Assembly: GCA_947495575.1 (NCBI GenBank) | Contig: CANLZL010000001.1 | Location: forward strand, 496,001-560,000 | Length of the DNA: 64,000 bases | Reading direction: 5' to 3' | From: an uncultured Nioella sp. | GTDB lineage: Bacteria; Pseudomonadota; Alphaproteobacteria; Rhodobacterales; Rhodobacteraceae | Shown here: positions 1-64,000 of the stretch, one piece after another | Position numbering within the stretch: position 1 is the stretch's first letter | Layout of the letters: each line of letters starts with the position of its first letter | The notes under the pieces: generated by a model | Told to the model about the DNA's origin: nothing | Seen by the model: only the letters and a program-made list of their open reading frames with translations | Databases searched by the model: none | Made by a program: the position numbers and the translations under genes

Positions 1-91
1 ATGGACAATATTTCTTTTCTTTGGTCAAGCATAGTGGTCTCGCCTGACAATAATGTTACAGAATCGCACAGATTTTTCAAAGGTAGCGCCA

Positions 92-805
92 ATGATCCAA
101 GCCATATTGTTCGACAAGGACGGCACGTTGTTCGATTTCAGCCTGAGCTGGTCCAATTGGACGGTGAAGTTCCTGAGGGGCCTTTCGGGCGGAGATGAAC
201 CCTGGGCAGAGCGTCTTGGTTCGCGCATCGGTTTCGATCTGAGCGCCCGAGAGTTTGCCCAAGATAGTATTGCGGTTGCCGGAACGGACACTGACATTGT
301 CGAGGCTTTGTTGCCGGAACTGCCGCATTTGACTGCTGATCGTCTTCTGACGGTGATTCACGAGGCAACAACCGAGGCTGAGATGCAAGAAGTTGTTCCA
401 TTGGCGCCGTTCCTTTCCGGCCTGCGGGCCCGAGGGCAGAAACTGGGCGTCGCGACCAATGATTCCGATCAAGCCGCGCGCGCGCATCTTGCTCAACTGG
501 GGCTGAGCGATCAGTTTGATTTCATCGCTGGCGCCGATAGCGGTTTCGGCGCTAAACCTGATCCGGGGATGTGTGCAGGATTTGCTACCCATGTCGGCCT
601 GCCAGCTGATCGTATCTTGATGGTAGGGGACAGCTTGCATGACCTTAAAGCGGGTCGGGCGGCCGGTATGAAAACAGTGGGTGTGCTGACCGGATTTGCC
701 GGCCGGGCTGAGCTCGCGCCTTTTGCCGACTTTATTCTACAAGATATCGGAGGCATTCCAGACCTGTTGGACCAAACAACGCGTCCCGAAACCGCGGCAC
801 TTTAG
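92..805 (+). CDS. HAD-family hydrolase, phosphoglycolate phosphatase-like
   Basis: This 237-residue protein is a haloacid dehalogenase-type phosphatase. Motif I is FDKDGTLFD with the nucleophile D8 and acid/base D10. Motif II is the ATNDS stretch (T122), motif III is K155 in GAKPDPG, and motif IV is MVGDSLHDLKAG with D180 and D184. The helical cap lies at about residues 20-100. An upstream in-frame start at 53 would add 13 residues that do not resemble the family, so the ATG directly before IQAILFDKDGT is preferred. Substrate is not deducible; phosphoglycolate or another small phosphoester is likely. It stands alone ahead of the H-NOX gene. A second, more canonical gph-like gene lies at 47.5 kb, so this one may have a different substrate. 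Confidence 0.85.
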   Translation: MIQAILFDKDGTLFDFSLSWSNWTVKFLRGLSGGDEPWAERLGSRIGFDLSAREFAQDSIAVAGTDTDIVEALLPELPHLTADRLLTVIHEATTEAEMQEVVPLAPFLSGLRARGQKLGVATNDSDQAARAHLAQLGLSDQFDFIAGADSGFGAKPDPGMCAGFATHVGLPADRILMVGDSLHDLKAGRAAGMKTVGVLTGFAGRAELAPFADFILQDIGGIPDLLDQTTRPETAAL

Positions 806-899
806 GCTTTTACTCGTCGCGGTCCCCGGCTGTCCGCAAACCGTTTGTTAACCCCTAAATTGTAAAGAATGAGGCTCATACCTCGTAGGAGCCGAGAAA

Positions 900-1487
900 A
901 TGCATGGTTTGGTAAACCGCGCCCTGCAAGGGTTTTTGGTTGATACCTATGGATCCGATCTTTGGAGGGACGTGGTGGCGGACGCCAACTTGCCCGCAGA
1001 GGGGTTCGAATCCATGATGCATTACGACGACGCCTTGACCGATGCGACCATCACCGTTGCAGTGACAGCTCTCAAAAAAGACCGCCAAACTTTTTTGGAG
1101 GATTTGGGAACCTATTTATTAGCCCATAAAAATCAGGAAGGTTTGCGGCGGTTGATGCGGTTCGGAGGGGAAACCTTCTTTGAGTTTCTAATCTCACTGG
1201 ATGACCTTTCCGGCCGGGCGCAACTGGCCGTACCTGACCTTGATATGCCCGCGCTTGAGATACGGCAAAAAGGGCTCTCTCGGTTTGAAATACGGGTGAA
1301 ATGGAGCATCAAAGGCGCGGGGTTTGTGTTTCTCGGCGCGCTTCGGGCCATGGCAGACGATTATGGAACATTGGCCATCTTTGATGTTGAGGCAGGCGAT
1401 GACGGGTCAGATTTGGTGGTGATCGAATTGTTGGACACTGCTTTTGCTGAAGGCAAAAGCTTCTCGCTTGGGGCGCAACCGATATGA
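900..1487 (+). CDS. H-NOX (heme NO-binding) domain protein lacking the usual heme ligand
   Basis: The 195-residue protein is a stand-alone H-NOX fold: it opens with MHGLVNRALQ and carries FFEFLISLDDL and a C-terminal ALRAMADDYG segment, all typical. H-NOX domains normally bind heme through a histidine in LDxLHxxV and through a YxSxR motif. Here the histidine position reads LDDLSGRA (S104), and the YxSxR region reads KWSIK (K134, S136, K138). Heme binding is therefore doubtful, or uses another residue. A TAGGAG ribosome site precedes the ATG. The gene overlaps the next one by four bases, so sensor and diguanylate cyclase are translationally coupled, as in other H-NOX/cyclase pairs where the H-NOX controls the partner in response to nitric oxide. 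Family assignment is firm; ligand is uncertain. Confidence 0.85.
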   Translation: MHGLVNRALQGFLVDTYGSDLWRDVVADANLPAEGFESMMHYDDALTDATITVAVTALKKDRQTFLEDLGTYLLAHKNQEGLRRLMRFGGETFFEFLISLDDLSGRAQLAVPDLDMPALEIRQKGLSRFEIRVKWSIKGAGFVFLGALRAMADDYGTLAIFDVEAGDDGSDLVVIELLDTAFAEGKSFSLGAQPI

Positions 1488-2515
1488 CCCGAATTTTCGA
1501 CCCCAAGGATCGTGTCATCGGCCTGTCCGGTTCGGCTCTGGACGTTGTGATGCCGATGCACCTTTGGTTTGGCCCGGGCGGGCAGATCATCCGCGTTGGC
1601 CCGACATTGGCAAAGATTGCAGGTGACCAAGACTTACGGGGCCGCGATCTTTTTGACGTGATACATTTGCGGCGCCCAAGAGCCGGCAAGACACTGGCCC
1701 AGATATTATCGTTGCAGGGCGCACGGCTGAGCCTCACGATCACTGGATGCGAGAATGCGCAGTTTCGCGGCGTCGTTGTGGCAATGCCAGCAGGCGCGGG
1801 CGGGTTGATCAACCTGTCCCTCGGCGTGTCCTTCGCAAAAACCGTTGAAGAACGTGGGCTGACACTTAAGGATTTCTCGCCCTGCGACCAAACAGTCGAC
1901 TTGCTTTACCTGCGCGAAGCCAACCTTGCGATCACCCGAGAATCCCGCAACCTGACTGAGCGGTTGCAGGCGGCAAAACTATCGGCCGAGAAACAGGCTC
2001 AGACCGACGTGCTGACAGGTCTGCAAAATCGTCGCGCCATGGATGAGGCCCTTAAAACAATGGTCGATCAGCCGAATCCGCGGTTCGGTTTAATGCATCT
2101 TGACCTCGACTTCTTCAAGGAAGTTAACGACACGTTCGGCCATGCTGCTGGCGACCATGTATTGGCACATGTCGCAGATATTCTGCGGGCCGAGGTCCGC
2201 AAAACAGACATCGTGGCCCGCGTTGGCGGCGACGAATTTGTTCTGCTGTTTCGCGATTGTGATGACCCTGACCTGTTGGACACGATTGCAAACCGGCTGA
2301 TCGCTCGCCTTGAAGTACCTACTCAATTCGACGGTAAAGCATGCCAGATATCGGCAAGCGCTGGCTCGGTCCTGTCGTCAAAATATGACAATCCAACGCC
2401 AGACAAATTGCTCAACGATGCAGATGTTGCGCTTTATACATCCAAAAACAGGGGCCGTGCGCAGCACACCCTGTTTCATGATGAGTTGATGTTGCCGGTT
2501 CCCGCCGCGCGCTAG
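1484..2515 (+). CDS. Diguanylate cyclase with HNOBA (H-NOX-associated PAS-like) domain
   Basis: The 343-residue protein has three parts. Residues about 17-130 match the HNOBA domain that normally partners H-NOX (MPMHLWFGPGGQIIRVGPTL, then DLFDVIHLRRP). Residues about 140-172 form a signalling helix. Residues about 173-335 are a GGDEF domain beginning TDVLTGLQNRRAMDEAL. The active-site signature is intact (RVGGDEF, 248-252) and an RxxD product-inhibition site (RKTD, 239-242) sits five residues before it, so it should make c-di-GMP from two GTP and be feedback-inhibited. There are no membrane segments, so the enzyme is cytoplasmic. Its start overlaps the H-NOX stop (ATGA). By family logic the H-NOX binds the HNOBA domain and sets cyclase activity. 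Confidence 0.9.
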   Translation: MTRIFDPKDRVIGLSGSALDVVMPMHLWFGPGGQIIRVGPTLAKIAGDQDLRGRDLFDVIHLRRPRAGKTLAQILSLQGARLSLTITGCENAQFRGVVVAMPAGAGGLINLSLGVSFAKTVEERGLTLKDFSPCDQTVDLLYLREANLAITRESRNLTERLQAAKLSAEKQAQTDVLTGLQNRRAMDEALKTMVDQPNPRFGLMHLDLDFFKEVNDTFGHAAGDHVLAHVADILRAEVRKTDIVARVGGDEFVLLFRDCDDPDLLDTIANRLIARLEVPTQFDGKACQISASAGSVLSSKYDNPTPDKLLNDADVALYTSKNRGRAQHTLFHDELMLPVPAAR

Positions 2516-2516
2516 G

Positions 2517-2555
2517 CCTGAACGGCGGCGAAAACGTTATTCCGTTGGGTTCAGG
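2517..2555. terminator. Possible bidirectional hairpin between convergent genes
   Basis: A seven-base inverted repeat, CCTGAAC and GTTCAGG, flanks a 25-base loop between the convergent diguanylate cyclase and carB genes, reaching into the carB stop codon. There is no T-tract, so this is only a weak terminator candidate. Confidence 0.25.
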
Positions 2556-5500
2556 GCGCAGTGCTGGGCTGTAGGCTCTGGATGTTCATGCGGCCTTCTT
2601 GAGCTGCCTGAATGGCCTGCGCTGCGGCGTTGGACCCGGCAGCGGTGGTGTAATAGGGGATCTTGTCGAACAGCGCGACCGAGCGAATTTCACGGCTATC
2701 CTCAACCGCTTGCGCGCCTTCGGTGGTGTTCATGACAAGGACAATTTCCCCGTCTTTCAACATGTCGACAATATTGGGGCGGCCCTCATAAACCTTGTTG
2801 ACGGTGGCACAGGTCATCCCATGCTCTGCCAGCCAATTTGCTGTTCCCCGCGTTCCAATCAACTCAAATCCGATGTCCAACAGGGTTTTTGCTGCTTCCA
2901 GCATCATCTCGCCTTTGTCGGAATCCTTGATCGAGATGAAAACCTTGCCGCTGTTTGGCAAAACTGTTCCGGCCCCAAGCTGCGCCTTCAGGAAGGCCCG
3001 TGGGAAGGAGATATCCCAGCCCATGACCTCACCGGTTGAGCGCATTTCTGGCCCAAGGATCGTATCAACTCCGGGGAAACGGGCAAAGGGCATCACGGCC
3101 TCTTTGACCGAGAACCACGGCATGGCCGGGTCGGCCAGGGTCATGGGGTCAGCCATAGGCAATGTACCGGGTGTCGCCCCCTCAGGGTAAGCGGCGCGGG
3201 TCGGGAAATTGGACAGCGGTTCACCGGCCATCAGTCGGGCGGCGATAGAGGCGATGGCGCTGTCTGTCGCCTTGGCTACGAAGGGAACGGTGCGCGACGC
3301 ACGCGGGTTCACTTCGATCAAGTAGATCTCACCGTCTTTGACTGCGTATTGCACATTCATTAGGCCAACCACTTTCAGCGCCCGGGCCAATGCAACAGTT
3401 TGGGTTTTCAACTCTTCGATGATGTCGGCAGACAAGCTGTGGGGCGGCAGTGAACAGGCGCTGTCGCCAGAATGCACTCCGGCCTCCTCGATATGCTGCA
3501 TAATGCCCGCAACATGGACGTTCTGGCCGTCTGACAGCGCATCAACGTCGCATTCAATCGCACCGTCGAGATAGCTGTCGAGCAACACCGGGCTGTCGCC
3601 CGAGACCACAACCGCCTCTGCGATGTAGCGCTCTAGCTGAGCGGTGTCGCGCACGATCTCCATCGCGCGACCACCCAACACGTATGAGGGGCGGATCACC
3701 AGCGGATAGCCAAGTTTTTCCGCCTCTTCGCGCGCCTGATCATCAGTCGAGGCAATTGCATTCACGGGCTGTTTCAAGCCCAGGTCCTGAACAAGCTCCT
3801 GGAAACGCTCGCGGTCTTCTGCAAGATCAATCGCGTCTGGCGTCGTGCCAAGGATCGGAATACCCGCCTCTTGCAGCGCATTGGCCAGTTTCAGTGGAGT
3901 CTGCCCTCCGAACTGAACGATAACGCCATGCAGCGTGCCGTTTTCCTGCTCGACCCGCATGATTTCCATGACATGTTCAAAGGTCAACGGCTCAAAATAC
4001 AGCCGATCCGAGGTATCGTAATCGGTTGAAACCGTCTCAGGGTTGCAATTGACCATGATGGTTTCATAGCCCGCATCGGTCAGCGCAAAACAGGCGTGAC
4101 AGCAGCAATAATCAAACTCGATCCCCTGACCGATCCGGTTGGGGCCACCGCCCAGAATAACGACCTTTTTCTTATCGGATGGACGTGCCTCGCATTCGGG
4201 CTCACCCATAACAGGCGTCTCATATGTCGAATACATATAAGGGGTTTGCGCTTCGAATTCCGCAGCGCATGTATCAATGCGTTTGAACTGTGCGGTCACA
4301 CCCAGGTTGATCCGGGCCCGGCGGACCTGATCTTCGTCCCGGCCTGTCAGTTTGGCCAGACGCGCATCGGTAAAGCCCATCATTTTGACAGCACGCAGGC
4401 CCTCTTCGGTGACTGGAAGACCGTCGCGACGGATGTTTTCTTCCATCTCGATGATTTCGCGAATGCGCGCCAGAAACCAAGGGTCAAAGGCTGTGATCGC
4501 CTGGATTTCATCGTTTGAGAACCCTTCGCGCATTGCCTGCGCAATCACCCGGATTCGGTCAGGTGTCTGCTTGCTGAGCGCGGCCGATACCGCGGCTTTG
4601 TCTGGCGCGCCCGGAATGGCAATTTCGTCAAACCCGGTCAGTCCCGTTTCCATCGACGCCAGCGCTTTTTGCATGGATTCGTGGATGGTGCGGCCGATGG
4701 ACATGGCCTCACCTACAGATTTCATCGCCGTTGTTAGATGGGGCTCGCTGCCTTGGAATTTTTCAAAGGCAAAGCGTGGGATCTTGGTGACGACATAGTC
4801 GATGGTCGGTTCAAAGCTGGCTGGCGTCACCTTGGTGATGTCGTTGTCCAGTTCGTCCAGAGTGTAGCCCACAGCCAGTTTTGCCGCGATCTTGGCAATC
4901 GGGAAACCGGTCGCTTTGGAGGCCAGCGCCGAAGACCGCGATACACGCGGGTTCATTTCAATCACAACCATACGACCATCGGCCGGGTTCACCGCCCATT
5001 GCACATTCGAGCCGCCGGTTTCCACGCCGATCTCGCGCAGAACGGCAATCGAGCCGTTGCGCATGATCTGGTATTCTTTGTCGGTCAGCGTCAGGGCAGG
5101 GGCCACGGTGATGGAATCGCCGGTATGCACACCCATGGGATCTATGTTTTCAATGGAACAGACGATAATTGCGTTGTCGGCTTTGTCGCGGACAACCTCC
5201 ATCTCGTATTCTTTCCAGCCAAGCAGGCTTTCATCGACGAGGATCTGGTTGACCGGAGAGGCATCCATACCCGAGCGGCAGAAATGGATGTAGTCTTCCC
5301 GGTTATAGGCAACGCCGCCGCCAGTTCCACCAAGGGTAAAGGCAGGGCGGATAATCGCAGGCAGGCCAATTTCTTCCAGCGCGTCCAGCGCGATTTGCAC
5401 GCCCGCATCCAGATCGGCTTTTCCGCCTTCTTTCTTTGGGGCCGTAATGATCGTTGCTTTCGGGTTTTCCAGCCCGATCCGGACCATAGCCTCGCGGAAC

Positions 5501-5892
5501 AGCTTGCGGTCTTCGGCCATTTCGATGGCCTCGCGCTTGGCGCCAATCATCTCAACGCCGAATTCGCCAAGGACGCCCATTTCCTCAAGCGCCAGCGATG
5601 TATTCAGACCAGTTTGCCCACCCATGGTGGGCAGCAGAGCGTCGGGGCGTTCTTTTTCGATGATCTTGGCAACTACTTCGGGCGTGATTGGTTCGATATA
5701 CGTTGCATCTGCCAAGCCGGGGTCGGTCATGATCGTTGCCGGGTTCGAGTTCACCAGAATAACCCGGTATCCTTCCTCGCGCAGCGCCTTGCAGGCTTGT
5801 GCGCCTGAGTAGTCAAATTCGCAAGCCTGTCCGATGACAATCGGCCCCGCGCCAATAATCATGATCGACTGGATATCTGTTCTCTTTGGCAT
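2551..5892 (-). CDS. carB: Carbamoyl-phosphate synthase large subunit
   Basis: This 1113-residue enzyme makes carbamoyl phosphate from glutamine-derived ammonia, bicarbonate and two ATP, for arginine and pyrimidine synthesis. The internal duplication is clear. The first half opens with [17 protein letters not shown] and has [10 protein letters not shown]. The second half opens with [19 protein letters not shown] and has the ATP-grasp loop [10 protein letters not shown]. The C-terminal MGS-like allosteric domain contains [19 protein letters not shown]. Length is close to the family, slightly long as in other alphaproteobacteria. The small subunit carA is not in this window, so the subunits are unlinked or lie apart. 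The gene is monocistronic and divergent from pabB. Confidence 0.98.
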
Positions 5893-5955
5893 GTCATGTC
5901 CCCGGGCAGCAGGTCAGGCGTAGTGACCGAACTGGCCACGTGCAAATTGTCCTGC

Positions 5956-5983
5956 GTTTTAGGGATTACTCGCCTAGGCGCAA
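5956..5983 (-). promoter_or_regulatory. Candidate sigma-70 promoter for carB
   Basis: On the minus strand TTGCGC and TAAAAC are separated by 16 bases, about 65 bases upstream of the carB start. The -35 match is poor, so this is a weak suggestion. Confidence 0.25.
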
Positions 5984-6090
5984 GGGGTATCGGAAATGAA
6001 TTGCAATGTGACGCATCCAGCATTGTCCCCGAACCCCTTCCCGAGGTATGAGCGCAGACCTGACAGATCGGTTTGGGGCCGAGGGGATTC

Positions 6091-7221
6091 ATGCGTATTA
6101 CATTTGATCGGGGACCAGCGGGGGGGCGGCAAGCCTTTGCCAATCCGCGCGACCTGATTTGTGTGACAGATCCGAGCGACGTTCCTGCGGCACTGGCCCG
6201 GATGGACGCCGCACGGGCCAACGGGCAATGGCTCGCAGGCTATGCGAGTTATGAGCTTGGCTATGTGCTTGAGCCACGTCTGAACCCGCTATTGCCGCAG
6301 GATCGCCGGATGCCGTTGCTCAATTTGGGTGTTTTTGACGCGCCCTGTGACGCGGCTTCGATCCCCAAAGGCCGAATAGCCATAACGAATCTGGCCGCGC
6401 GGTGGTCCCGATCCAGCTATGCCCGCGCGTTTGAAAAGTTGCACGGGCTGATTGGTGCGGGCGATCTTTATCAGGCGAATCTGACGTTTCCGATCGACCT
6501 GGACCTGAAGGGCGCCTCTTCTTCTGCGCTTTATGAAACTCTGGCCGCCAAGCAACCCGTGGGGCATGGCGCGCTAATCGAACAGGAAGACGGCCCTGAC
6601 ATCTTGTCACGCAGCCCGGAATTGTTTTTTCGCACCGATGCCGGAGGACGGATTCAGACCCGCCCAATGAAAGGCACGCAACCGCGCGCCGAGGATCTGG
6701 TCGAAGATCAGCGGCGAAAAGAGTTTTTGGCTTCAGACGAAAAGAACCAGGCCGAAAACCTGATGATCGTCGATCTTTTGCGCAACGATATCAGCCGGGT
6801 TTGTGAACCCGGCTCGGTCAAAGTGCCAAAGCTATTTGAAGTCGAAACCTATGCCACAGTGCACCAGATGGTGTCGCTGATCGAAGGGCAATTGGCGTCA
6901 GAGGTGACTCTGTCAGATATTTTCCGCGCGTTGCATCCCTGTGGGTCGGTCACCGGGGCGCCAAAAGTGCGCGCGATGGAGGTCATTCGTGAGTTGGAGC
7001 CTTGGCCGCGCGATGTTTACTGCGGCGCAATAGGCTGGGCAGCACCGGATGGACGGGCCGAGTTCAATGTCGCCATCCGCACGATCACCCGGCAGAAAAC
7101 CGGCGAAGCGGTTTTGAATGTGGGTGGCGGTGTCATCTGGGATTCGACCGCTGCTTCGGAATATGAGGAGGCGCTATGGAAAGCCCGTTTCCTGAGCCAG
7201 TTCCAGACGATACCCGCCTGA
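6091..7221 (+). CDS. pabB: Aminodeoxychorismate synthase component I
   Basis: The 376-residue protein is a chorismate-utilising enzyme that aminates chorismate to 4-amino-4-deoxychorismate for folate synthesis. Typical elements are YQANLTFP (about 127-134), RPMKGTQPR with the PabB lysine K194, AENLMIVDLLRNDISRV (221-237) and HPCGSVTGAPK (282-292). It is shorter than E. coli PabB because the N-terminal region is trimmed, which is common in this group. The ATG at 6091 has a GAGGGG ribosome site five bases upstream; a TTG at 6073 has none. It overlaps the next gene, an aminodeoxychorismate lyase-type enzyme, by 46 bases, giving a two-gene p-aminobenzoate unit. The glutaminase component is not nearby. 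Confidence 0.93.
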   Translation: MRITFDRGPAGGRQAFANPRDLICVTDPSDVPAALARMDAARANGQWLAGYASYELGYVLEPRLNPLLPQDRRMPLLNLGVFDAPCDAASIPKGRIAITNLAARWSRSSYARAFEKLHGLIGAGDLYQANLTFPIDLDLKGASSSALYETLAAKQPVGHGALIEQEDGPDILSRSPELFFRTDAGGRIQTRPMKGTQPRAEDLVEDQRRKEFLASDEKNQAENLMIVDLLRNDISRVCEPGSVKVPKLFEVETYATVHQMVSLIEGQLASEVTLSDIFRALHPCGSVTGAPKVRAMEVIRELEPWPRDVYCGAIGWAAPDGRAEFNVAIRTITRQKTGEAVLNVGGGVIWDSTAASEYEEALWKARFLSQFQTIPA

Positions 7222-7829
7222 TCGAAACCTTTGGCTGGTGGCCCGAAAAGGGCGCATGCCGGATTGGTATGCATTTGGCGCGCATGGCGCGTTCTGCCGC
7301 ATCGCTTGGATTTCGCTTTGATGAAGATGAGGCAACCCGCCGTGTCGCTGCCTTGTCGGGCCAGGCGCCGTTGCGCTGCCGGCTGACGATCGGACGGGCA
7401 GGGGATGTTGACCTGACAACGGCCCAGATGGGGCCGGCGCCGACGCGTCCCTGGCGCGTTGCGCTCCATCCAGAGCGCATTCATGCTGGCAATCCTTGGC
7501 TTCAGCACAAGACCACCATGCGTCAGTTATACGACCAGTCGCGCGCAGGATTACCGGAACACCTGCAGGAATGGCTTTTCGTGAATAACCGGGGTGAGCT
7601 GTGCGAAGGTACAATCACCAACGTATTCGTTACTTTACCGGACGGCCGGGTAGTCACGCCGCCACTTTCCTGTGGTTTGTTGCCCGGTATCTTGCGCCAA
7701 GAGATGCTGGAGGCCGGACTTGTAGACGAATCCATTGTTACGCCGGACATGCTTTCCAGCGCAACGATCCAGCTTGGCAATTCCCTGCGCGGGTTGATTC
7801 AGGCTGAGCTTCAGTCCTCGGACATGTAG
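7176..7829 (+). CDS. pabC: Class IV aminotransferase, probable 4-amino-4-deoxychorismate lyase
   Basis: The 217-residue protein belongs to the fold-type IV PLP enzymes (BCAT, D-alanine aminotransferase, ADC lyase). The Schiff-base lysine is probably K112 in LQHKTTMRQLYD, and the ELCEGTITNVFV segment (141-152) is the usual phosphate and cofactor loop. Position directly after pabB, overlapping it by 46 bases, points to release of pyruvate from aminodeoxychorismate to give p-aminobenzoate. A GAGGAGG ribosome site lies six bases before the ATG. It is shorter than E. coli PabC (about 270), with a trimmed N-terminal domain. Its last 19 bases overlap the 3' end of the convergent cfa gene. A branched-chain or D-amino-acid role is less likely given the neighbour. 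Confidence 0.85.
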   Translation: MESPFPEPVPDDTRLIETFGWWPEKGACRIGMHLARMARSAASLGFRFDEDEATRRVAALSGQAPLRCRLTIGRAGDVDLTTAQMGPAPTRPWRVALHPERIHAGNPWLQHKTTMRQLYDQSRAGLPEHLQEWLFVNNRGELCEGTITNVFVTLPDGRVVTPPLSCGLLPGILRQEMLEAGLVDESIVTPDMLSSATIQLGNSLRGLIQAELQSSDM

Positions 7830-9019
7830 TCGCGGGTCAGCGGTGCCGCCTCTTGTCGACGCGTCATCTGATATTGAAAGACGCATTGGCGCGCATGGCG
7901 AAAGGTCATTTCGCTGGCCTTCAGGTAATAGCGCCACATCCGCGTAAAGCGTTGATCAAAAAGCGCTTCTGCCTCATCTATCCGCGCCATGAACCGATCA
8001 TGCCAATGCCTTAACGTTTCCGCGTAATGCAACCGCCAGACTTCGACATCGGTTGGGTAGAGCCCTGATTTCTCGACCGCAGCCGACATTTCAGACAGCG
8101 CCGGAACATAGCCGCCGGGGAATATGTATTTCGTCACCCAAGGGCTGGTGGTTCCGGGGGGCGAGGCGCGACCGATAGTATGTATTAGCGCCACGCCGTC
8201 CTCACTCAATCGGTCACGCACGGTGTCGAAATACTCTCGGTAATGGGGCACGCCGACATGTTCAAACATCCCGATGGAGACAACCCGATCAAACTGTCCG
8301 GTCACACTGCGGTAATCCATAAGTTCGAATTTGACCCGGCCGGACATCCCCGCCGCCTCTGCCCGCTGACGGGCATAGGTCAGTTGCTCAGTTGACAGGG
8401 TGACCCCCAGAACATCGACGCCATAATCCTGAGCCAAAGTCAGGGCCATGCCGCCCCAGCCGCAGCCGATCTCGAAAACACGCATTCCGGGCGTCAGGCA
8501 AAGCTTTTTGGCGATGTGATGCTTTTTGGCTACCTGTGCCTCCTCCAGGCTCATGTCCGGATTGCGAAAATAGGCGCAAGAATATTGTCGATCTGTATCC
8601 AGAAACAGATCGTAGAGTGCGGCCGACAAATCATAGTGATGGGCCACGTTCTCCCGGGCTTTATGGGCCGGGTTCCACTGGTCCAGACGTCGCCGCATGA
8701 TCCGCAACGCATGGGTCGAACGCCGCCACCACAGGTCGCTGGATTGATCAATGTTGATCATCAAAAAGGACAGGAAGGCACCGATATCGTCATCGGCGCC
8801 AAGCGTCATGCGACCATCCATATAGGCCTCGCCCAAGGCCAGATCACTGCGCAGGACCAGTTTTCGCGGCAATTCGGGATCATGCAGATGCATCTCAAGC
8901 TCTGGGCCATCCGCCCCTTGAAATCGAGCTGCTGTGCCATCAGCGTAAGTCACGTTTAGCGTGCCCGTCTTGACCAGCCCGCGCAGCATGTTGTCCAGGA
9001 TTGTCGTCCACATTCCCAT
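7811..9019 (-). CDS. cfa: Cyclopropane-fatty-acyl-phospholipid synthase
   Basis: The 402-residue enzyme transfers a methylene group from S-adenosylmethionine to unsaturated fatty acyl chains in membrane phospholipids. The SAM-binding motif I is VFEIGCGWGGMALTLA. The conserved family segments AHHYDLSAALYDLFLD, QYSCAYF and FDRVVSIGMFEHVG are all present, as is the C-terminal EVWRLHYAETLRHWHDRF stretch. Length fits the family. The chosen ATG has a GGGAAAGG ribosome site; an ATG six bases further in is an alternative. The gene converges on pabC with a 19-base tail overlap and diverges from aspS. Related SAM enzymes of the same superfamily (for example mycolic-acid-type cyclopropanases) cannot be fully excluded. 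Confidence 0.93.
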   Translation of the reverse strand: MGMWTTILDNMLRGLVKTGTLNVTYADGTAARFQGADGPELEMHLHDPELPRKLVLRSDLALGEAYMDGRMTLGADDDIGAFLSFLMINIDQSSDLWWRRSTHALRIMRRRLDQWNPAHKARENVAHHYDLSAALYDLFLDTDRQYSCAYFRNPDMSLEEAQVAKKHHIAKKLCLTPGMRVFEIGCGWGGMALTLAQDYGVDVLGVTLSTEQLTYARQRAEAAGMSGRVKFELMDYRSVTGQFDRVVSIGMFEHVGVPHYREYFDTVRDRLSEDGVALIHTIGRASPPGTTSPWVTKYIFPGGYVPALSEMSAAVEKSGLYPTDVEVWRLHYAETLRHWHDRFMARIDEAEALFDQRFTRMWRYYLKASEMTFRHARQCVFQYQMTRRQEAAPLTRDYMSED

Positions 9020-9146
9020 TCAACCTTTCCCTCGGATCAGCGCCCTTAGTCGCCCGTTCCAGCAGGCAGTTTGCCAAATCCGGCGAAAAAATAAAGGTTT
9101 TCGGGATTTGCAGGCCGCCAACCCAGAAACTGGGGCCATGCACGGC

Positions 9147-9175
9147 TTGACTTCCCCGCGCTGAAAAGGTGTATC
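9147..9175 (+). promoter_or_regulatory. Candidate sigma-70 promoter for aspS
   Basis: TTGACT and TGTATC are separated by 17 bases, 37 bases before the preferred aspS start. This predicts a short leader of roughly 30 bases and supports the downstream ATG at 9213 rather than the one at 9183. Confidence 0.5.
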
Positions 9176-9212
9176 GCACCAGATGATTTCCAGCCCCGAA
9201 GGGACCCAATCC

Positions 9213-10988
9213 ATGCATGCTTTTCGCAGCCATACCTGCAATGATCTGAGCAAAGAGAATGTAGGCCAGACCGTGCGCCTTTCTGGCTGGGTGCATCGGG
9301 TGCGAGATCACGGTGGTGTCCTCTTTATCGACTTGCGTGACCATTACGGCATGACTCAGGTCATTGCTGATGGTGACAGCCCGGTCTTTGCTGAGCTGGA
9401 AAAGGTGCGGTCCGAATGGTGTATCCGCATTGACGGCAATGTGCTGGCGCGGGACGCGAGTCTTGTAAATCCAAACCTGCCCACAGGTGAAATCGAAGTT
9501 TTTGCCCGCGATCTGGAAGTGTTGGGCGCAGCGGACGAACTGCCACTGATGGTGTTCGGTGATCAGGAATACCCTGAGGAAACCCGCCTGCGGTATCGCT
9601 TCCTCGACCTGCGTCGTGAGAAGATGCAAAAGAACATGGCGATGAGATCAGATGTTGTGGCCTCGATGCGCCGTCGCATGTGGGACATAAATTTCCGCGA
9701 GTATCAGACGCCGATTATCACTGCATCCAGCCCTGAAGGCGCGCGTGACTTCCTTGTCCCCAGCCGCCTGCACCCCGGCAAATTCTACGCGTTGCCGCAA
9801 GCCCCACAGCAGTTCAAACAGCTTCTCATGGTCTCAGGCTTCGACAAGTATTTCCAGATCGCGCCCTGTTTCCGCGACGAAGATCCGCGCGCCGACCGTT
9901 CGCCCACCGATTTCTACCAGCTCGACCTTGAGATGAGCTTTGTCACGCAGCAAGACGTATTTGACACGATCCAGCCGGTCTTGCAGGGCGTGTTCGAAGA
10001 GTTCGGCAACGGTGCGACGGTCGACAGCGATTGGCCGCAAATCAGCTATCGCGATGCCGCCAAATGGTATGGCACCGACAAGCCCGACCTGCGCAACCCG
10101 ATCAAGATGCAGGACGTGTCCGAGCATTTCCGCGGCTCTGGCTTTGCCATCTTTGCCAAGATCCTTGAGCAGGAGGGCACCGAGATCCGCGCCATCCCCG
10201 CCCCCAAAGGCGGCAGCCGCAAATTCTGTGACCGCATGAACAAGTTTGCACAGGAACAGGGCCTGCCCGGCATGGGCTACATCTTCTGGCGCGATCAGGG
10301 GCAGGGCATGGAAGCCGCAGGGCCGTTGGCCAAGAATATCGGCCCTGAACGGACCGAGGCGATCCGTCAGCAACTGGGCCTTGAGGTCGGCGACGCCGCC
10401 TTCTTCCTTGGTGGTAAGCCATCCGCATTTGAATCTGTTGCCGGGCGCGCCCGTGTCACCATTGGTGATGAACTTGGCCTCACTGAACAGAACCGCTTTG
10501 CCTTTGCCTGGATTGTCGATTTCCCGATCTACGAAAAAGACGAGGAAACCGGCAAGATCGATTTCGAACACAACCCGTTCTCGATGCCCCAAGGCGGAAT
10601 GGACGCGCTTGAAGGTGATCCGTTGGAGGTGCTCGGCTACCAATATGACCTCGCTTGTAACGGTTATGAGCTGGTCTCGGGTGCGATCCGAAACCACAAG
10701 CCCGAGATCATGTTCAAAGCCTTCGAAATTGCAGGCTACGGCAAAGAAGAGGTGGAAAAACGCTTCGGCGCGATGGTCAATGCCTTCACCTATGGCGCTC
10801 CGCCCCACGGCGGTTGTGCGGCGGGTATTGACCGGATCGTGATGCTGCTGGCCGATGAGGCCAATATTCGCGAAGTGATGCTCTTCCCCATGAACCAGCG
10901 GGCCGAAGATCTGATGATGAATGCGCCAAATGATCCGATGTCAGATCAGCTGATGGAATTGGGTTTGCGCGTCATTCCGCAGGACTGA
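9213..10988 (+). CDS. aspS: Aspartyl-tRNA synthetase
   Basis: The 591-residue class II synthetase charges tRNA with aspartate. The N-terminal anticodon-binding OB fold includes [19 protein letters not shown] (residues 25-43). The catalytic domain includes [20 protein letters not shown], the motif 2 stretch [20 protein letters not shown] and motif 3 [13 protein letters not shown] near the C terminus. The bacterial GAD insertion lies in the middle. Length matches bacterial AspRS. The start at 9213 has an AAGGGA ribosome site; an upstream ATG at 9183 would overlap the predicted promoter. H33 occupies the loop position that, from memory, is His in non-discriminating enzymes that also charge tRNA-Asn, and Leu in E. 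coli; this is inference. A strong terminator follows. Confidence 0.97.
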
Positions 10989-11053
10989 TTTGAAAACCGG
11001 CGAAGCTGTGCCTGCCGGTTCAATTTCTTTCGCAAACATCACTGAAATCACGT

Positions 11054-11084
11054 ATGCTCTGGCCATCCCCGGCCAGAGCATTTT
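11054..11084 (+). terminator. Rho-independent terminator after aspS
   Basis: A perfect eleven-base inverted repeat (ATGCTCTGGCC with GGCCAGAGCAT) with a six-base loop is followed by TTTT. It lies 65 bases after the aspS stop. It ends only six bases before the ATG of the DUF1800 gene. Confidence 0.85.
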
Positions 11085-11090
11085 CGTGTC

Positions 11091-12452
11091 ATGACCCTTC
11101 GAACTACCCTTTCCCTGATCCGCTTTGGTACTGGTCTCAGCCCCCATCAGCGCAGCGCCGCTGTGGAGGAGCTGATCGACGAGATTTCGGGGGCGGATGT
11201 TATGGCCGATCGGTTTCCACAGGAAAGCTTGTCCTCGCGGGTCGAAGCAGCAATTGTTCTGCAACAGATGCATAGGGAAACGCGTGATGATAGTCGCCAA
11301 AGGCAAGCCTACTTTGAGGCGCGCCGTGTTTTTCTCGCAGGCATCCAAAGGCAATTTGGCATCGAATTGGCCCGTGGTATCGGTTCCCCTTTTGGTTTTC
11401 GCGACCGATTGACCTGGTTTTGGGCAGACCATTTTACAACACGTGGTCAGCGCCGCTTTATGGAAACGTCGATCTCTGCTTATGTGAACGAAGCGATCCG
11501 GCCTCATGTGGGTGGGTCGTTCCCGGACATGCTGGAGGCCGCGATCCTGCACCCTGTCATGGTGCTCTACCTCGATCAGGATTTGTCTTACGGCCCCAAT
11601 TCACGCACCGGGTTGAACCGGAACAGATCGCTAAATGAAAATCTCGCGCGCGAGTTGATTGAATTGCATACGATGGGTGTCTCTGCGCCCTACACACAAT
11701 ACGACGTGCGCCAAATGGCGGAACTGCTTACCGGACTGGGTGTCACAAATCGTGGCGAGTTAGTCTTTCGCCCTGCGAATGCAGAGCCCGGCGCCGAGTT
11801 CATATTGGGCGAACGCTTTGGCGGCCCCGGGACGGATCACATGGATGAAATTCGCCGTGCCTTGCGTGCTCTGGCGCTCCGGCCGGAAACGGCAAGGCAT
11901 TTGGCAACCAAATTGGTTGACCATTTTATCACGGATGACCCCGATCAGTCGCAAGTGGAACAAATGGCCGATGCTTATTTGGATAGTGGTGGCCATCTTG
12001 GGAATATGGTCGAAGTGATGCTTGCCCATCCCGCGGCTTGGTCGGATCCACCTGGTAGGGTAAAATCACCGATACATTATCTGGCATCCAGCCTGCGTGC
12101 CCTGGATGTTGACCCGAATGTGATTGTTGACGCTGCTCCGCGCGATTTACGCCGTTACGGAATGGCTCCAATGGCGGCAATGGGTCAGAATTGGCAAGGT
12201 GCCGCCGGGCCGGACGGGTACTTTGACGATGATCGTGAATGGATTCGTCCTCAGGCTCTGGCCGCGCGCATTGGTTGGGCCATGACTGTGCCGTCGCGCC
12301 TGATGGGGCGGCTGCCAGATCCGCGTGACTTTGTTGAGACAGCTTTGGCCGATCATGCTGGAGAGGCACTACAATGGGCCGCCGCACGGGCTGCGACCCG
12401 CGCTGATGGCATAGGGTTGATCTTAACCTCACCTGAGTTTCAAAGGGGCTGA
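11091..12452 (+). CDS. DUF1800 family protein
   Basis: The 453-residue protein matches DUF1800, a widespread family of unknown biochemical function. Recognisable parts are the N-terminal LIRFGTGLSP, LTWFWADHFTTRG, NLARELIELHTMGV and ARHLATKLVDHFITDDP. No signal peptide is visible. It is followed after three bases by a DUF1501 gene with a Tat signal, the usual partner, so the two probably act together, and this protein may be exported with its partner (inference). The ATG begins just after the aspS terminator, with no Shine-Dalgarno sequence, yet the conserved LIRFGTGLSP segment only nine residues in argues the start is right. Translation may be leaderless, or its transcript may begin at an unseen promoter inside the terminator region. 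Confidence 0.88.
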   Translation: MTLRTTLSLIRFGTGLSPHQRSAAVEELIDEISGADVMADRFPQESLSSRVEAAIVLQQMHRETRDDSRQRQAYFEARRVFLAGIQRQFGIELARGIGSPFGFRDRLTWFWADHFTTRGQRRFMETSISAYVNEAIRPHVGGSFPDMLEAAILHPVMVLYLDQDLSYGPNSRTGLNRNRSLNENLARELIELHTMGVSAPYTQYDVRQMAELLTGLGVTNRGELVFRPANAEPGAEFILGERFGGPGTDHMDEIRRALRALALRPETARHLATKLVDHFITDDPDQSQVEQMADAYLDSGGHLGNMVEVMLAHPAAWSDPPGRVKSPIHYLASSLRALDVDPNVIVDAAPRDLRRYGMAPMAAMGQNWQGAAGPDGYFDDDREWIRPQALAARIGWAMTVPSRLMGRLPDPRDFVETALADHAGEALQWAAARAATRADGIGLILTSPEFQRG

Positions 12453-12455
12453 GCC

Positions 12456-13691
12456 ATGTCGACACTGAACCGCCGCGATCTCATTCTTCGGTCTGCCGCC
12501 CTAGGGTGTTCGGCTGCGGCCAGCCCGTTGGTCACGCCAATGGCTTTTGCCTCGGCCCCCACAGAAAACCGGTTGGTTATCCTCATATTGCGCGGGGCAA
12601 TGGACGGGCTGGACGTGATCCAGCCTTATGGTGACCCACTGCTGTCTGCGTTGCGCCCAGATTTTGAGACGGGCCCCACTAGAGGGGCGCGCGACCTTGA
12701 TGGATTTTACGCGCTACATCCCGGTCTGGCTGACCTTTTTCCGCTGTGGCAAGCTGGTGAGCTTGGCTTCGCCCAAGCCGTTTCAACGCCCTATCGGAAC
12801 AAACGCAGCCATTTTGACGGGCAGGATCTGCTGGAGGCCGGCACAGAGGATGGCACAGAGGGCCGCGCCCATAACGACGGCTGGCTGAACCGGCTGTTGC
12901 AAAACATGCCGGGCACAACGCGGGAAACAGCTTTGGCCATAGGGCAGGAAGAGGCATTGATTTTGCGTGGTTCTGCTCCGTCAATTGCGTGGTCGCCAGC
13001 CTCGCGACTGGCCTTGTCGCGCGCCACATCTGATCTCTTGGGCCATGTCTATCACGACGATCCATTGTTTCAGGCCGCCTTTGAGGACGCCCAGTTTTAC
13101 TCTGGCCTGCTTTACGGTGAATTTGCCGACTCTGATACGGATGATCCTGGCATGGCCAACATGATGGAAGAGGCTCTAGCAAATTCTCAACGCGGAAACG
13201 CCGCAATAAGCATGGCTGAGTTTGCTGGCGAACGTTTGAACGCAGACGCGCGGATCGCCAGCTTCTCTATCGGCGGATGGGACACACACCGTGCGCAGGA
13301 TCGGGGCCTAAATCGAGCCTTGGGCAACCTTTCTGCGGCTATATTGGAGCTGCGCAATACGCTTGGCAGCAATTGGCAGCGAACCACCGTGATGGCAATG
13401 ACCGAGTTTGGCAGAACGGCGCGTCAAAACGGCAGCGGCGGCACGGATCATGGCACCGGCAGTGCACTGATCATGGCCGGCGGTGCCATCCGCGGTGGAC
13501 GTGTCATCGGTGATTTTCCCGGATTGGACGAGGCCGATCTATTCGACCGGCGCGACCTGATGCCTTTGCGGGATGTGCGTGCCTATGCGGCATGGGCCAT
13601 GGCAGGCTTGTTCGGAACAGAGCGAACGCTTCTGGAACAACATGTGTTCCCCGGTCTTGATATGGGCGATGATCCGCAGGTCCTACTATAG
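12456..13691 (+). CDS. DUF1501 family protein with Tat signal peptide
   Basis: The 411-residue protein begins MSTLNRRDLILRSAALG, a twin-arginine export signal with the RRDLIL motif and a likely cleavage site after about residue 32 (AFASA). The mature part resembles the DUF1501 family, which has an alkaline-phosphatase or sulfatase-like fold: VILILRGAMDGLDVIQPYGD, FSIGGWDTHRAQD, MAMTEFGRTARQNGSGGTDHGTGS. Tat export implies folding, and possibly metal loading, in the cytoplasm. It forms a two-gene operon with the upstream DUF1800 gene (three-base gap). Known families show this pair in many proteobacteria and planctomycetes, but the substrate is not established. Five bases separate its stop from that of the convergent response regulator. 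Confidence 0.9.
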   Translation: MSTLNRRDLILRSAALGCSAAASPLVTPMAFASAPTENRLVILILRGAMDGLDVIQPYGDPLLSALRPDFETGPTRGARDLDGFYALHPGLADLFPLWQAGELGFAQAVSTPYRNKRSHFDGQDLLEAGTEDGTEGRAHNDGWLNRLLQNMPGTTRETALAIGQEEALILRGSAPSIAWSPASRLALSRATSDLLGHVYHDDPLFQAAFEDAQFYSGLLYGEFADSDTDDPGMANMMEEALANSQRGNAAISMAEFAGERLNADARIASFSIGGWDTHRAQDRGLNRALGNLSAAILELRNTLGSNWQRTTVMAMTEFGRTARQNGSGGTDHGTGSALIMAGGAIRGGRVIGDFPGLDEADLFDRRDLMPLRDVRAYAAWAMAGLFGTERTLLEQHVFPGLDMGDDPQVLL

Positions 13692-13696
13692 CTGCA

Positions 13697-14416
13697 CTAA
13701 ACCGGTGCAACCTTCGAGACGCGTTCTTTCAACAAGGCAAGCATTTTTCTGCGGTCGTGTTTGGCCAGGGTTTCGGGAAGGCCACGCGCAGCCTCGATTA
13801 GATTGCGATCCCCTGAACTGCGTCCGATTCCCAACAGGAACTTGCTGAGATACCGGGTCGGGGGGACTTCTTGCCCCAGCAGTTTTAAGGCAAGAACCAA
13901 ATCTTCGCGCAGGGCAAGCCTGTCCGGGGCGACCTTGCTTCCATCAACTGCGCGCGGGCCTTTGGGCAGCATTGCATCGGGCAGGTGGCTCAGGATTTCG
14001 GTCTGAAACCTGGCCAGTGAATCCACTGGTTTCGGGAAAAACCCGTCCGCCCCCGCTGCCAAGGCGTTGCGTTCTGCCTCGTCTCGATCAGCACCGGATG
14101 TCCCAAAAATGATGGGCACGCGCGGCTGTGCCGACTGCATCTCCTCGATCAGGGTCAGGCCAGATCCATCGGGCAATCCCAGATCGACTATGGCCACGGT
14201 TGGGCGATAAGTATTCAGATGACGATGGGCGGACGCCAGACAATCCGCTCGTCTTATCCGCGCCCCTGACCGCAAGCTCATCAATCTGAGCGCCTCAGAG
14301 GCAAATCGACTGTCTTCCACCGCCAGAATTGTCAGCCCCGCCAGCGGCCGCGCTGCCGTTGGCTTAGGCACGAAAAACGGGATGTCCTGTTCGGTACGCG
14401 TGTTTAAACTGTCCAT
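13697..14416 (-). CDS. Orphan response regulator with uncharacterised C-terminal domain
   Basis: The 239-residue protein has a receiver domain at about residues 26-145: acidic pair E34 D35, phospho-acceptor D78 in AIVDLGLPDGSG, T106 in IFGTSGA and K129 in FFPKPV. All phosphorylation residues are intact. The remaining 95 residues look helical, contain no recognisable DNA-binding, GGDEF, EAL or phosphatase motif, and end with LAKHDRRKMLALLKERVSK. A histidine kinase is not adjacent. The start at 14416 (MDSLNTRT) has a GGGGG ribosome site; longer in-frame starts would overlap the upstream intergenic region towards mce. The output mode is unknown; protein-protein signalling is a reasonable guess. 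Confidence 0.8.
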   Translation of the reverse strand: MDSLNTRTEQDIPFFVPKPTAARPLAGLTILAVEDSRFASEALRLMSLRSGARIRRADCLASAHRHLNTYRPTVAIVDLGLPDGSGLTLIEEMQSAQPRVPIIFGTSGADRDEAERNALAAGADGFFPKPVDSLARFQTEILSHLPDAMLPKGPRAVDGSKVAPDRLALREDLVLALKLLGQEVPPTRYLSKFLLGIGRSSGDRNLIEAARGLPETLAKHDRRKMLALLKERVSKVAPV

Positions 14417-14583
14417 CTGCAAAGCCCCCAGTGACGATTCTAGAAAGAGATTAAAGCGCGGTAAGGTTGACAGAAGGTGAATCGACGTAACGGCACGAAC
14501 CCCCGGGCGCGGCGATGGGCCGCTTGCCAAGGTTGGGGGGCGCCCCATATGCAGGGCCAGAACGGATCAGAGGAGATTGACAG

Positions 14584-14988
14584 ATGATCGGACGGCTCAA
14601 CCACGTGGCCATCGCTGTACCAGATTTGGACGCCGCAGCCGCGCAATACCGCGATACACTTGGCGCAAAGGTAAACCCGCCACAAGATGAGCCTGATCAT
14701 GGCGTCACGGTGGTTTTTATCGAGCTTCCGAACACCAAGATCGAGTTGCTCTATCCACTAGGCGACAACAGCCCGATCAATGGGTTCCTTGAAAAGAACC
14801 CGTCCGGTGGCATTCACCATATTTGCTATGAAGTGGACGATATTCTCGCGGCCCGTGACCAACTGCAAGCGTCCGGCGCCCGCGTGTTGGGATCGGGTGA
14901 GCCAAAGATCGGTGCGCATGGCAAACCGGTTCTCTTCCTACATCCCAAGGATTTCACGGGCACTTTGGTAGAGCTGGAGCAAGTCTGA
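14584..14988 (+). CDS. mce: Methylmalonyl-CoA epimerase
   Basis: The 134-residue protein is a vicinal oxygen chelate enzyme that interconverts (R)- and (S)-methylmalonyl-CoA in propionate and branched-chain amino acid breakdown. It starts MIGRLNHVAIAVPDLDAA with a metal-ligand histidine (H7), has GGIHHICYEVDDI in the middle and ends GTLVELEQ with the usual metal-ligand glutamate. Length is typical. An AGGAG ribosome site precedes the ATG. The stop overlaps the DUF1467 start by one base, a pairing I recall as common in Rhodobacterales. The methylmalonyl-CoA mutase and propionyl-CoA carboxylase are not in this window. Confidence 0.93.
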   Translation: MIGRLNHVAIAVPDLDAAAAQYRDTLGAKVNPPQDEPDHGVTVVFIELPNTKIELLYPLGDNSPINGFLEKNPSGGIHHICYEVDDILAARDQLQASGARVLGSGEPKIGAHGKPVLFLHPKDFTGTLVELEQV

Positions 14989-15266
14989 TGAACTGGTTTT
15001 CCGGCCTCGTCCTATTGGCGGTTTTGTGGTTCATGACGCTCTTCATCATCCTGCCAATGCGTCTGAAAACGCAAGGAGAGGCCGGAACCATCGTGAAGGG
15101 GACGCATGGGTCATCGCCTGAGGATGCCCAGATCAAGAAGAAATTCCTGATTACATCGGTTGTCGCGGTGATCCTTTGGGGGATTTGCTTGGCAGTGATC
15201 CTCTCGGGCGCTGTTACGATGGAGGATTTCAACCTTTTCACCCGGTTTGGTGGCGAGCTCTACTAA
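14988..15266 (+). CDS. DUF1467 family small membrane protein
   Basis: The 92-residue protein has two predicted membrane segments, at about residues 5-23 (SGLVLLAVLWFMTLFIILP) and 47-68 (FLITSVVAVILWGICLAVILSG), separated by a charged loop. This matches the DUF1467 family of alphaproteobacteria, whose function is unknown. It is coupled to mce by a one-base TGATG overlap, so the pair is co-translated. Its last 29 bases overlap the 3' end of the convergent EI24-type gene. Confidence 0.85.
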   Translation: MNWFSGLVLLAVLWFMTLFIILPMRLKTQGEAGTIVKGTHGSSPEDAQIKKKFLITSVVAVILWGICLAVILSGAVTMEDFNLFTRFGGELY

Positions 15267-15942
15267 GCCGATGATAAAGATGGGTGAATGTTGCGGCCCC
15301 AAGGATGGGGACGAACAGGTTCACCACGGGGATTGTTAGCGGAACGGCCATCAATACGCCGGCAATGAATATCTGGGCACGGTTTTCTTTGCGAAACCGC
15401 GCGGCCCCAGCAGCGTCATGACGCCTGAGCGCCACAAGCTGTGCATATTCACGGCCTAAGAGTATACCGTTAACCACCCAGAAGATCAGCGGCGCTATGG
15501 GCGCAAAGATCAGGTAAGCGATCAGTGCGATCAGGTTGACGCCGATTAGGACGCCCATGAATTTTGCGGCATCTGCCAGCCCTTCGACCACGCCCACGCG
15601 CCGCGGTTGAGCCAGGCCAGGGTAATGCACGTCTTCGACGGCATCGGCGATCTGATCCAGGAAGAGCCCTGTGAAGGCCGAGGCCACCGGCACCATCAAA
15701 AAGACGGATGCCACCAGCATCAACGGAATTGCGGCCCAAGACAGGGCCGCATCGATGCCTCCAACTTCGCCAATCCATGGCAAGGACAGGGTGTCTGGCA
15801 CAACAAAGCCGATCAGCAAGGTAAATAACCAGTAAACCCCGACCAACAACCCGATCGTCAGCGTTAGCCCCATGACCAAAACGCGAAAGAACCGCGGGTC
15901 AGGCAACTGCCGTACCGCCTTTAGAAAATCATCGAGAATCAT
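15238..15942 (-). CDS. EI24/CysZ-like integral membrane protein
   Basis: The 234-residue protein has about four to five hydrophobic segments, including LVMGLTLTIGLLVGVYWLFTLLIGFVV (from residue 24), AAIPLMLVASVFLMVPVASAFTGLFLDQIADAVE and a C-terminal IFIAGVLMAVPLTIPVVNLFVPILGAATF. The pattern, with FLDQIADAVE after the second hairpin, fits the EI24 domain family that includes the sulfate transporter CysZ. No sulfur-assimilation genes adjoin it, so sulfate transport is not assured. It is translationally coupled to the upstream nitroreductase by an ATGA overlap and converges on the DUF1467 gene. Confidence 0.8.
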   Translation of the reverse strand: MILDDFLKAVRQLPDPRFFRVLVMGLTLTIGLLVGVYWLFTLLIGFVVPDTLSLPWIGEVGGIDAALSWAAIPLMLVASVFLMVPVASAFTGLFLDQIADAVEDVHYPGLAQPRRVGVVEGLADAAKFMGVLIGVNLIALIAYLIFAPIAPLIFWVVNGILLGREYAQLVALRRHDAAGAARFRKENRAQIFIAGVLMAVPLTIPVVNLFVPILGAATFTHLYHRLSRARHQTG

Positions 15943-16532
15943 TCATCAACCCATGTGGTCAGTTTGGCAATGTCAGGGCGAGGTCGGTCTGGCGGCGTTC
16001 TGGTTTCGGTCCCCAAATGGATGAAACCCGCAACAAATTCGTGCGGTGCCAACTCCAACCCTTGATCCAGAAATGCGCGATCCATCGCCTGCCAGCCGGT
16101 CAACCAATTGGCTCCCCAACCAGAGGCCAGCGCGCCATTGACCATGGCGAGGCAAACTGCGCCTGCTGAAAGAACCTGTTCAGTTTCAGGCACTTTTTCA
16201 CTTGGTGTCGGGCTGGCAATCACGGCCACGACTAAGTGCGCTTCTTCAAATGCCATTGCCGATTTCGCAATTTTTTCGGGCGCAATATCGCGGGTTTGGC
16301 CAATGGTGTGGCTCAACGCGCCCAGCCTTGAACAGGCCTCGCGTCCCATCACAAGGAACCGCCACGGCTCCAGCTTTCCGTGATCCGGGCTGCGTGCGGC
16401 AGCTGTCAAAATGACTTCCAAGTCACTTTGGTCCGGAACCGGTGTCGTCAGAGTCTTCGCCGGTCTAGAGCGGCGATTGAGCAAAAAGTCGAGCACATCG
16501 TCGCGACGGGAAAGCGGAGTTAACTGGGTCAT
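15939..16532 (-). CDS. Nitroreductase-family FMN oxidoreductase
   Basis: The 197-residue protein is a small FMN-dependent reductase of the nitroreductase fold, closest in look to the YdjA-type branch. It begins with DVLDFLLNRRSRPAKTL, the phosphate-binding RRS element, followed by ILTAAARSPDHGKLEPWRFLVM, the usual FMN-contacting stretch. GAVCLAMVNGALASGWGANWLTGW and AGFIHLGTETRTPPDRPRP are typical C-terminal pieces. It uses NAD(P)H to reduce nitroaromatics, quinones or an unknown physiological substrate. It is the first gene of a two-gene unit with the EI24-type protein, 120 bases downstream of topA on the same strand. Confidence 0.87.
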   Translation of the reverse strand: MTQLTPLSRRDDVLDFLLNRRSRPAKTLTTPVPDQSDLEVILTAAARSPDHGKLEPWRFLVMGREACSRLGALSHTIGQTRDIAPEKIAKSAMAFEEAHLVVAVIASPTPSEKVPETEQVLSAGAVCLAMVNGALASGWGANWLTGWQAMDRAFLDQGLELAPHEFVAGFIHLGTETRTPPDRPRPDIAKLTTWVDE

Positions 16533-16652
16533 GAAAAAGGGGCCTCAGACGTTCTCACCCGATGTCGGACAGCGCAGGGGCAAATTCAACCCCAACGCTC
16601 CAGTTCTTTGGTCGCGCCAGTGAGTGGACCAGTCAGGTCTGGTCGGTCCGAT

Positions 16653-19259
16653 CTACTTTTTCGCGGTCTTCTTGCGCGTCGTTTTGCGTTTCTTGCCACC
16701 CTTGGCTTCGCGTTCGGCAATCAGACCAACGGCCATCTCCATAGTCACGTCAGCGGGGTCTGTCTCTTTGGGGATGGTCGCATTGACCTTTTCCCATTTG
16801 ACATACGGCCCATAGCGACCTTCCATGACGTTGACCGGACCACCGTTTTCCGGGTGTTCCCCTAATTCTTTCAACGGCTTGGCTGCGGCACCACGCCCGC
16901 CGCCCTTAGCGCGTTTTTCGGCCAGCAGTTCGACCGCACGGTTCATGCCGATCTCGAAAACGTCATTGGGGTCCTTCAGATTGGCATAGGTCGGTTTTGC
17001 GGCGCCTTCGGCCTGATGCATCACATAAGGGCCGAACCGTCCAAAGTTCGAACTTATCATGTTTCCGTCTTCGGGATGCGCGCCAATCTCGCGCGGCAGC
17101 GACAACAAGATCAGCGCCTTCTCAAGATCCATCTCCTCGGCAGACCAGCCTTTGGGCAGGCTGGCGCGGGGTGGCTTCTTGTTTTCTTCGCTGGCCTCGC
17201 CCTTTTGAATATAAGGGCCAAACCGGCCGCTGCGCAGCATTATTGCTTCGCCCTCATCATGGCCAAGGACCTTATCGCCGACCTGCATTTCCGGATCGCC
17301 GCCAATGGGGCGTGTATAGCGGCACTCAGGGTAACGAGAGCAGCCAACAAAGCCGCCGGTGCGCGATGTTTTCAGATGCAGGTTGCCTTCGCCACAAAGC
17401 GGGCAGACACGCGGATCGCTGCCATCTTCTTTGGGCGGGTAAAGCTGTGGGGCCAAAGCGGCGTCCAGCTTGTCTAGAACTTCGGTAATGCGCAGCTCGG
17501 AGGTTTCGCCGATCGCAGCCGAAAAATCTCGCCAGAATTTGGCGAGAAGCTCTTTGTAATCGGCATCCCCTGCAGAGACGTGATCCAGCTCTTCTTCCAA
17601 GTTGGCGGTGAACTCGTAGCCCACATATTGGCGGAAGAAATTCAAAAGGAAGATCGTCACGATCCGCCCTTTATCCTCTGGAATCAGGCGGTTTTTTTCT
17701 TTCCGGACATATTCACGATCCTGGATCGTGGTCACGATTGAGGCATAGGTCGATGGGCGGCCAATACCCAGTTCTTCCATCTTTTTGACCAATGTCGCCT
17801 CAGTGTAGCGCGGCGGCGGTTGCGTGTGATGTTGTAGGCCCAGAACCGCCCCATCCTCCGACAGAAGCCCCTTGGCATCTTCTTTCAGGCCGGCATGGTC
17901 TTTCTGCAAACCGCTTGCGACTTTCGCCATCGGTTCACCCTGCATAATCTGCGGCAGGCGGCGATCATCATCGCTGCTGCCAGCATCATCATCGCGGCCC
18001 TCTTCATAGACCTTCAGGAATCCGTCAAAGAGCACAACTTGACCTGTTGCGCGCAGCACTACTTGGCCGTCATCGGACGAGATATCGACCGTTGTGCGTT
18101 CTAGACGGGCACCTTCCATTTGGCTGGCAATCGTCCGCTTCCAGATCAATTCGTATAGCTTGCGCTGATCGTCTTCGCTGACCTTCAGGCTGGCGGGATC
18201 CTTGGACATATCCGTGGGGCGGATACATTCGTGGGCTTCCTGTGCGTTCTTGGCTTTATTCTTATAAATCCGGGGGCTACCAGGAAGGTATTCGGCACCG
18301 TAGCGGTCCTTGATCGTGTCGCGGGCGGCGGCCACGGCCTCCGGCGCCATGTCGATCCCATCGGTCCGCATATAAGTGATGTGCCCGGCTTCATAGAGAC
18401 GTTGGGCGGTCGACATGGTCTGACGTGCACCAAATCCAAACTTGCGACTTGCCTCTTGTTGCAGGGTGGAAGTCATGAACGGGGCTGAGGGGTTGCGAGA
18501 TCCAGGGCGTGCCTCGACCGAACTGGCGGTCAGATTGCGTGATGCGACGGCCTGAACGGCCATGCTTGCCTTGGCCTCATTGGCCAGATCGAACCTATCC
18601 AGCTTATCGCCGGCCAATGTTGTCAGACGCGCTTCAAACTGTTGACCGCGTGGCGTTTCCATCAGGGCCTTCACGGACCAGTATTCGCGCGGATTGAAGC
18701 CCTCAATCTCCATCTCGCGTTCAACGATCAAGCGTAGACAGACCGACTGCACGCGGCCGGCAGATCGGGCACCGGGCAGCTTGCGCCACAAGACCGGCGA
18801 CAGGTTGAAACCCACAAGGTAATCAAGCGCCCGGCGGGCAAGATAGGCCTCAACCAAGGGCGCATCCACCTGACGCGGGTTCTGCATCGCCTCGGTTACG
18901 GCAGATTTGGTGATGGCGTTAAAGACAACCCGGCTGACTGGGGTGTCCTTCTTGATGGCGCGGCGTTTGCGCAGCGCTTCCTCAAGGTGCCAACTGATTG
19001 CTTCACCTTCACGGTCGGGGTCGGTTGCAAGGATCAGGGCATTGTCATCTTTCAGCGCATCGGCGATGGCTTTCACATGTTTGCGGCTGTCTGTGCCAAC
19101 CTCCCATTTCATTTCGAAATCATTTTCGGTGTCGACCGAGCCGTCCTTGGGCGGCAAATCGCGGACATGGCCGTAAGAGGCCAAAACGGTGTAGTCCTTA
19201 CCAAGGTATTTATTGATTGTTTTGGCCTTGGCAGGCGATTCCACGACAACAACGGGCAT
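16653..19259 (-). CDS. topA: DNA topoisomerase I
   Basis: The 868-residue type IA topoisomerase relaxes negative supercoils. The Toprim domain starts at residue 1 (VVVESPAKAKTINKYLG) and contains the acidic ATDPDREGE (78-86). The nicking tyrosine is Y296 in GHITYMRTDG. A C4 zinc ribbon follows at about residue 600 (CPLC, GCSRYPEC), then several topoisomerase C-terminal repeats of the FGPYV type (GRFGPYIQKG, GRFGPYVMHQ, GRYGPYVKW), as in other alphaproteobacteria. The protein ends with a lysine-arginine tail (GKKRKTTRKKTAKK) that probably binds DNA or RNA polymerase. It lies downstream of tldD and dprA, with 197 bases and probably its own promoter between it and dprA. Confidence 0.97.
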   Translation of the reverse strand: MPVVVVESPAKAKTINKYLGKDYTVLASYGHVRDLPPKDGSVDTENDFEMKWEVGTDSRKHVKAIADALKDDNALILATDPDREGEAISWHLEEALRKRRAIKKDTPVSRVVFNAITKSAVTEAMQNPRQVDAPLVEAYLARRALDYLVGFNLSPVLWRKLPGARSAGRVQSVCLRLIVEREMEIEGFNPREYWSVKALMETPRGQQFEARLTTLAGDKLDRFDLANEAKASMAVQAVASRNLTASSVEARPGSRNPSAPFMTSTLQQEASRKFGFGARQTMSTAQRLYEAGHITYMRTDGIDMAPEAVAAARDTIKDRYGAEYLPGSPRIYKNKAKNAQEAHECIRPTDMSKDPASLKVSEDDQRKLYELIWKRTIASQMEGARLERTTVDISSDDGQVVLRATGQVVLFDGFLKVYEEGRDDDAGSSDDDRRLPQIMQGEPMAKVASGLQKDHAGLKEDAKGLLSEDGAVLGLQHHTQPPPRYTEATLVKKMEELGIGRPSTYASIVTTIQDREYVRKEKNRLIPEDKGRIVTIFLLNFFRQYVGYEFTANLEEELDHVSAGDADYKELLAKFWRDFSAAIGETSELRITEVLDKLDAALAPQLYPPKEDGSDPRVCPLCGEGNLHLKTSRTGGFVGCSRYPECRYTRPIGGDPEMQVGDKVLGHDEGEAIMLRSGRFGPYIQKGEASEENKKPPRASLPKGWSAEEMDLEKALILLSLPREIGAHPEDGNMISSNFGRFGPYVMHQAEGAAKPTYANLKDPNDVFEIGMNRAVELLAEKRAKGGGRGAAAKPLKELGEHPENGGPVNVMEGRYGPYVKWEKVNATIPKETDPADVTMEMAVGLIAEREAKGGKKRKTTRKKTAKK

Positions 19260-19321
19260 ATGCGGTTAAACCTTCAAAATCGAAATACGAGCGGGGCTAG
19301 ATGTGGCGTGAAGATATGTCT

Positions 19322-19327
19322 TGTCAA
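19322..19327 (-). promoter_or_regulatory. Candidate -35 element upstream of topA
   Basis: A perfect TTGACA occurs on the minus strand about 62 bases before the topA start. The region 17 to 19 bases downstream reads ACATCTAG, a poor -10, so only the -35 is marked. Confidence 0.3.
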
Positions 19328-19364
19328 TGCATGTTCCGCAAATGACTTTTTTGAGGGATCGGGT

Positions 19365-19382
19365 CTTGTTCTTTAGAACAAG
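19365..19382. repeat. 18-base perfect palindrome upstream of topA
   Basis: CTTGTTCT and AGAACAAG flank a TT centre between the dprA stop and the topA start. No T-tract follows on either strand, so an operator is as likely as a terminator. It lies about 40 bases upstream of the candidate topA -35 element. Confidence 0.5.
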
Positions 19383-19456
19383 GGTGATTTCAGGGGTAGA
19401 AAGAAAGATTTTTCGTGTCCTGACATGACTACGAAGAGAGAGAGATGTTGCACAAA

Positions 19457-20701
19457 CTAACGGCGCTTGTGGGGTGCACCACCTTGAGGATTGATGGCGG
19501 CAGCGTCACCCGCTTTGACGGCGCGCATGATCAGACCGCCGGGTTGGCGTTCAACTTCGCCCTCCAGTTCAAGCGCAGCGAGCGTCGCAGCAGCGTCAGG
19601 GGCGGGGGCACCGATATCGCGCAACAATTGATCCTCTGATACCGGGGAGGGGCCAAGCTGGTCCAGGATGCGGGCGTTCAGCGCTACACGGTCGCGCCAG
19701 TCGCGTTCGGGTGTCCCTTTGGGAACTTCTGGTGGCGCATTCGGAGCAGAGAGAGGGAGGGACGACTGCAAAGGCCGATCCGTTTGCGCAAGCGGGCCCA
19801 GAGCCTCGATCACGTCGGATGCATTGCGAACAAGTGTGGCGCCATCGCGGATCAGGAGATTGCATCCCCCCGCACGTGCATCCATCGGGTGGCCGGGCAC
19901 GGCCAGAACCTCGCGCCCTTGATCTAGCGCGTTTCGCGCGGTGATCATCGAACCAGAGCGCGCGGCAGCTTCAACCACGACTACGGCCTGCGCCAACCCT
20001 GAAATGATGCGGTTTCGGCGCGGAAAATGGCGTGCCTGAGGTTGCAGACCAAAAGGCTGTTCCGTGAGGCGCAGGCCCTTTTGGGCGAGATCATGAAAGA
20101 GATCGGTGTTTTCGGCTGGGTATAGAACATCTAGCCCCCCCGCCTGCACGCCGATGGTCCCGCCTCCAAGCGCGGCAGTATGGGCCAATGCGTCGATGCC
20201 GCGCGCCAGACCGGACACAACAATATAGCCCGCATCCGATAGATCGCCCGAGAGTTTTCGGGCCATACGCGCGCCCAAGGAGGAGGCGTTGCGGGTGCCA
20301 ACAAGCGCAATTGTCGGGCGGGCGAGAAGGTCAATCCTTCCCAAAGCCCATATCAGTGGCGGCGCGTCCGGCACGTCCAGCAACGCGGGCGGGTAGTCGC
20401 GATCGCCAAGGCACAGCAGTCGCGCGCCCATGCGTCTGGCGGCTGCAAATTCGGCCCGAATTACGCCTTCCGGGCAGGGGGTATATGTTGAGACGCCAGC
20501 CTTTGCAGCCACACCCGGCAGGGCCGAAAGGGACGAAGCGGCGTTACCGTGTTCTGCCATTAATCTGCGGTATGTCGACGGACCGACCCGGCGTGAGCGA
20601 ATGAGACGCAGACGGTTGAAGCGTTCTTCTGAATCCTTGGCCGGGCCAGGGCAGTAGCCAGCCGCTGTTTCTGCGAAGCCTGAGTCGAATTCAACATACA
20701 T
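19457..20701 (-). CDS. dprA: DNA-processing protein DprA
   Basis: The 414-residue protein binds incoming single-stranded DNA and loads RecA in natural transformation. The Rossmann-like core has ALVGTRNASSLGARMARKL (133-150), VVSGLARGIDALAHTAAL (161-178) and FPRRNRIISGLAQAVVVVEA (226 onward), all characteristic. An N-terminal helical region carries LRLIRSRRVGPSTYRRLMAEHG, and the C-terminal 65 residues form the DprA winged helix (LLRDIGAPAPDAAATLAALELEGEVERQPGG). The start at 20701 is preferred because longer in-frame starts add residues unlike the family. It lies between tldD and topA on the same strand. Its presence suggests competence or at least uptake-DNA processing. Confidence 0.93.
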   Translation of the reverse strand: MYVEFDSGFAETAAGYCPGPAKDSEERFNRLRLIRSRRVGPSTYRRLMAEHGNAASSLSALPGVAAKAGVSTYTPCPEGVIRAEFAAARRMGARLLCLGDRDYPPALLDVPDAPPLIWALGRIDLLARPTIALVGTRNASSLGARMARKLSGDLSDAGYIVVSGLARGIDALAHTAALGGGTIGVQAGGLDVLYPAENTDLFHDLAQKGLRLTEQPFGLQPQARHFPRRNRIISGLAQAVVVVEAAARSGSMITARNALDQGREVLAVPGHPMDARAGGCNLLIRDGATLVRNASDVIEALGPLAQTDRPLQSSLPLSAPNAPPEVPKGTPERDWRDRVALNARILDQLGPSPVSEDQLLRDIGAPAPDAAATLAALELEGEVERQPGGLIMRAVKAGDAAAINPQGGAPHKRR

Positions 20702-20788
20702 GCCCCAAATTTGGGACAGATTGGTTAACGGGGGGTTAGCGAGTTTGAGCAACGTGCCGCGCTTGGGCAGACGCCACCCACCCGTCCC

Positions 20789-20808
20789 GTTGCCCCAGGC
20801 GGGGCAAC
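20789..20808 (-). terminator. GC-rich hairpin just after tldD
   Basis: GTTGCCCC and GGGGCAAC form a perfect eight-base stem with a four-base loop, six bases after the tldD stop. There is no T-tract, so it may act as an mRNA 3' stabiliser or a weak terminator. Confidence 0.5.
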
Positions 20809-20814
20809 ACCTGA

Positions 20815-22239
20815 CTAGGCCGCCGAGCCGCCGACGGTGAGACCACCAATCAATAGCGTCGGCTGGCCAACGCCGACCGGCACCCATTGCCCAGCCTTGC
20901 CGCAGGTTCCCATCCCGGGATCGAGGGCCATATCATTGCCCACCGCCCGAATTTGCTTGAGCGCGGTTGCGCCATCGCCGATCAACGTGGCCCCCTTGAC
21001 CGGTGCGCCAACTTTTCCGTTTTGGACGCGGTACGCCTCGGTGCAGGAAAAGACGAATTTGCCGTTGGTGATATCAACCTGACCGCCGCCAAACCCCACG
21101 GCATAGATGCCGTCCTTTACGTCAGCGACGATATCCCCCGGCGTCACATCGCCGCCCAGCATATAGGTGTTGGTCATCCTCGGCATCGGCGCATGGGCGT
21201 GGCTTTCACGGCGGCCATTGCCGGTTGGCGACACACCCATTAGACGCGCATTCTGCCTGTCCTGCATGAAGCCCACGAGGACACCGTCTTCAATCAACGT
21301 GGTTTTGGAACTTGGTGTGCCTTCATCATCGACAGTGAGCGAGCCGCGGCGGTCCGGGATCGTGCCGTCATCCAGCACGGTTACACCCCTTGCCGCAACT
21401 TGCTGACCCAGGAGACCTGCAAAGGCGGAACTCTTCTTGCGGTTGAAATCACCCTCAAGCCCGTGACCAACAGCTTCATGCAACAAGATGCCGGGCCAGC
21501 CCGGCCCGAGCGCCACATCCATGATGCCAGCCGGAGCAGGGATAGCTTCCAAATTGACCAAAGCAATGCGCAATGCCTCCGTCGCCAGATCCTGCCAACG
21601 CCCGGCTTCCAGCCAACCTGACAGCGCGATCCGGCCGCCACCACCGGACGAACCAGACTCGCGCCGCCCATTTTCCTCGACAATGACCGAGATATTGCCG
21701 CGCACCATCGGACGGGAATCGCGTACATGGATGCCATCCGGGCGCAGGATTTCGACCTCCTGATGAGCGGCGGCAAGGCTGGCCGAAACCTGAACAACCC
21801 GGGCGTCCAATTGCCGGGCAAAGGCGTCAATTTCTTTCAACACATCCAGCTTCACGGCGAATCCGGCATCGGCCATCGGGTCTTGATCGCCATAGAGCCG
21901 TTGATTCGTCGCAGATGGGGCCGCGGCCCAAGTGCCGCCACCATCACCGACGGCCAATCGCGCAGTTTCTGCGGCGCGCCTTAGGGCGGCCTCGGAAATC
22001 TCTGTCGAATGAGCATAACCAGCAAACTCGCCACGAACTGCGCGCAGGCCAAATCCCTCTGACGCGTCGTAGCTGGCCGTTTTCACCCGCCCATCCTCAA
22101 AAAGCAGCATTTCCGAGCGTTTTCTCTCCAGAAACAGCTCTCCGTCGTCAGCGCCGGCAGTGGCTGCCTGCAGAACGCGCAGTGCGGCGTCTTGGTCGAT
22201 TTGCGTCTCAAAGGGGCGGAAGGGGCTGTTTTCTGTCAT
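20815..22239 (-). CDS. tldD: Metalloprotease TldD
   Basis: The 474-residue protein is a TldD/PmbA-family zinc protease; with TldE it degrades small unfolded peptides and matures some modified peptides. The zinc motif HEAVGHG provides H254, E255 and H259, and a C-terminal cysteine in MGTCGKAGQWVPVGVGQP is the expected third ligand. Family segments such as SYDASEGFGLRAVRGEFAGYAHSTEIS and VTVLDDGTIPDRRGSLTVDDEGTP are clear. The start at MTENSPF is chosen over an ATG eight codons upstream because the extra residues lack similarity and an AAAGG ribosome site fits. It is divergent from coxB. TldE/PmbA is not in the window. Confidence 0.95.
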   Translation of the reverse strand: MTENSPFRPFETQIDQDAALRVLQAATAGADDGELFLERKRSEMLLFEDGRVKTASYDASEGFGLRAVRGEFAGYAHSTEISEAALRRAAETARLAVGDGGGTWAAAPSATNQRLYGDQDPMADAGFAVKLDVLKEIDAFARQLDARVVQVSASLAAAHQEVEILRPDGIHVRDSRPMVRGNISVIVEENGRRESGSSGGGGRIALSGWLEAGRWQDLATEALRIALVNLEAIPAPAGIMDVALGPGWPGILLHEAVGHGLEGDFNRKKSSAFAGLLGQQVAARGVTVLDDGTIPDRRGSLTVDDEGTPSSKTTLIEDGVLVGFMQDRQNARLMGVSPTGNGRRESHAHAPMPRMTNTYMLGGDVTPGDIVADVKDGIYAVGFGGGQVDITNGKFVFSCTEAYRVQNGKVGAPVKGATLIGDGATALKQIRAVGNDMALDPGMGTCGKAGQWVPVGVGQPTLLIGGLTVGGSAA

Positions 22240-22411
22240 GAAATGGGGCCTTTCGGGGCGCAAAAATGATCTGGATCAGATTTGATCGGGGTGAGACATT
22301 TTTCACCACTGTCTTGTCTTGTTCCACTCTATATGGTTCATCACGACATATACGCAACGGGGGGCCGGTTATGCCGGATTGGCGTATCCCCGCAAGGACA
22401 GGACGATAAGA

Positions 22412-23356
22412 ATGCGACTTCTTAAGAAGCTGAACGGCCTTTGGGCCGGTCTTGGTGCAACTGCCGCCGCAACTGGCGCATGGGCCCAATCGAACCCGGA
22501 AGGCCTGGAGATCATTGGCGCACCAGTGGATCGCGTGTGGGGCTTTCAGCCTGCCGCAACCGGTCTGGCCGAACAGATCCACTTCCTCGACAACATGATT
22601 TTGGTGATCATCACCGTCATTTCGCTTTTCGTGATGGCGCTGCTGGCGTGGGTGATCATCCGCCACAATGCACGGTCTAACCCGACACCTGCGACCTTCA
22701 GCCATAACACACCCATCGAGGTCACCTGGACCGTGGTTCCACTTGGGATTCTGGTCTTTATTGGTGCGTTCAGCCTGCCGGTTCTGTTCAACCAGCAGGA
22801 GATTCCCGAAGGTGACGTTGTGATCAAGGTCACCGGCCACCAGTGGTATTGGACCTATGAATACCCTGAGCATGACATCGAGTTTGACAGCTTCATGCTG
22901 GGTGGGGCGAATGACATCGACGCACAGGCCGCTGGCGCGACCCCGGGCGTTCTGGATGATGTCATGGAAGAATATCTTGAAGGCCGTGGCTGGAGCCGGG
23001 ACGAATTCCTGCTGGCCACCGATACCATTGTTGTTGTTCCGACCGGTCAGGTTGTCGTGATGCAAGTCACAGCCGATGACGTGATTCACTCCTGGACCAT
23101 TCCGGCCTTTGGCGTGAAGCAGGATGGCGTTCCAGGCCGACTGGCCGAGTTGTGGTTCGAAGTGGAACCCGGCATGGAAGGCATCTATTTTGGTCAGTGT
23201 TCTGAACTTTGTGGTCAGGCGCACTCCTACATGCCGATCACCGTTGCTGCTGTAGAGCCTGCCGTTTACGAAGCTTGGCTGGCCTCAGGCGGCACTGATA
23301 TCGCCATGGTTCTGGATGGCGAAGTGCGTGAGCTTGAACTCGCTCTGGCCGAGTAA
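22412..23356 (+). CDS. ctaC: Cytochrome c oxidase subunit II
   Basis: The 314-residue protein carries the binuclear CuA site that accepts electrons from cytochrome c in aa3-type oxidase. A signal peptide covers roughly residues 1-26 (cleavage near AWAQ). Two membrane helices follow (about 62-83 and 107-126). The CuA ligands are H226, C263, C267, H271 and M274 in HSWTIPAFG and QCSELCGQAHSYM. Residues about 162-198 form an insertion typical of alphaproteobacterial subunit II. The ATG at 22412 starts the signal peptide and has a GGACAGGA-type ribosome site; a start at 22319 would add 31 unlikely residues. It leads the oxidase assembly cluster. Subunit I is not here. Confidence 0.97.
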   Translation: MRLLKKLNGLWAGLGATAAATGAWAQSNPEGLEIIGAPVDRVWGFQPAATGLAEQIHFLDNMILVIITVISLFVMALLAWVIIRHNARSNPTPATFSHNTPIEVTWTVVPLGILVFIGAFSLPVLFNQQEIPEGDVVIKVTGHQWYWTYEYPEHDIEFDSFMLGGANDIDAQAAGATPGVLDDVMEEYLEGRGWSRDEFLLATDTIVVVPTGQVVVMQVTADDVIHSWTIPAFGVKQDGVPGRLAELWFEVEPGMEGIYFGQCSELCGQAHSYMPITVAAVEPAVYEAWLASGGTDIAMVLDGEVRELELALAE

Positions 23357-23365
23357 ACCATTTTG

Positions 23366-23402
23366 TCGCGCCGCGGGGGGACTGTCCTCCTCTGCGGCGC
23401 GA
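23366..23402 (+). promoter_or_regulatory. Strong GC-rich hairpin between ctaC and ctaB
   Basis: TCGCGCCGC and GCGGCGCGA are perfect nine-base arms, with further G-rich to C-rich pairing inside. The hairpin starts nine bases after the ctaC stop and lacks a T-tract. It could stabilise the ctaC mRNA or reduce read-through, so that subunit II is made in excess over the downstream assembly factors. Confidence 0.5.
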
Positions 23403-23447
23403 TCTATCTGATGACGCAACCAAACCGATGACCCAAAGGGACTGGCA

Positions 23448-24386
23448 ATGAGCGATTTCACCGCGAATACCCAAGCCACACCGGGCGAAGCCGAGTTCGG
23501 AGATTACTTTGCGCTTTTGAAGCCGCGAGTGATGTCTCTTGTTGTGTTCACGGCCTTTGTCGGCCTGATGGTCGCACCGATTGGCGTGCCGCCGGTTGTT
23601 GGTTTTGCGGCCATATTGTTCATTGCATTGGGCGGTGGCGCCTCGGGCGCGCTCAACATGTGGTACGATGCAGATATTGATCAGGTGATGCGCCGCACAG
23701 CCAACCGTCCGATTCCGGCGGGCAAGGTGACCCCGGGCGAGGCAAAGACCCTTGGCCTTTGGCTGTCCTTCATCTCGGTTGTGATGCTGGGGCTGGCGGC
23801 GAACTGGTTCGCGGCTGGTTTCTTGGCCTTCACGATCTTCTTCTACGCTGTCATCTACACGATGTGGCTGAAGCGCTCGACGCCGCAAAACATCGTTATC
23901 GGTGGCGCGGCAGGGGCCTTTCCCCCGATGATCGGTTGGGCCGTGGCGACTGGCGGCGTGTCCGTCGAATCTGTTCTCATGTTCATGATCATCTTCATGT
24001 GGACGCCGCCCCATTTCTGGGCGCTGGCAATGTTTATGAAATCGGACTACCACAAGGCCGATGTGCCGATGCTGACCGTCACGCATGGGCGGCCCTATAC
24101 GCGCAAAATGATCCTGGCCTATACGGTGCTGCTGGCGCCGATTGCACTTGGCATTGGCTTCACCTCTATCGGTGGCCCTGTTTATCTGGCGGCCGCTGTT
24201 GTGCTCAATATCCTGTTCCTGAAAGGGGCCTGGACCATCTGGCGGCGGGATGAGGCGGCAGCGGAGGCCGACGAATACGGTGTCGAGAAACGATATTTCC
24301 GCTTCTCGCTTCTTTATCTCTTCCTTCACTTCTCAGCACTGCTGGCGCAAGCTGGACTGGCTGCCTTAAATCTGGGAGCTTGGTGA
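23448..24386 (+). CDS. ctaB: Protoheme IX farnesyltransferase (heme O synthase)
   Basis: The 312-residue polytopic membrane enzyme adds a farnesyl group to heme b to make heme o, the precursor of heme a for the oxidase. The prenyltransferase motif [21 protein letters not shown] (about 67-87) supplies the Mg-diphosphate-binding aspartates, and a second conserved loop is [14 protein letters not shown]. About eight hydrophobic segments are visible. The position between ctaC and ctaG is the standard alphaproteobacterial arrangement. Heme A synthase (ctaA) is not in the window. Confidence 0.96.
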
Positions 24387-24387
24387 C

Positions 24388-24579
24388 ATGCCAATCACGG
24401 AAACATCCGACCTGCATCAGCGCCGCTTTGGCCGCAATCTGGGCGTCGCGCTGACCCTTCTGGGCTTTGTCGCACTGGTCTTTTTCCTGACCATGTCCAA
24501 GATCCGCAATGGTGGCCAAGTCGAAGCCTTTGACCATTCCGTGCGCCCGTCGATCACAACCGAAGGGGAGAGCCAATGA
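24388..24579 (+). CDS. Small single-pass membrane protein of the cox cluster
   Basis: The 63-residue protein has one membrane segment at about residues 18-36 (LGVALTLLGFVALVFFLTM) with a basic N-terminal side, then a polar tail. Similar small open reading frames sit between ctaB and ctaG in Paracoccus and Rhodobacter relatives and are treated as oxidase-assembly associated. One base separates it from ctaB, and its stop overlaps the ctaG start by four bases. The mechanism is unknown; a scaffold or assembly role is inferred from conservation of place. Confidence 0.8.
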   Translation: MPITETSDLHQRRFGRNLGVALTLLGFVALVFFLTMSKIRNGGQVEAFDHSVRPSITTEGESQ

Positions 24580-25145
24580 GCGCAGCCACCCCCAACCACG
24601 CCAAAACTGTTTGGAAACTGGTGGGTGTCGTGACCTTCATGGGCGCGCTTGGCTGGGCATCCGTGCCGCTCTACGATCTCTTTTGTCGCGTGACTGGCTA
24701 TGGCGGTACGACCAATGTTGCTGAACAGGGCAGCGATCAGATTTTGGATGAAACCATTCTGGTCCGCTTTGACGCCTCGCTGGAATCCGGCATGCCTTGG
24801 GAGTTTGAGCCGCCCGCCGAACCAATGGAACTGCGCATAGGGGAAACAGGGCTGGCCTTTTATACGGCCTATAACCCGACGGATCGCGCTATCGCTGGCA
24901 CTGCGACCTTCAACGTCGCGCCCTATGCTGGCGGCGCCTATTTCTCAAAAATTGCCTGTTTCTGTTTCACTGAGCAGGTGTTGCAGCCCGGTGAACGAGT
25001 TGAGATGCCTGTTACGTTTTTTGTCGATCCCGAGATCATGAATGATCCCGAGGCACGCGGCATTCCCGCCCTCACCTTGTCCTATACGTTCTTCGAAACG
25101 GACATGCCCGATAATGAATACGCCGCGTTGCAAGACGGCGAATAA
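24576..25145 (+). CDS. ctaG: Cytochrome c oxidase assembly protein CtaG (Cox11)
   Basis: The 189-residue protein is the copper chaperone that delivers copper to the CuB site of subunit I. A single N-terminal membrane anchor (about 13-32) is followed by the periplasmic domain. Copper-related cysteines are C37 in YDLFCRVTGYGG and the CFC pair C128/C130 in SKIACFCFTEQ, and the family's VFFVDPE-like stretch is present (TFFVDPEIMND). It starts inside the previous stop codon (ATGA), so the two are co-translated. It is followed by ctaE after 28 bases. Confidence 0.96.
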   Translation: MSAATPNHAKTVWKLVGVVTFMGALGWASVPLYDLFCRVTGYGGTTNVAEQGSDQILDETILVRFDASLESGMPWEFEPPAEPMELRIGETGLAFYTAYNPTDRAIAGTATFNVAPYAGGAYFSKIACFCFTEQVLQPGERVEMPVTFFVDPEIMNDPEARGIPALTLSYTFFETDMPDNEYAALQDGE

Positions 25146-25173
25146 CTAACCCACGCAAAGGACCGCGACCGTT

Positions 25174-25980
25174 ATGGCCCACGCAAAGAACCACGATTAT
25201 CACATTCTGACGCCGTCAATTTATCCCTTCCTTGGGGCGATTGCGGCCTTCTGTTTGCTTGCAGGCGCAGCGATTTGGATCAAATACGATGTTCCATGGC
25301 TTTGTGTCGCGGGCTTTGTTGGCACGCTATACGTCATGTTCGGCTGGTGGAAAGACATGGTCGGCGAAGGCAATGGCGGCATTGATCATACGCCGGTCGT
25401 GCGCATCGGCCTGCGCTATGGCTTCATCCTGTTCATCTTGTCCGAGGTCATGTTCTTCCTCGCGTGGTTCTGGGCCTTCTTCAAGCACATGATCTACCCG
25501 ATGAGTGAATATGTCGGAAACGACTATGTGATCCCCGAGATCCATGCAGTGGACCCATTCCATTTGCCGCTGATCAACACTCTGGTTCTGCTGCTGTCCG
25601 GTTGTGCCGTAACCTGGGCCCACCACGCGCTTGTGCATGAGAACAACCGCAAAGACCTGATCTGGGGCCTGACCATCGGTATCGTTCTGGGCATTGCATT
25701 TACGGCTCTGCAGGCCTTTGAATATTGGGAATTGATCGCGCATGAAGGTTGGTCCTTTGGCGGCGACCGCTTCTACGGCACCTTCTTCATGGCGACCGGT
25801 TTCCACGGCTTCCACGTGATTATCGGGACGATCTTCCTGACGGTGTGCCTGTTCCGGGCGATCAATGGTGACTTTACTCCAGAGCGTCACGCCGGATTCG
25901 AAGCGGCTGCATGGTACTGGCACTTTGTTGATGTAGTCTGGCTGTTCCTGTTCTTCGCGGTTTACATCTGGGGACAGTAA
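25174..25980 (+). CDS. ctaE: Cytochrome c oxidase subunit III
   Basis: The 268-residue protein has seven hydrophobic segments and matches subunit [21 protein letters not shown] at the N terminus, [19 protein letters not shown], and [20 protein letters not shown] with the C-terminal [21 protein letters not shown]. It stabilises the oxidase core and supports proton uptake. It is the last of the tight ctaC to ctaE series. A hairpin and a Rhodobacterales-type intergenic repeat follow. Confidence 0.97.
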
Positions 25981-26000
25981 CAAACGGAACGTGCAGTCTT

Positions 26001-26021
26001 CCTGCCTGACTGCGTGGCAGG
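26001..26021 (+). terminator. Hairpin downstream of ctaE
   Basis: CCTGCC and GGCAGG form a perfect six-base stem with a nine-base loop, 20 bases after the ctaE stop. No T-tract follows, so terminator function is uncertain. Confidence 0.35.
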
Positions 26022-26027
26022 CTCTCG

Positions 26028-26063
26028 GATGCCTCCGGCGGGGGTATTTGAGCAAAGAAGAAG
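26028..26063 (+). repeat. Rhodobacterales-type intergenic element (GCCTCCGGCGGGGGTATTTG core)
   Basis: The 36-base segment has the core GCCTCCGGCGGGGGTATTTG followed by a purine-rich AGCAAAGAAGAAG tail. I recall near-identical elements at many gene ends in Rhodobacter and Roseobacter genomes. The core can fold as a short CCTCC/GGGGG hairpin. Only one copy is seen in this window, so the repeat status rests on recall, not on this sequence. Confidence 0.5.
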
Positions 26064-26143
26064 GCGAAAGCGCGCGTTAACCTTAGAGTCTGGTAAGGGC
26101 CGGTCCTTCGGGGTGGGCCCTTTTCCTTTGAGAGGTCGGGAAG

Positions 26144-26818
26144 TTGAAACGTCTTATCGCACCGCTGATTTTTGGGGCTGTTGGAACGGCCATCTTGTTG
26201 TGGCTGGGGTTTTGGCAGGTTGAGCGGCTGCAGTGGAAGCAGGCGATCCTGGCCGATATAGATGCGCGGATTGTGGCCGCCCCGGTTGGGTTGCCGGATA
26301 GCGCAGACCCTACGGAGCATCGGTATTTGCCAGTTGAGGTCGCGGGCGAGGTTCTGGAGGAGGAGATCCGGGTTCTGGCCTCGCTGCGCACTGTGGGGCC
26401 GGTATATCGGATTATCCGTGTGGTTGAGACCGATGACGGGCGTCGTATCCTTGCCGACATGGGCTACGTCCGCGATGGGCAGCAGGGGAATGATCGACCA
26501 GGCGGGAGGTCCGTGTTGCTTGGCAATCTTTACTGGCCTGATGAGCTGAACAACTCGACCCCGGAACCTGACGAGGCCGCCGAGATCTGGTTCGCCCGCG
26601 ATGTGCCGATAATGGCCGAGGCTCTTGAGACCGAAGAGGTGATGATCGTGTTGCGAGAGCCATCGGACCTAAACATGGCCGTGACACCCTTTCCGGTCGA
26701 CAGTTCCGCCATTCCCAATGATCACCTGTCCTATGCGGTGACATGGTTTTTGCTGGCAATCACATGGATGGGGATGACACTCTTCCTTGTCTGGCGTATC
26801 AGCAAACGAACGATCTAA
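26144..26818 (+). CDS. surf1: SURF1-family cytochrome oxidase biogenesis protein
   Basis: The 224-residue protein helps assemble heme a into oxidase. It has two membrane anchors: residues about 3-22, leading into the family motif LGFWQVERLQWK, and about 202-219 at the C terminus (VTWFLLAITWMGMTLFLVW). The periplasmic domain between them contains the typical SLRTVGPVYRIIRVVETDDGRRILADMGYV stretch. The start is a TTG preceded by GAGAGG; the residues after it (KRLIAPLIFGAVG) match the family, and no ATG lies nearby. It is followed twelve bases later by thrC. Confidence 0.92.
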   Translation: MKRLIAPLIFGAVGTAILLWLGFWQVERLQWKQAILADIDARIVAAPVGLPDSADPTEHRYLPVEVAGEVLEEEIRVLASLRTVGPVYRIIRVVETDDGRRILADMGYVRDGQQGNDRPGGRSVLLGNLYWPDELNNSTPEPDEAAEIWFARDVPIMAEALETEEVMIVLREPSDLNMAVTPFPVDSSAIPNDHLSYAVTWFLLAITWMGMTLFLVWRISKRTI

Positions 26819-26830
26819 AGGCTGCAAGAC

Positions 26831-28219
26831 ATGCGTTACGTTTCGACCCGGGGCAGTGCCCCCGATCTGAGTTTTGAAGAGGCCATGCTGACCGGGCTGG
26901 CGCGTGATGGCGGGCTCTATGTGCCGGCTGAGATTCCCACCATGAGCACCGGCGATATCGCGGCTTTGGCAGGGCAAAGCTATGAAGAGATTGCGTTTCG
27001 CGTGATGCGCCCGTTTATCGGGGATGCGTTTACGGATGAGGAATTCTCCGACATCATTTCACGCGCCTATGCAGGCTTTGGTCATGCTGCCCGCGCACCG
27101 TTGGTACAACTGGCCCCCAATCATTTCCTGTTGGAGCTGTTTCACGGACCGACGCTGGCGTTCAAAGATTTTGCCATGCAGTTGATTGGCCAGCTATTTC
27201 AGGCTTCGCTGACGCGTTCAGGTAAGCATGTCACCATTGTGGGTGCGACGTCTGGCGACACCGGCTCAGCGGCGATGGAGGCCTTTCGTGGACTTGATGC
27301 GGTAGATGTCTTTATCCTTTTCCCGCATGGTCGGGTGTCGGAGGTGCAACGCCGCCAGATGACCACTGTGGCTGAGGCCAACACCCATGCGCTGGCCCTG
27401 ACAGGGGATTTTGACGATTGCCAGGGTAAGTTAAAGGACATGTTCAACGATCATTCCTTCCGCGATGACGTGCGTCTGGCGGGTGTGAACTCGATCAATT
27501 GGGCGCGTGTTTTGGCACAGGTTGTGTATTATTTTTCATCTGCCGTGTCGCTTGGCGCGCCGCATCGTGAGGTCAGCTTTACCGTGCCCACCGGGAACTT
27601 CGGGGATATCTTTGCAGGCTATATCGCCAGACGTATGGGGCTGCCGATCAAGCAATTGGTTGTGGCAACCAATCAAAATGATATCCTGCACCGCGCGATT
27701 TCAGGCGGGGCCTATACGACCACAGGTGTTACGCCTTCGATCAGCCCGTCGATGGATATTCAGGTATCCTCAAACTTTGAGCGGGTCCTGTTTGATGTCT
27801 ATGACCGCGAAGGCGCGGCGATCGCACAGCTTATGGATGAGTTGAAAGGGCAGGGCGGGTTTAAGATCAGCCAAGGCGCGCTGGACCGCCTGCGTGATCT
27901 CTTTGCCTCCGGCCGTTGTTCCGAAGAAGAAACGCTGGCAATGATCGCTCGTGCCAATAAGGAAATGGGTGAACTTCTCTGCCCTCATAGTTCTGTCGGG
28001 GTTCATGTTGCTCAGGAACATTTGGGTGGAACGCCAATGATCACATTGGCCACGGCCCATCCCGCGAAATTCCCTGAAGCGGTCGAGCAGGCTTCGGGCG
28101 TCCTCCCGCCGCTGCCAGAGCGCATGTCGGATCTATTTGATCGCCCAGAACGGGTGACCCGTGTCGAAAATGACCTTGGCCACCTGCAAGAGCTGATCCG
28201 TGGGAGGCTTGCCGCGTGA
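26831..28219 (+). CDS. thrC: Threonine synthase
   Basis: The 462-residue PLP enzyme converts O-phosphohomoserine to threonine. It has the N-terminal MRYVSTRGSAPDLSFEEAMLTGLARDGGLYVP and the cofactor lysine K112 in GPTLAFKDFAMQL. GATSGDTGSAAMEAFRG is the phosphate-binding loop, and VPTGNFGDIFAGYIARRMGLP is also typical of the longer class of threonine synthases. It overlaps the next gene by four bases. lysC, which feeds the same aspartate pathway, lies 14 kb away. Confidence 0.97.
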   Translation: MRYVSTRGSAPDLSFEEAMLTGLARDGGLYVPAEIPTMSTGDIAALAGQSYEEIAFRVMRPFIGDAFTDEEFSDIISRAYAGFGHAARAPLVQLAPNHFLLELFHGPTLAFKDFAMQLIGQLFQASLTRSGKHVTIVGATSGDTGSAAMEAFRGLDAVDVFILFPHGRVSEVQRRQMTTVAEANTHALALTGDFDDCQGKLKDMFNDHSFRDDVRLAGVNSINWARVLAQVVYYFSSAVSLGAPHREVSFTVPTGNFGDIFAGYIARRMGLPIKQLVVATNQNDILHRAISGGAYTTTGVTPSISPSMDIQVSSNFERVLFDVYDREGAAIAQLMDELKGQGGFKISQGALDRLRDLFASGRCSEEETLAMIARANKEMGELLCPHSSVGVHVAQEHLGGTPMITLATAHPAKFPEAVEQASGVLPPLPERMSDLFDRPERVTRVENDLGHLQELIRGRLAA

Positions 28220-29478
28220 CCGTCAACTTGCACACATTGCCCAACGGGCTGCGCATCGTCACCGAACATATGCCGGGGCTGCAATCGGCCTCGCTTGGTA
28301 TCTGGGTCAATGCGGGTGGCCGCCATGAACGGCTGGACCAGAACGGCATCGCGCATTTCCTGGAGCATATGGCTTTCAAGGGAACCAAGAGGCGCAGCGC
28401 ATTGCAGATCGCGGAAGAGATCGAGGATGTGGGTGGCTATATCAACGCCTATACCAGCCGCGAAGTGACCGCCTACTACGCGCGGGTTCTGAAGGATGAC
28501 GTGCCGCTGGCGCTGGATCTGATCTCGGATATCCTGCTGAACCCCATTTTCGACCCGCATGAGATCGAGGTGGAACGCGGTGTGATCCTCCAGGAAATCG
28601 GTCAGGCCCTGGATACGCCTGATGATATCATCTTTGATTGGCTGCAAGAGGCGGCATACCCTGAGCAGGCGTTGGGCCGGACCATTTTGGGCCCCACTGA
28701 ACGCGTTCGTGCGTTTTCACAAGATGACCTAAAAGGCTTTGTAAAGCAGCACTACGGGCCGGGGCAGATGATACTGTCGGCGGCGGGCGCTGTTGATCAC
28801 CATGAAATTGTGCGCCTTGCAGAGGCCGCATTTGGCCATATCCCTGCAACCCAGCAGAGCCGGGCCGAGGCAGGTCGGTTCCAAGGTGGTGAACGACGGG
28901 AAGTCAAAGGGTTGGAGCAAGCGCATTTTACACTGGCTCTAGAAGCACCCGGTTATCGTTCGGACGATATCTATGCGGCCCAGATTTATGCCACGGCCTT
29001 GGGCGGCGGCATGTCATCGCGGCTGTTCCAGGAGATCCGTGAAAAACGCGGGTTGTGCTACACGATCTACAGTCAGGTCGGCGCCTATGATGACACGGGC
29101 CTGTTGACGATTTACGCAGGCACCGGTGAAGCCGATCTTAAAGGTCTGGCTGATTTGACGATCGAAGAGGTTCGCCGCAGCATCGAAGATATGTCGGATG
29201 CAGAGATTGACCGCGCGCGCGCGCAGATGAAGGCCGGTATGCTTATGGGGCTGGAAAGCCCGTCTGCCCGGGCGGAACGCCTTGCGCGGCTGGTGGCGAT
29301 CTGGAATCGTGTGCCCCCCTTGGATGAGACCATCGACAAGATCGACGCGGTGAATCGGCAATCGGTTCAAACCTTGGCTGAGGGCCTCATAGGCTCTGGT
29401 CGGGCCGCACTGGCGCTATATGGGCCAATCGAAGATGGGCCACGTCTGGATCAGATGGTGGAACGACTGGCGGCCTGA
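28216..29478 (+). CDS. M16-family processing peptidase
   Basis: The 420-residue zinc peptidase resembles mitochondrial processing peptidase beta subunit and bacterial PqqL-like enzymes. The inverted zinc motif HFLEH gives H47, E50 and H51, and E127 in ERGVILQEIGQ is the likely third ligand. The glycine-rich GGGMSSRLFQEIREKRGLCYTIYS loop of the C-terminal half is conserved. No signal peptide is seen, so it is probably cytoplasmic. It is coupled to thrC (ATGA) and to the GNAT gene downstream (TGATG). The physiological substrate is unknown. Confidence 0.93.
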   Translation: MTVNLHTLPNGLRIVTEHMPGLQSASLGIWVNAGGRHERLDQNGIAHFLEHMAFKGTKRRSALQIAEEIEDVGGYINAYTSREVTAYYARVLKDDVPLALDLISDILLNPIFDPHEIEVERGVILQEIGQALDTPDDIIFDWLQEAAYPEQALGRTILGPTERVRAFSQDDLKGFVKQHYGPGQMILSAAGAVDHHEIVRLAEAAFGHIPATQQSRAEAGRFQGGERREVKGLEQAHFTLALEAPGYRSDDIYAAQIYATALGGGMSSRLFQEIREKRGLCYTIYSQVGAYDDTGLLTIYAGTGEADLKGLADLTIEEVRRSIEDMSDAEIDRARAQMKAGMLMGLESPSARAERLARLVAIWNRVPPLDETIDKIDAVNRQSVQTLAEGLIGSGRAALALYGPIEDGPRLDQMVERLAA

Positions 29479-30062
29479 TGATCGCAAGAAAGCGCAGAAT
29501 ACGGATTGAGATGGAACGCATGTCCTTGCGCTTGCCGATCCATTCCGATTTTCGCGCATGGGCCAGTTTGCGCGAGCAGTCGCGCGACTTTTTGCAGACT
29601 TGGGAACCGTCCTGGGCTGCGGATCATTTGACCCGTAAAAGCTTCACCAATCGGGTCTATTGGGCGCAACGATCGATGAACAATGGCTCGGCTGTGCCAC
29701 TGTTTATGATCCGGCGGGCAGATGATGCCCTGTTGGGGGCTATTACGCTGGATAATATCCGGCGCGGGCCGGCGCAAGCGGGAACGCTTGGTTATTGGGT
29801 GGGTGAGAAGCATACGCGCCAAGGCTATATGCTTGAGGCGATCAAGGGCGTTTGCCACTACGCGTTTCGTGATCTCGACCTCAGCCGGTTAGAGGCTGCC
29901 TGCCTGCCTGAAAATACCGCTTCACGCGGTGTGCTTGAAAAGGCCGGGTTCAAATATGAAGGCGTCGCGCAAAGCTATCTGCAAATTGACGGACGCTGGC
30001 GCAACCATGTGCTTTACGCCATGCTCAGAAATGACAGGCGCGGGCGCAGCACCGCAGGCTAG
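29478..30062 (+). CDS. GNAT acetyltransferase, RimJ-like
   Basis: The 194-residue protein fits the RimJ/RimL branch, which acetylates the N termini of ribosomal or other proteins using acetyl-CoA. It shows ETERMSLRLP-type opening residues (EMERMSLRLP), LTRKSFTNRVYWAQRSMNNGSAVPLFMI, YWVGEKHTRQGYMLEAIKGVCHYAF (acetyl-CoA loop) and RLEAACLPENTASRGVLEKAGFKYEG. The start overlaps the M16 stop by one base. A later ATG at 29511 is possible, but the residues before it resemble the family. The target is not predictable. Confidence 0.87.
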   Translation: MIARKRRIRIEMERMSLRLPIHSDFRAWASLREQSRDFLQTWEPSWAADHLTRKSFTNRVYWAQRSMNNGSAVPLFMIRRADDALLGAITLDNIRRGPAQAGTLGYWVGEKHTRQGYMLEAIKGVCHYAFRDLDLSRLEAACLPENTASRGVLEKAGFKYEGVAQSYLQIDGRWRNHVLYAMLRNDRRGRSTAG

Positions 30063-30084
30063 CGATACCGCCAAAGGAGGGATT

Positions 30085-31512
30085 ATGCTCAACCCGGTAA
30101 CGCAGGCGTTCACGGAAAACCTACGACAGCTATTGCCCGTTGAGGCATTTCGCCCTGTGGAACCTCGTTATCTGGAGGAAACGCGCGGTAAATATCATGG
30201 GCGCGCCGGGCTGGTGATAGCGCCGGAAACGGTCGAAGAGGTCTCTGCTTTGGTCATCGCATGCAATGAGGCGCGCGTGCCGCTTATCCCCTATGGAGGC
30301 GGAACGGGTCTTGTCAGTGGCCAACTGACTGAGGAATTTGACGCGCCGGTTGTGCTGAGCCTCGAACGGATGCGGACGGTGCGAGAGGTCGACCCGGCAG
30401 GCGGTACGATGGTTGTCGAGGCGGGTGTGATTTTACAGGATGTTCAGGCGGCGGCAGAGGCTGTTGGCATGATTTTTCCGCTGTCTTTAGCCTCCGAAGG
30501 CTCTGCAAGGATCGGTGGATGCCTTGCGACCAATGCGGGCGGCGTCAATGTTATCAGATATGGAAATACCCGTGATTTGTGCCTGGGGCTGGAAGCAGTC
30601 TTGCCGACCGGCGAGATCGTGAGGCGCCTGTCCGGTCTCAGGAAGGATAACCTTGGATATGACCTGCGCAATTTGCTGATTGGGTCCGAGGGCACATTGG
30701 GGGTGATTACAGCAGCTAGCCTGAAACTCTTCCCACAGCCCGCCAGTCGTGCCACGGCGCTGATCCAAGTGGCTAGCCCGACAGAAGCTTTACGCTTGCT
30801 GGATCTGGCGCGGAAGCATGTGGGCGACAGCCTGTCAGCTTTTGAACTGATCAGTCGTCAGGCGATTGAATTTCAGATCGAAACCATGCCCGATCTGCGC
30901 CAGCCATTTGATACCGTACCCGAATGGCTTTGCCTTATCGATCTGGGCCGGTCTAGTGGAGGCTCGGCTGAAGATTTGTTGATGTCCCTGTTCGAGACTG
31001 CAGTGGAGGCGGGGCTGACTGAGGATGGGCTGATCTCGCAATCTGAAACGCAGCGCCGTGAATTCTGGAATTTGCGTGAGATGATCCCAGAGGCCAACCG
31101 GCGCATCGGCTCCATCTCAAGCCATGACATCTCCATCCCGATTGCGCGCATCCCGGAATTTATCGAAGCCGCGCCCAATGAGTTGGCCAAGGTTGGTGAT
31201 TTTCGGATCAACGTGTTTGGCCATTTGGGCGACGGCAACCTGCATTACAATGCCTATGCACCAGCTGGACATATGCGCGCTGACTTCGTTCATTTGACCA
31301 ACACAATCAAACGTTGCGTTCATGATCTGACCCATGAATTCGGCGGGAGTGTCTCGGCCGAACATGGGGTTGGGCGCTTAAAGGTTGAAGATCAGGACCG
31401 TTATGGCGATCCGGGCCTTTTGGTTGCCATGCGTGCGATCAAGGCGGCGCTTGACCCAAATGGCATCATGAACCCCGGCGCGGTTCTGGCCCGTCAAGGC
31501 GTCACGCAGTAA
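30085..31512 (+). CDS. FAD-linked oxidoreductase, GlcD/D-2-hydroxyacid dehydrogenase type
   Basis: The 475-residue protein has the PP-loop FAD domain (VPLIPYGGGTGLVSGQLT, about 72-89, and GGCLATNAGGVNVIRYGNTRDLCLGLEAVLP) and the C-terminal substrate domain with INVFGHLGDGNLHYNAYAP and SAEHGVGRLK. This matches dehydrogenases that oxidise D-lactate, D-2-hydroxyglutarate or glycolate, passing electrons to an acceptor. No GlcE or GlcF genes adjoin it, which favours a stand-alone D-2-hydroxyacid dehydrogenase. An AAGGAGG ribosome site precedes the ATG at 30085; an in-frame start further upstream would overlap the GNAT gene and lacks similarity. Confidence 0.9.
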   Translation: MLNPVTQAFTENLRQLLPVEAFRPVEPRYLEETRGKYHGRAGLVIAPETVEEVSALVIACNEARVPLIPYGGGTGLVSGQLTEEFDAPVVLSLERMRTVREVDPAGGTMVVEAGVILQDVQAAAEAVGMIFPLSLASEGSARIGGCLATNAGGVNVIRYGNTRDLCLGLEAVLPTGEIVRRLSGLRKDNLGYDLRNLLIGSEGTLGVITAASLKLFPQPASRATALIQVASPTEALRLLDLARKHVGDSLSAFELISRQAIEFQIETMPDLRQPFDTVPEWLCLIDLGRSSGGSAEDLLMSLFETAVEAGLTEDGLISQSETQRREFWNLREMIPEANRRIGSISSHDISIPIARIPEFIEAAPNELAKVGDFRINVFGHLGDGNLHYNAYAPAGHMRADFVHLTNTIKRCVHDLTHEFGGSVSAEHGVGRLKVEDQDRYGDPGLLVAMRAIKAALDPNGIMNPGAVLARQGVTQ

Positions 31513-31540
31513 TGCCTCGCCCAAGGGAAAAGGCGAGGCA
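31513..31540 (+). terminator. Perfect hairpin immediately after the FAD oxidoreductase stop
   Basis: TGCCTCGCC and GGCGAGGCA form a perfect nine-base stem with a ten-base loop, beginning at the base after the stop codon. Only a short T-poor stretch follows, so it may rely on Rho or serve as a 3' stabiliser. Confidence 0.5.
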
Positions 31541-31735
31541 TGTCGTTCAGTAGTGCCGTTGCACCTGCACTCGTGAGTGAGACATGTACCAACCCTGTAT
31601 GCTTACTGGTTAAGATTGTCTGAAACCGACGAGATAAAATAGCGTAGGACATTGCGTTGGATCAAAGCCGTTGTGTGGCGCGGTTGCTAATCTGGTCCAA
31701 GGAAGCGTGGGGTGTTTTGAGCAAGTAGGGCCAAT

Positions 31736-32518
31736 ATGTCTCGACCGTCTGGTAAGTTGATCAATGTTTCGCCACCTAATTTCGACCGCGCCGGGGTCGA
31801 AGAACTTCAGGCACGCCTTTTTCCGGATTGCCTGCCAGCAGGAAAGCAATGGCTGACCCAACGCCTATCCGAAGGCTTGCAGTTGCGGGTGCAAACATTC
31901 CCCCGGCAGGGGTATATTCAATTCGCACCCGGTCGGGCCAGTTGGCTCCCTATCGAAGATGCCGGTCAGGCGGTGGTCATCGAAACTCTGCGTGTTGCTG
32001 GCGGCCAATCTGAACCGGATTTCGCAGATGATCTGCTTTTTGCGGCTGAAGAATGGGCCCGGTATTTCGGGTTTTCCATGTTGCTGACCTGCATGTCCGC
32101 TCACAGTTTCTGTATTTCGACAGATTGGATCGTTGATCGCGGTTTTCAGCAAATTGATGAAACGATAGATGGCACGCGGCTGATGGCGCGGATTTTGCAA
32201 GGGCCCTGTCGGCTACCTTACTTTCCGCAGAATTGGCGCCAGCGAGAGGTTGCCCAAGGCAGCGGGGTGGTCATCCAAACAGCCAAGAGATGTGCGGCGC
32301 GATTGAAGATGGCGTTGGATTTGGCCGCCCGCGCCGAGGAAATCGGCCTTCCGGTCCAGCTTGATCTATTGGACAATGCCGCTGAAATGCGCCAGCACGC
32401 CTTGCGTCCGGGCATCAGCTTTGCCGTGACATTTAATGGTACGCTGATCGCAGCCGAGCCGATGTCAACTTTTCAGATTTGGCAGGCCATCGCGGGCGCA
32501 GCCGCCCGCAGCGCTTAG
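31736..32518 (+). CDS. Degenerate GNAT/YoaP-like two-domain protein
   Basis: I do not recognise this 260-residue protein with certainty. Residues about 55-145 resemble a GNAT domain of the YoaP type (GYIQFAPGRASWLPIEDAG, then VVIETLRVAGG). The usual acetyl-CoA loop of the KGxGxG kind is replaced by QSEPDFADD, so acetyl-CoA binding is doubtful. Residues about 160-255 resemble the YoaP C-terminal thioredoxin-like domain (PYFPQNW, GVVIQTAKRC, GLPVQLDLLDN, GISFAVTFNGTLIAAEPMS), with one cysteine (RCAAR) where relatives have a CPY motif. No signal peptide is seen. It stands alone after a 223-base gap and ends one base before the convergent apt gene. A specialised or non-enzymatic role is inferred. 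Confidence 0.5.
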   Translation: MSRPSGKLINVSPPNFDRAGVEELQARLFPDCLPAGKQWLTQRLSEGLQLRVQTFPRQGYIQFAPGRASWLPIEDAGQAVVIETLRVAGGQSEPDFADDLLFAAEEWARYFGFSMLLTCMSAHSFCISTDWIVDRGFQQIDETIDGTRLMARILQGPCRLPYFPQNWRQREVAQGSGVVIQTAKRCAARLKMALDLAARAEEIGLPVQLDLLDNAAEMRQHALRPGISFAVTFNGTLIAAEPMSTFQIWQAIAGAAARSA

Positions 32519-32519
32519 T

Positions 32520-33059
32520 TCAATCGCCTTCGAAGGCGCATAGCGCATGCACTGACATACCCATCGCTTCCAGTTTTTTGCGCCCGCCGAGATCGGGCAG
32601 ATCAACGACAAAGGCTGTGCCAACAACCTCAGCGCCCAAGCGTTCAATCAAAGTGATCCCGGCTTCCGCTGTGCCGCCGGTCGCCAAAAGGTCATCAACC
32701 AGCAGCACGGTTTCGCCGGGTTGCAGGCAGTCATCATGTAGTTCGACTGTGGCCTGGCCATATTCCAAAGCATAATCCTGCTCGATGGTCTTGCCGGGCA
32801 ATTTTCCCTTTTTGCGAATAGGCACAAAGCCGACTGAAAGCTGATGGGCCACAGCCCCGCCCAGGATAAATCCGCGTGCTTCTAATCCCGCAACCTTGTC
32901 GATGCGCTGGCCCACGAAAGGCGCCAGCAGCTGGTCAATGGCCAGGCGAAACCCGCGCGGGTCGAGAAACAGGGTGGTAACGTCACGAAACATGATCCCT
33001 TCATGCGGGAAATCAGGGATGGTTCTGATGTAATCGGCAACCTGTTTGTGATCGAGCAT
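32520..33059 (-). CDS. apt: Adenine phosphoribosyltransferase
   Basis: The 179-residue salvage enzyme makes AMP from adenine and PRPP. It has [23 protein letters not shown] at the N terminus, [10 protein letters not shown], the substrate-flap residues KKGKLPG and the PRPP loop [17 protein letters not shown]. The chosen start gives the usual family length and has an AAAGG sequence upstream; an ATG six codons earlier (33077) is the alternative. It neighbours unrelated genes, although mtnP, whose MTA cleavage releases adenine, lies 3.3 kb away on the same strand. Confidence 0.95.
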
Positions 33060-33145
33060 CGGACTGTGGCCTTTCATGGTGCCAGCGTAGGGGGTCAGCC
33101 ATTTGCATAGCGCATTGGCCCGCGCAGGTCAGCCGCAAAGCGGGG

Positions 33146-33814
33146 TTAATAGACCGGGTAATGACGCCGCAGCGCCTCTGCGTCCTGGCCTTCCAAACGG
33201 ACGGCCGTATTGCCAGTTTCCGAGAAAAGCGAGGTTAGGTAGGCGGGTGATTGAATATCCGTTGGTAATCCAAGCGCCTGAACCAGTTCTTCTAGGACAA
33301 CGCTGGCCACTTCGCGGCGCTGAATATCCATCGACAAGGCAATCGCGGCCTCCTGGATTTCGTCCCCTAGAGATCGGATGGCAACTCTGCCAATGGCCAG
33401 GTCATGGCCGTCTATACGGGGGTTGCCCGTGCCTTGGATTATGCCGCCCTGTTCGGTAGCTAGCAGGTAAAAGGCTATATCTGGTTCACCCTCGTAGACG
33501 CGTTCCAAGTAGAGGTAGGCCCCGCTGCGGTTGATCTCATCTATAGCGGCATCAATCGCGGCGTCGACAAGGTTGAGCTTATAATCTGGGAAGGTAGGGT
33601 CAATTTGAGCGATGCCGACGCTCAATGAAAGACGAGCGTCCTCGGGCCAGAAAATCTGGGGTTTGTTGCATTCGCCAAGCGGTGGCGCAGCACAGGACAC
33701 AAGACGATAAAACGCGTCATCGCTGATGCGCCCGGGCACAGTAATAAATTCCTGTGCGCCTGCAGGCAGTCCACAAACCAGCAAACAGACAGAGAGAAAT
33801 AGTCGAACCATCAT
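33146..33814 (-). CDS. Secreted DUF2927-like protein
   Basis: The 222-residue protein has a signal peptide (MMVRLFLSVCLLVCGLPAGAQ, cleavage near residue 20). The mature part contains SVVLEELVQALGLPTDIQSPAYL, which resembles the EELTQALGLPND segment of the DUF2927 family of secreted or lipid-anchored alphaproteobacterial proteins. That family has a metallopeptidase-like look but lacks a clear HExxH, and none is seen here. Two cysteines (SCAAPPLGECNK) could form a disulfide. An upstream start at 33871 would place basic residues before the signal and is less likely. Function is unknown; activity in the periplasm is inferred. Confidence 0.65.
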   Translation of the reverse strand: MMVRLFLSVCLLVCGLPAGAQEFITVPGRISDDAFYRLVSCAAPPLGECNKPQIFWPEDARLSLSVGIAQIDPTFPDYKLNLVDAAIDAAIDEINRSGAYLYLERVYEGEPDIAFYLLATEQGGIIQGTGNPRIDGHDLAIGRVAIRSLGDEIQEAAIALSMDIQRREVASVVLEELVQALGLPTDIQSPAYLTSLFSETGNTAVRLEGQDAEALRRHYPVY

Positions 33815-33916
33815 GCTGCCAAGAAATGCCTGAGACCCGCATTTCCGGCAAGGGACCCATTGGTGTTTCACATTCGCATGTTGCGGAGAGGGCGCGAAAA
33901 AGCTTTGGGCAGATGG

Positions 33917-34549
33917 CTACACGCTGGCACGCTTGAGCGTCGTAGTTGCCACACCCATCGCGATCAGCGCCGCCCCTCCGGCGCGGGTGAGCCAGGTAAT
34001 AACACCTGGCCTCGTCAGTCTTGCGCGCAATTGATCCGCTAATAGCGCATAGGCCAAGGCATTGATGGCTGCCAACCCAACGAAGGTTGCAATTAGGATC
34101 GCGAATTGTGGCACTAGTGGCAGTTCAGGTCGCAGGAATTGCGGAACAAAGGCGATGAAGAAGGCAATGGATTTTGGGTTCAGCGCCGTTACTGCGGCTG
34201 CATGCCAAAACACTTTGGGTCCGGTGATGTCAGTGGCTTCTGGAATATCAGACAATCCAGCCGTTGGGGCAGAGCGCAACAATTTGATCCCCAGCCAGAT
34301 CAAATAGGCGGCGCCAACCCATTTCAGAATTGAAAACAACATGGCAGAGGCCAGGACCAAGGCGCCCAACCCCGCCAATGAGGCCGTCATAGCGATGAGA
34401 TCGCCAAGAGCCACGCCAGTGGCAGATGCGACAGCGACGGTACGCCCTTTGCTGAGGGCATAGGACAGAACCAGCAAGACCGTTGGCCCCGGGATCAGCA
34501 GCAAGGCCGTTGAGGCCGCAACAAATGCCAGCCAAAGCTCGAAATCCAT
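33917..34549 (-). CDS. LysE-family amino acid exporter
   Basis: The 210-residue protein has six hydrophobic segments and the LysE/RhtB signature GPTVLLVLSYALSKGRTVAVASATGVALGDL at about residues 21-51. ALNPKSIAFFIAFVPQFL marks the second conserved region. It exports amino acids or related small molecules by proton antiport. The substrate (lysine, homoserine, threonine or others) cannot be read from sequence. It appears monocistronic, 75 bases from the DUF2269 gene. Confidence 0.92.
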   Translation of the reverse strand: MDFELWLAFVAASTALLLIPGPTVLLVLSYALSKGRTVAVASATGVALGDLIAMTASLAGLGALVLASAMLFSILKWVGAAYLIWLGIKLLRSAPTAGLSDIPEATDITGPKVFWHAAAVTALNPKSIAFFIAFVPQFLRPELPLVPQFAILIATFVGLAAINALAYALLADQLRARLTRPGVITWLTRAGGAALIAMGVATTTLKRASV

Positions 34550-34623
34550 AATCGTGTCCTCTTACCAAATAATTAGTAGAAAGGAGTAATCCCGAGGACT
34601 TAGGACCAGTCAAACGAATTGTC

Positions 34624-35094
34624 TTAAAAATGGGGCCGGCTGATCATTAACCAAAAGATACCCATCAGCGCGGCAAAGGCGGGCCAGCCCAAGGCGAACC
34701 AGATCCGGTAAAGGCGCCAGGTCTCCGGTGGCAAGGAGGTGCCGTTCCGCAGTGCTGTCCCCGCAAGATCCCGAATGCGGATTTGCAGATGTACCACCGG
34801 CGCCCAACATAGAAAGGCGAGAACATACAGTACGTAGGTCAGCACCAACCAAGGTTCTGCCAGAGAATACCCGGCAATCCAGACCAACCAAAGCCCTGTT
34901 GCCGGTTGTATGATCCCGGCGGGCGTCGTGAACAACCAATCGGCCCAAACGACGCCGGAGGCAACGGAATGGATTGTTTCAACCCGGCCGGTGCGCATGG
35001 CCCATACCATCTGAAACGCCGTACCGATCCCGGTGCCGAACAGAATTGTGGATGACAGGATGTGAATCCATCGCGCCAACAAAAAGGGGTCCAT
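34624..35094 (-). CDS. DUF2269 family membrane protein
   Basis: The 156-residue protein starts MDPFLLARWIHILSSTILFGTGIGTAFQMVWAM, the DUF2269 pattern, and has four membrane segments. Function is unknown. Its ATG overlaps the stop of the upstream SDR/DoxX gene by one base, so they are co-translated. This pairing, SDR with a DoxX-like tail and DUF2269, occurs elsewhere and suggests a membrane-bound redox or lipid-related unit. A much longer in-frame start (35244) would overlap the SDR gene extensively and is rejected. Confidence 0.82.
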   Translation of the reverse strand: MDPFLLARWIHILSSTILFGTGIGTAFQMVWAMRTGRVETIHSVASGVVWADWLFTTPAGIIQPATGLWLVWIAGYSLAEPWLVLTYVLYVLAFLCWAPVVHLQIRIRDLAGTALRNGTSLPPETWRLYRIWFALGWPAFAALMGIFWLMISRPHF

Positions 35095-36380
35095 CAACGC
35101 TCCTCTTCCAGCACCAGAAAAAGCCAGATCAAAACAAGAAGCGGAAGGTTTTTCAAAAGCCCTCCAAGCGGCAATAGCCACAGGCCCGGAGCAAGCCATG
35201 TGAAGCTGAGCGTATAGCCCGCAATCATCGCCATCTGGACCCAACCCAGCAGGCGCAACCGCCAGCCACGCGCAAGGCCAGCCGCAATGGCCAGATCCAC
35301 AAGGCCCCCGATGCGTGCCATGGCAATCATGACAAAGTCAGACAGACCGCTATTGGGTGCCAGCGGCAAGAAATGTACCGATGGCAGAAAAAGCCCCAAG
35401 AGGCCGGAGGCCAACCAAAGCAAAATCAGGACAAGCCTCAGCGCCGGTTTCATCATGTAGAGCCGGGCTTGCCACAAATCTTGGGTGCCGGGCGGGCGGG
35501 CATTTAGGAACTCGGTAAACCCGCGGGGGTGGGCGCTGGCAGGCAAATGCCGCATCAGATCGGCCTCTTGTGCATCCACGCCCGAACGCAACTGGGCCAG
35601 CGCTGTTGAGGAGATCGGGCCGAATTTCATCACGTCCCCGACCCGAGCGAATCCCCGTGCCAATGTGTCAGGCATATGAAGCACACGCACCGGACGAAGC
35701 CCCAAACGGGCACGCAATGCCTGAAGCATATCCTTCAACGTCACCCGCTCTGGGCCACCCACCTCATGTGCGCCCGGACCCGGTGGATTTTGCAGACAGG
35801 CCATAATGATGGCAGCCAGGTCCGTTGCATGGATCGGGTTGAAAACCTGACCTCCCTTTCCGATCACAGGTGTCACAAGGGGCAGGGCTGCCAGTCCACG
35901 CGCCAAAGAGGATCCACCATAGGACGTATCGGCCAGAACCAAGCCCGGCCGCAGGATCGTGACTCCAAAAGCATCAGCAACTGCTTCGCCCTGCCTGCGA
36001 TAATGCGCGAAATCGGTATCGGCGGTGTCGATCCCGACAGTTGAGACCAACAAGGCGCTGCAACCCTTTGGCATGGCAGCATAAAGTGCCTTTGGTGCAA
36101 GGATATGAACGCCCTGAAACGCATCGTCCGGCCCGTCAAGGATACCGGCCGCATTGACAACATAAGCGCATCCCTGCACATGCGGCGCCCAGAATTTTGG
36201 TGTATGTGTTTCAGCCGAGGTCAGATCTGCTGCAACAGTGTCAAACCCCATTTGGGCAAGAGCGCGCGGTCGTCGGGCGGAACATCTCACGCGAAAACCC
36301 ATATTGCGGAACTCAAATGCGATGTGGCGGCCGATGAACCCGTCCGCCCCAAGCAACAAGACAGTAGGCGCCGGGTTCAC
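35094..36380 (-). CDS. NAD(P)-dependent SDR fused to a DoxX-like membrane domain
   Basis: The 428-residue protein has an atypical extended short-chain dehydrogenase/reductase at residues 1-300. The Rossmann motif is GADGFIGRHIAFEF (G11, G14, G17), followed by YVVNAAGILDGPDDAF and a VSTVGIDTADTDFAHYRRQGEAVADAFGVTILRPG region. Residues about 310-425 hold four hydrophobic segments of the DoxX-like kind (LVLILLWLASGLLGLF, IGGLVDLAIAAGLARGWRLRLLGWVQM). It overlaps mtnP upstream by four bases and DUF2269 downstream by one. The SDR part probably faces the cytoplasm and acts on a quinone-, lipid- or sugar-like substrate; this is inference. Confidence 0.85.
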   Translation of the reverse strand: MNPAPTVLLLGADGFIGRHIAFEFRNMGFRVRCSARRPRALAQMGFDTVAADLTSAETHTPKFWAPHVQGCAYVVNAAGILDGPDDAFQGVHILAPKALYAAMPKGCSALLVSTVGIDTADTDFAHYRRQGEAVADAFGVTILRPGLVLADTSYGGSSLARGLAALPLVTPVIGKGGQVFNPIHATDLAAIIMACLQNPPGPGAHEVGGPERVTLKDMLQALRARLGLRPVRVLHMPDTLARGFARVGDVMKFGPISSTALAQLRSGVDAQEADLMRHLPASAHPRGFTEFLNARPPGTQDLWQARLYMMKPALRLVLILLWLASGLLGLFLPSVHFLPLAPNSGLSDFVMIAMARIGGLVDLAIAAGLARGWRLRLLGWVQMAMIAGYTLSFTWLAPGLWLLPLGGLLKNLPLLVLIWLFLVLEEER

Positions 36381-37249
36381 TCCAGAACCCGGCCAGCCAC
36401 GGCAGACAAGGCCTTGACCATGTCAGGGTCGCGTTTCTCTGGCGCCGTCATGATGGCGTATTCCAAAGCCCGGTCGCAGCCATGTGGACACGGCACGCGG
36501 TCGGCCCCCAAAAGGGCGGGCAGCCGGCCAACCAGAGCTTTCGCGTTTCCTGAATTTGCCCCAAGGGTGGCGATGATGTCGTTGATGTCGACTGCGCCGT
36601 GATCAGGGTGCCAGCTGTCATAATCGGTGATCATTGCAACCGAGGCATAGCACAGCTCGGCCTCGCGGGCGAGTTTGGCTTCGGGCATGTTTGTCATACC
36701 AATCACGTCGCAGCCCCAGCTTTCGCGATACATTTTGGATTCGGCCAGCGAACTGAACTGCGGGCCTTCCATCGCCAGATACGTGCCCCCGCGATGCACT
36801 GTAACTCCAGCATCCCGTGCCGCAATTTCACAAGCGTCGCCAAGCCGTGGGCAGGTCGGGTGGGCAACGCTGACATGGGCAACAAGGCCAGTGCCAAAGA
36901 AGCTTTTTTCGCGTGCAAACGTCCGGTCGATAAATTGATCAACAATCACAAAATCACCGGGCGCCATTTCTTCGCGAAAAGATCCACAGGCTGAAACGCT
37001 GATGACATCGGTGACGCCCAACCGTTTCAAGGCGTCGATATTGGCACGGTAAGGAACCGTTGAAGGGGAATGCACATGACCGCGGCCATGGCGCGGCAGA
37101 AACACCATCTTTACGCCGTCCAGATGACCGACCAACAGCTGATCTGAGGGCACGCCAAATGCGCTGTCGACGGTGATCCAACGGGCTTCTTTCAGGCCAT
37201 CAATTTCATAAACACCCGACCCACCAATAACGCCAATTACTGTATCCAT
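36377..37249 (-). CDS. mtnP: S-methyl-5'-thioadenosine phosphorylase
   Basis: The 290-residue enzyme phosphorolyses methylthioadenosine to adenine and methylthioribose-1-phosphate in methionine salvage. It starts IGVIGGSGVYEIDGL and contains FLPRHGRGHVHSPSTVPYRAN and the specificity-determining GMTNMPEAKLAREAELCYASVAMITDYD, which separates it from purine nucleoside phosphorylase relatives. Length fits. It is the first gene of a three-gene operon with the SDR/DoxX and DUF2269 genes. The adenine released can be used by the nearby apt product. Confidence 0.95.
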   Translation of the reverse strand: MDTVIGVIGGSGVYEIDGLKEARWITVDSAFGVPSDQLLVGHLDGVKMVFLPRHGRGHVHSPSTVPYRANIDALKRLGVTDVISVSACGSFREEMAPGDFVIVDQFIDRTFAREKSFFGTGLVAHVSVAHPTCPRLGDACEIAARDAGVTVHRGGTYLAMEGPQFSSLAESKMYRESWGCDVIGMTNMPEAKLAREAELCYASVAMITDYDSWHPDHGAVDINDIIATLGANSGNAKALVGRLPALLGADRVPCPHGCDRALEYAIMTAPEKRDPDMVKALSAVAGRVLE

Positions 37250-37307
37250 TTCTCAATCCCTATCGACAGAATATCGGCACCGTACCGGCCCATGATGGAC
37301 GTCACAA

Positions 37308-37919
37308 TTAGGAATCTTCACCGGGGCGCTTCAAGGAAAATTTCTCGGTCACCCGAGTAAAATCGCGGTACCCAAGACGGGCAGCAGGTTGAAAAGTCGA
37401 GACGTCGAAAATGCCATCGACCATACAATCGTCGCGCATATGAACGCCGATCACTTCGCCGAAAACCACCGTGTTGGCCTCGCCCTCGATCTTCACGATT
37501 TGGGTCAGTTTGCATTCCATCACGGCGGGCGCCCCTGCGACCATCGGGCAGTTGATCAGGCGACATTCTGCTTTTTCGACCTTGTCATGTTGGAACTCAT
37601 CCACCTCCTTCGCCCAAGGGCCAGAGGTCTGGTTCATCGCTTCTGCCATGGCATATTCCACCACGTTTACCGCGAAGATGCCGGTTTCCATGATGTTGGC
37701 GGTGCTATCCTTTACCCCGTCCCGGTCAGGCTTGCCACTGGTGCAGGCAAACATGACCTGAGGGGGCGTGTAGGCCACACCGTTGAAAAACGAATACGGG
37801 GCAAGGTTGTCAGCACCTTCGGACGACCGGGTCGAAATCCATCCGATGGGGCGTGGAGTAATCAGAGCGTTAAATGGGTTATGAGGCAAACCATGCCCAT
37901 CTTTGGGTTCATAAAACAT
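37308..37919 (-). CDS. Flavin reductase-like FMN-binding protein
   Basis: The 203-residue protein fits the flavin reductase-like split-barrel family: FNALITPRPIGWISTRSSEGADNLAPYSFFNGVAYTPPQVMFA, then KDSTANIMETGIFAVNVVEYAMAEAMNQTS. These bind FMN and reduce it for a partner, or act as small oxidoreductases. The ATG at 37919 begins the family similarity; an open frame extends much further upstream but reads through intergenic sequence. It is separate from mtnP by 58 bases and divergent from the GNAT gene. Confidence 0.88.
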   Translation of the reverse strand: MFYEPKDGHGLPHNPFNALITPRPIGWISTRSSEGADNLAPYSFFNGVAYTPPQVMFACTSGKPDRDGVKDSTANIMETGIFAVNVVEYAMAEAMNQTSGPWAKEVDEFQHDKVEKAECRLINCPMVAGAPAVMECKLTQIVKIEGEANTVVFGEVIGVHMRDDCMVDGIFDVSTFQPAARLGYRDFTRVTEKFSLKRPGEDS

Positions 37920-38020
37920 CAGCGCGTCCTCTTGATCCGTTTGGCAAGGACCTAGTGCCATGTTAGGCCCGGTTCCAGTGAAAACAATAATCGACCACCA
38001 ATAAGCGCGGCGAGGGGCGG

Positions 38021-38497
38021 GTGTACCGATTCGAGACGGAAAATCCTGAGGACTATTGGGAAGTTGAGGCCCTTTACGATCTGTGCTTCGCGCCGGGGCG
38101 TGAGGCGCTGTCCTCTTACCGTTTGCGCGATGGCGTGCCGCCGGTCGAGGCGCTTTGCCGGGTCGCACGGGATGAGGACGGTATCTTGGCAGGCGCAATT
38201 CGCCACTGGCCTGTGATGGTTGGATCATCGCCCGCGTTGCTTCTTGGACCTATCGCCGTCCACCCCACACGCCAAGGTGAGGGGCTGGGCCACGCGTTGA
38301 TGCAGGATTGCCTATCGCGGGCTGAGGATCTTGGTTGGCATCGTGTCTTGTTGGTGGGCGATGCGCCCTATTACTCGCGCTTTGGCTTTTCAAGATTGCC
38401 AAGCGTCGTCATGCCGCCACCCACGAACCCTGACCGTGTTCTGGGCTGGGGACATTGGCGGGGCATCACAGGTGACGTCACTGCCTGGTCCGCTTGA
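38021..38497 (+). CDS. GNAT N-acetyltransferase (YhbS-like)
   Basis: The 158-residue protein has the acetyl-CoA loop GPIAVHPTRQGEGLGHALMQDCLSRAEDLG (about 76-105) and ends with YYSRFGFSRLP, as in the predicted YhbS-like acetyltransferases. The start is a GTG with GAGGGG close upstream, and the residues after it (YRFETENPEDYWEVEALYDLCFAPGR) match the family. The substrate is unknown. It is divergent from the flavin reductase gene. Confidence 0.85.
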   Translation: MYRFETENPEDYWEVEALYDLCFAPGREALSSYRLRDGVPPVEALCRVARDEDGILAGAIRHWPVMVGSSPALLLGPIAVHPTRQGEGLGHALMQDCLSRAEDLGWHRVLLVGDAPYYSRFGFSRLPSVVMPPPTNPDRVLGWGHWRGITGDVTAWSA

Positions 38498-38581
38498 CGC
38501 CACGTTACTCATATTTCTGTGAACGATCCGGCCAAACGCCGCGACCTATCGCCATTGATCACATAAATTTGGAGATAGAAT

Positions 38582-38920
38582 ATGTTTCGGATCACTTTTC
38601 TTTGCGCCCTGATGGCTTCGGTATTTGTCTTGACCGGGTTCGAACCCGCAGCGGCCCAAGAACGCGGCGAAAGCATGAGCGCCGAAAGCCGCGATGACGG
38701 TGGACGTGGCAATGATGGAGGGGAGGATGATGGCGACATGCTCCACCTCGTCAATATCGGTGGCAACCGTGGAGAATCCTCGGCTGTAATCCACGATTCC
38801 GATGAACAGCTGGATGTTTGGGTTCAGCGTTGCAATGACGCAGGCGGCGGCATGTCGACCGGAGGTGACGGAAACTACACCTGCAGCGATTCAAACGGAA
38901 ACGAGATCGAAGACTATTAA
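38582..38920 (+). CDS. Small secreted acidic protein, unknown
   Basis: The 112-residue protein has a signal peptide (MFRITFLCALMASVFVLTGFEPAAA, cleaved near residue 25). The mature part is strongly acidic and rich in glycine and aspartate (DDGGRGNDGGEDDGDM), followed by a short region with two cysteines (WVQRCNDAGGGMSTGGDGNYTCSD) that could form a disulfide. I do not recognise a family. TGGAGA lies at ribosome-site distance before the ATG. It stands alone and converges on ptsP. The Asp/Gly-rich tract might bind calcium, but no repeat of a known calcium-binding consensus is seen. Confidence 0.7.
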   Translation: MFRITFLCALMASVFVLTGFEPAAAQERGESMSAESRDDGGRGNDGGEDDGDMLHLVNIGGNRGESSAVIHDSDEQLDVWVQRCNDAGGGMSTGGDGNYTCSDSNGNEIEDY

Positions 38921-38979
38921 TCTTGCTTCAAGATATTGTCGGCCCCTGACCCTTCTATCTTGGTCGGGGGTCGACCCTT

Positions 38980-41223
38980 TTAAGCCTGCCGCTTGAGCCA
39001 TTCCATCACGGCAGGGCGCACCGACTGCGCCCCGATTGCGCGCGCCTCATTGATCACTGCGCGTGCCTCTCTCAGATCGACACGTCGCAGAAGGCTTTTG
39101 ACCGGTCCGATCGATGCCGGACGCATGGAGAGTGACCGCAATCCCATCGCGGCAAAGCACAATGCTTCGATTGGGCGGCCCGCATCTTCACCGCAGAAAC
39201 TGAGCCAGGCATCTGCCGACTGGCACCGCCCCACAATCTGTTCGATGAAGGTTAGGAAGCTGACATTCAACGTGTCGTAACGGCGCCGGACCAGCTCATT
39301 CTCGCGGTCGGCCGCAAAGAAAAACTGTTTCAGATCATTGCCGCCGATAGAGATAAAGTCAGCCATTTCAAAGAATTGCTGAGGTGCAAAAGCAAGAGAG
39401 GGCGTTTCCAGCATTGCCCCCACTTCGTAAGTTTCGGGTAGGGTGTGCCCAAGCGCTGCCTCACTTTCCAAGGTCCGCAAAAACATGTCGCGGGCTTGGG
39501 TGAATTCTTCGAACTGGGCCACGAATGGGAACATAATTGTCAGGGGGCGGCCATTGGCGGCTCGGATCAGCGCCTGCAATTGCATCCTCATGATGCCTGG
39601 TTTGTCCAGCCCAACACGGATCGCGCGCCAGCCAAGCGCAGGGTTCGGCTCCTCCGGGCGCTTCATATAGGGAACAACCTTGTCCGAACCGATATCGAGG
39701 GTTCGGAACACGACGCGTTTACCCTTGGCCGAGTCCATCACAGTTTTATAAAGCGCCGCCAGCTCACCGCGTTTCGGCACTGTGTTTCTGGTCAAAAATT
39801 GCAATTCAGTTCGAAACAGCCCGACACCTTCAGCGCCCGATGTTGGCAAAGACGGCAGATCGGCCATTAATCCGGCATTCATATTGAGACGAATGACCGT
39901 ACCATCCAATGTTTCGGCAGGCTTTTCGCGGATTGAGGCATAGCGTTCTTGTGCTGCGGCTCGCATTGCCATCTTGTCACGAAAAGCGGTGGCAACAGTA
40001 TCTTCTGGTCTGAGATGCACGTGTCCCAGATCACCATCCACCAATATGGGATCCCCGTTCAGGGCCTCAGTCAAAATGCCCTTGGTGTGAACAACCAGCG
40101 GAATGGCCAGCGCGCGCGCAACGATGGCTGCGTGGCTGGCAACCGAGCCTTCTTCCAAAACGATGCCCTTCAACGACCGGCCATAGTCCATCAACTCTGC
40201 CGGACCAATATTGCGAGCCAGCAAAACCGGGTTGTCGGGAACTTCTGCGCCAGTGTCTTGGCCTTGCCCGGTCAGCAAACGCAGCAATCGGTTGGACAGA
40301 TCATCAAGGTCATGCAGACGCTCACGCAGATAGGCATCAGGCACCGTCTGCATCCGCGCACGCGCCGCAGATTGTTCTTTTTCAACTGCAGCCTCAGCTG
40401 ACAGGCCACGGCTTATGTCTTCTTCCATCCGGCGCATCCAGCCGCGCGAATTGGCGAACATCCGGTAAGCCTGCAAGACCTCGACCTGCTCGGCATTGGC
40501 CTTGGGCGCACTGTCCAGCATTTCATCAACAGAGATGCGCAGTTGATCAACGGCTTCTTTCAGCCGCTTAAGCTCTGCCTCTGGGTCTTCAGCAATGGGA
40601 TTGGTGATCACCACGCGGGGTTCGTGAAGGTAGACGGTGCCCTCAGCCGCGCCTTCCTGACCAATGCCACCGGTCAACATCACAGGCTGTTGGTGGCGCG
40701 CAGACATCGCGGCCCCTTCGCCAACAAAGGCGCCCAGTTCGGTCATCTCGGCCAGAACCATGGCCACCACTTCCAACGCGTAGACCTCATCGTCGGAATA
40801 GCTGCGGGCCTCACGGGATTGAACGACCAGCACACCCAGTTTTTCGCCAAGCCGTTGGATCGGCACGCCAAGGAAGGACGTAAACCGTTCTTCACCGGTT
40901 TCCGGCATATAGCGGAACCCCCGTTCAGAAGGCGCATCAGCAGAATTGATCGGGCGCATCCGTGCGGCAACGCGGCCTACAAGACCTTCCCCCACCCGCA
41001 TTCTGGTTACGTGGACGGCCTCGGCCGCCAATCCACGCGTCGCGCAGAGCTCCAAAGTTTGCTCATCTCGGAACAGATAGATGGAGCACACTTCTGTGCC
41101 CATCGATTCCCCGATGATCGCCGTGATCCGGTCCAGCCTTTCCTGACCGGCTCCCGCCTCAGCAAGCGTCGACTGCAAGCGCCTGAGCAGCTTGCGGCTC
41201 TCAGATTCCGTCCGTTCAGACAT
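38980..41223 (-). CDS. ptsP: Phosphoenolpyruvate-protein phosphotransferase, PTS-Ntr enzyme I
   Basis: The 747-residue protein is enzyme I of the nitrogen-related phosphotransferase system. An N-terminal GAF domain (about 25-165) is followed by the enzyme I region. The phospho-acceptor is H364 in EEGSVASHAAIVARA, and later segments match the PEP-binding barrel (GVGLFRTELQFL, RTLDIGSDKVVPYMKRPEEPNPALGWRAIR, FISIGGNDLKQFFFAADREN, SFCGEDAGRP). It passes phosphate from PEP to an Ntr-type HPr and EIIA, which regulate metabolism. The start at MSERTESES has an AAGGAACAGG site; a longer frame to 41337 is rejected. It lies downstream of lysC, separated by a terminator. Confidence 0.95.
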   Translation of the reverse strand: MSERTESESRKLLRRLQSTLAEAGAGQERLDRITAIIGESMGTEVCSIYLFRDEQTLELCATRGLAAEAVHVTRMRVGEGLVGRVAARMRPINSADAPSERGFRYMPETGEERFTSFLGVPIQRLGEKLGVLVVQSREARSYSDDEVYALEVVAMVLAEMTELGAFVGEGAAMSARHQQPVMLTGGIGQEGAAEGTVYLHEPRVVITNPIAEDPEAELKRLKEAVDQLRISVDEMLDSAPKANAEQVEVLQAYRMFANSRGWMRRMEEDISRGLSAEAAVEKEQSAARARMQTVPDAYLRERLHDLDDLSNRLLRLLTGQGQDTGAEVPDNPVLLARNIGPAELMDYGRSLKGIVLEEGSVASHAAIVARALAIPLVVHTKGILTEALNGDPILVDGDLGHVHLRPEDTVATAFRDKMAMRAAAQERYASIREKPAETLDGTVIRLNMNAGLMADLPSLPTSGAEGVGLFRTELQFLTRNTVPKRGELAALYKTVMDSAKGKRVVFRTLDIGSDKVVPYMKRPEEPNPALGWRAIRVGLDKPGIMRMQLQALIRAANGRPLTIMFPFVAQFEEFTQARDMFLRTLESEAALGHTLPETYEVGAMLETPSLAFAPQQFFEMADFISIGGNDLKQFFFAADRENELVRRRYDTLNVSFLTFIEQIVGRCQSADAWLSFCGEDAGRPIEALCFAAMGLRSLSMRPASIGPVKSLLRRVDLREARAVINEARAIGAQSVRPAVMEWLKRQA

Positions 41224-41402
41224 CCTGCCTGTTCCTTTTCGGGGATCTTCCCTCGTCTCCACCTGGCTACAGGCATAGCGCGGGCGCGGGGGTGGGTGCA
41301 ATGATGCAGAAGTTAATGGGCCAATAAGAGGCGGCACAATGCCGGGAGTTCGCCTGTGTTTCCAGCGATTGCCTGTGAAAGGGGCAAGGGCGTGATTGCA
41401 TC

Positions 41403-41435
41403 AAAAAAGCCCGCAGCGTGTGGCAGCGGGCTTTT
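41403..41435 (-). terminator. Rho-independent terminator after lysC
   Basis: On the minus strand AAAAGCCCGC and GCGGGCTTTT form a ten-base stem with an eleven-base loop, followed by a run of T residues. It lies 27 bases after the lysC stop and separates lysC from ptsP. Confidence 0.85.
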
Positions 41436-41461
41436 GAATATATGTGAATGATCGAAGCTGC

Positions 41462-42700
41462 TTAAGCGGCCTTCTCAAGCCCAAACGCATCATGCAGCGC
41501 TTGCACCGCCAGCTCCATGTACTTCCGGTCAATTAAGACAGAGACTTTGATCTCGGATGTGGTGATGACCTTGATGTTGATATTCTCGTCATGCAGCGCC
41601 TTGAACATCTTTGCAGCAACACCCGCGTGGGATCGCATGCCGATCCCCACGATTGAGATTTTGCAAACATCGGTATCTTTTACCAAGCCGTGGAAATTGA
41701 TCTCGCCCCGCTCTTTGGCCGCGTTCATAGCCTCTTCGGCGCGCGCCACCTGGTTCGTTGGGCACGAGAAGGTCATATCGGTGCGACCCTCTTCAGAGAT
41801 GTTCTGGACGATCATGTCGACATTCACCCCTGCGTCGGCCAGCGGGCCAAAGATCGCAGCGGATACGCCTGGACGGTCAGCCACAGATACGAGCGTAATC
41901 TTGGCCTCATCCTTGGAATAAGCGACCCCGGCAACGGCATTTTTTTCCATGATATCCTCCTCGTCGCAGACCAATGTGCCTGCTTCTGGGTCATATTCGT
42001 CAAAGCTTGAAAGAACGCGCAGCTTTACCTTGAAGCGCATTGCCAGTTCAACCGAGCGGGTTTGCAAGACCTTTGCGCCAAGGCTGGCCAGTTCCAGCAT
42101 CTCTTCAAAACTGATTTTATCCATCTTGCGCGCTTTGTCGCAAATGCGTGGATCAGTCGTGTAGACGCCATCGACATCCGTGTAGATATCACAACGTTCC
42201 GCACCAAAGGCCGCGGCAAAGGCCACCGCTGTGGTATCAGATCCGCCACGGCCGAGCGTGGTGATGCGACCCTCTTCGCTGATACCCTGGAAGCCCGCAA
42301 CAACCGCCACTTTCATACCTTCACCGAATTTGGCGTTGATATTCTCGGTCGGGATTTCCTCAATCCGAGCCGAAGCATGGGCCGAAGTGGTTTTCAGAGG
42401 TACTTGCCAGCCTTGCCAACTGCGTGCGGGAACGTCCATTTCCTGCAAGGTCAGCGCCATAAGGCCCGCCGTCACCTGCTCACCCGAGCTGACCACGGCG
42501 TCATATTCGCGCGCGTCATAGAGATGTGAGGTTTCCTCAACCCAACCCACCAGCTCATTGGTTTTGCCGGACATGGCCGAGACGATGACGATCACGTCAT
42601 AACCATTGGCCACTTCACGGCCCACTCGCTTGGCAGCGCGTTTGATGCGGTCGAGCGTGGCGACAGAGGTGCCGCCGAATTTCATTACCAGAATGGGCAT
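41462..42700 (-). CDS. lysC: Aspartate kinase
   Basis: The 412-residue enzyme phosphorylates aspartate in the lysine, threonine and methionine pathway. It begins MPILVMKFGGTSVATLDRI, the kinase signature, and has GRGGSDTTAVAFAAAFGAERCDIYTDVDGVYTTDPRI. Two ACT regulatory domains lie after about residue 265 (AKITLVSVADRPGVSAAIFGPLADAGVNVDMIVQN and CKISIVGIGMRSHAGVAAKMFKALHDENINIKVITTSEIKVSVLID), indicating feedback control. An upstream ATG at 42712 is an alternative start with a nearby AAAGGGG, but the FGGTSV family start is preferred. Confidence 0.96.
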   Translation of the reverse strand: MPILVMKFGGTSVATLDRIKRAAKRVGREVANGYDVIVIVSAMSGKTNELVGWVEETSHLYDAREYDAVVSSGEQVTAGLMALTLQEMDVPARSWQGWQVPLKTTSAHASARIEEIPTENINAKFGEGMKVAVVAGFQGISEEGRITTLGRGGSDTTAVAFAAAFGAERCDIYTDVDGVYTTDPRICDKARKMDKISFEEMLELASLGAKVLQTRSVELAMRFKVKLRVLSSFDEYDPEAGTLVCDEEDIMEKNAVAGVAYSKDEAKITLVSVADRPGVSAAIFGPLADAGVNVDMIVQNISEEGRTDMTFSCPTNQVARAEEAMNAAKERGEINFHGLVKDTDVCKISIVGIGMRSHAGVAAKMFKALHDENINIKVITTSEIKVSVLIDRKYMELAVQALHDAFGLEKAA

Positions 42701-42936
42701 TGTCCCAGCCATTCCCCTTTGTAAAGTCTGCCGCTTCATAAGGATGGGGAGAGGGAGAGACAAGAGGGCGATGCAACCACAAAGGTGCGACCTATGACCG
42801 GGGCCGGGGCCTCAGGTTGGGGGTGATACGCTTATTACTGGTTTGCGCCGACTGGCGTCGTCGCGGCAGGGCGCCCCTCCTCAATCCCCTGCGGGGCCGT
42901 CGTCGGGCCGCTTTTGCGCGCAAGGTAAGCTAAAGA

Positions 42937-43629
42937 TCAGTCCAAAAGCCGAGCGGCATCCTTGCGTGCAAAGGGCTTCATATCTTCGCCATGGGCCGCA
43001 AGGAAACTGCGAACCCGGTCCGGATCACGCTTGGACAATTCACGCAGCCACCATGCGATGGCTTTCTGAATGAACCATTGGTGATCAGGCACATAACCTG
43101 CGGCCCAGCCAAGAATACGGTCGCGCGCTGCTATTTCGTGCGGTTTTGGATTGCGATCTTTGGTCCAGGGCAGCGTAAAAACCAGGGCCGCGCGCTTGGT
43201 CCAGAGGTGGTCTGATGTCGTCCAGCGTTCCACGATATCCAACCGCGTCGGTTCTGCCTGCAATCGGCGCTGCGCGGCCATCGCAACTGCATCGGCAATG
43301 GCCCAGCAATCCATCTCGGGCATCCATTTCAGGATCAATTGCCATGCGCCGTCATCATCGGGGCGAATGCGGGCCTGAACCAGCATCTTGGCGGCTGTAA
43401 TACGCGCCTCAAAAATATTGCTCTGCCACAGTGCGTCAGCAAGAGCTAAACAGTCATCAAGCGGCAGGGACTTTCGCCACTGCGCCGCCAGTTCATTGCC
43501 AACCGTGTTTGACAGGCCAAGATATTCCCGGTCCACCTTGTGATAGGCCTTCATTTGCTGGGCCCGGTCCGCATCTGCAGCGTCTCTCAGCGCCGCGAGG
43601 GCCATCACCAGATTGACATTGCCGCTCAT
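42937..43629 (-). CDS. DNA alkylation repair (AlkD-like HEAT-repeat) protein
   Basis: The 230-residue all-helical protein matches the DNA alkylation repair family: MKAYHKVDREYLGLSNTVGNELAAQW, LADALWQSNIFEARITAAKMLVQARI, MPEMDCWAIADAVAM and DHLWTKRAALVFTLPWTKD. It ends with a helix of the FIQKAIAWWLRELSKRDPDRVRSFLAAHG kind. Such proteins remove bulky or positively charged alkyl bases without base flipping. Its ATG overlaps the GNAT stop by four bases, so it is co-translated with that gene and downstream of glmU-glmS. The link to the glm operon may be chance. Confidence 0.85.
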   Translation of the reverse strand: MSGNVNLVMALAALRDAADADRAQQMKAYHKVDREYLGLSNTVGNELAAQWRKSLPLDDCLALADALWQSNIFEARITAAKMLVQARIRPDDDGAWQLILKWMPEMDCWAIADAVAMAAQRRLQAEPTRLDIVERWTTSDHLWTKRAALVFTLPWTKDRNPKPHEIAARDRILGWAAGYVPDHQWFIQKAIAWWLRELSKRDPDRVRSFLAAHGEDMKPFARKDAARLLD

Positions 43630-44219
43630 CTTGGGCGCTCGATCTGCCAATCCAAATGGGCGCGGATCGCGGGCCAATCTGCCTGTGTGACCGAATAAAC
43701 CGCGGTGTCGCGCAACGTACCATTGGCCATCCGCATATGGGCCCGCAATATCCCATCGAGCTGTGCGCCAAGCCGTTCAATGGCCCGGCGTGATTGGGTG
43801 TTCAGGCGATGGGTCCGAAACTCTACGGCGAGGCAGCCCCAAACCTCCAAAGCATGTCCCAGCAACAACCGTTTGGCTTCGGTATTGAGGGGGCCACGCT
43901 GCGCAATGGGGGAGATCCAGGTCGAGCCAATTTCGACCCGAGGCGTGACATGGTCGATATTCATATAGGTCGTCATTCCGACGGCCCGGCCAGAGGCGTC
44001 AATCTGCGCGAAGGGCAGCATCGTGCCCGCATCGCGCAAGCCAATCCGGCGATCAATCTCGGCTTGCATTTTGTCGGGTGAGGGGACGGTCGTGTACCAC
44101 AAATCCTGCATCTGACCCGCCGCGCTGGCCTCTGCCAGCTCAGCCGCATGATCCTGTGAAAGCGGCGCAAGCGTTACGTGGCGTCCGGTAAGGGTCAGGT
44201 CGTGGGGGCCAAGCGTCAT
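43626..44219 (-). CDS. GNAT acetyltransferase, RimJ/RimL-like
   Basis: The 197-residue protein begins LTGRHVTLAPLSQDHAAELAEA, has VEIGSTWISPIAQRGPLNTEAKRLLLGHALEVWGCLAVEFRTHRLNTQSRRAIERLGAQLDGI and ends in a short variable tail. That order of segments fits the RimJ/RimL family that acetylates protein N termini or small amines. The acetyl-CoA loop reads PIAQRGPLNTEAK, with GPLNT in place of the usual GxG loop, a feature also seen in other family members. It overlaps glmS by four bases and the repair gene by four bases, in an operon with glmU. Confidence 0.85.
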   Translation of the reverse strand: MTLGPHDLTLTGRHVTLAPLSQDHAAELAEASAAGQMQDLWYTTVPSPDKMQAEIDRRIGLRDAGTMLPFAQIDASGRAVGMTTYMNIDHVTPRVEIGSTWISPIAQRGPLNTEAKRLLLGHALEVWGCLAVEFRTHRLNTQSRRAIERLGAQLDGILRAHMRMANGTLRDTAVYSVTQADWPAIRAHLDWQIERPR

Positions 44220-46033
44220 TCCACTGTTACCGATTTTGCAAGGTTACGGGGCTGGTCTACATCCGTGCCTTTGTGAACGGCCGTATGATAGGCGATCAGC
44301 TGCGCCGGGATGGAATAGAGGATGGGTGCAAAGAACGGATCCACCTCCGGCATGACCAAAGTCTGCCAGACGCCGTCATCGGCAATTTCGGCGCCTGCAG
44401 CATCGGTTACCAACAACACCTGACCTTCGCGCGCCATGACCTCTTGCATATTACTGACGGTCTTGTCGAAAAGCCCATCGCGCGGAGCCATGACAACCAC
44501 CGGCACTGTCTTGTCGACAAGGGCGATCGGACCATGCTTTAGTTCGCCGGATGCATAACCTTCGGCATGGATATAGCTGATTTCTTTAAGTTTTAGGGCG
44601 CCTTCCAGGGCAAGAGGGAACATCGCACCGCGCCCAAGGAAAAGAACGGTCTGCGCCCGGCTGAGCGCCCATGTCTGGCGCTTGATCTCTTCTTCCAACG
44701 CAAGGGCCTGATTGATCAAGCCGGGAAGCCCCCGCAGGGTGGCCAGCAACTCCGCCTCACGAGTGGCGTCAATTCGGCCTTTCTGGCGAGCAGCTAAGAT
44801 GGCCAGATTTGCAAGAACGCCCAGTTGGCAGACAAAGGCCTTGGTCGAGGCCACACCGACTTCAACCCCTGCCATGATGGGCAAGGCCAGATCGCTTTCG
44901 CGCGCGATGGAGCTTTCAGCTACATTGACCACTGAAAGGATGCGGGCGGCTTTGCCTTCGCAATAGCGCAAGGCAGCCAGTGTATCGGCGGTCTCGCCGG
45001 ATTGGCTGACAAACAGCGCGGTGGCACGGTCCGAGACAGGCGGTTCGCGATACCTGAATTCACTTGCGATATCGACGTCGCAAGGAAGGCCTGCCAATTG
45101 TTCGAACCAGTATTTCGCAACCAGACAGGCGTAGCTGGCAGTGCCGCAGGCCACCAGTATCAGACGGTCGGTTTGCGAAAAATCGACCGTTCCGGTGGGC
45201 AAGGTCACCTGCACGCCGTCAGAATAATGCGCCAGACATTCGGCCAGAACAGTGGGTTGTTCGAACACTTCCTTGGCCATGAAATGTTTATGACCGCCCT
45301 TGTCGATCTGTGCCGATTGGGCGGCGATCTTGCGGATCTCGCGATTGGCTGGGCGGTCGGCCGCGTCATAGATCTCAAGACTTGTGCGGGTGATGAAGGC
45401 ATAATCGCCTTCTTCCAGATAGGTGATCCGGTCTGTCATGGGTGACAATGCGATGGCGTCAGAGCCCACGAACATTTCACCGTCGCCATGCCCAATTGCA
45501 AGCGGAGAGCCTTTGCGTGCGGCAACCAAAAGATCATCCTGCCCTTCAAACAGGAAGCACAGGGCAAAGGCGCCCTCTAATTGGCGCAATGTCTCCCGCG
45601 CGGCCTCTTGCGGGGACAGGCCCGTTTCCAGCAGGCTTTCACAAAGGAGTGCTACGGTTTCGGTATCGGTTTCCGTCTCAAAGCCGATGCCCTTTTCAGA
45701 CAAGGCGTCGCGCAATTCACGGTAATTTTCGATGATGCCGTTATGCACCACAGCAACGCGACCGGCGCGATGGGGGTGGGCATTGCTAACTGTCGGCGCG
45801 CCATGAGTGGCCCATCTGGTGTGGCCGATGCCAGCCTTTCCGCGCAGCGGTTCATGGACCAGCAGATCGCCTAGATTGACGAGCTTGCCAACCGCACGGC
45901 GACGCCCAAGGGTGCCACTTTGAACCGTTGCGATCCCTGCGCTGTCATAGCCCCGGTATTCAAGACGCTTCAGCGCCTCAACCAAGAGGGGCGCGGCTTC
46001 GTGATCACCCAATACACCGACAATACCACACAT
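44216..46033 (-). CDS. glmS: Glutamine-fructose-6-phosphate aminotransferase
   Basis: The 605-residue enzyme makes glucosamine-6-phosphate, the first step to UDP-GlcNAc. The glutaminase half starts with the catalytic cysteine C2 (MCGIVGVLG) and has RRAVGKLVNLGDL and GIGHTRWATHG. The two SIS isomerase domains contain ACGTASYACLVAKYWFE, SQSGETADTLAAL and LEGALKLKEISYIHAEGYASGELKHGP. It lies one base downstream of glmU, a common pairing that puts the first and last steps of UDP-GlcNAc synthesis under one promoter. No glmS ribozyme is seen upstream. Confidence 0.97.
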   Translation of the reverse strand: MCGIVGVLGDHEAAPLLVEALKRLEYRGYDSAGIATVQSGTLGRRRAVGKLVNLGDLLVHEPLRGKAGIGHTRWATHGAPTVSNAHPHRAGRVAVVHNGIIENYRELRDALSEKGIGFETETDTETVALLCESLLETGLSPQEAARETLRQLEGAFALCFLFEGQDDLLVAARKGSPLAIGHGDGEMFVGSDAIALSPMTDRITYLEEGDYAFITRTSLEIYDAADRPANREIRKIAAQSAQIDKGGHKHFMAKEVFEQPTVLAECLAHYSDGVQVTLPTGTVDFSQTDRLILVACGTASYACLVAKYWFEQLAGLPCDVDIASEFRYREPPVSDRATALFVSQSGETADTLAALRYCEGKAARILSVVNVAESSIARESDLALPIMAGVEVGVASTKAFVCQLGVLANLAILAARQKGRIDATREAELLATLRGLPGLINQALALEEEIKRQTWALSRAQTVLFLGRGAMFPLALEGALKLKEISYIHAEGYASGELKHGPIALVDKTVPVVVMAPRDGLFDKTVSNMQEVMAREGQVLLVTDAAGAEIADDGVWQTLVMPEVDPFFAPILYSIPAQLIAYHTAVHKGTDVDQPRNLAKSVTVE

Positions 46034-46034
46034 A

Positions 46035-47399
46035 TTACTGCCCCTTCTTCGCTTGCTTTTGCGCGCGCAGTTTCGCCATCAGACGTGCGCCCAGGCCTTT
46101 CTTATTGGCCTGTTTGGCCCGCGCAATCGCCATATCGCCCGCAGGCACATCTGACGTGATGACCGAGCCCGATCCCGTCATTGCGCCATCCCCTACCGAT
46201 ACCGGGGCCACCAGCATCGTGTTCGAGCCGATAAAGACATCGCGCCCGACAGTGGTGCGGTGCTTGAATACGCCATCATAATTGCAGGTGATCGTTCCGG
46301 CCCCGATATTCGACTTACCGCCAATCTCGGCATCGCCAATATAGGAAAGGTGATTGACCTTGGCGCCTTCGCCAATTTCCGCAGCTTTGACTTCCACAAA
46401 ATTGCCAATCCGTGCTTCATTGCCAAGTTCGGCCCCGGGGCGAAGGCGTGCATAGGGCCCAACAATCGCGCGGGCGCCGACATGGGCCCCCTCCAGATGC
46501 GAGAATGCCCGGATACGTGCGTCGTTCTCGACAGTCACGCCGGGCCCAAAAACCACATTCGGTTCCACGGTCACGTCGCGGCCGAGATAAGTATCGAACG
46601 CAAAAAACACCGTCTCTGGCGCGGTCAGCGTTACGCCGTTTTCCAAGGCCTCAGCGCGCTTGCGCGCTTGGAAGAGCGTTTCAGCATTAGACAGTTCGGC
46701 GCGTGTGTTGATGCCAAGGGTTTCCCCTTCATCGCATGTGATGGCCGTGGCGCTTAACCCCTCGGCGGCGGCAAGGCCAGGCACGTCCGTCAGGTAGTAT
46801 TCTCCCGAAGCATTTTCATTACCCACTTTCTGCAACAGGCGCATCAGTGTAACCGCATCGGCACAAAGAAGGCCCGAATTACAGAGCGTTTCAGACAATT
46901 CCTCATCACTGGCATCTTTGGCTTCCACGATGCGATCCAGACGGTTCCCATCCATGATCAACCGCCCGTAACGACCGGGGTCTTTGGCATCAAAACCCAG
47001 CACGACGATATCATGTTCAGCCCGCGCTGCACGCATCGCATCCAGCGTTTCAGAGCCGATAAAGGGCGTGTCGCCGTAATGCACGATCACGTCGCCCTCA
47101 AAACCCTCCAGTGCCTCAGCCGCCTGCAACACAGCGTGGCCTGTTCCCAGCTGTTCATTCTGGCGAACACAGACCGCGGCGGGCTGATGGGCTGCTACTG
47201 CTGCTTCGACAGCTTCGGCCCCATGACCTGTCACAACGATCAGGCGCGCGGGGTCTAGCGCGAGGCCCGCTTCCATCGCATGCACGACCAAAGGCGCGCC
47301 GCCGATCTGGTGCAATACTTTCGGAAGATCCGAGTTCATTCGGCTGCCTTGACCTGCTGCCAGGATCACAAGGGCCAGGGGCCTGCTGCTTGCGTGCAT
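46035..47399 (-). CDS. glmU: Bifunctional N-acetylglucosamine-1-phosphate uridyltransferase / glucosamine-1-phosphate acetyltransferase
   Basis: The 454-residue protein makes UDP-GlcNAc. The pyrophosphorylase domain begins ALVILAAGQGSRMNSDLPKVLH (Rossmann-like sugar-nucleotide site), and the C-terminal half is a left-handed beta-helix of hexapeptide repeats (VVFGPGVTVENDARIRAFSHLEGAHVG) with the acetyltransferase residues near GAGTITCNYDGVFKHRT. The start at MHASSRPLA is chosen over an ATG 19 codons upstream, which lacks similarity. It heads the operon with glmS, a GNAT and a DNA alkylation repair gene, divergent from gph. Confidence 0.97.
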   Translation of the reverse strand: MHASSRPLALVILAAGQGSRMNSDLPKVLHQIGGAPLVVHAMEAGLALDPARLIVVTGHGAEAVEAAVAAHQPAAVCVRQNEQLGTGHAVLQAAEALEGFEGDVIVHYGDTPFIGSETLDAMRAARAEHDIVVLGFDAKDPGRYGRLIMDGNRLDRIVEAKDASDEELSETLCNSGLLCADAVTLMRLLQKVGNENASGEYYLTDVPGLAAAEGLSATAITCDEGETLGINTRAELSNAETLFQARKRAEALENGVTLTAPETVFFAFDTYLGRDVTVEPNVVFGPGVTVENDARIRAFSHLEGAHVGARAIVGPYARLRPGAELGNEARIGNFVEVKAAEIGEGAKVNHLSYIGDAEIGGKSNIGAGTITCNYDGVFKHRTTVGRDVFIGSNTMLVAPVSVGDGAMTGSGSVITSDVPAGDMAIARAKQANKKGLGARLMAKLRAQKQAKKGQ

Positions 47400-47536
47400 G
47401 TTACTCTGCTTTCGTTTTTCTTCACCCGGTATTATGCAAGCGGCGCAATGGTGCAAGGCGGGTGGCTGTCAAAATGCACTACGCTACATTTCAAAGGCAG
47501 GCAAAAACTTGCCAATCCGAAGGGCAGAGGCGACGC

Positions 47537-48217
47537 ATGGGCACGGTAATTTTCGATCTTGATGGAACTCTGGCTGATACCAGCGCCGACCTGATCGCGG
47601 CGGCAAATGCCGCAATGATCCAGTTAGGACACAAGCCGCAATTGGTGGCGGGTCAGGATGATGCCACCGCGTTTCGTGGCGGACGGGCGATGCTGACGCT
47701 CAGCCTTGAGCGGCTCAATTTCGACGGATTGGCAGCAGAAGTCGAACGCGGCTATCCCCTTCTGCTTGAGGCTTATGGCGAAGCGATTGATGTTCACACG
47801 ACGCTCTATCCCGGTGCGATCAAGGCAGTTGAGGCTCTAAAGGCCCAGGGCTTCAAGGTCGGGATATGTACGAACAAGCCAGAGGGTCTGGCCGTAAAGC
47901 TGATGGATCGCCTCGGAGTGAGTCACCATTTTGCTTCTCTGATTGGGGCTGACACATTGCCTACGCGCAAGCCTGATCCCGCGCCTTACGTGGCTTCGGT
48001 CGAACAGGCCGGCGGCCAAGTGGCGCGGTCGCTATTGGTGGGCGACACGATTACCGACCGGACAACGGCACGAGCGGCGGGCGTCCCATCTGTCCTCGTC
48101 ACCTTCGGCCCCCTTGGGATGGATGTTGCCAAGATGGAGCCTGAGGCGCTGTTGCATGACTATTCCGACCTACCGGGGCTTGTGACCAAACTTCTGGGAG
48201 CCACTGAAATCTCCTGA
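47537..48217 (+). CDS. gph: Phosphoglycolate phosphatase
   Basis: The 226-residue HAD phosphatase starts MGTVIFDLDGTLADTSADLI with nucleophile D7 and D9, followed by GICTNKPEGLAVKLMDRLGVSHHF, the KPDP motif and LLVGDTITDRTTARAAGV. The cap resembles the Gph type, which removes phosphate from 2-phosphoglycolate formed by DNA repair or Rubisco. An AGAGG-like ribosome site lies upstream. The open frame extends much further upstream, but the added residues are not family-like. The stop directly precedes the frame of the aminotransferase gene. Confidence 0.9.
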   Translation: MGTVIFDLDGTLADTSADLIAAANAAMIQLGHKPQLVAGQDDATAFRGGRAMLTLSLERLNFDGLAAEVERGYPLLLEAYGEAIDVHTTLYPGAIKAVEALKAQGFKVGICTNKPEGLAVKLMDRLGVSHHFASLIGADTLPTRKPDPAPYVASVEQAGGQVARSLLVGDTITDRTTARAAGVPSVLVTFGPLGMDVAKMEPEALLHDYSDLPGLVTKLLGATEIS

Positions 48218-48253
48218 TTGACGAAGCTGCATGTTGCCCCCAAGACTGGCGTC

Positions 48254-49453
48254 ATGAAACAAGTATTCTCGGGCAATTTTACCCAGCAAGAACCGATCCC
48301 CGAAGCTGGGATCAAAGCCGCTATGGAAGTGCTTCAATCAGGCCGGTTGCATCGCTACAATGTCGGCCCGGGCGAAGTTGGGGAAACCGCACTTCTTGAG
48401 GAGGAATTCGCCGCCTATAACGGTGCGAAATACGCTTTGGCGGTCGCCTCAGGGGGCTATGCCATCGGTTGTGCCATGCGCGCGATCGGCGTTGGGCCAG
48501 GTGACAAGGTTCTGACCAATGGATTTACATTGGCCCCAGTGCCAGGGGCGATCGCAGCCGTGAACGCAGACCCGATTTTTGTTGAAGTTACCGATGATCT
48601 CGTGATCGACCTTGATGATCTCGCTGCCAAAATCAAGCGCACCGGCGCGACAGTTCTTTTGCTTAGCCATATGCGCGGCCATCTGTGCGACATGGATCGC
48701 CTCATGCAGATCTGCGACGCGGCCGGGGTGAAAGTGATTGAAGATTGTGCGCATACGATGGGCGGCGCCTGGAACGGCGTGCCGTCGGGCCGGCATGGGA
48801 TTGCCGCCTGTTATTCGACACAAACCTATAAGCATATAAATTCGGGCGAGGGCGGGATCCTGACCTCGGATGACCCTGACCTGATGGCGCGCGCCACGAT
48901 CCTGTCGGGCAGTTACATGCTCTACGGACGCCATCGTGCCGCACCACCAGCTGAGGCGTTCGAGCGGGTGAAATATGTGACACCCAACGTGTCGGGCCGC
49001 ATGGATAACCTGCGTGCGGCGATCCTGCGCCCTCAGATCGCGGACCTGCCGCGCCAGATTGCCCGCTGGAACATGCTTTATGCAGTAACAGAGGAAGGGC
49101 TGCGCAATACGTCCGGCCTGAAAGTGATCGAGCGACCGGAAGCGGAAGATATCGTCGGTTCCTCAATTCAGTTTCTTTTGCCCGATTTCACCGTCGCGCA
49201 AATTGGTGAGGTTCTGAAAGGCTGTTCTGCGCGAGGGGTCGAACTGAAGTGGTTTGGCCATGCGGAGCCGGTGGCCTTTACCTCGCGCTATGACAGTTGG
49301 CGCTATGCGTCGCCGCAAAGCCTGCCCAATACGGACCGTATATTGACCGGTCTGATGGATATGCGCCTGCCGCTGACTTTTTCGGTGGAAGACTGCGCAT
49401 TGATCGCTTCAATTATTCGCGACGAAGTGGCCGGGATCGCGCAAAGCGACTGA
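48254..49453 (+). CDS. DegT/DnrJ/EryC1/StrS-type aminotransferase
   Basis: The 399-residue PLP enzyme belongs to the sugar aminotransferase family. GAKYALAVASGGYAIGCAMRAIGVGPGDKVLTNGFT is the cofactor-phosphate region, VKVIEDCAHTMGGAW holds the family aspartate, and K193 in CYSTQTYKHINSGEGGI forms the Schiff base. Such enzymes aminate nucleotide-linked keto-sugars, or act on other carbonyl substrates. No sugar-nucleotide genes adjoin it, so the substrate is open. The ATG at 48254 matches the family; a TTG at 48218 immediately follows the gph stop and would add 12 residues. The two hairpins at 49.46-49.55 kb follow its stop. Confidence 0.88.
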   Translation: MKQVFSGNFTQQEPIPEAGIKAAMEVLQSGRLHRYNVGPGEVGETALLEEEFAAYNGAKYALAVASGGYAIGCAMRAIGVGPGDKVLTNGFTLAPVPGAIAAVNADPIFVEVTDDLVIDLDDLAAKIKRTGATVLLLSHMRGHLCDMDRLMQICDAAGVKVIEDCAHTMGGAWNGVPSGRHGIAACYSTQTYKHINSGEGGILTSDDPDLMARATILSGSYMLYGRHRAAPPAEAFERVKYVTPNVSGRMDNLRAAILRPQIADLPRQIARWNMLYAVTEEGLRNTSGLKVIERPEAEDIVGSSIQFLLPDFTVAQIGEVLKGCSARGVELKWFGHAEPVAFTSRYDSWRYASPQSLPNTDRILTGLMDMRLPLTFSVEDCALIASIIRDEVAGIAQSD

Positions 49454-49461
49454 GGCCAGGC

Positions 49462-49484
49462 AAAAATCTTCCTCGAAGATTTTT
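49462..49484 (+). terminator. AT-rich hairpin after the DegT-type gene (first of a pair)
   Basis: AAAAATCTTC and GAAGATTTTT form a perfect ten-base stem with a three-base loop, eight bases after the stop codon. The second arm ends in five T residues, so it could terminate. Its arms are also near-complementary to those of the next hairpin. Confidence 0.65.
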
Positions 49485-49521
49485 CCAATAACCCACGGTT
49501 CACTCTGAAATCCCACGTTGG

Positions 49522-49552
49522 GACGGAAGACTTTTGATAAAAGTCTTCTGTC
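49522..49552. repeat. Second hairpin of the pair, upstream of ivd
   Basis: GAAGACTTTT and AAAAGTCTTC form a perfect ten-base stem with a three-base loop, extended by about four flanking pairs (one G-U). It lies 40 bases upstream of the ivd promoter candidate. The arms resemble those of the first hairpin in reversed order. Confidence 0.6.
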
Positions 49553-49591
49553 GTCAGAAAAGTGCCGTGACGTCGAAACGGGTCAATTCTT

Positions 49592-49620
49592 TTGACTCGT
49601 GGGGGGAGCTTCGGCTATGA
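49592..49620 (+). promoter_or_regulatory. Candidate promoter of the leucine catabolic operon
   Basis: TTGACT and CTATGA are separated by 17 bases (TATGAA at 18 is an alternative), about 47 bases before the ivd start. A palindrome lies at the predicted transcription start. Confidence 0.45.
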
Positions 49621-49622
49621 AC

Positions 49623-49636
49623 TGAACAAGTGTTCA
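49623..49636. promoter_or_regulatory. Palindromic operator candidate TGAACAAGTGTTCA
   Basis: The sequence has six-base arms around an AG centre. It overlaps the position where transcription should start from the promoter at 49592, a typical repressor location. The TGAAC/GTTCA form is typical of TetR-family sites; no regulator gene is in this window. Confidence 0.5.
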
Positions 49637-49666
49637 ATTAATTTGAAGAGAGAAGGGGCCGGATCC

Positions 49667-50830
49667 ATGTTCATGGCAACAATGCAGTTTGATCTGGGCG
49701 AAGACGTCAATGCACTGCGCGATATGGTGCACCGTTGGGCGCAGGATCGCGTTAAGCCAATGGCGCAGGAAATTGACCAGACCAACCATTTTCCATCCGA
49801 ATTGTGGAAGGAGATGGGAGATTTGGGCCTGTTAGGCATTACGGTTCCAGAAGAATATGGCGGGGCAGGGATGTCCTATCTGGCGCATGTGATTGCGGTC
49901 GAGGAAATCGCTCGTGCCAGTGCCTCGGTCTCGCTGTCCTACGGTGCGCATTCCAACCTCTGCGTCAACCAGATCAAGCTGAACGGCACGGATGAACAGC
50001 GCGCAAAATATTTGCCGCGTCTGTTGTCCGGCGACCACGTCGGCGCACTGGCCATGTCCGAGGCCGGGGCCGGCTCGGATGTTGTGTCGATGAAGCTAAG
50101 GGCCGAGAAAAAGAATGATCGGTTTGTTCTGAACGGCACAAAGTTCTGGATCACCAACGGCCCTGATGCCGACACGCTGGTCGTCTATGCCAAGACCGAC
50201 CCTGAGGCCGGTTCGAAAGGCATCACGGCCTTCCTGATCGAAAAAGAGATGACGGGCTTCAGCACGTCTGAACATTTCGACAAGCTTGGCATGCGCGGCT
50301 CGAACACGGCTGAACTGATCTTTGAAGATGTCGAAGTGCCCTTTGAAAACATCCTGGGCGAAGAGGGGCGTGGCGTCCGCGTTTTGATGTCAGGCCTGGA
50401 TTACGAACGCGTTGTTTTGGCCGGGATCGGCACCGGCATCATGGCCAGTTGCCTGGACGAGATCATGCCCTATATGCGCGACCGCAAACAGTTTGGAACC
50501 TCCATCGGTAACTTCCAACTGATGCAGGGCAAAATCGCCGATATGTACACCGCAATGAACTCGGCCCGTGCCTATGTCTACGAAGTGGCCAAAGCCTGCG
50601 ACCGGGGCGATGTGACCCGTCAGGACGCGGCCGCTTGTTGTCTCTATGCTTCGGAACAAGCCATGGTTCAGGCCCATCAGGCCGTACAGGCTATGGGTGG
50701 CGCCGGCTTCATGAACGAGACACCGGTTTCCCGCATCTTCCGCGATGCCAAGTTGATGGAAATCGGTGCCGGTACGTCCGAGATCCGCCGAATGCTTGTC
50801 GGGCGCGAACTGATGAATGCGATGACCTGA
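49667..50830 (+). CDS. ivd: Isovaleryl-CoA dehydrogenase
   Basis: The 387-residue FAD flavoprotein oxidises isovaleryl-CoA to 3-methylcrotonyl-CoA. The catalytic glutamate is E247 in [17 protein letters not shown], the position characteristic of isovaleryl-CoA dehydrogenase rather than the E in the YMRD-like site of other members. [35 protein letters not shown] and [21 protein letters not shown] are acyl-CoA dehydrogenase signatures. Electrons go to ETF. The ATG at 49667 has GAAGGGG upstream; a start at 49592 would overlap the promoter. It leads the leucine operon. Confidence 0.95.
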
Positions 50831-50832
50831 TT

Positions 50833-51309
50833 ATGCGTCTGGCGCTGGTCATATCCGGTCTACTGACCCTTCCAGCCATGGGGGATGAGTTACCCTTTGA
50901 AGGGGAGGTGCTGCGCGCCTGCGTGGATGCCGGATTTGGCTATGCCTGTATCGGCGGCGGGGCAGAGGTCTGTATGCAAGCCTCTGGCGGGTCCGCACCT
51001 ATTGTTGCCGGACCTTGTTTTGGTGCGGAAAATGTATGGTGGGAGGCGCGTTTGGATGCGCTGGTGAGCGGGTTTGATAGGGCCGAAATCGAGGCACGGG
51101 ACTATGCCACTGAGATAGGTTGGCCTGATCCGCCCCTTACAATTTCTGAAGTCATTGCCGGTTTCGAAGCGCAGCGCGACTTGTTCTGCGACTACAGGGC
51201 GATGTTGTGGGGCGCAGGTAGCGGTTCCGGCCCGGCATGGATGGAGTGCCGGATGCGGGCAATCGCTGAATTCACCCTGACACTTGAAGAATGGGAGGCA
51301 GGTCAGTGA
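50833..51309 (+). CDS. LprI/DUF1311-like secreted protein (first of tandem pair)
   Basis: The 158-residue protein has a signal peptide (MRLALVISGLLTLPAMGDE). The mature part holds a conserved cysteine pattern: LRACVDAGFGYACIGGGAEVCMQASGG and AGPCFGAENVWWEARLDAL, then the C-terminal FEAQRDLFCDYRAMLWGAGSGSGPAWMECRMRAI. The end resembles the LprI/DUF1311 domain of lysozyme inhibitor-like proteins. It starts two bases after the ivd stop. It is clearly related to the next gene, suggesting tandem duplication. Function in the periplasm is unknown. Confidence 0.75.
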   Translation: MRLALVISGLLTLPAMGDELPFEGEVLRACVDAGFGYACIGGGAEVCMQASGGSAPIVAGPCFGAENVWWEARLDALVSGFDRAEIEARDYATEIGWPDPPLTISEVIAGFEAQRDLFCDYRAMLWGAGSGSGPAWMECRMRAIAEFTLTLEEWEAGQ

Positions 51310-51365
51310 CAGTGAACGGGGGGCTTTGCCGCCTATCGTCGCAATTGTCCAAGCTGAGGTTTCCT

Positions 51366-51854
51366 ATGATCAGACATTCCCTTGCCATCTTGTCACTGAC
51401 CAGTCTGCCCGTTTCGGCGCAGGACGTGGTCTTTAGCCCGGACCATACGCTCAACTGTATGGCAGCATTGCCCGCTACAGCACGAGTTTCGGAGTGTTTT
51501 GGCACTTCCGCCAATCGCTGCATGGCAGATACGCCGGGAGGGTATTCCACGGTGGGGGAAGGGGCGTGTCTGTCAGAAGAAGCCGCCTTTTGGGACGGGC
51601 AGTTGAACGCCACGTATCAGTTTTTGCGCGAACAGGATGCCAGACAAGATACAGAAACCGGTGATTTCGGCCCGTCTCAGGTCGAGGCGTTGCGCGAAAT
51701 GCAGCGCGCGTGGATCACTTTTCGGGATGCAACATGCGCCTATGAGGCCAGCCAATGGGGCGGCGGCACCGGTCAGGGTCCGGCCTACGCTGCTTGCCAG
51801 CTGCGTGAGACGGCCAGCCAGACCATTTATCTGCAAGAACAGAGCGGGATGTGA
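51366..51854 (+). CDS. LprI/DUF1311-like secreted protein (second of tandem pair)
   Basis: The 162-residue protein has a signal peptide (MIRHSLAILSLTSLPVSAQ). It shares the first paralogue's plan: LNCMAALPATARVSECFGTSANRCM, EGACLSEEAAFWDGQLNATY, then MQRAWITFRDATCAYEASQWGGGTGQGPAYAACQLRETAS, an LprI/DUF1311-like C-terminal half. The two differ enough to be old duplicates. A GAGG site precedes the ATG. Its place inside a catabolic operon is not explained by the known family role of lysozyme inhibition or envelope stress. Confidence 0.78.
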   Translation: MIRHSLAILSLTSLPVSAQDVVFSPDHTLNCMAALPATARVSECFGTSANRCMADTPGGYSTVGEGACLSEEAAFWDGQLNATYQFLREQDARQDTETGDFGPSQVEALREMQRAWITFRDATCAYEASQWGGGTGQGPAYAACQLRETASQTIYLQEQSGM

Positions 51855-51970
51855 ACCGTGTCTTTCGTTGAATCCCATCACAGCACTCAGGGTTCGGGCG
51901 CGTTAACCGCGCCTGAATTGCAGCCGCTTTTGGGTTTCAATGGGCTGAGTTTACGGCAGGAGGATTGGGC

Positions 51971-53509
51971 ATGGGCATGATGTCAAACCGCCTGCCCGGA
52001 CTGGATGAGGAGGGCAACTGGGACCTGCCACCAAACCTCAACATGGCAGCTCAAGCGCTTAATTTTCCGGACCAGCAAGTGGCGATCATTGATATGACCG
52101 GCGCAGCGCGCCGAGATGTCACCTACGGCGAACTTTCATCTATGACCGACCGGTTGGCCCGATACTTGTTGCGCCGGGTCTCACCTGGTGATCGGGTGGG
52201 CGTTCTGTTTAGCCAGACCCCATGGTGTGCCGCGGCCCATCTTGCGATTTGGAAAATTGGCGCGATCTCAGTCCCGCTTTTCAAGCTGTTCAAAGAAGAT
52301 GCCCTGGCATCACGCATTTCGGATGCTGGAATTGACCTTGTATTGACCGATGCCGAAGGCGCCGCGCAACTGGGCAGTTTGGCTGAACCGGTGATAGCGG
52401 CCGAAGTCGGGGTAAGTGGCGCAGCAGTGTCCTTTGCCGGAACAACCCTAAGAACGCCAGCTGTTCTGATCTATACATCTGGCACAACCGGCAGCCCAAA
52501 AGGCGCTTTGCACGGGCACAGGCTGTTGACCGGTCACTTGCCAGGCGTTGTCCTCAGCCACGATTTCTTAGGCCAGGACGGGGACTGCCTTTGGACTCCA
52601 GCAGATTGGGCCTGGATCGGCGGGCTGTTTGATGTGCTGATGCCCGGGTTGGCGCTCGGCGTCCCCGTGGTGGCCGCCAGAATGCGAAAATTCGACGTCG
52701 AAACCTGTCGACAAATCTGCCGTGAAGGTGGCGTTCGCAACGTGTTTTTCCCGCCAACTGCATTGCGTATGTTGAAGGCAGCGGGTGCAGAAATCAAAGG
52801 ATTGCGCACAGTTGCCAGTGGTGGGGAACCCTTGGGGGCAGAGATGCAGGCGTGGGGAAAAGCCGCGTTCGGCGTCACCATCAACGAATTTTACGGGCAA
52901 ACCGAATGCAATATGGTCGTTTCTTCCTGCAATGCGGCGTTCACCGCGCCAGAGGGTGCTGCTGGCCGTGTCGTTCCGGGCCATGATGTCGATGTGATTG
53001 ACGCGGGCGGTCGCCCCACGGCTGAAGAAGGCGAGATCGCAATTCGGCGCGGGTCTGCGTCGATGATGCTGCATTACTGGAACAAGCATGATGAGACGGC
53101 CGAGAAGTTTTTGGGCGACTGGTTGCTGACTGGCGATCGGGGCCGCAGACTGGGCGATTTCATCCAGTTTGTTGGACGTGAGGATGATGTCATCTCATCC
53201 GGCGGCTACCGTATCGGGCCAGCCGAGATTGAAGATTGCCTGTTGACCCACCCGGCGGTCCTGACCGTGGGTGTGGTTGGCAAGCCAGATGCTCTGCGCC
53301 ACGAGATTGTCAAAGCCTATGTTGTTCTAAAACCGGGGCATGCACCCGATCCGGCTGATTTGCAGGCTTGGGTGAAATCCCGGCTCGCACAGTATTCCTA
53401 CCCAAGAGAAATCAGTTTCGTGGACGCCTTGCCGATGACCGTCACCGGCAAAGTGATCCGCAAAGAGTTGAAGGCCCGCGCCATCGCGGAAATGGAGACG
53501 CAAGAATGA
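51971..53509 (+). CDS. AMP-dependent acyl-CoA synthetase of the leucine cluster
   Basis: The 512-residue adenylate-forming ligase activates a carboxylic acid to its CoA thioester. The P-loop is [18 protein letters not shown], the second ATP site is [16 protein letters not shown], and [41 protein letters not shown] is the family's A8 region; [16 protein letters not shown] holds the catalytic lysine. It is too short for acetoacetyl-CoA synthetase (about 650), but could activate isovalerate, 3-methylcrotonate or acetoacetate. AGGAGGA lies six bases before the ATG. The stop overlaps mccB by four bases. Confidence 0.9.
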
Positions 53510-55110
53510 AACTCAAGTCCAATGTCATGACCGGCTCGGACGCGTTCAGCGCCAATCGCGCGGCGCATCTCGAGGCGCTGGAGGAAATCCGCGTTGCAGC
53601 AGAAGCGGCCCGAATGGGCGGAGGCGAACGCTCTCGCGAGCGCCATGAGGCGCGCGGCAAGATGCTGCCAAGGCGTCGTGTGGCCAATTTGCTGGATCCC
53701 GGTTCGCCATTTCTGGAGGTTGGCGCGACCGCTGGTCATGACATGTATGACAATGCCGCCCCCTGTGGTGGGGCCATCGCAGGCATTGGTCGGGTGCATG
53801 GGCAAGAGGTTATGGTGGTCTGCAACGATGCCACCGTAAAGGGCGGTACCTACTATCCGATCACCGTGAAAAAACACCTGCGCGCGCAGGAGATTGCCGA
53901 GGAAAACAATCTGCCATGTATCTATCTGGTGGATTCAGGCGGCGCGAACTTGCCCAATCAGGATGAAGTCTTTCCCGACCGCGACCACTTTGGCCGGATC
54001 TTCTACAATCAGGCCCGGATGAGCGCCAAGGGCATCCCGCAAATCGCGGTTGTCATGGGGTCCTGCACGGCAGGCGGTGCCTATGTGCCTGCGATGTCAG
54101 ACGTCACCATTATCGTGAAAGAGCAGGGAACGATCTTTCTGGCCGGCCCCCCGCTGGTCAAAGCCGCTACTGGCGAAGTTGTGACCGCAGAAGACCTTGG
54201 CGGCGGCGATGTGCATACCCGCTTATCCGGCGTAGCCGACTATCTGGCCGAGGATGACACGCACGCCCTGGCGCTTGCCCGGCGCGCGGTGAAATCCTTC
54301 AACCGGACCCGCCCCCAGACTGTCGATTGGCAAAGCCCTGAGGACCCGGTCTATGATCCCGAGGAAATCCTCGGTGTTGTCCCCGCCGATCTGCGCACCC
54401 CTTATGATATTCGCGAGGTGATTGCGCGCCTGGTTGATGGTTCCCGATTTGATGAGTTTAAGCCGCGCTTTGGCGAAACCTTGGTTACCGGCTTCGCCCA
54501 CTTAAAAGGCTGCCCCATTGGGATCGTTGCCAACAATGGTGTGCTGTTTTCGGAAGCTGCCCAAAAGGGAGCGCATTTCGTGGAGCTGTGCAGTCAGCGC
54601 AATATCCCGCTGGTGTTCCTGCAAAACATCACCGGCTTTATGGTGGGCCGAAAATATGAAAACGAGGGCATCGCCCGTCACGGAGCCAAGATGGTGACAG
54701 CGGTCGCCACGACCAATGTGCCGAAAATCACCATGCTTGTGGGCGGCTCCTTCGGCGCAGGAAACTATGGCATGTCGGGCCGCGCTTACCAACCGCGCTT
54801 CCTTTGGACCTGGCCCAATTCCCGTATCTCCGTCATGGGCGGCGCGCAGGCGGCAGGCGTTTTGGCCACGGTCAAACGCGACGGGATTGAGCGCAAGGGC
54901 GGCACTTGGTCGGCTGAGGAAGAGGCCGCTTTCAAACAACCCACCATCGACATGTTCGAACGCCAGTCCCACCCGCTCTATGCCTCGGCGCGGCTGTGGG
55001 ATGACGGCATCATCGACCCACGGAAATCGCGTGATGTGCTGCACCTGTCGCTGTCGGCAGCTTTGAACGCGCCAATAGAGGAGACACGTTTCGGCGTGTT
55101 CCGGATGTAA
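53506..55110 (+). CDS. mccB: 3-Methylcrotonyl-CoA carboxylase beta (carboxyltransferase) subunit
   Basis: The 534-residue protein transfers carboxyl from carboxybiotin to 3-methylcrotonyl-CoA. It shows the crotonase-fold carboxyltransferase pattern: [82 protein letters not shown] and [33 protein letters not shown]. The last stretch is the acyl-CoA site typical of MCC rather than propionyl-CoA carboxylase. It is separated from mccA by an ASCH-domain gene and overlaps the acyl-CoA synthetase upstream. Confidence 0.95.
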
Positions 55111-55113
55111 CTC

Positions 55114-55533
55114 ATGTCTAAGCAGACCCTGCAAGAGATCATAGATGCCAATCCCGACGCCGAAACCTTTCGCTTTGGTGAAGACAAAGAGTTGAGCCAA
55201 CGCATCATCGCGCTTGTCCGTGCGGGCAAGAAAACCGCGACTTGTGAGGCGATGCGCGCCTTCACAGAGGAAGGTGATGCAATGCCTATGGTCGGGCGAC
55301 GGGATGTCGCTTTGAACTGGGACGGGACTCCCGCGGTCATGGTGGAAACCATGGAAGTGAAGATCCTGAAGTTCAACGAGATGGACGCGGCCCGCGTCGC
55401 GGATATGGGCGAATTCCGCGATCTCAACGACTGGCGTCGGATTTACAGCGCCTACTTCGCCGAGACCGGCGGATTTTCGGAAGACTTGGAGATCATGTGT
55501 GAACGGTTCCGCATGGTGGAGGATTACGCATAA
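55114..55533 (+). CDS. ASCH-domain protein between mccB and mccA
   Basis: The 139-residue protein is a single ASCH domain. LVRAGKKTATCEAMRAF holds the GKKTAT motif of the family, a binding-pocket element that contacts RNA or a nucleoside-like ligand in related proteins; a later segment is ILKFNEMDAARVADMGEFRDLNDWRRIYSAYF. Some ASCH proteins hydrolyse N4-acetylcytidine or bind RNA. Three bases separate it from mccB, and one base overlaps mccA, so it is expressed with both. Its role with the carboxylase is unknown. Confidence 0.85.
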   Translation: MSKQTLQEIIDANPDAETFRFGEDKELSQRIIALVRAGKKTATCEAMRAFTEEGDAMPMVGRRDVALNWDGTPAVMVETMEVKILKFNEMDAARVADMGEFRDLNDWRRIYSAYFAETGGFSEDLEIMCERFRMVEDYA

Positions 55534-57476
55534 TGTTTACCAAAATTCTCATGGCCAATCGCGGCGAAATTGCTTGCCGCGTCTTTGACACTGCCCGAAA
55601 AATGGGTGTGCGCACGGTAGCCGTATACTCTGACGCAGATGTTCATGCACGCCACGTCGCCATGGCAGATGAAGCCGTGCATATTGGTGCAGCAGCACCG
55701 GCAGAAAGCTATCTGAAAGGCGACCGGATCATCCAGGCAGCGCTAGACATGGGCGCAGAGGCGATCCATCCCGGCTATGGTTTCCTGTCGGAGAACCCGG
55801 AATTTGTTGACGCGGTCGAGGAGGCGGGCCTGACCTTTATCGGCCCCTCGGCCAGCGCCATTCGGAAGATGGGTCTGAAAGATGCAGCCAAAGCGCTGAT
55901 GGAAGAAGCCGGTGTGCCCGTGGTGCCCGGCTATCACGGCAAAAATCAGGATCCCATCTATTTGGCCGAACAAGCCGATGAGATCGGCTATCCCGTTCTG
56001 ATCAAAGCGGTTGCCGGCGGTGGCGGCAAAGGTATGCGCCGTGTCGATGACCCCAAAGATTTCGCTAACGCTCTGGCCTCAGCCCAAGGTGAGGCCAAAA
56101 CGGCTTTCGGCAACACCGATGTCCTGATTGAGAAATACATCCTGCAACCGCGTCATATCGAGGTGCAGGTCTTTGGTGATGGCACCCATGCAGTGCATCT
56201 TTTTGAACGTGATTGCTCGCTCCAGCGGCGCCACCAAAAGGTGATCGAAGAGGCCCCGGCGCCGGATATGCCAGAGGATGTTCGCGCCGCCATGGGGCAG
56301 GCGGGTGTCCGCGCGGCCGAAGCGATTGGCTACAAGGGTGCTGGTACCGTAGAATTCATCGTCGATGGCTCAAATGGCCTGCGCACCGATGGGTTCTGGT
56401 TCATGGAAATGAACACTCGCCTGCAAGTGGAACACCCGGTGACCGAGGCCATTACCGGAGTTGATTTGGTCGAATGGCAACTGCGCGTCGCCTCAGGTGA
56501 GAGGCTGCCAAAACAGCAGGACGAGTTGACGATTACTGGCCACAGCTTTGAGGCCCGGCTATATGCCGAGGATGTGCCGAAGGGGTTCCTTCCTGCCACA
56601 GGCACGCTCGCCCACCTGAAATTCCCCGATCACGCTCGCGCCGATACAGGCGTGCGCCCCGGCGACACGATCAGCCCGTGGTATGACCCGATGATCGCAA
56701 AGCTGATCGTGCATGGGCCTACCCGTGCCGTGGCCCTGAAGCAGATGGAGCAGGCCCTGGCGGGAACGGAAGTGGCGGGTTCTGTCACCAACCTCGCCTT
56801 TCTGCGCAAACTGACCCAGCACAGCGGCTTTGCGGCGGGCGATGTCGATACCGGTTTGATTGACCGTGATCTTGATACGCTGGCGGTTGACCCGGTTGCC
56901 TGCACTCGCACAAAAGCATTGGCGGCGCTTGGCGCGCTTGGCCTGCATGATGACGATGATGGGATGCAGGGCTTTTCGCTCTGGGAACCGCTGAAGCAGG
57001 CCGTTCAGATTGCGTATCGTGACGACGTTCTGGATGCGACTGTCGAAACCCTGGCACCGGGCCATTACCGGGTTGCGGTCTCAGATGCTGTTCACGAAAT
57101 TGCCCGCGCAGTCTCAGGGTGGCGCATCGACGGCCAGCCTTCGGGAGCCAATGTCGTGCGCCATGATGCTGGTCTGTCGGTCTTTTGGGGCAATGGATAT
57201 GCATTTGACCTGATCGATCCGCTGGACCGTGCGACTGATGCTGGTGGATCGGCGGGCGTCATCGAGGCCCCAATGCCGGGTCTGGTGAAGGCCGTCTTCG
57301 TCGCACCCGGTCAATCTGTGGCCGAAGGTGATCGGCTGGCGATTTTGGAAGCCATGAAAATGGAACATAGTCTTGTGGCCGCCCGCGATGGTGTCGTGGC
57401 CGAAGTGCTCGCCAAGGACGGCGATCAGGTTGAGGCGGGCGTGCCGCTAATCCTTTTGGAAGAGGAAGAGGAATGA
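55533..57476 (+). CDS. mccA: 3-Methylcrotonyl-CoA carboxylase alpha (biotin carboxylase and carrier) subunit
   Basis: The 647-residue protein has the biotin carboxylase ATP-grasp domain (MFTKILMANRGEIACRVFDTARKMG, KAVAGGGGKGMRRV, MEMNTRLQVEHPVTEAITGVDLVEWQLRVA), a linker and the C-terminal biotinyl domain with K609 in EAMKMEHS. It fixes bicarbonate on biotin with ATP and supplies mccB. Its order with mccB supports MCC rather than propionyl-CoA carboxylase, and length fits. The start overlaps the ASCH stop by one base; its end overlaps the GST start by four. Confidence 0.96.
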   Translation: MFTKILMANRGEIACRVFDTARKMGVRTVAVYSDADVHARHVAMADEAVHIGAAAPAESYLKGDRIIQAALDMGAEAIHPGYGFLSENPEFVDAVEEAGLTFIGPSASAIRKMGLKDAAKALMEEAGVPVVPGYHGKNQDPIYLAEQADEIGYPVLIKAVAGGGGKGMRRVDDPKDFANALASAQGEAKTAFGNTDVLIEKYILQPRHIEVQVFGDGTHAVHLFERDCSLQRRHQKVIEEAPAPDMPEDVRAAMGQAGVRAAEAIGYKGAGTVEFIVDGSNGLRTDGFWFMEMNTRLQVEHPVTEAITGVDLVEWQLRVASGERLPKQQDELTITGHSFEARLYAEDVPKGFLPATGTLAHLKFPDHARADTGVRPGDTISPWYDPMIAKLIVHGPTRAVALKQMEQALAGTEVAGSVTNLAFLRKLTQHSGFAAGDVDTGLIDRDLDTLAVDPVACTRTKALAALGALGLHDDDDGMQGFSLWEPLKQAVQIAYRDDVLDATVETLAPGHYRVAVSDAVHEIARAVSGWRIDGQPSGANVVRHDAGLSVFWGNGYAFDLIDPLDRATDAGGSAGVIEAPMPGLVKAVFVAPGQSVAEGDRLAILEAMKMEHSLVAARDGVVAEVLAKDGDQVEAGVPLILLEEEEE

Positions 57477-58132
57477 TCCGCCTCCACCATTCGCCACAAA
57501 CCCGGTCCATGCGGACGCTTTGGTTGCTGCATGAACTGGGTGTGCCATTTGAAGTGCAGGAATGGCCCTTTGACAAGACTTTGCGTAGCGATGCGTTCTT
57601 GGCTTTGAACCCTGTGGGCCGCGTGCCTGCGCTGGAGATTCAAGGAAAACATCTTTGGGAGACGGGCGCGATCACGGAATATCTGTGTGATCTTTTCCCG
57701 TCTTCCAAGTTGGGATGCCTGCCCGGAGATCCCGAGCGGGCAGAATGGCTGATCTGGATTCACTTTTCGGAAACCATAAGCCAGCATTCTGCCGCCCTGA
57801 CGCAGCAACATGTGGCATTGTACAAGGATGAGATGCGCAGCCCGATCGTGATGAAACTGGAAGCCAAGCGGCTGGAAAAATGCTTTGCAGCCGTGGACGC
57901 GCGTCTTGACGGACGGGATTACCTTTTGGATCGCGGCTTTTCTGCTGCTGATATCTCGGTCGGGCAAGCCATTTACATGGCGTGTCACTTTGCACAAATC
58001 GAAGAGTTTCAGCACCTGACCGACTGGTATGCGCGCATCACCTCGCGCCCGGCCTTTGTCGCCTCCCTACCGAAAGAGGGCGACAGCCGTCTTTACGCGA
58101 AAGACTTTTACCCCGCATGGAAGGCCGCATAA
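57473..58132 (+). CDS. Glutathione S-transferase family protein
   Basis: The 219-residue protein has an N-terminal thioredoxin fold (MIRLHHSPQTRSMRTLWLLHELGVPFEVQEWP) with the ALNPVGRVPALEIQG and ETGAITEYLCDLFP glutathione-binding segments, and a helical C-terminal domain with YLLDRGFSAADISVGQAIYMA. Serine 12 or S7 in the first loop is a candidate catalytic residue. Substrate is unknown; it could detoxify reactive enoyl-CoA by-products of leucine breakdown (inference). It overlaps mccA by four bases and HMG-CoA lyase by one, so it is a co-translated member of the operon. Confidence 0.87.
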   Translation: MIRLHHSPQTRSMRTLWLLHELGVPFEVQEWPFDKTLRSDAFLALNPVGRVPALEIQGKHLWETGAITEYLCDLFPSSKLGCLPGDPERAEWLIWIHFSETISQHSAALTQQHVALYKDEMRSPIVMKLEAKRLEKCFAAVDARLDGRDYLLDRGFSAADISVGQAIYMACHFAQIEEFQHLTDWYARITSRPAFVASLPKEGDSRLYAKDFYPAWKAA

Positions 58133-58986
58133 TGGCAGAACAGGTTGAAATATTTGAAGTTGGACCGCGTGACGGACTTCAAAACGAAAAGCGCCTGATC
58201 CCAACGGACGAAAAAATTGCGCTGATTGATCTGCTGAGCACAGCGGGATTTCATCGCATCGAAGTCGCAAGTTTTGTTAGCCCGAAATGGGTGCCGCAAA
58301 TGGCTGATAGCGCTGATGTACTGGCAGGTATCACGCGGCAAAGCGGGATCAACTACGCCGCGCTAACCCCAAATATGAAAGGGTATGAAGGCGCGAAAGC
58401 CGCCAACGCGGATGAAATCGCGATTTTCGCCTCTGCCTCTGAAGGATTTTCCAAGGCGAACCTCAACGCCACAATAGAAGAAAGCATCGCCCGTTTCGTG
58501 CCCATCGCAGAGGCCGCCGCCCGCGATCAAATCCCGATGCGGGGCTATGTCTCTTGCGTCACTGATTGTCCATTTGACGGGCCGACCCCGCCGTCCGAAG
58601 TGGCCCGGGTCGTGGCCACGCTCCGCAATATGGGGTGCTACGAAATCTCGCTTGGCGACACCATTGGTCAAGGCACGCCAGATACCGTGAATGCGATGCT
58701 GCGTGCCGTGCTGGAAGAGATCGCGCCCGAGGAATTGGCCGGGCACTTTCACAACACCAACGGGCGGGCGCTGGACAATATCGAAGTGGCACTGGACCAT
58801 GGGCTTCGCGTTTTTGATGCCGCTGTTGGCGGTTTGGGCGGCTGTCCCTATGCGCCGGGGGCCGAGGGAAATGTCGCGACCGAAGCGGTTGCAGAACGGG
58901 TTGCCGCGCTTGGATATGAGACCGGGCTGGATTTGAACCTGATCGCCAAGGCCGCCTTGATTGCGCAAGCGATGCGGGCCGGGTAG
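58132..58986 (+). CDS. hmgL: Hydroxymethylglutaryl-CoA lyase
   Basis: The 284-residue TIM-barrel enzyme splits HMG-CoA into acetoacetate and acetyl-CoA, the last step of leucine degradation. FEVGPRDGLQNE opens the protein, with the metal-binding aspartate D14. Metal ligands H205 and H207 lie in GHFHNTNGRALDN, and the catalytic cysteine C238 is in GGLGGCPYAPGAEGNVATE. The ATG at 58132 overlaps the GST stop by one base. It has no signal or fusion. Confidence 0.95.
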   Translation: MAEQVEIFEVGPRDGLQNEKRLIPTDEKIALIDLLSTAGFHRIEVASFVSPKWVPQMADSADVLAGITRQSGINYAALTPNMKGYEGAKAANADEIAIFASASEGFSKANLNATIEESIARFVPIAEAAARDQIPMRGYVSCVTDCPFDGPTPPSEVARVVATLRNMGCYEISLGDTIGQGTPDTVNAMLRAVLEEIAPEELAGHFHNTNGRALDNIEVALDHGLRVFDAAVGGLGGCPYAPGAEGNVATEAVAERVAALGYETGLDLNLIAKAALIAQAMRAG

Positions 58987-59005
58987 CGGCCTCCCACACA
59001 GGCCC

Positions 59006-59023
59006 TGACACGGATTTGTGTCA
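59006..59023. repeat. Inverted repeat between HMG-CoA lyase and hydratase genes
   Basis: TGACAC and GTGTCA are perfect six-base arms around a six-base loop, followed by AATTTTAT. It could be a weak terminator or a protein-binding site in the 78-base gap. Confidence 0.4.
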
Positions 59024-59064
59024 AATTTTATGAAAACTGTCGGATCGACATGAAGGACATCTGA

Positions 59065-59847
59065 ATGTTTGAAACCATTGATATCTCAACCGATGATCGC
59101 GGTGTTGCCACACTGACCCTTGCGCGGGAAGATAAACACAATGCCCTCTCGGCTGTCATGATCGCTGAATTGACAAAAGCGGCCGAAGTACTTGGCAACG
59201 ATCCGGCCATTCGCGCTGTTATCCTGACCGGTGCCGGAAAAAGTTTTTGTGCCGGTGGGGATCTGGGTTGGATGCAGGAACAGATGCGCGCTGATGCAGT
59301 CACGCGCGCCTCCGAAGCGCGCAAACTGGCTGAGATGTTGGGTGCTTTGGACCGGATGCCAAAACCGCTGATCGGTAAAGTTCAGGGGCAGGCCTTTGGC
59401 GGCGGCATTGGCATGATGTCAATCTGTGACGTGGCGATTGGCGCCGATCATGCCAAGTTTGGCCTGACCGAAACCCGCCTTGGCCTGATTCCGGCGACCA
59501 TTGGCCCCTACGTGGTGGCCCGAATGGGCGCGGCGCGGGCGCGGCGCGTGTTCATGTCAGCGCGAATTTTTGGTGCGTCCGAGGCGGTTGATCTTGGGCT
59601 TCTGGCTCGCGCTGTTCCTTCAGGGGATCTCGATACTGCCATCGAACGGGAAGTGGCCCCTTATCTAAACGTGGCTCCCGGTGCAGTGGCCGAGGCCAAG
59701 GCGCTGGTCGCAGCCCTTGAGCCGCGCGTCGATCCTGCCATGATTGACTTGACCATCAACGCGCTTGTCTCCAGATGGGAAAGCGAAGAGGCAAAGGACG
59801 GCATCGCCGCCTTTTTTGAGAAACGAAAGCCAGCCTGGCAAAGCTAA
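59065..59847 (+). CDS. liuC: Enoyl-CoA hydratase family, probable methylglutaconyl-CoA hydratase
   Basis: The 260-residue crotonase-fold enzyme hydrates 3-methylglutaconyl-CoA to HMG-CoA, the step between MCC and HMG-CoA lyase. VATLTLAREDKHNALS is the N-terminal start, GKSFCAGGDLGWMQEQ and GKVQGQAFGGGIGMMSICDVAI hold the oxyanion-hole backbone groups, and KFGLTETRLGLIPATIGPYVVARMG matches the branch. AAGGACAT lies upstream as a ribosome site. Position and pathway completeness support the specific name; general enoyl-CoA hydratase is the alternative. Confidence 0.9.
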   Translation: MFETIDISTDDRGVATLTLAREDKHNALSAVMIAELTKAAEVLGNDPAIRAVILTGAGKSFCAGGDLGWMQEQMRADAVTRASEARKLAEMLGALDRMPKPLIGKVQGQAFGGGIGMMSICDVAIGADHAKFGLTETRLGLIPATIGPYVVARMGAARARRVFMSARIFGASEAVDLGLLARAVPSGDLDTAIEREVAPYLNVAPGAVAEAKALVAALEPRVDPAMIDLTINALVSRWESEEAKDGIAAFFEKRKPAWQS

Positions 59848-59859
59848 AGGACAATCCGT

Positions 59860-60228
59860 ATGGAAAGCGTCGCCTGGATTTATGCAACTTGCGCAGGCGT
59901 TGTGGCGCTTTTTCAATTGGCATTGGCCTATGGTGCACCCTGGGGACAATGGACCCTTGGCGGGCAGTATCCCGGCAAATTGCCGTTGGCAGTTCGATTT
60001 GGCGCAATGATCCAATCGGCACTCGTTTTGGCCATGGCCGCCTCTGTGCTTCACAGGGCAGGGGTGATTGAGAGTTGGCCAGGTTGGACTTTTTGGCCCG
60101 CGATGGCCCTGACTGCCCTGACACTGATCGGAAATCTCATCACGCCGTCGCCCCGTGAGCGGCGCCTTTGGGCACCTGTGACGGCGGCCATGTTGGTCTC
60201 GGGCCTTGGTGTGGCATTTTGGGGTTGA
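59860..60228 (+). CDS. Small four-helix membrane protein, unknown
   Basis: The 122-residue protein has about four hydrophobic segments, including VAWIYATCAGVVALFQLALAYG near the start, AVRFGAMIQSALVLAMAASVL (about 45-64), TFWPAMALTALTLIGNLI (about 77-95) and a C-terminal APVTAAMLVSGLGVAFWG. I do not recognise a named family. It begins 12 bases after the hydratase stop, with AAAGGACAAT upstream, so it is probably the last gene of the leucine operon, before the nuo promoter. Confidence 0.7.
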   Translation: MESVAWIYATCAGVVALFQLALAYGAPWGQWTLGGQYPGKLPLAVRFGAMIQSALVLAMAASVLHRAGVIESWPGWTFWPAMALTALTLIGNLITPSPRERRLWAPVTAAMLVSGLGVAFWG

Positions 60229-60337
60229 GCCTGGTGCAACCGTCTGAATAACAGCTCTAATGGCCTTCTATGAGCAAGAGCGACGATGCGTCCCTGCGAA
60301 AAGATGAATTTGAGGCCCTCCAAGGGGCCGGCCTCGG

Positions 60338-60366
60338 TTGACCCTCGCCACGGCCCGGCCTAAACA
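60338..60366 (+). promoter_or_regulatory. Candidate sigma-70 promoter of the nuo operon
   Basis: TTGACC and TAAACA are separated by 17 bases, both close to consensus. Transcription would start about 85 bases before the nuoA start codon. Confidence 0.6.
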
Positions 60367-60456
60367 GCGAGGTGACTCTCCCGACCGGGCCATTTGCCCG
60401 CCGGGACAAGACCCGCGCCGGATATCCGGTGCCAGCCGAGCCGAAGGAGCCAGCCC

Positions 60457-60822
60457 TTGGAAGACCTGCTCAGGGAATATGCGCCCGTCCTGATCTTTCT
60501 CGCCCTTGCCGTAGGGATCGGGATTATCCTCATCCTTGCTGCTGTCGTCATCGCCGTCCGCAACCCGGACCCCGAAAAGGTTTCCGCCTATGAATGCGGA
60601 TTTAACGCTTTTGACGATGCGCGGATGAAATTCGACGTGCGTTTCTACCTCGTGTCGATCCTCTTCATCATTTTCGACCTTGAGATCGCGTTTTTGTTCC
60701 CTTGGGGCGTCGCCTTCCCGACTATGTCGGATGTTGGTTTTTGGTCGATGATGATTTTCCTGGCCGTTCTGACCATCGGCTTTGCTTATGAATGGAAGAA
60801 AGGGGCACTCGAATGGGAGTGA
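60457..60822 (+). CDS. nuoA: NADH-quinone oxidoreductase subunit A
   Basis: The 121-residue membrane subunit of complex I has three hydrophobic segments. [27 protein letters not shown] opens it, followed by the conserved ECGF loop ([45 protein letters not shown]). The start is a TTG with AAGGAG eight bases upstream, matching the family's MEDLLREY beginning; an ATG at 60394 would add 21 unlike residues. It overlaps nuoB by ten bases. Confidence 0.95.
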
Positions 60823-61346
60823 TGACCGGAGCCAACACTGCTGGCGTCGACAAAGAGGTCGCGACCCAAGCCCTGAATGCCGAGCTGCAGGATAAAGGCT
60901 TTCTGCTGACCACGGCCGATGACCTGATCAACTGGGCTCGCACCGGATCACTGCACTGGATGACCTTTGGTTTGGCCTGCTGCGCGGTTGAGATGATGCA
61001 CACCTCGATGCCGCGCTATGATGCAGAGCGCTTTGGCATCGCGCCGCGCGCGTCCCCACGCCAATCTGACGTGATGATCGTAGCAGGTACCCTGACCAAC
61101 AAAATGGCGCCTGCACTGCGCAAAGTGTATGACCAGATGCCCGAGCCGCGTTATGTGATCTCGATGGGCTCCTGCGCCAATGGCGGTGGTTATTACCATT
61201 ACAGCTATTCCGTTGTGCGCGGCTGCGACCGGATCGTACCGGTGGACCTCTATGTGCCCGGCTGCCCGCCGACAGCAGAGGCGCTGCTTTATGGCCTGCT
61301 GCAACTTCAACGCAAAATCCGCCGCACCGGCACGATCACCCGCTAA
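60813..61346 (+). CDS. nuoB: NADH-quinone oxidoreductase subunit B
   Basis: The 177-residue hydrophilic subunit carries the N2 iron-sulfur cluster next to the quinone site. The ligands are C56 and C57 in [12 protein letters not shown]121 in [22 protein letters not shown] and C151 in [23 protein letters not shown] is seven bases before this ATG. An ATG at 60822, overlapping the nuoA stop by one base, is an alternative that would make a 174-residue protein. Confidence 0.96.
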
Positions 61347-61364
61347 GCGGCAGGAGAGACCGAC

Positions 61365-61976
61365 ATGACCGAAGCCCTCCGCGACCTGGCTGAAACCATC
61401 ACCGAGAAACAGGGTGATGCTGTTATCAGCACCGACATCGCAAATGATGAGCTGACCGTGACCATCACGCTGGCCTCTGTGCCCGGCTTCATGGAATTTC
61501 TGAAAACAGACCGGGATTGCAAATTCTCGACCCTCGTCGACATCACGGCGGTGGATTACCCCAGCCGCGACAAGCGCTTTGACGTCGTGTGGCATTTCCT
61601 CAGCATGTATCAGAACCATCGCATCCGTGTGAAAACACTGATCCGCGAAGATGATATGGTGCCCTCGATTGTGCCCGTGCACCCGTCGGCAAATTGGTTC
61701 GAGCGTGAAGTGTTCGACATGTATGGGATCATGTTCTCGGGCCATCCTGATCTGCGTCGAATTCTCACCGATTACGGGTTTCGCGGCTACCCGCTGCGCA
61801 AGGATTTCCCGACCACAGGCTACACAGAACTGCGCTACGACGACGCCCTGAAGCGCGTGGTCTATGAGCCGGTGAACCTGACACAGGAATACCGCCAGTT
61901 CGATTTCATGAGCCCTTGGGAAGGCGCTGAATACATCCTGCCGGGTGACGAAAAACCCGAAGCCGCGAAAGGCTGA
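61365..61976 (+). CDS. nuoC: NADH-quinone oxidoreductase subunit C
   Basis: The 203-residue subunit forms the 30-kDa part of the hydrophilic arm. [38 protein letters not shown] and [53 protein letters not shown] are the conserved signatures. It is separated from nuoD by an 870-base sulfotransferase gene, which is unusual, since nuoC and nuoD are normally adjacent or fused. Confidence 0.96.
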
Positions 61977-61984
61977 GGATATTC

Positions 61985-62854
61985 ATGACCGGACCTGTGG
62001 TTCTTTTCGGATTGGGCGCGGCAAAGGCAGGCACAACCTGGCTTTACCGTTACCTCGCCTCGCATCCAGAGGCGAGGCTACCTGCCGTCAAGGAACTGCA
62101 TTATTTCGACACCTGCGAAACCGGAAAGTTTGACCGCCAAGTTCAACGCATGAAGCAAGAACGTGCTCGGCGTAAAAACCGCCTTCCGGTTCGCGAAGAG
62201 GGGTTGCGCAAACGCCTTTGGCGCGAAATCCGTAGCTATACTGAATGGCTCGATGTGATTGCCGATGGGCAGAATGATTCAGCATATTATGACTTTCTGG
62301 CGGAAACGGCAGGCGACGCAAAGCTGACCGCGGATATTACGCCCGCTTATTCGACATTGTCCGCAGACAGCCTGACCCGGATGCAGGAAATGACGCCCAG
62401 TGCGAAGTTTATCTTTCTGATGCGCGACCCGCTGGACCGGCTGTGGTCCAATATCCGTATGTCTGCGGCGCGGCAAACGGGTGAGCTGGCCGGCAGAGCT
62501 TCTGAAATCCTTGAACGCGTCGTGTCCGATCAGGACGCGACTGTGACCGCACGGTCTGATTACGCGGGTACCTTGGCCCGGATAAACGCCGCGCTGGATC
62601 CCAAGTGTGTGTTTCTGGGCTTTTATGAAACTCTGTTTCAATCTGATACCCTCGACAGGCTATGTGCTTTTTTGGGCCTTGCGCCTCATCCGGCCCGGGC
62701 TGAGGCCCGTGTGCTGGAAGGCGAGAAACTTGAGATGACAGAGGGGCAACGCGCCCGCGCTTTGGCGTGGCTGGCCCCTCAATATGATGCGGTGGCGCGG
62801 GCAATGGGCCCATTGCCAAGCCGCTGGACGGATAACATGGAGGCGCTGGCATGA
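61985..62854 (+). CDS. PAPS-dependent sulfotransferase inserted between nuoC and nuoD
   Basis: The 289-residue protein matches the sulfotransferase fold. The 5'-phosphosulfate loop is [16 protein letters not shown] (K14, T17, T18), the KELHYFD segment (about 36-42) resembles the active-site region of heparan-type enzymes, and the 3'-phosphate loop is [18 protein letters not shown] (R147, S155). It would transfer sulfate from PAPS to a hydroxyl or amine on an unknown acceptor. It starts eight bases after nuoC and overlaps the nuoD start by four, so it is expressed as part of the nuo operon. It has no evident relation to complex I. Confidence 0.88.
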
Positions 62855-64000
62855 TGGATGGCGGCAAAGGCTTCGAAGACGCCCTGACAGGCGAACAGAA
62901 GATCCGGAATTTTAACATCAACTTTGGGCCTCAGCACCCGGCGGCCCACGGCGTGTTGCGTCTGGTGCTTGAGCTGGATGGTGAGATCGTGGAACGCTGC
63001 GATCCGCATATCGGCCTTTTGCACCGTGGCACCGAGAAGCTGATGGAATCCCGCACCTATCTGCAAAACCTGCCGTATTTTGACCGGCTCGATTACGTGG
63101 CGCCGATGAATCAGGAACATGCCTGGTGTTTGGCGATTGAAAAGCTGACCGGTACCGAGGTGCCGCGCCGCGCGTCCCTGATCCGGGTGCTTTATTCCGA
63201 GATCGGCCGCATCCTTAATCACCTTCTCAACGTCACCACGCAAGCCATGGATGTGGGTGCATTGACCCCGCCGCTGTGGGGCTTTGAAGAGCGTGAAAAG
63301 CTGATGATCTTTTACGAGCGCGCCTGTGGTGCGCGTCTGCACGCGGCCTATTTCCGGCCCGGCGGTGTGCATCAGGATCTTCCCAGTGACCTGCTGGACG
63401 ATATCGAGACATGGGCGAATGAATTCCCCAATGTTCTTGACGATATCGACGGACTCCTGACCGAGAACCGCATCTTCAAACAACGAAATGCGGATATCGG
63501 TATCGTGACCGAGCAGGACATCCTCGATTGGGGTTTTTCCGGTGTCATGGTCCGCGGTTCGGGCATGGCGTGGGATTTGCGGCGTGCGCAACCCTATGAA
63601 TGCTATGATGAGTTCGAGTTCCAGATTCCTGTTGGCAAAAATGGCGACTGCTTTGACCGCTACCTCTGCCGCATGGAAGAAATGCGGCAGTCGCTTTCAA
63701 TCATCCATCAGTCAATCGCCAAGCTTCGCGCCCCCGAAGGGCAGGGTGACATCCTGGCCCGTGGCAAACTGACCCCGCCTAAACGTGGCGATATGAAAAC
63801 CTCGATGGAGGCTCTCATCCACCACTTCAAACTCTACACTGAAGGCTTCCACGTGCCCGCAGGTGAGGTTTATGCAGCGGTTGAAGCTCCCAAGGGTGAG
63901 TTCGGCGTCTACCTTGTCGCCGACGGCACCAACAAACCCTACAAGGCCAAGTTGCGCGCCCCTGGATACCTGCATTTGCAGGCGATGGATCACGTCGCGG
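62851..64000 (+). CDS. nuoD: NADH-quinone oxidoreductase subunit D (5' part, continues beyond window)
   Basis: The reading frame runs to the window edge, giving 383 residues of the usual about 400. [46 protein letters not shown] and [24 protein letters not shown] are the family's quinone-site region, and [45 protein letters not shown] comes near the end. The start overlaps the sulfotransferase stop by four bases (ATGATG); the second ATG (62854) is possible. The truncation is caused by the window, not by a mutation. Confidence 0.95.

Follow-up and report, generated by a model that had tools for sequence, protein, structure and literature searches.

The H-NOX protein encoded near the start of the window (the whole stretch of DNA analysed, 64,000 nucleotides from an uncultured Nioella sp.) lacks the proximal histidine, and it is rather probable that it serves the cyclase encoded by the adjacent gene as a regulatory partner without a ligand residue for heme. 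The support observed for this is the fold, the missing ligand residues, the overlap of the two genes, selection on close relatives and conservation throughout the lineage. The importance of a His-less H-NOX in vivo is taken from print, where it concerns Paracoccus denitrificans (PMC5588039, PMC12582929). Counted against a heme-free partner are the 16 of 203 relatives that keep the histidine and the Dinoroseobacter shibae H-NOX, which is reported to respond to NO. The published papers were used in the form of extracts, and what is said of them refers to those extracts.

Table 1. Positions of the features within the window.
Feature	Position	Strand	Remarks
Ribosome-binding-site-like AGGAG	887..891	+	8 bases upstream of the H-NOX ATG; sequence reading
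His-less H-NOX (HNOB) protein	900..1487	+	195 aa, ATG start; profile match, alignment, model
Codon TCC, Ser104	1209..1211	+	proximal-histidine position; alignment
V133-K134-W135-S136-I137	1296..1310	+	in place of YxSxR; Alr2278 alignment
ATGA overlap	1484..1487	+	H-NOX stop / cyclase start; sequence reading
Partner diguanylate cyclase (predicted)	1484..2515	+	343 aa; HNOBA residues 17-84, helix 136-172, GGDEF domain 172-326

The H-NOX protein of the window

The Pfam model HNOB (PF07700) matched residues 2-155 with E=3.9e-20 and 72.8 bits against a cut-off of 25.5, and NCBIfam models gave no match up to an E of 1. A profile search of the window's genome found no other HNOB match. The AlphaFold2 model, built with 90 aligned sequences, had a mean pLDDT of 92.4. 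Foldseek matched it to H-NOX crystal structures (3tf8 at E 2.1e-14), and structural alignment with the Nostoc structure 2o09 gave Z 20.8 and an rmsd of 2.4 Å over 178 residues at 27% identity. As judged from the profile and the predicted model, the protein has the H-NOX fold, as an earlier note on this DNA had claimed.

The conformation of the model was also considered. With VIA-align the top matches were NO-state structures of sGC beta (8hbf, Z 21.8, rmsd 2.2; 8hbh, Z 21.6, rmsd 2.3), while the inactive 8hbe gave Z 20.4 and an rmsd of 9.6 over a longer stretch. The rmsd values from Foldseek were 2.4 (8hbf), 2.6 (8hbh), 2.6 (8hbe) and 5.4 (unliganded 6jt0). An NO-activated-like shape was dropped since these signs are mixed and a predicted model is no evidence of a conformational state.

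In an alignment from residue 1 with Nostoc Alr2278, LDNLH becomes LDDLS, and S104, on helix 93-110 of the model, falls at the proximal histidine as the earlier note had said. The YxSxR motif holds the heme propionates. The note had read its replacement as KWSIK (134-138); the aligned stretch starts one residue earlier, and YxSxR is gone whichever register is used. Tyr occupies column 133 in all 28 canonical H-NOX proteins compared. The note had named another histidine at the proximal position as a finding that would refute it, and none was found on the helix: the histidines are at 2, 41 and 76 only, and a second histidine as proximal ligand was rejected. There is no Cys among the 195 residues, and a Cys-based redox sensor of the kind seen in V. 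cholerae H-NOX was likewise rejected. Given that both the proximal histidine and YxSxR are missing, classical heme ligation is unlikely, which agrees with the note.

It is nonetheless conceivable, if unlikely, that heme is still bound through some other axial ligand, be it water, an imidazole from outside or a side chain of the partner, and that NO is still sensed. The fold is intact over the 178 residues aligned to 2o09, and P117, G70 and G146 are conserved in the lineage as in canonical H-NOX proteins; G70 and G146 are invariant in the 90 aligned proteins and only presumed to correspond to the glycine hinges of Lee-Lopez & Yukl. By its title, entry 2kil is a structure of S. oneidensis H-NOX with the H103G mutation, determined in the Fe(II)CO state, and heme can on this showing enter an H-NOX without the proximal histidine under some conditions. 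The P. denitrificans work, as far as the extracts go, assumes control by NO (PMC5588039, PMC8738867), and the D. shibae H-NOX is given as a heme-based protein despite having no YxSxR (PMC8846402). Against this, the proximal helix of the window protein carries neither His nor Cys, the D. shibae protein keeps its histidine, and site 104 is free to vary in the subclade of the window protein, as described below.

The proximal site among relatives

The earlier note had regarded a ligand-less copy as unusual, a view that the survey overturned. HNOB was matched in 221 of 295 Rhodobacteraceae genomes. Among the 203 genomes with a lineage copy and a readable site, a count that includes the window's own genome and is the sum of two fetch-and-align rounds, the proximal residue was Pro in 145, His in 16, Gln in 10, Arg in 8, Asn in 6, Ser in 5, Ala in 4, Gly in 3, Thr and Glu in 2 each, and Lys and Asp in 1 each. 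Histidine is absent in 187 and kept in 7.9%, in agreement with the figure of below 10% in the extract on the published Group 5 (PMC8738867), and the His-less class itself is in print (PMC5588039, PMC8738867).

Lineage and canonical proteins were separated by hand on profile score and motif, the divergent second-round rows L294, L307 and L309 being counted as lineage. Of the 221 genomes, 84 lay outside the first fetch; 80 of these were searched in the second round and G076 was added via the class search. G221, G289 and G293 stand outside the residue count, as do 13 genomes from which a canonical copy alone had been fetched, and L306 (incomplete) and L272 (canonical) were excluded from the 203. 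The first-round canonical proteins have His in 27 of 28 cases, in columns that are less sure as these rows were aligned with the lineage profile. Both types can coexist, a lineage copy being present in 14 of the 27 first-round genomes with a canonical H-NOX. Three H-NOX frames looked broken, that on contig C34 of G037 (L308) being in two pieces and those of G271 (L108) and G177 (L289) having one internal stop each.

A collection of named genomes contributed 67 loci, mostly with Rhodobacterales titles and five titled only Alphaproteobacteria or Pseudomonadota; seven of its proteins were identical to proteins from the family genomes. Searching 385 genomes of the class gave eight with matches at E <= 1e-10. 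The four below 1e-46 were all Rhodobacteraceae, and three of the other four (L226-L228) have His in the alignments.

Ser104 is common to the window protein and its three nearest relatives L003, L034 and L158, where the codons are TCT, TCG and TCG. Since serine recurs in the nearest relatives with different codons, S104 is no sequencing slip or chance. The four proteins cluster with a support of 88 in a quick tree of 187 rows, made with column 104 removed and L094, L100, L108 and L055 excluded. In the 17-member subclade of this tree that contains the window protein (SH-aLRT 89), site 104 reads A,A,D,A,S,S,S,S,G,R,H,H,P,H,E,R,H. With eight different residues (A, D, S, G, R, H, P and E) in so small a group, heme ligation is not the feature that has been retained. 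Over the whole tree the site underwent at least 13 changes, as compared with a mean of 18.4 (range 16-19) in 100 within-lineage shuffles. From a His root, equal costs gave 2 losses and 11 gains, and a gain cost of at least 5 gave 33 losses. The direction depends on the costs and repeated loss is therefore not claimed.

For the Ser104 proteins L034 and L158 the NG86 method gave dN 0.116, dS 0.889 and a ratio of 0.13, the comparison with the window protein itself being saturated. Their cyclases gave an equal ratio (dN 0.114, dS 0.874). These values bear on whether the window protein is the remnant of an earlier NO sensor and is now decaying, a reading to which we attach very little credence. Both heme motifs are gone and there are the broken-looking frames in three sampled relatives, as decay would have it. 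However, the open frame is of normal length, the two Ser104 relatives have a dN/dS of only ~0.13, the cyclase is adjacent at nearly every locus (see below), and disruption of the P. denitrificans gene has phenotypes according to the extracts (PMC5588039, PMC12582929).

No YxSxR was present in any of 262 lineage rows, in which duplicates between the two rounds were retained, nor in the 20 His-containing rows among them, as against 27 of 28 canonical proteins. Taken by itself, the loss says little against heme, since D. shibae and the other lineage members with the histidine have lost the motif also. Other residues are kept at 92-100% in the lineage, namely E67-D68, R83-R84-L85, R87-F88, G90, R106, R149, M151-A-D-D-Y-G156 and L158. 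This signature from E67 to L158 is equally kept in the His-containing members; among canonical proteins its residues reach 18% at most, apart from G156 (54%). The exact octet E67 D68 R83 R84 R87 D153 D154 Y155 occurs in 231 of the 262 lineage rows and in none of the 28 canonical proteins.

Two further columns were noted. Of the 183 distinct lineage proteins of the first round, 97 have Cys at column 133 (V133 in the window protein); the published account, in the extract, states that no Cys is conserved. Column 98, six residues before the proximal site, is His in 130 of 241 His-less rows and 11 of 20 His-containing rows. This histidine was rejected as a substitute ligand since it is equally common in both groups and the window protein has Ile there.

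The emptied pocket might instead take up a putative new ligand, such as a lipid, a metabolite or a tetrapyrrole other than heme, making the protein a sensor of something else. The kept fold, the purifying selection on close relatives and the lineage-specific signature are all consistent with this, and we would call it improbable. A more speculative view of the whole family, offered tentatively and with some doubt, is that the pair is at root no gas sensor. The charged signature (E67-D68, R83/R84/R87, R106, R149...D153-D154-Y155) would then be a protein-protein surface and heme an option retained in some 8% of the genomes with a lineage copy, the pocket being reused for a cytoplasmic ligand or in a structural role.

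The window's genome has a match to NnrS (G000 contig C3:28531-29661), an NO-related membrane protein, and given this match NO may still be relevant to the cell. No link between the histidine and NnrS was found among first-round genomes (9 of 15 with His, 54 of 109 without; Fisher P 0.58). The NirK model TIGR02376 scored above its cut-off in 39 of 295 genomes and had no match in the window's genome.

The adjacent cyclase and the proposed regulation

The earlier note had paired the H-NOX with an HNOBA-GGDEF cyclase, and this stands: the gene adjoins with an ATGA overlap and both domains were matched (HNOBA at 30.6 bits, cut-off 23.4; GGDEF at 145.6 bits). The translation has a GGDEF motif and an RxxD I-site, and the cyclase activity is a predicted one. 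In the model of the partner a PAS-like N-terminal part of mixed strands and helices is followed by a long helix and then by the cyclase domain, and the N-terminal part matches residues 213-370 of sGC beta-1 weakly (E 0.15).

A cyclase lies directly downstream of the H-NOX gene at 185 of 190 lineage loci compared with 3 of 28 canonical ones, and two of the remaining five lineage loci have no room for it. Counting the letters directly, the stop and start overlap as ATGA in 106 and as GTGA in 22 of the 185. The GGDEF motif is present in 182 of these cyclases and the I-site in 181. Out of 65 partner proteins that were aligned, 51 matched HNOBA, the window's being one of the 51.

Upstream of the H-NOX gene lies a HAD-family hydrolase (53-805, +), a relative of which was found at 56 of 190 lineage loci, a lower bound as many loci are short. 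Downstream of the cyclase there is a large convergent gene (2551-5892), carbamoyl-phosphate-synthase-like by eye from its translation.

The mechanism we favour is of the Group 5 type, in which the H-NOX fold has lost its heme ligand and would have kept a role as protein partner of the HNOBA/PAS-GGDEF cyclase. Heme-NO chemistry most likely plays no part in its action. The H-NOX would contact the cyclase at its HNOBA/PAS region and signalling helix and thereby set, probably lower, the output of c-di-GMP. The set point could come from the level of H-NOX, from the PAS domain of the partner or from some other ligand. The conserved signature residues are named targets for mutation.

Comparison with known H-NOX systems

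In the extract of Kumar & Spiro (2017) the H-NOX proteins of P. denitrificans and R. sphaeroides are both described as being without the axial histidine. A P. denitrificans hnoX mutant lost its biofilm in part, lacked BapA and consumed NO faster, and a dgcAB mutant was the opposite in all three respects (PMC5588039). The same authors proposed that NO inhibits DgcA via the His-less H-NOX, which counts against a heme-free reading (PMC5588039). Islam et al. (2025) confirmed the biofilm defect and, in the extract, c-di-GMP was not detectable (PMC12582929). As c-di-GMP could not be measured there, even P. denitrificans offers no proof that the cyclase is inhibited. An NO-sensor-like pair is found across a family, its sensor mostly without the usual heme-holding residue, yet the gene is retained and is relevant to biofilm in P. 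denitrificans.

Lee-Lopez & Yukl (2022) describe a very large Group 5, typified by P. denitrificans HnoX (Pden_3719), with His in fewer than 10%, mostly Pro and, in the extract, no conserved Cys; how it senses anything is posed as a question and the pathway is called likely NO-bound (PMC8738867). The window protein has the replaced proximal histidine, the absence of Cys and the adjacent GGDEF gene of this group, to which it would belong by these features, the published group being a similarity network with edges at E < 1e-47. Seven Paracoccus loci (L091, L093, L095-L099) resemble the window protein in the missing proximal histidine. All seven have Pro where the window protein has Ser, and they are 32-37% identical to it, Pden_3719 itself being outside this comparison.

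A further known system is that of D. shibae. The first 8000 bases of the G036 contig are 100% identical to the D. shibae plasmid NC_009959.1, and as L101 is the only HNOB match in this genome it is taken to be the studied Dshi_2815. It shares lineage and gene order with the window protein at 47% identity and is also without YxSxR. Unlike the window protein it keeps the proximal histidine (LDDLHDRARLA), and in the extracts its NO-bound form is reported to inhibit Dgc1 (PMC7232146, PMC8846402). The R. capsulatus homologue is called a NO-sensor protein (PMC7232146). The sole lineage member found to be reported as NO-responsive is thus an exception that has the histidine, so that its NO result is not automatically transferable to the His-less relatives, for which control by NO should not be assumed.

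The His-less class was known already; what is added is a Ser-type member, the lineage-wide loss of YxSxR, the signature, the coupling to the cyclase and the place of D. shibae as the exception. Canonical Alr2278 (2o09) has the fold in common with the window protein and possesses both the histidine and YxSxR, of which the window protein has neither. The alpha subunit of sGC carries a heme-less H-NOX domain. The order of H-NOX, H-NOXA/PAS, helix and cyclase is sGC-like, a likeness to be read as analogy and not as membership: unlike sGC, the window pair consists of separate proteins, and its enzyme is predicted to make c-di-GMP and not cGMP.
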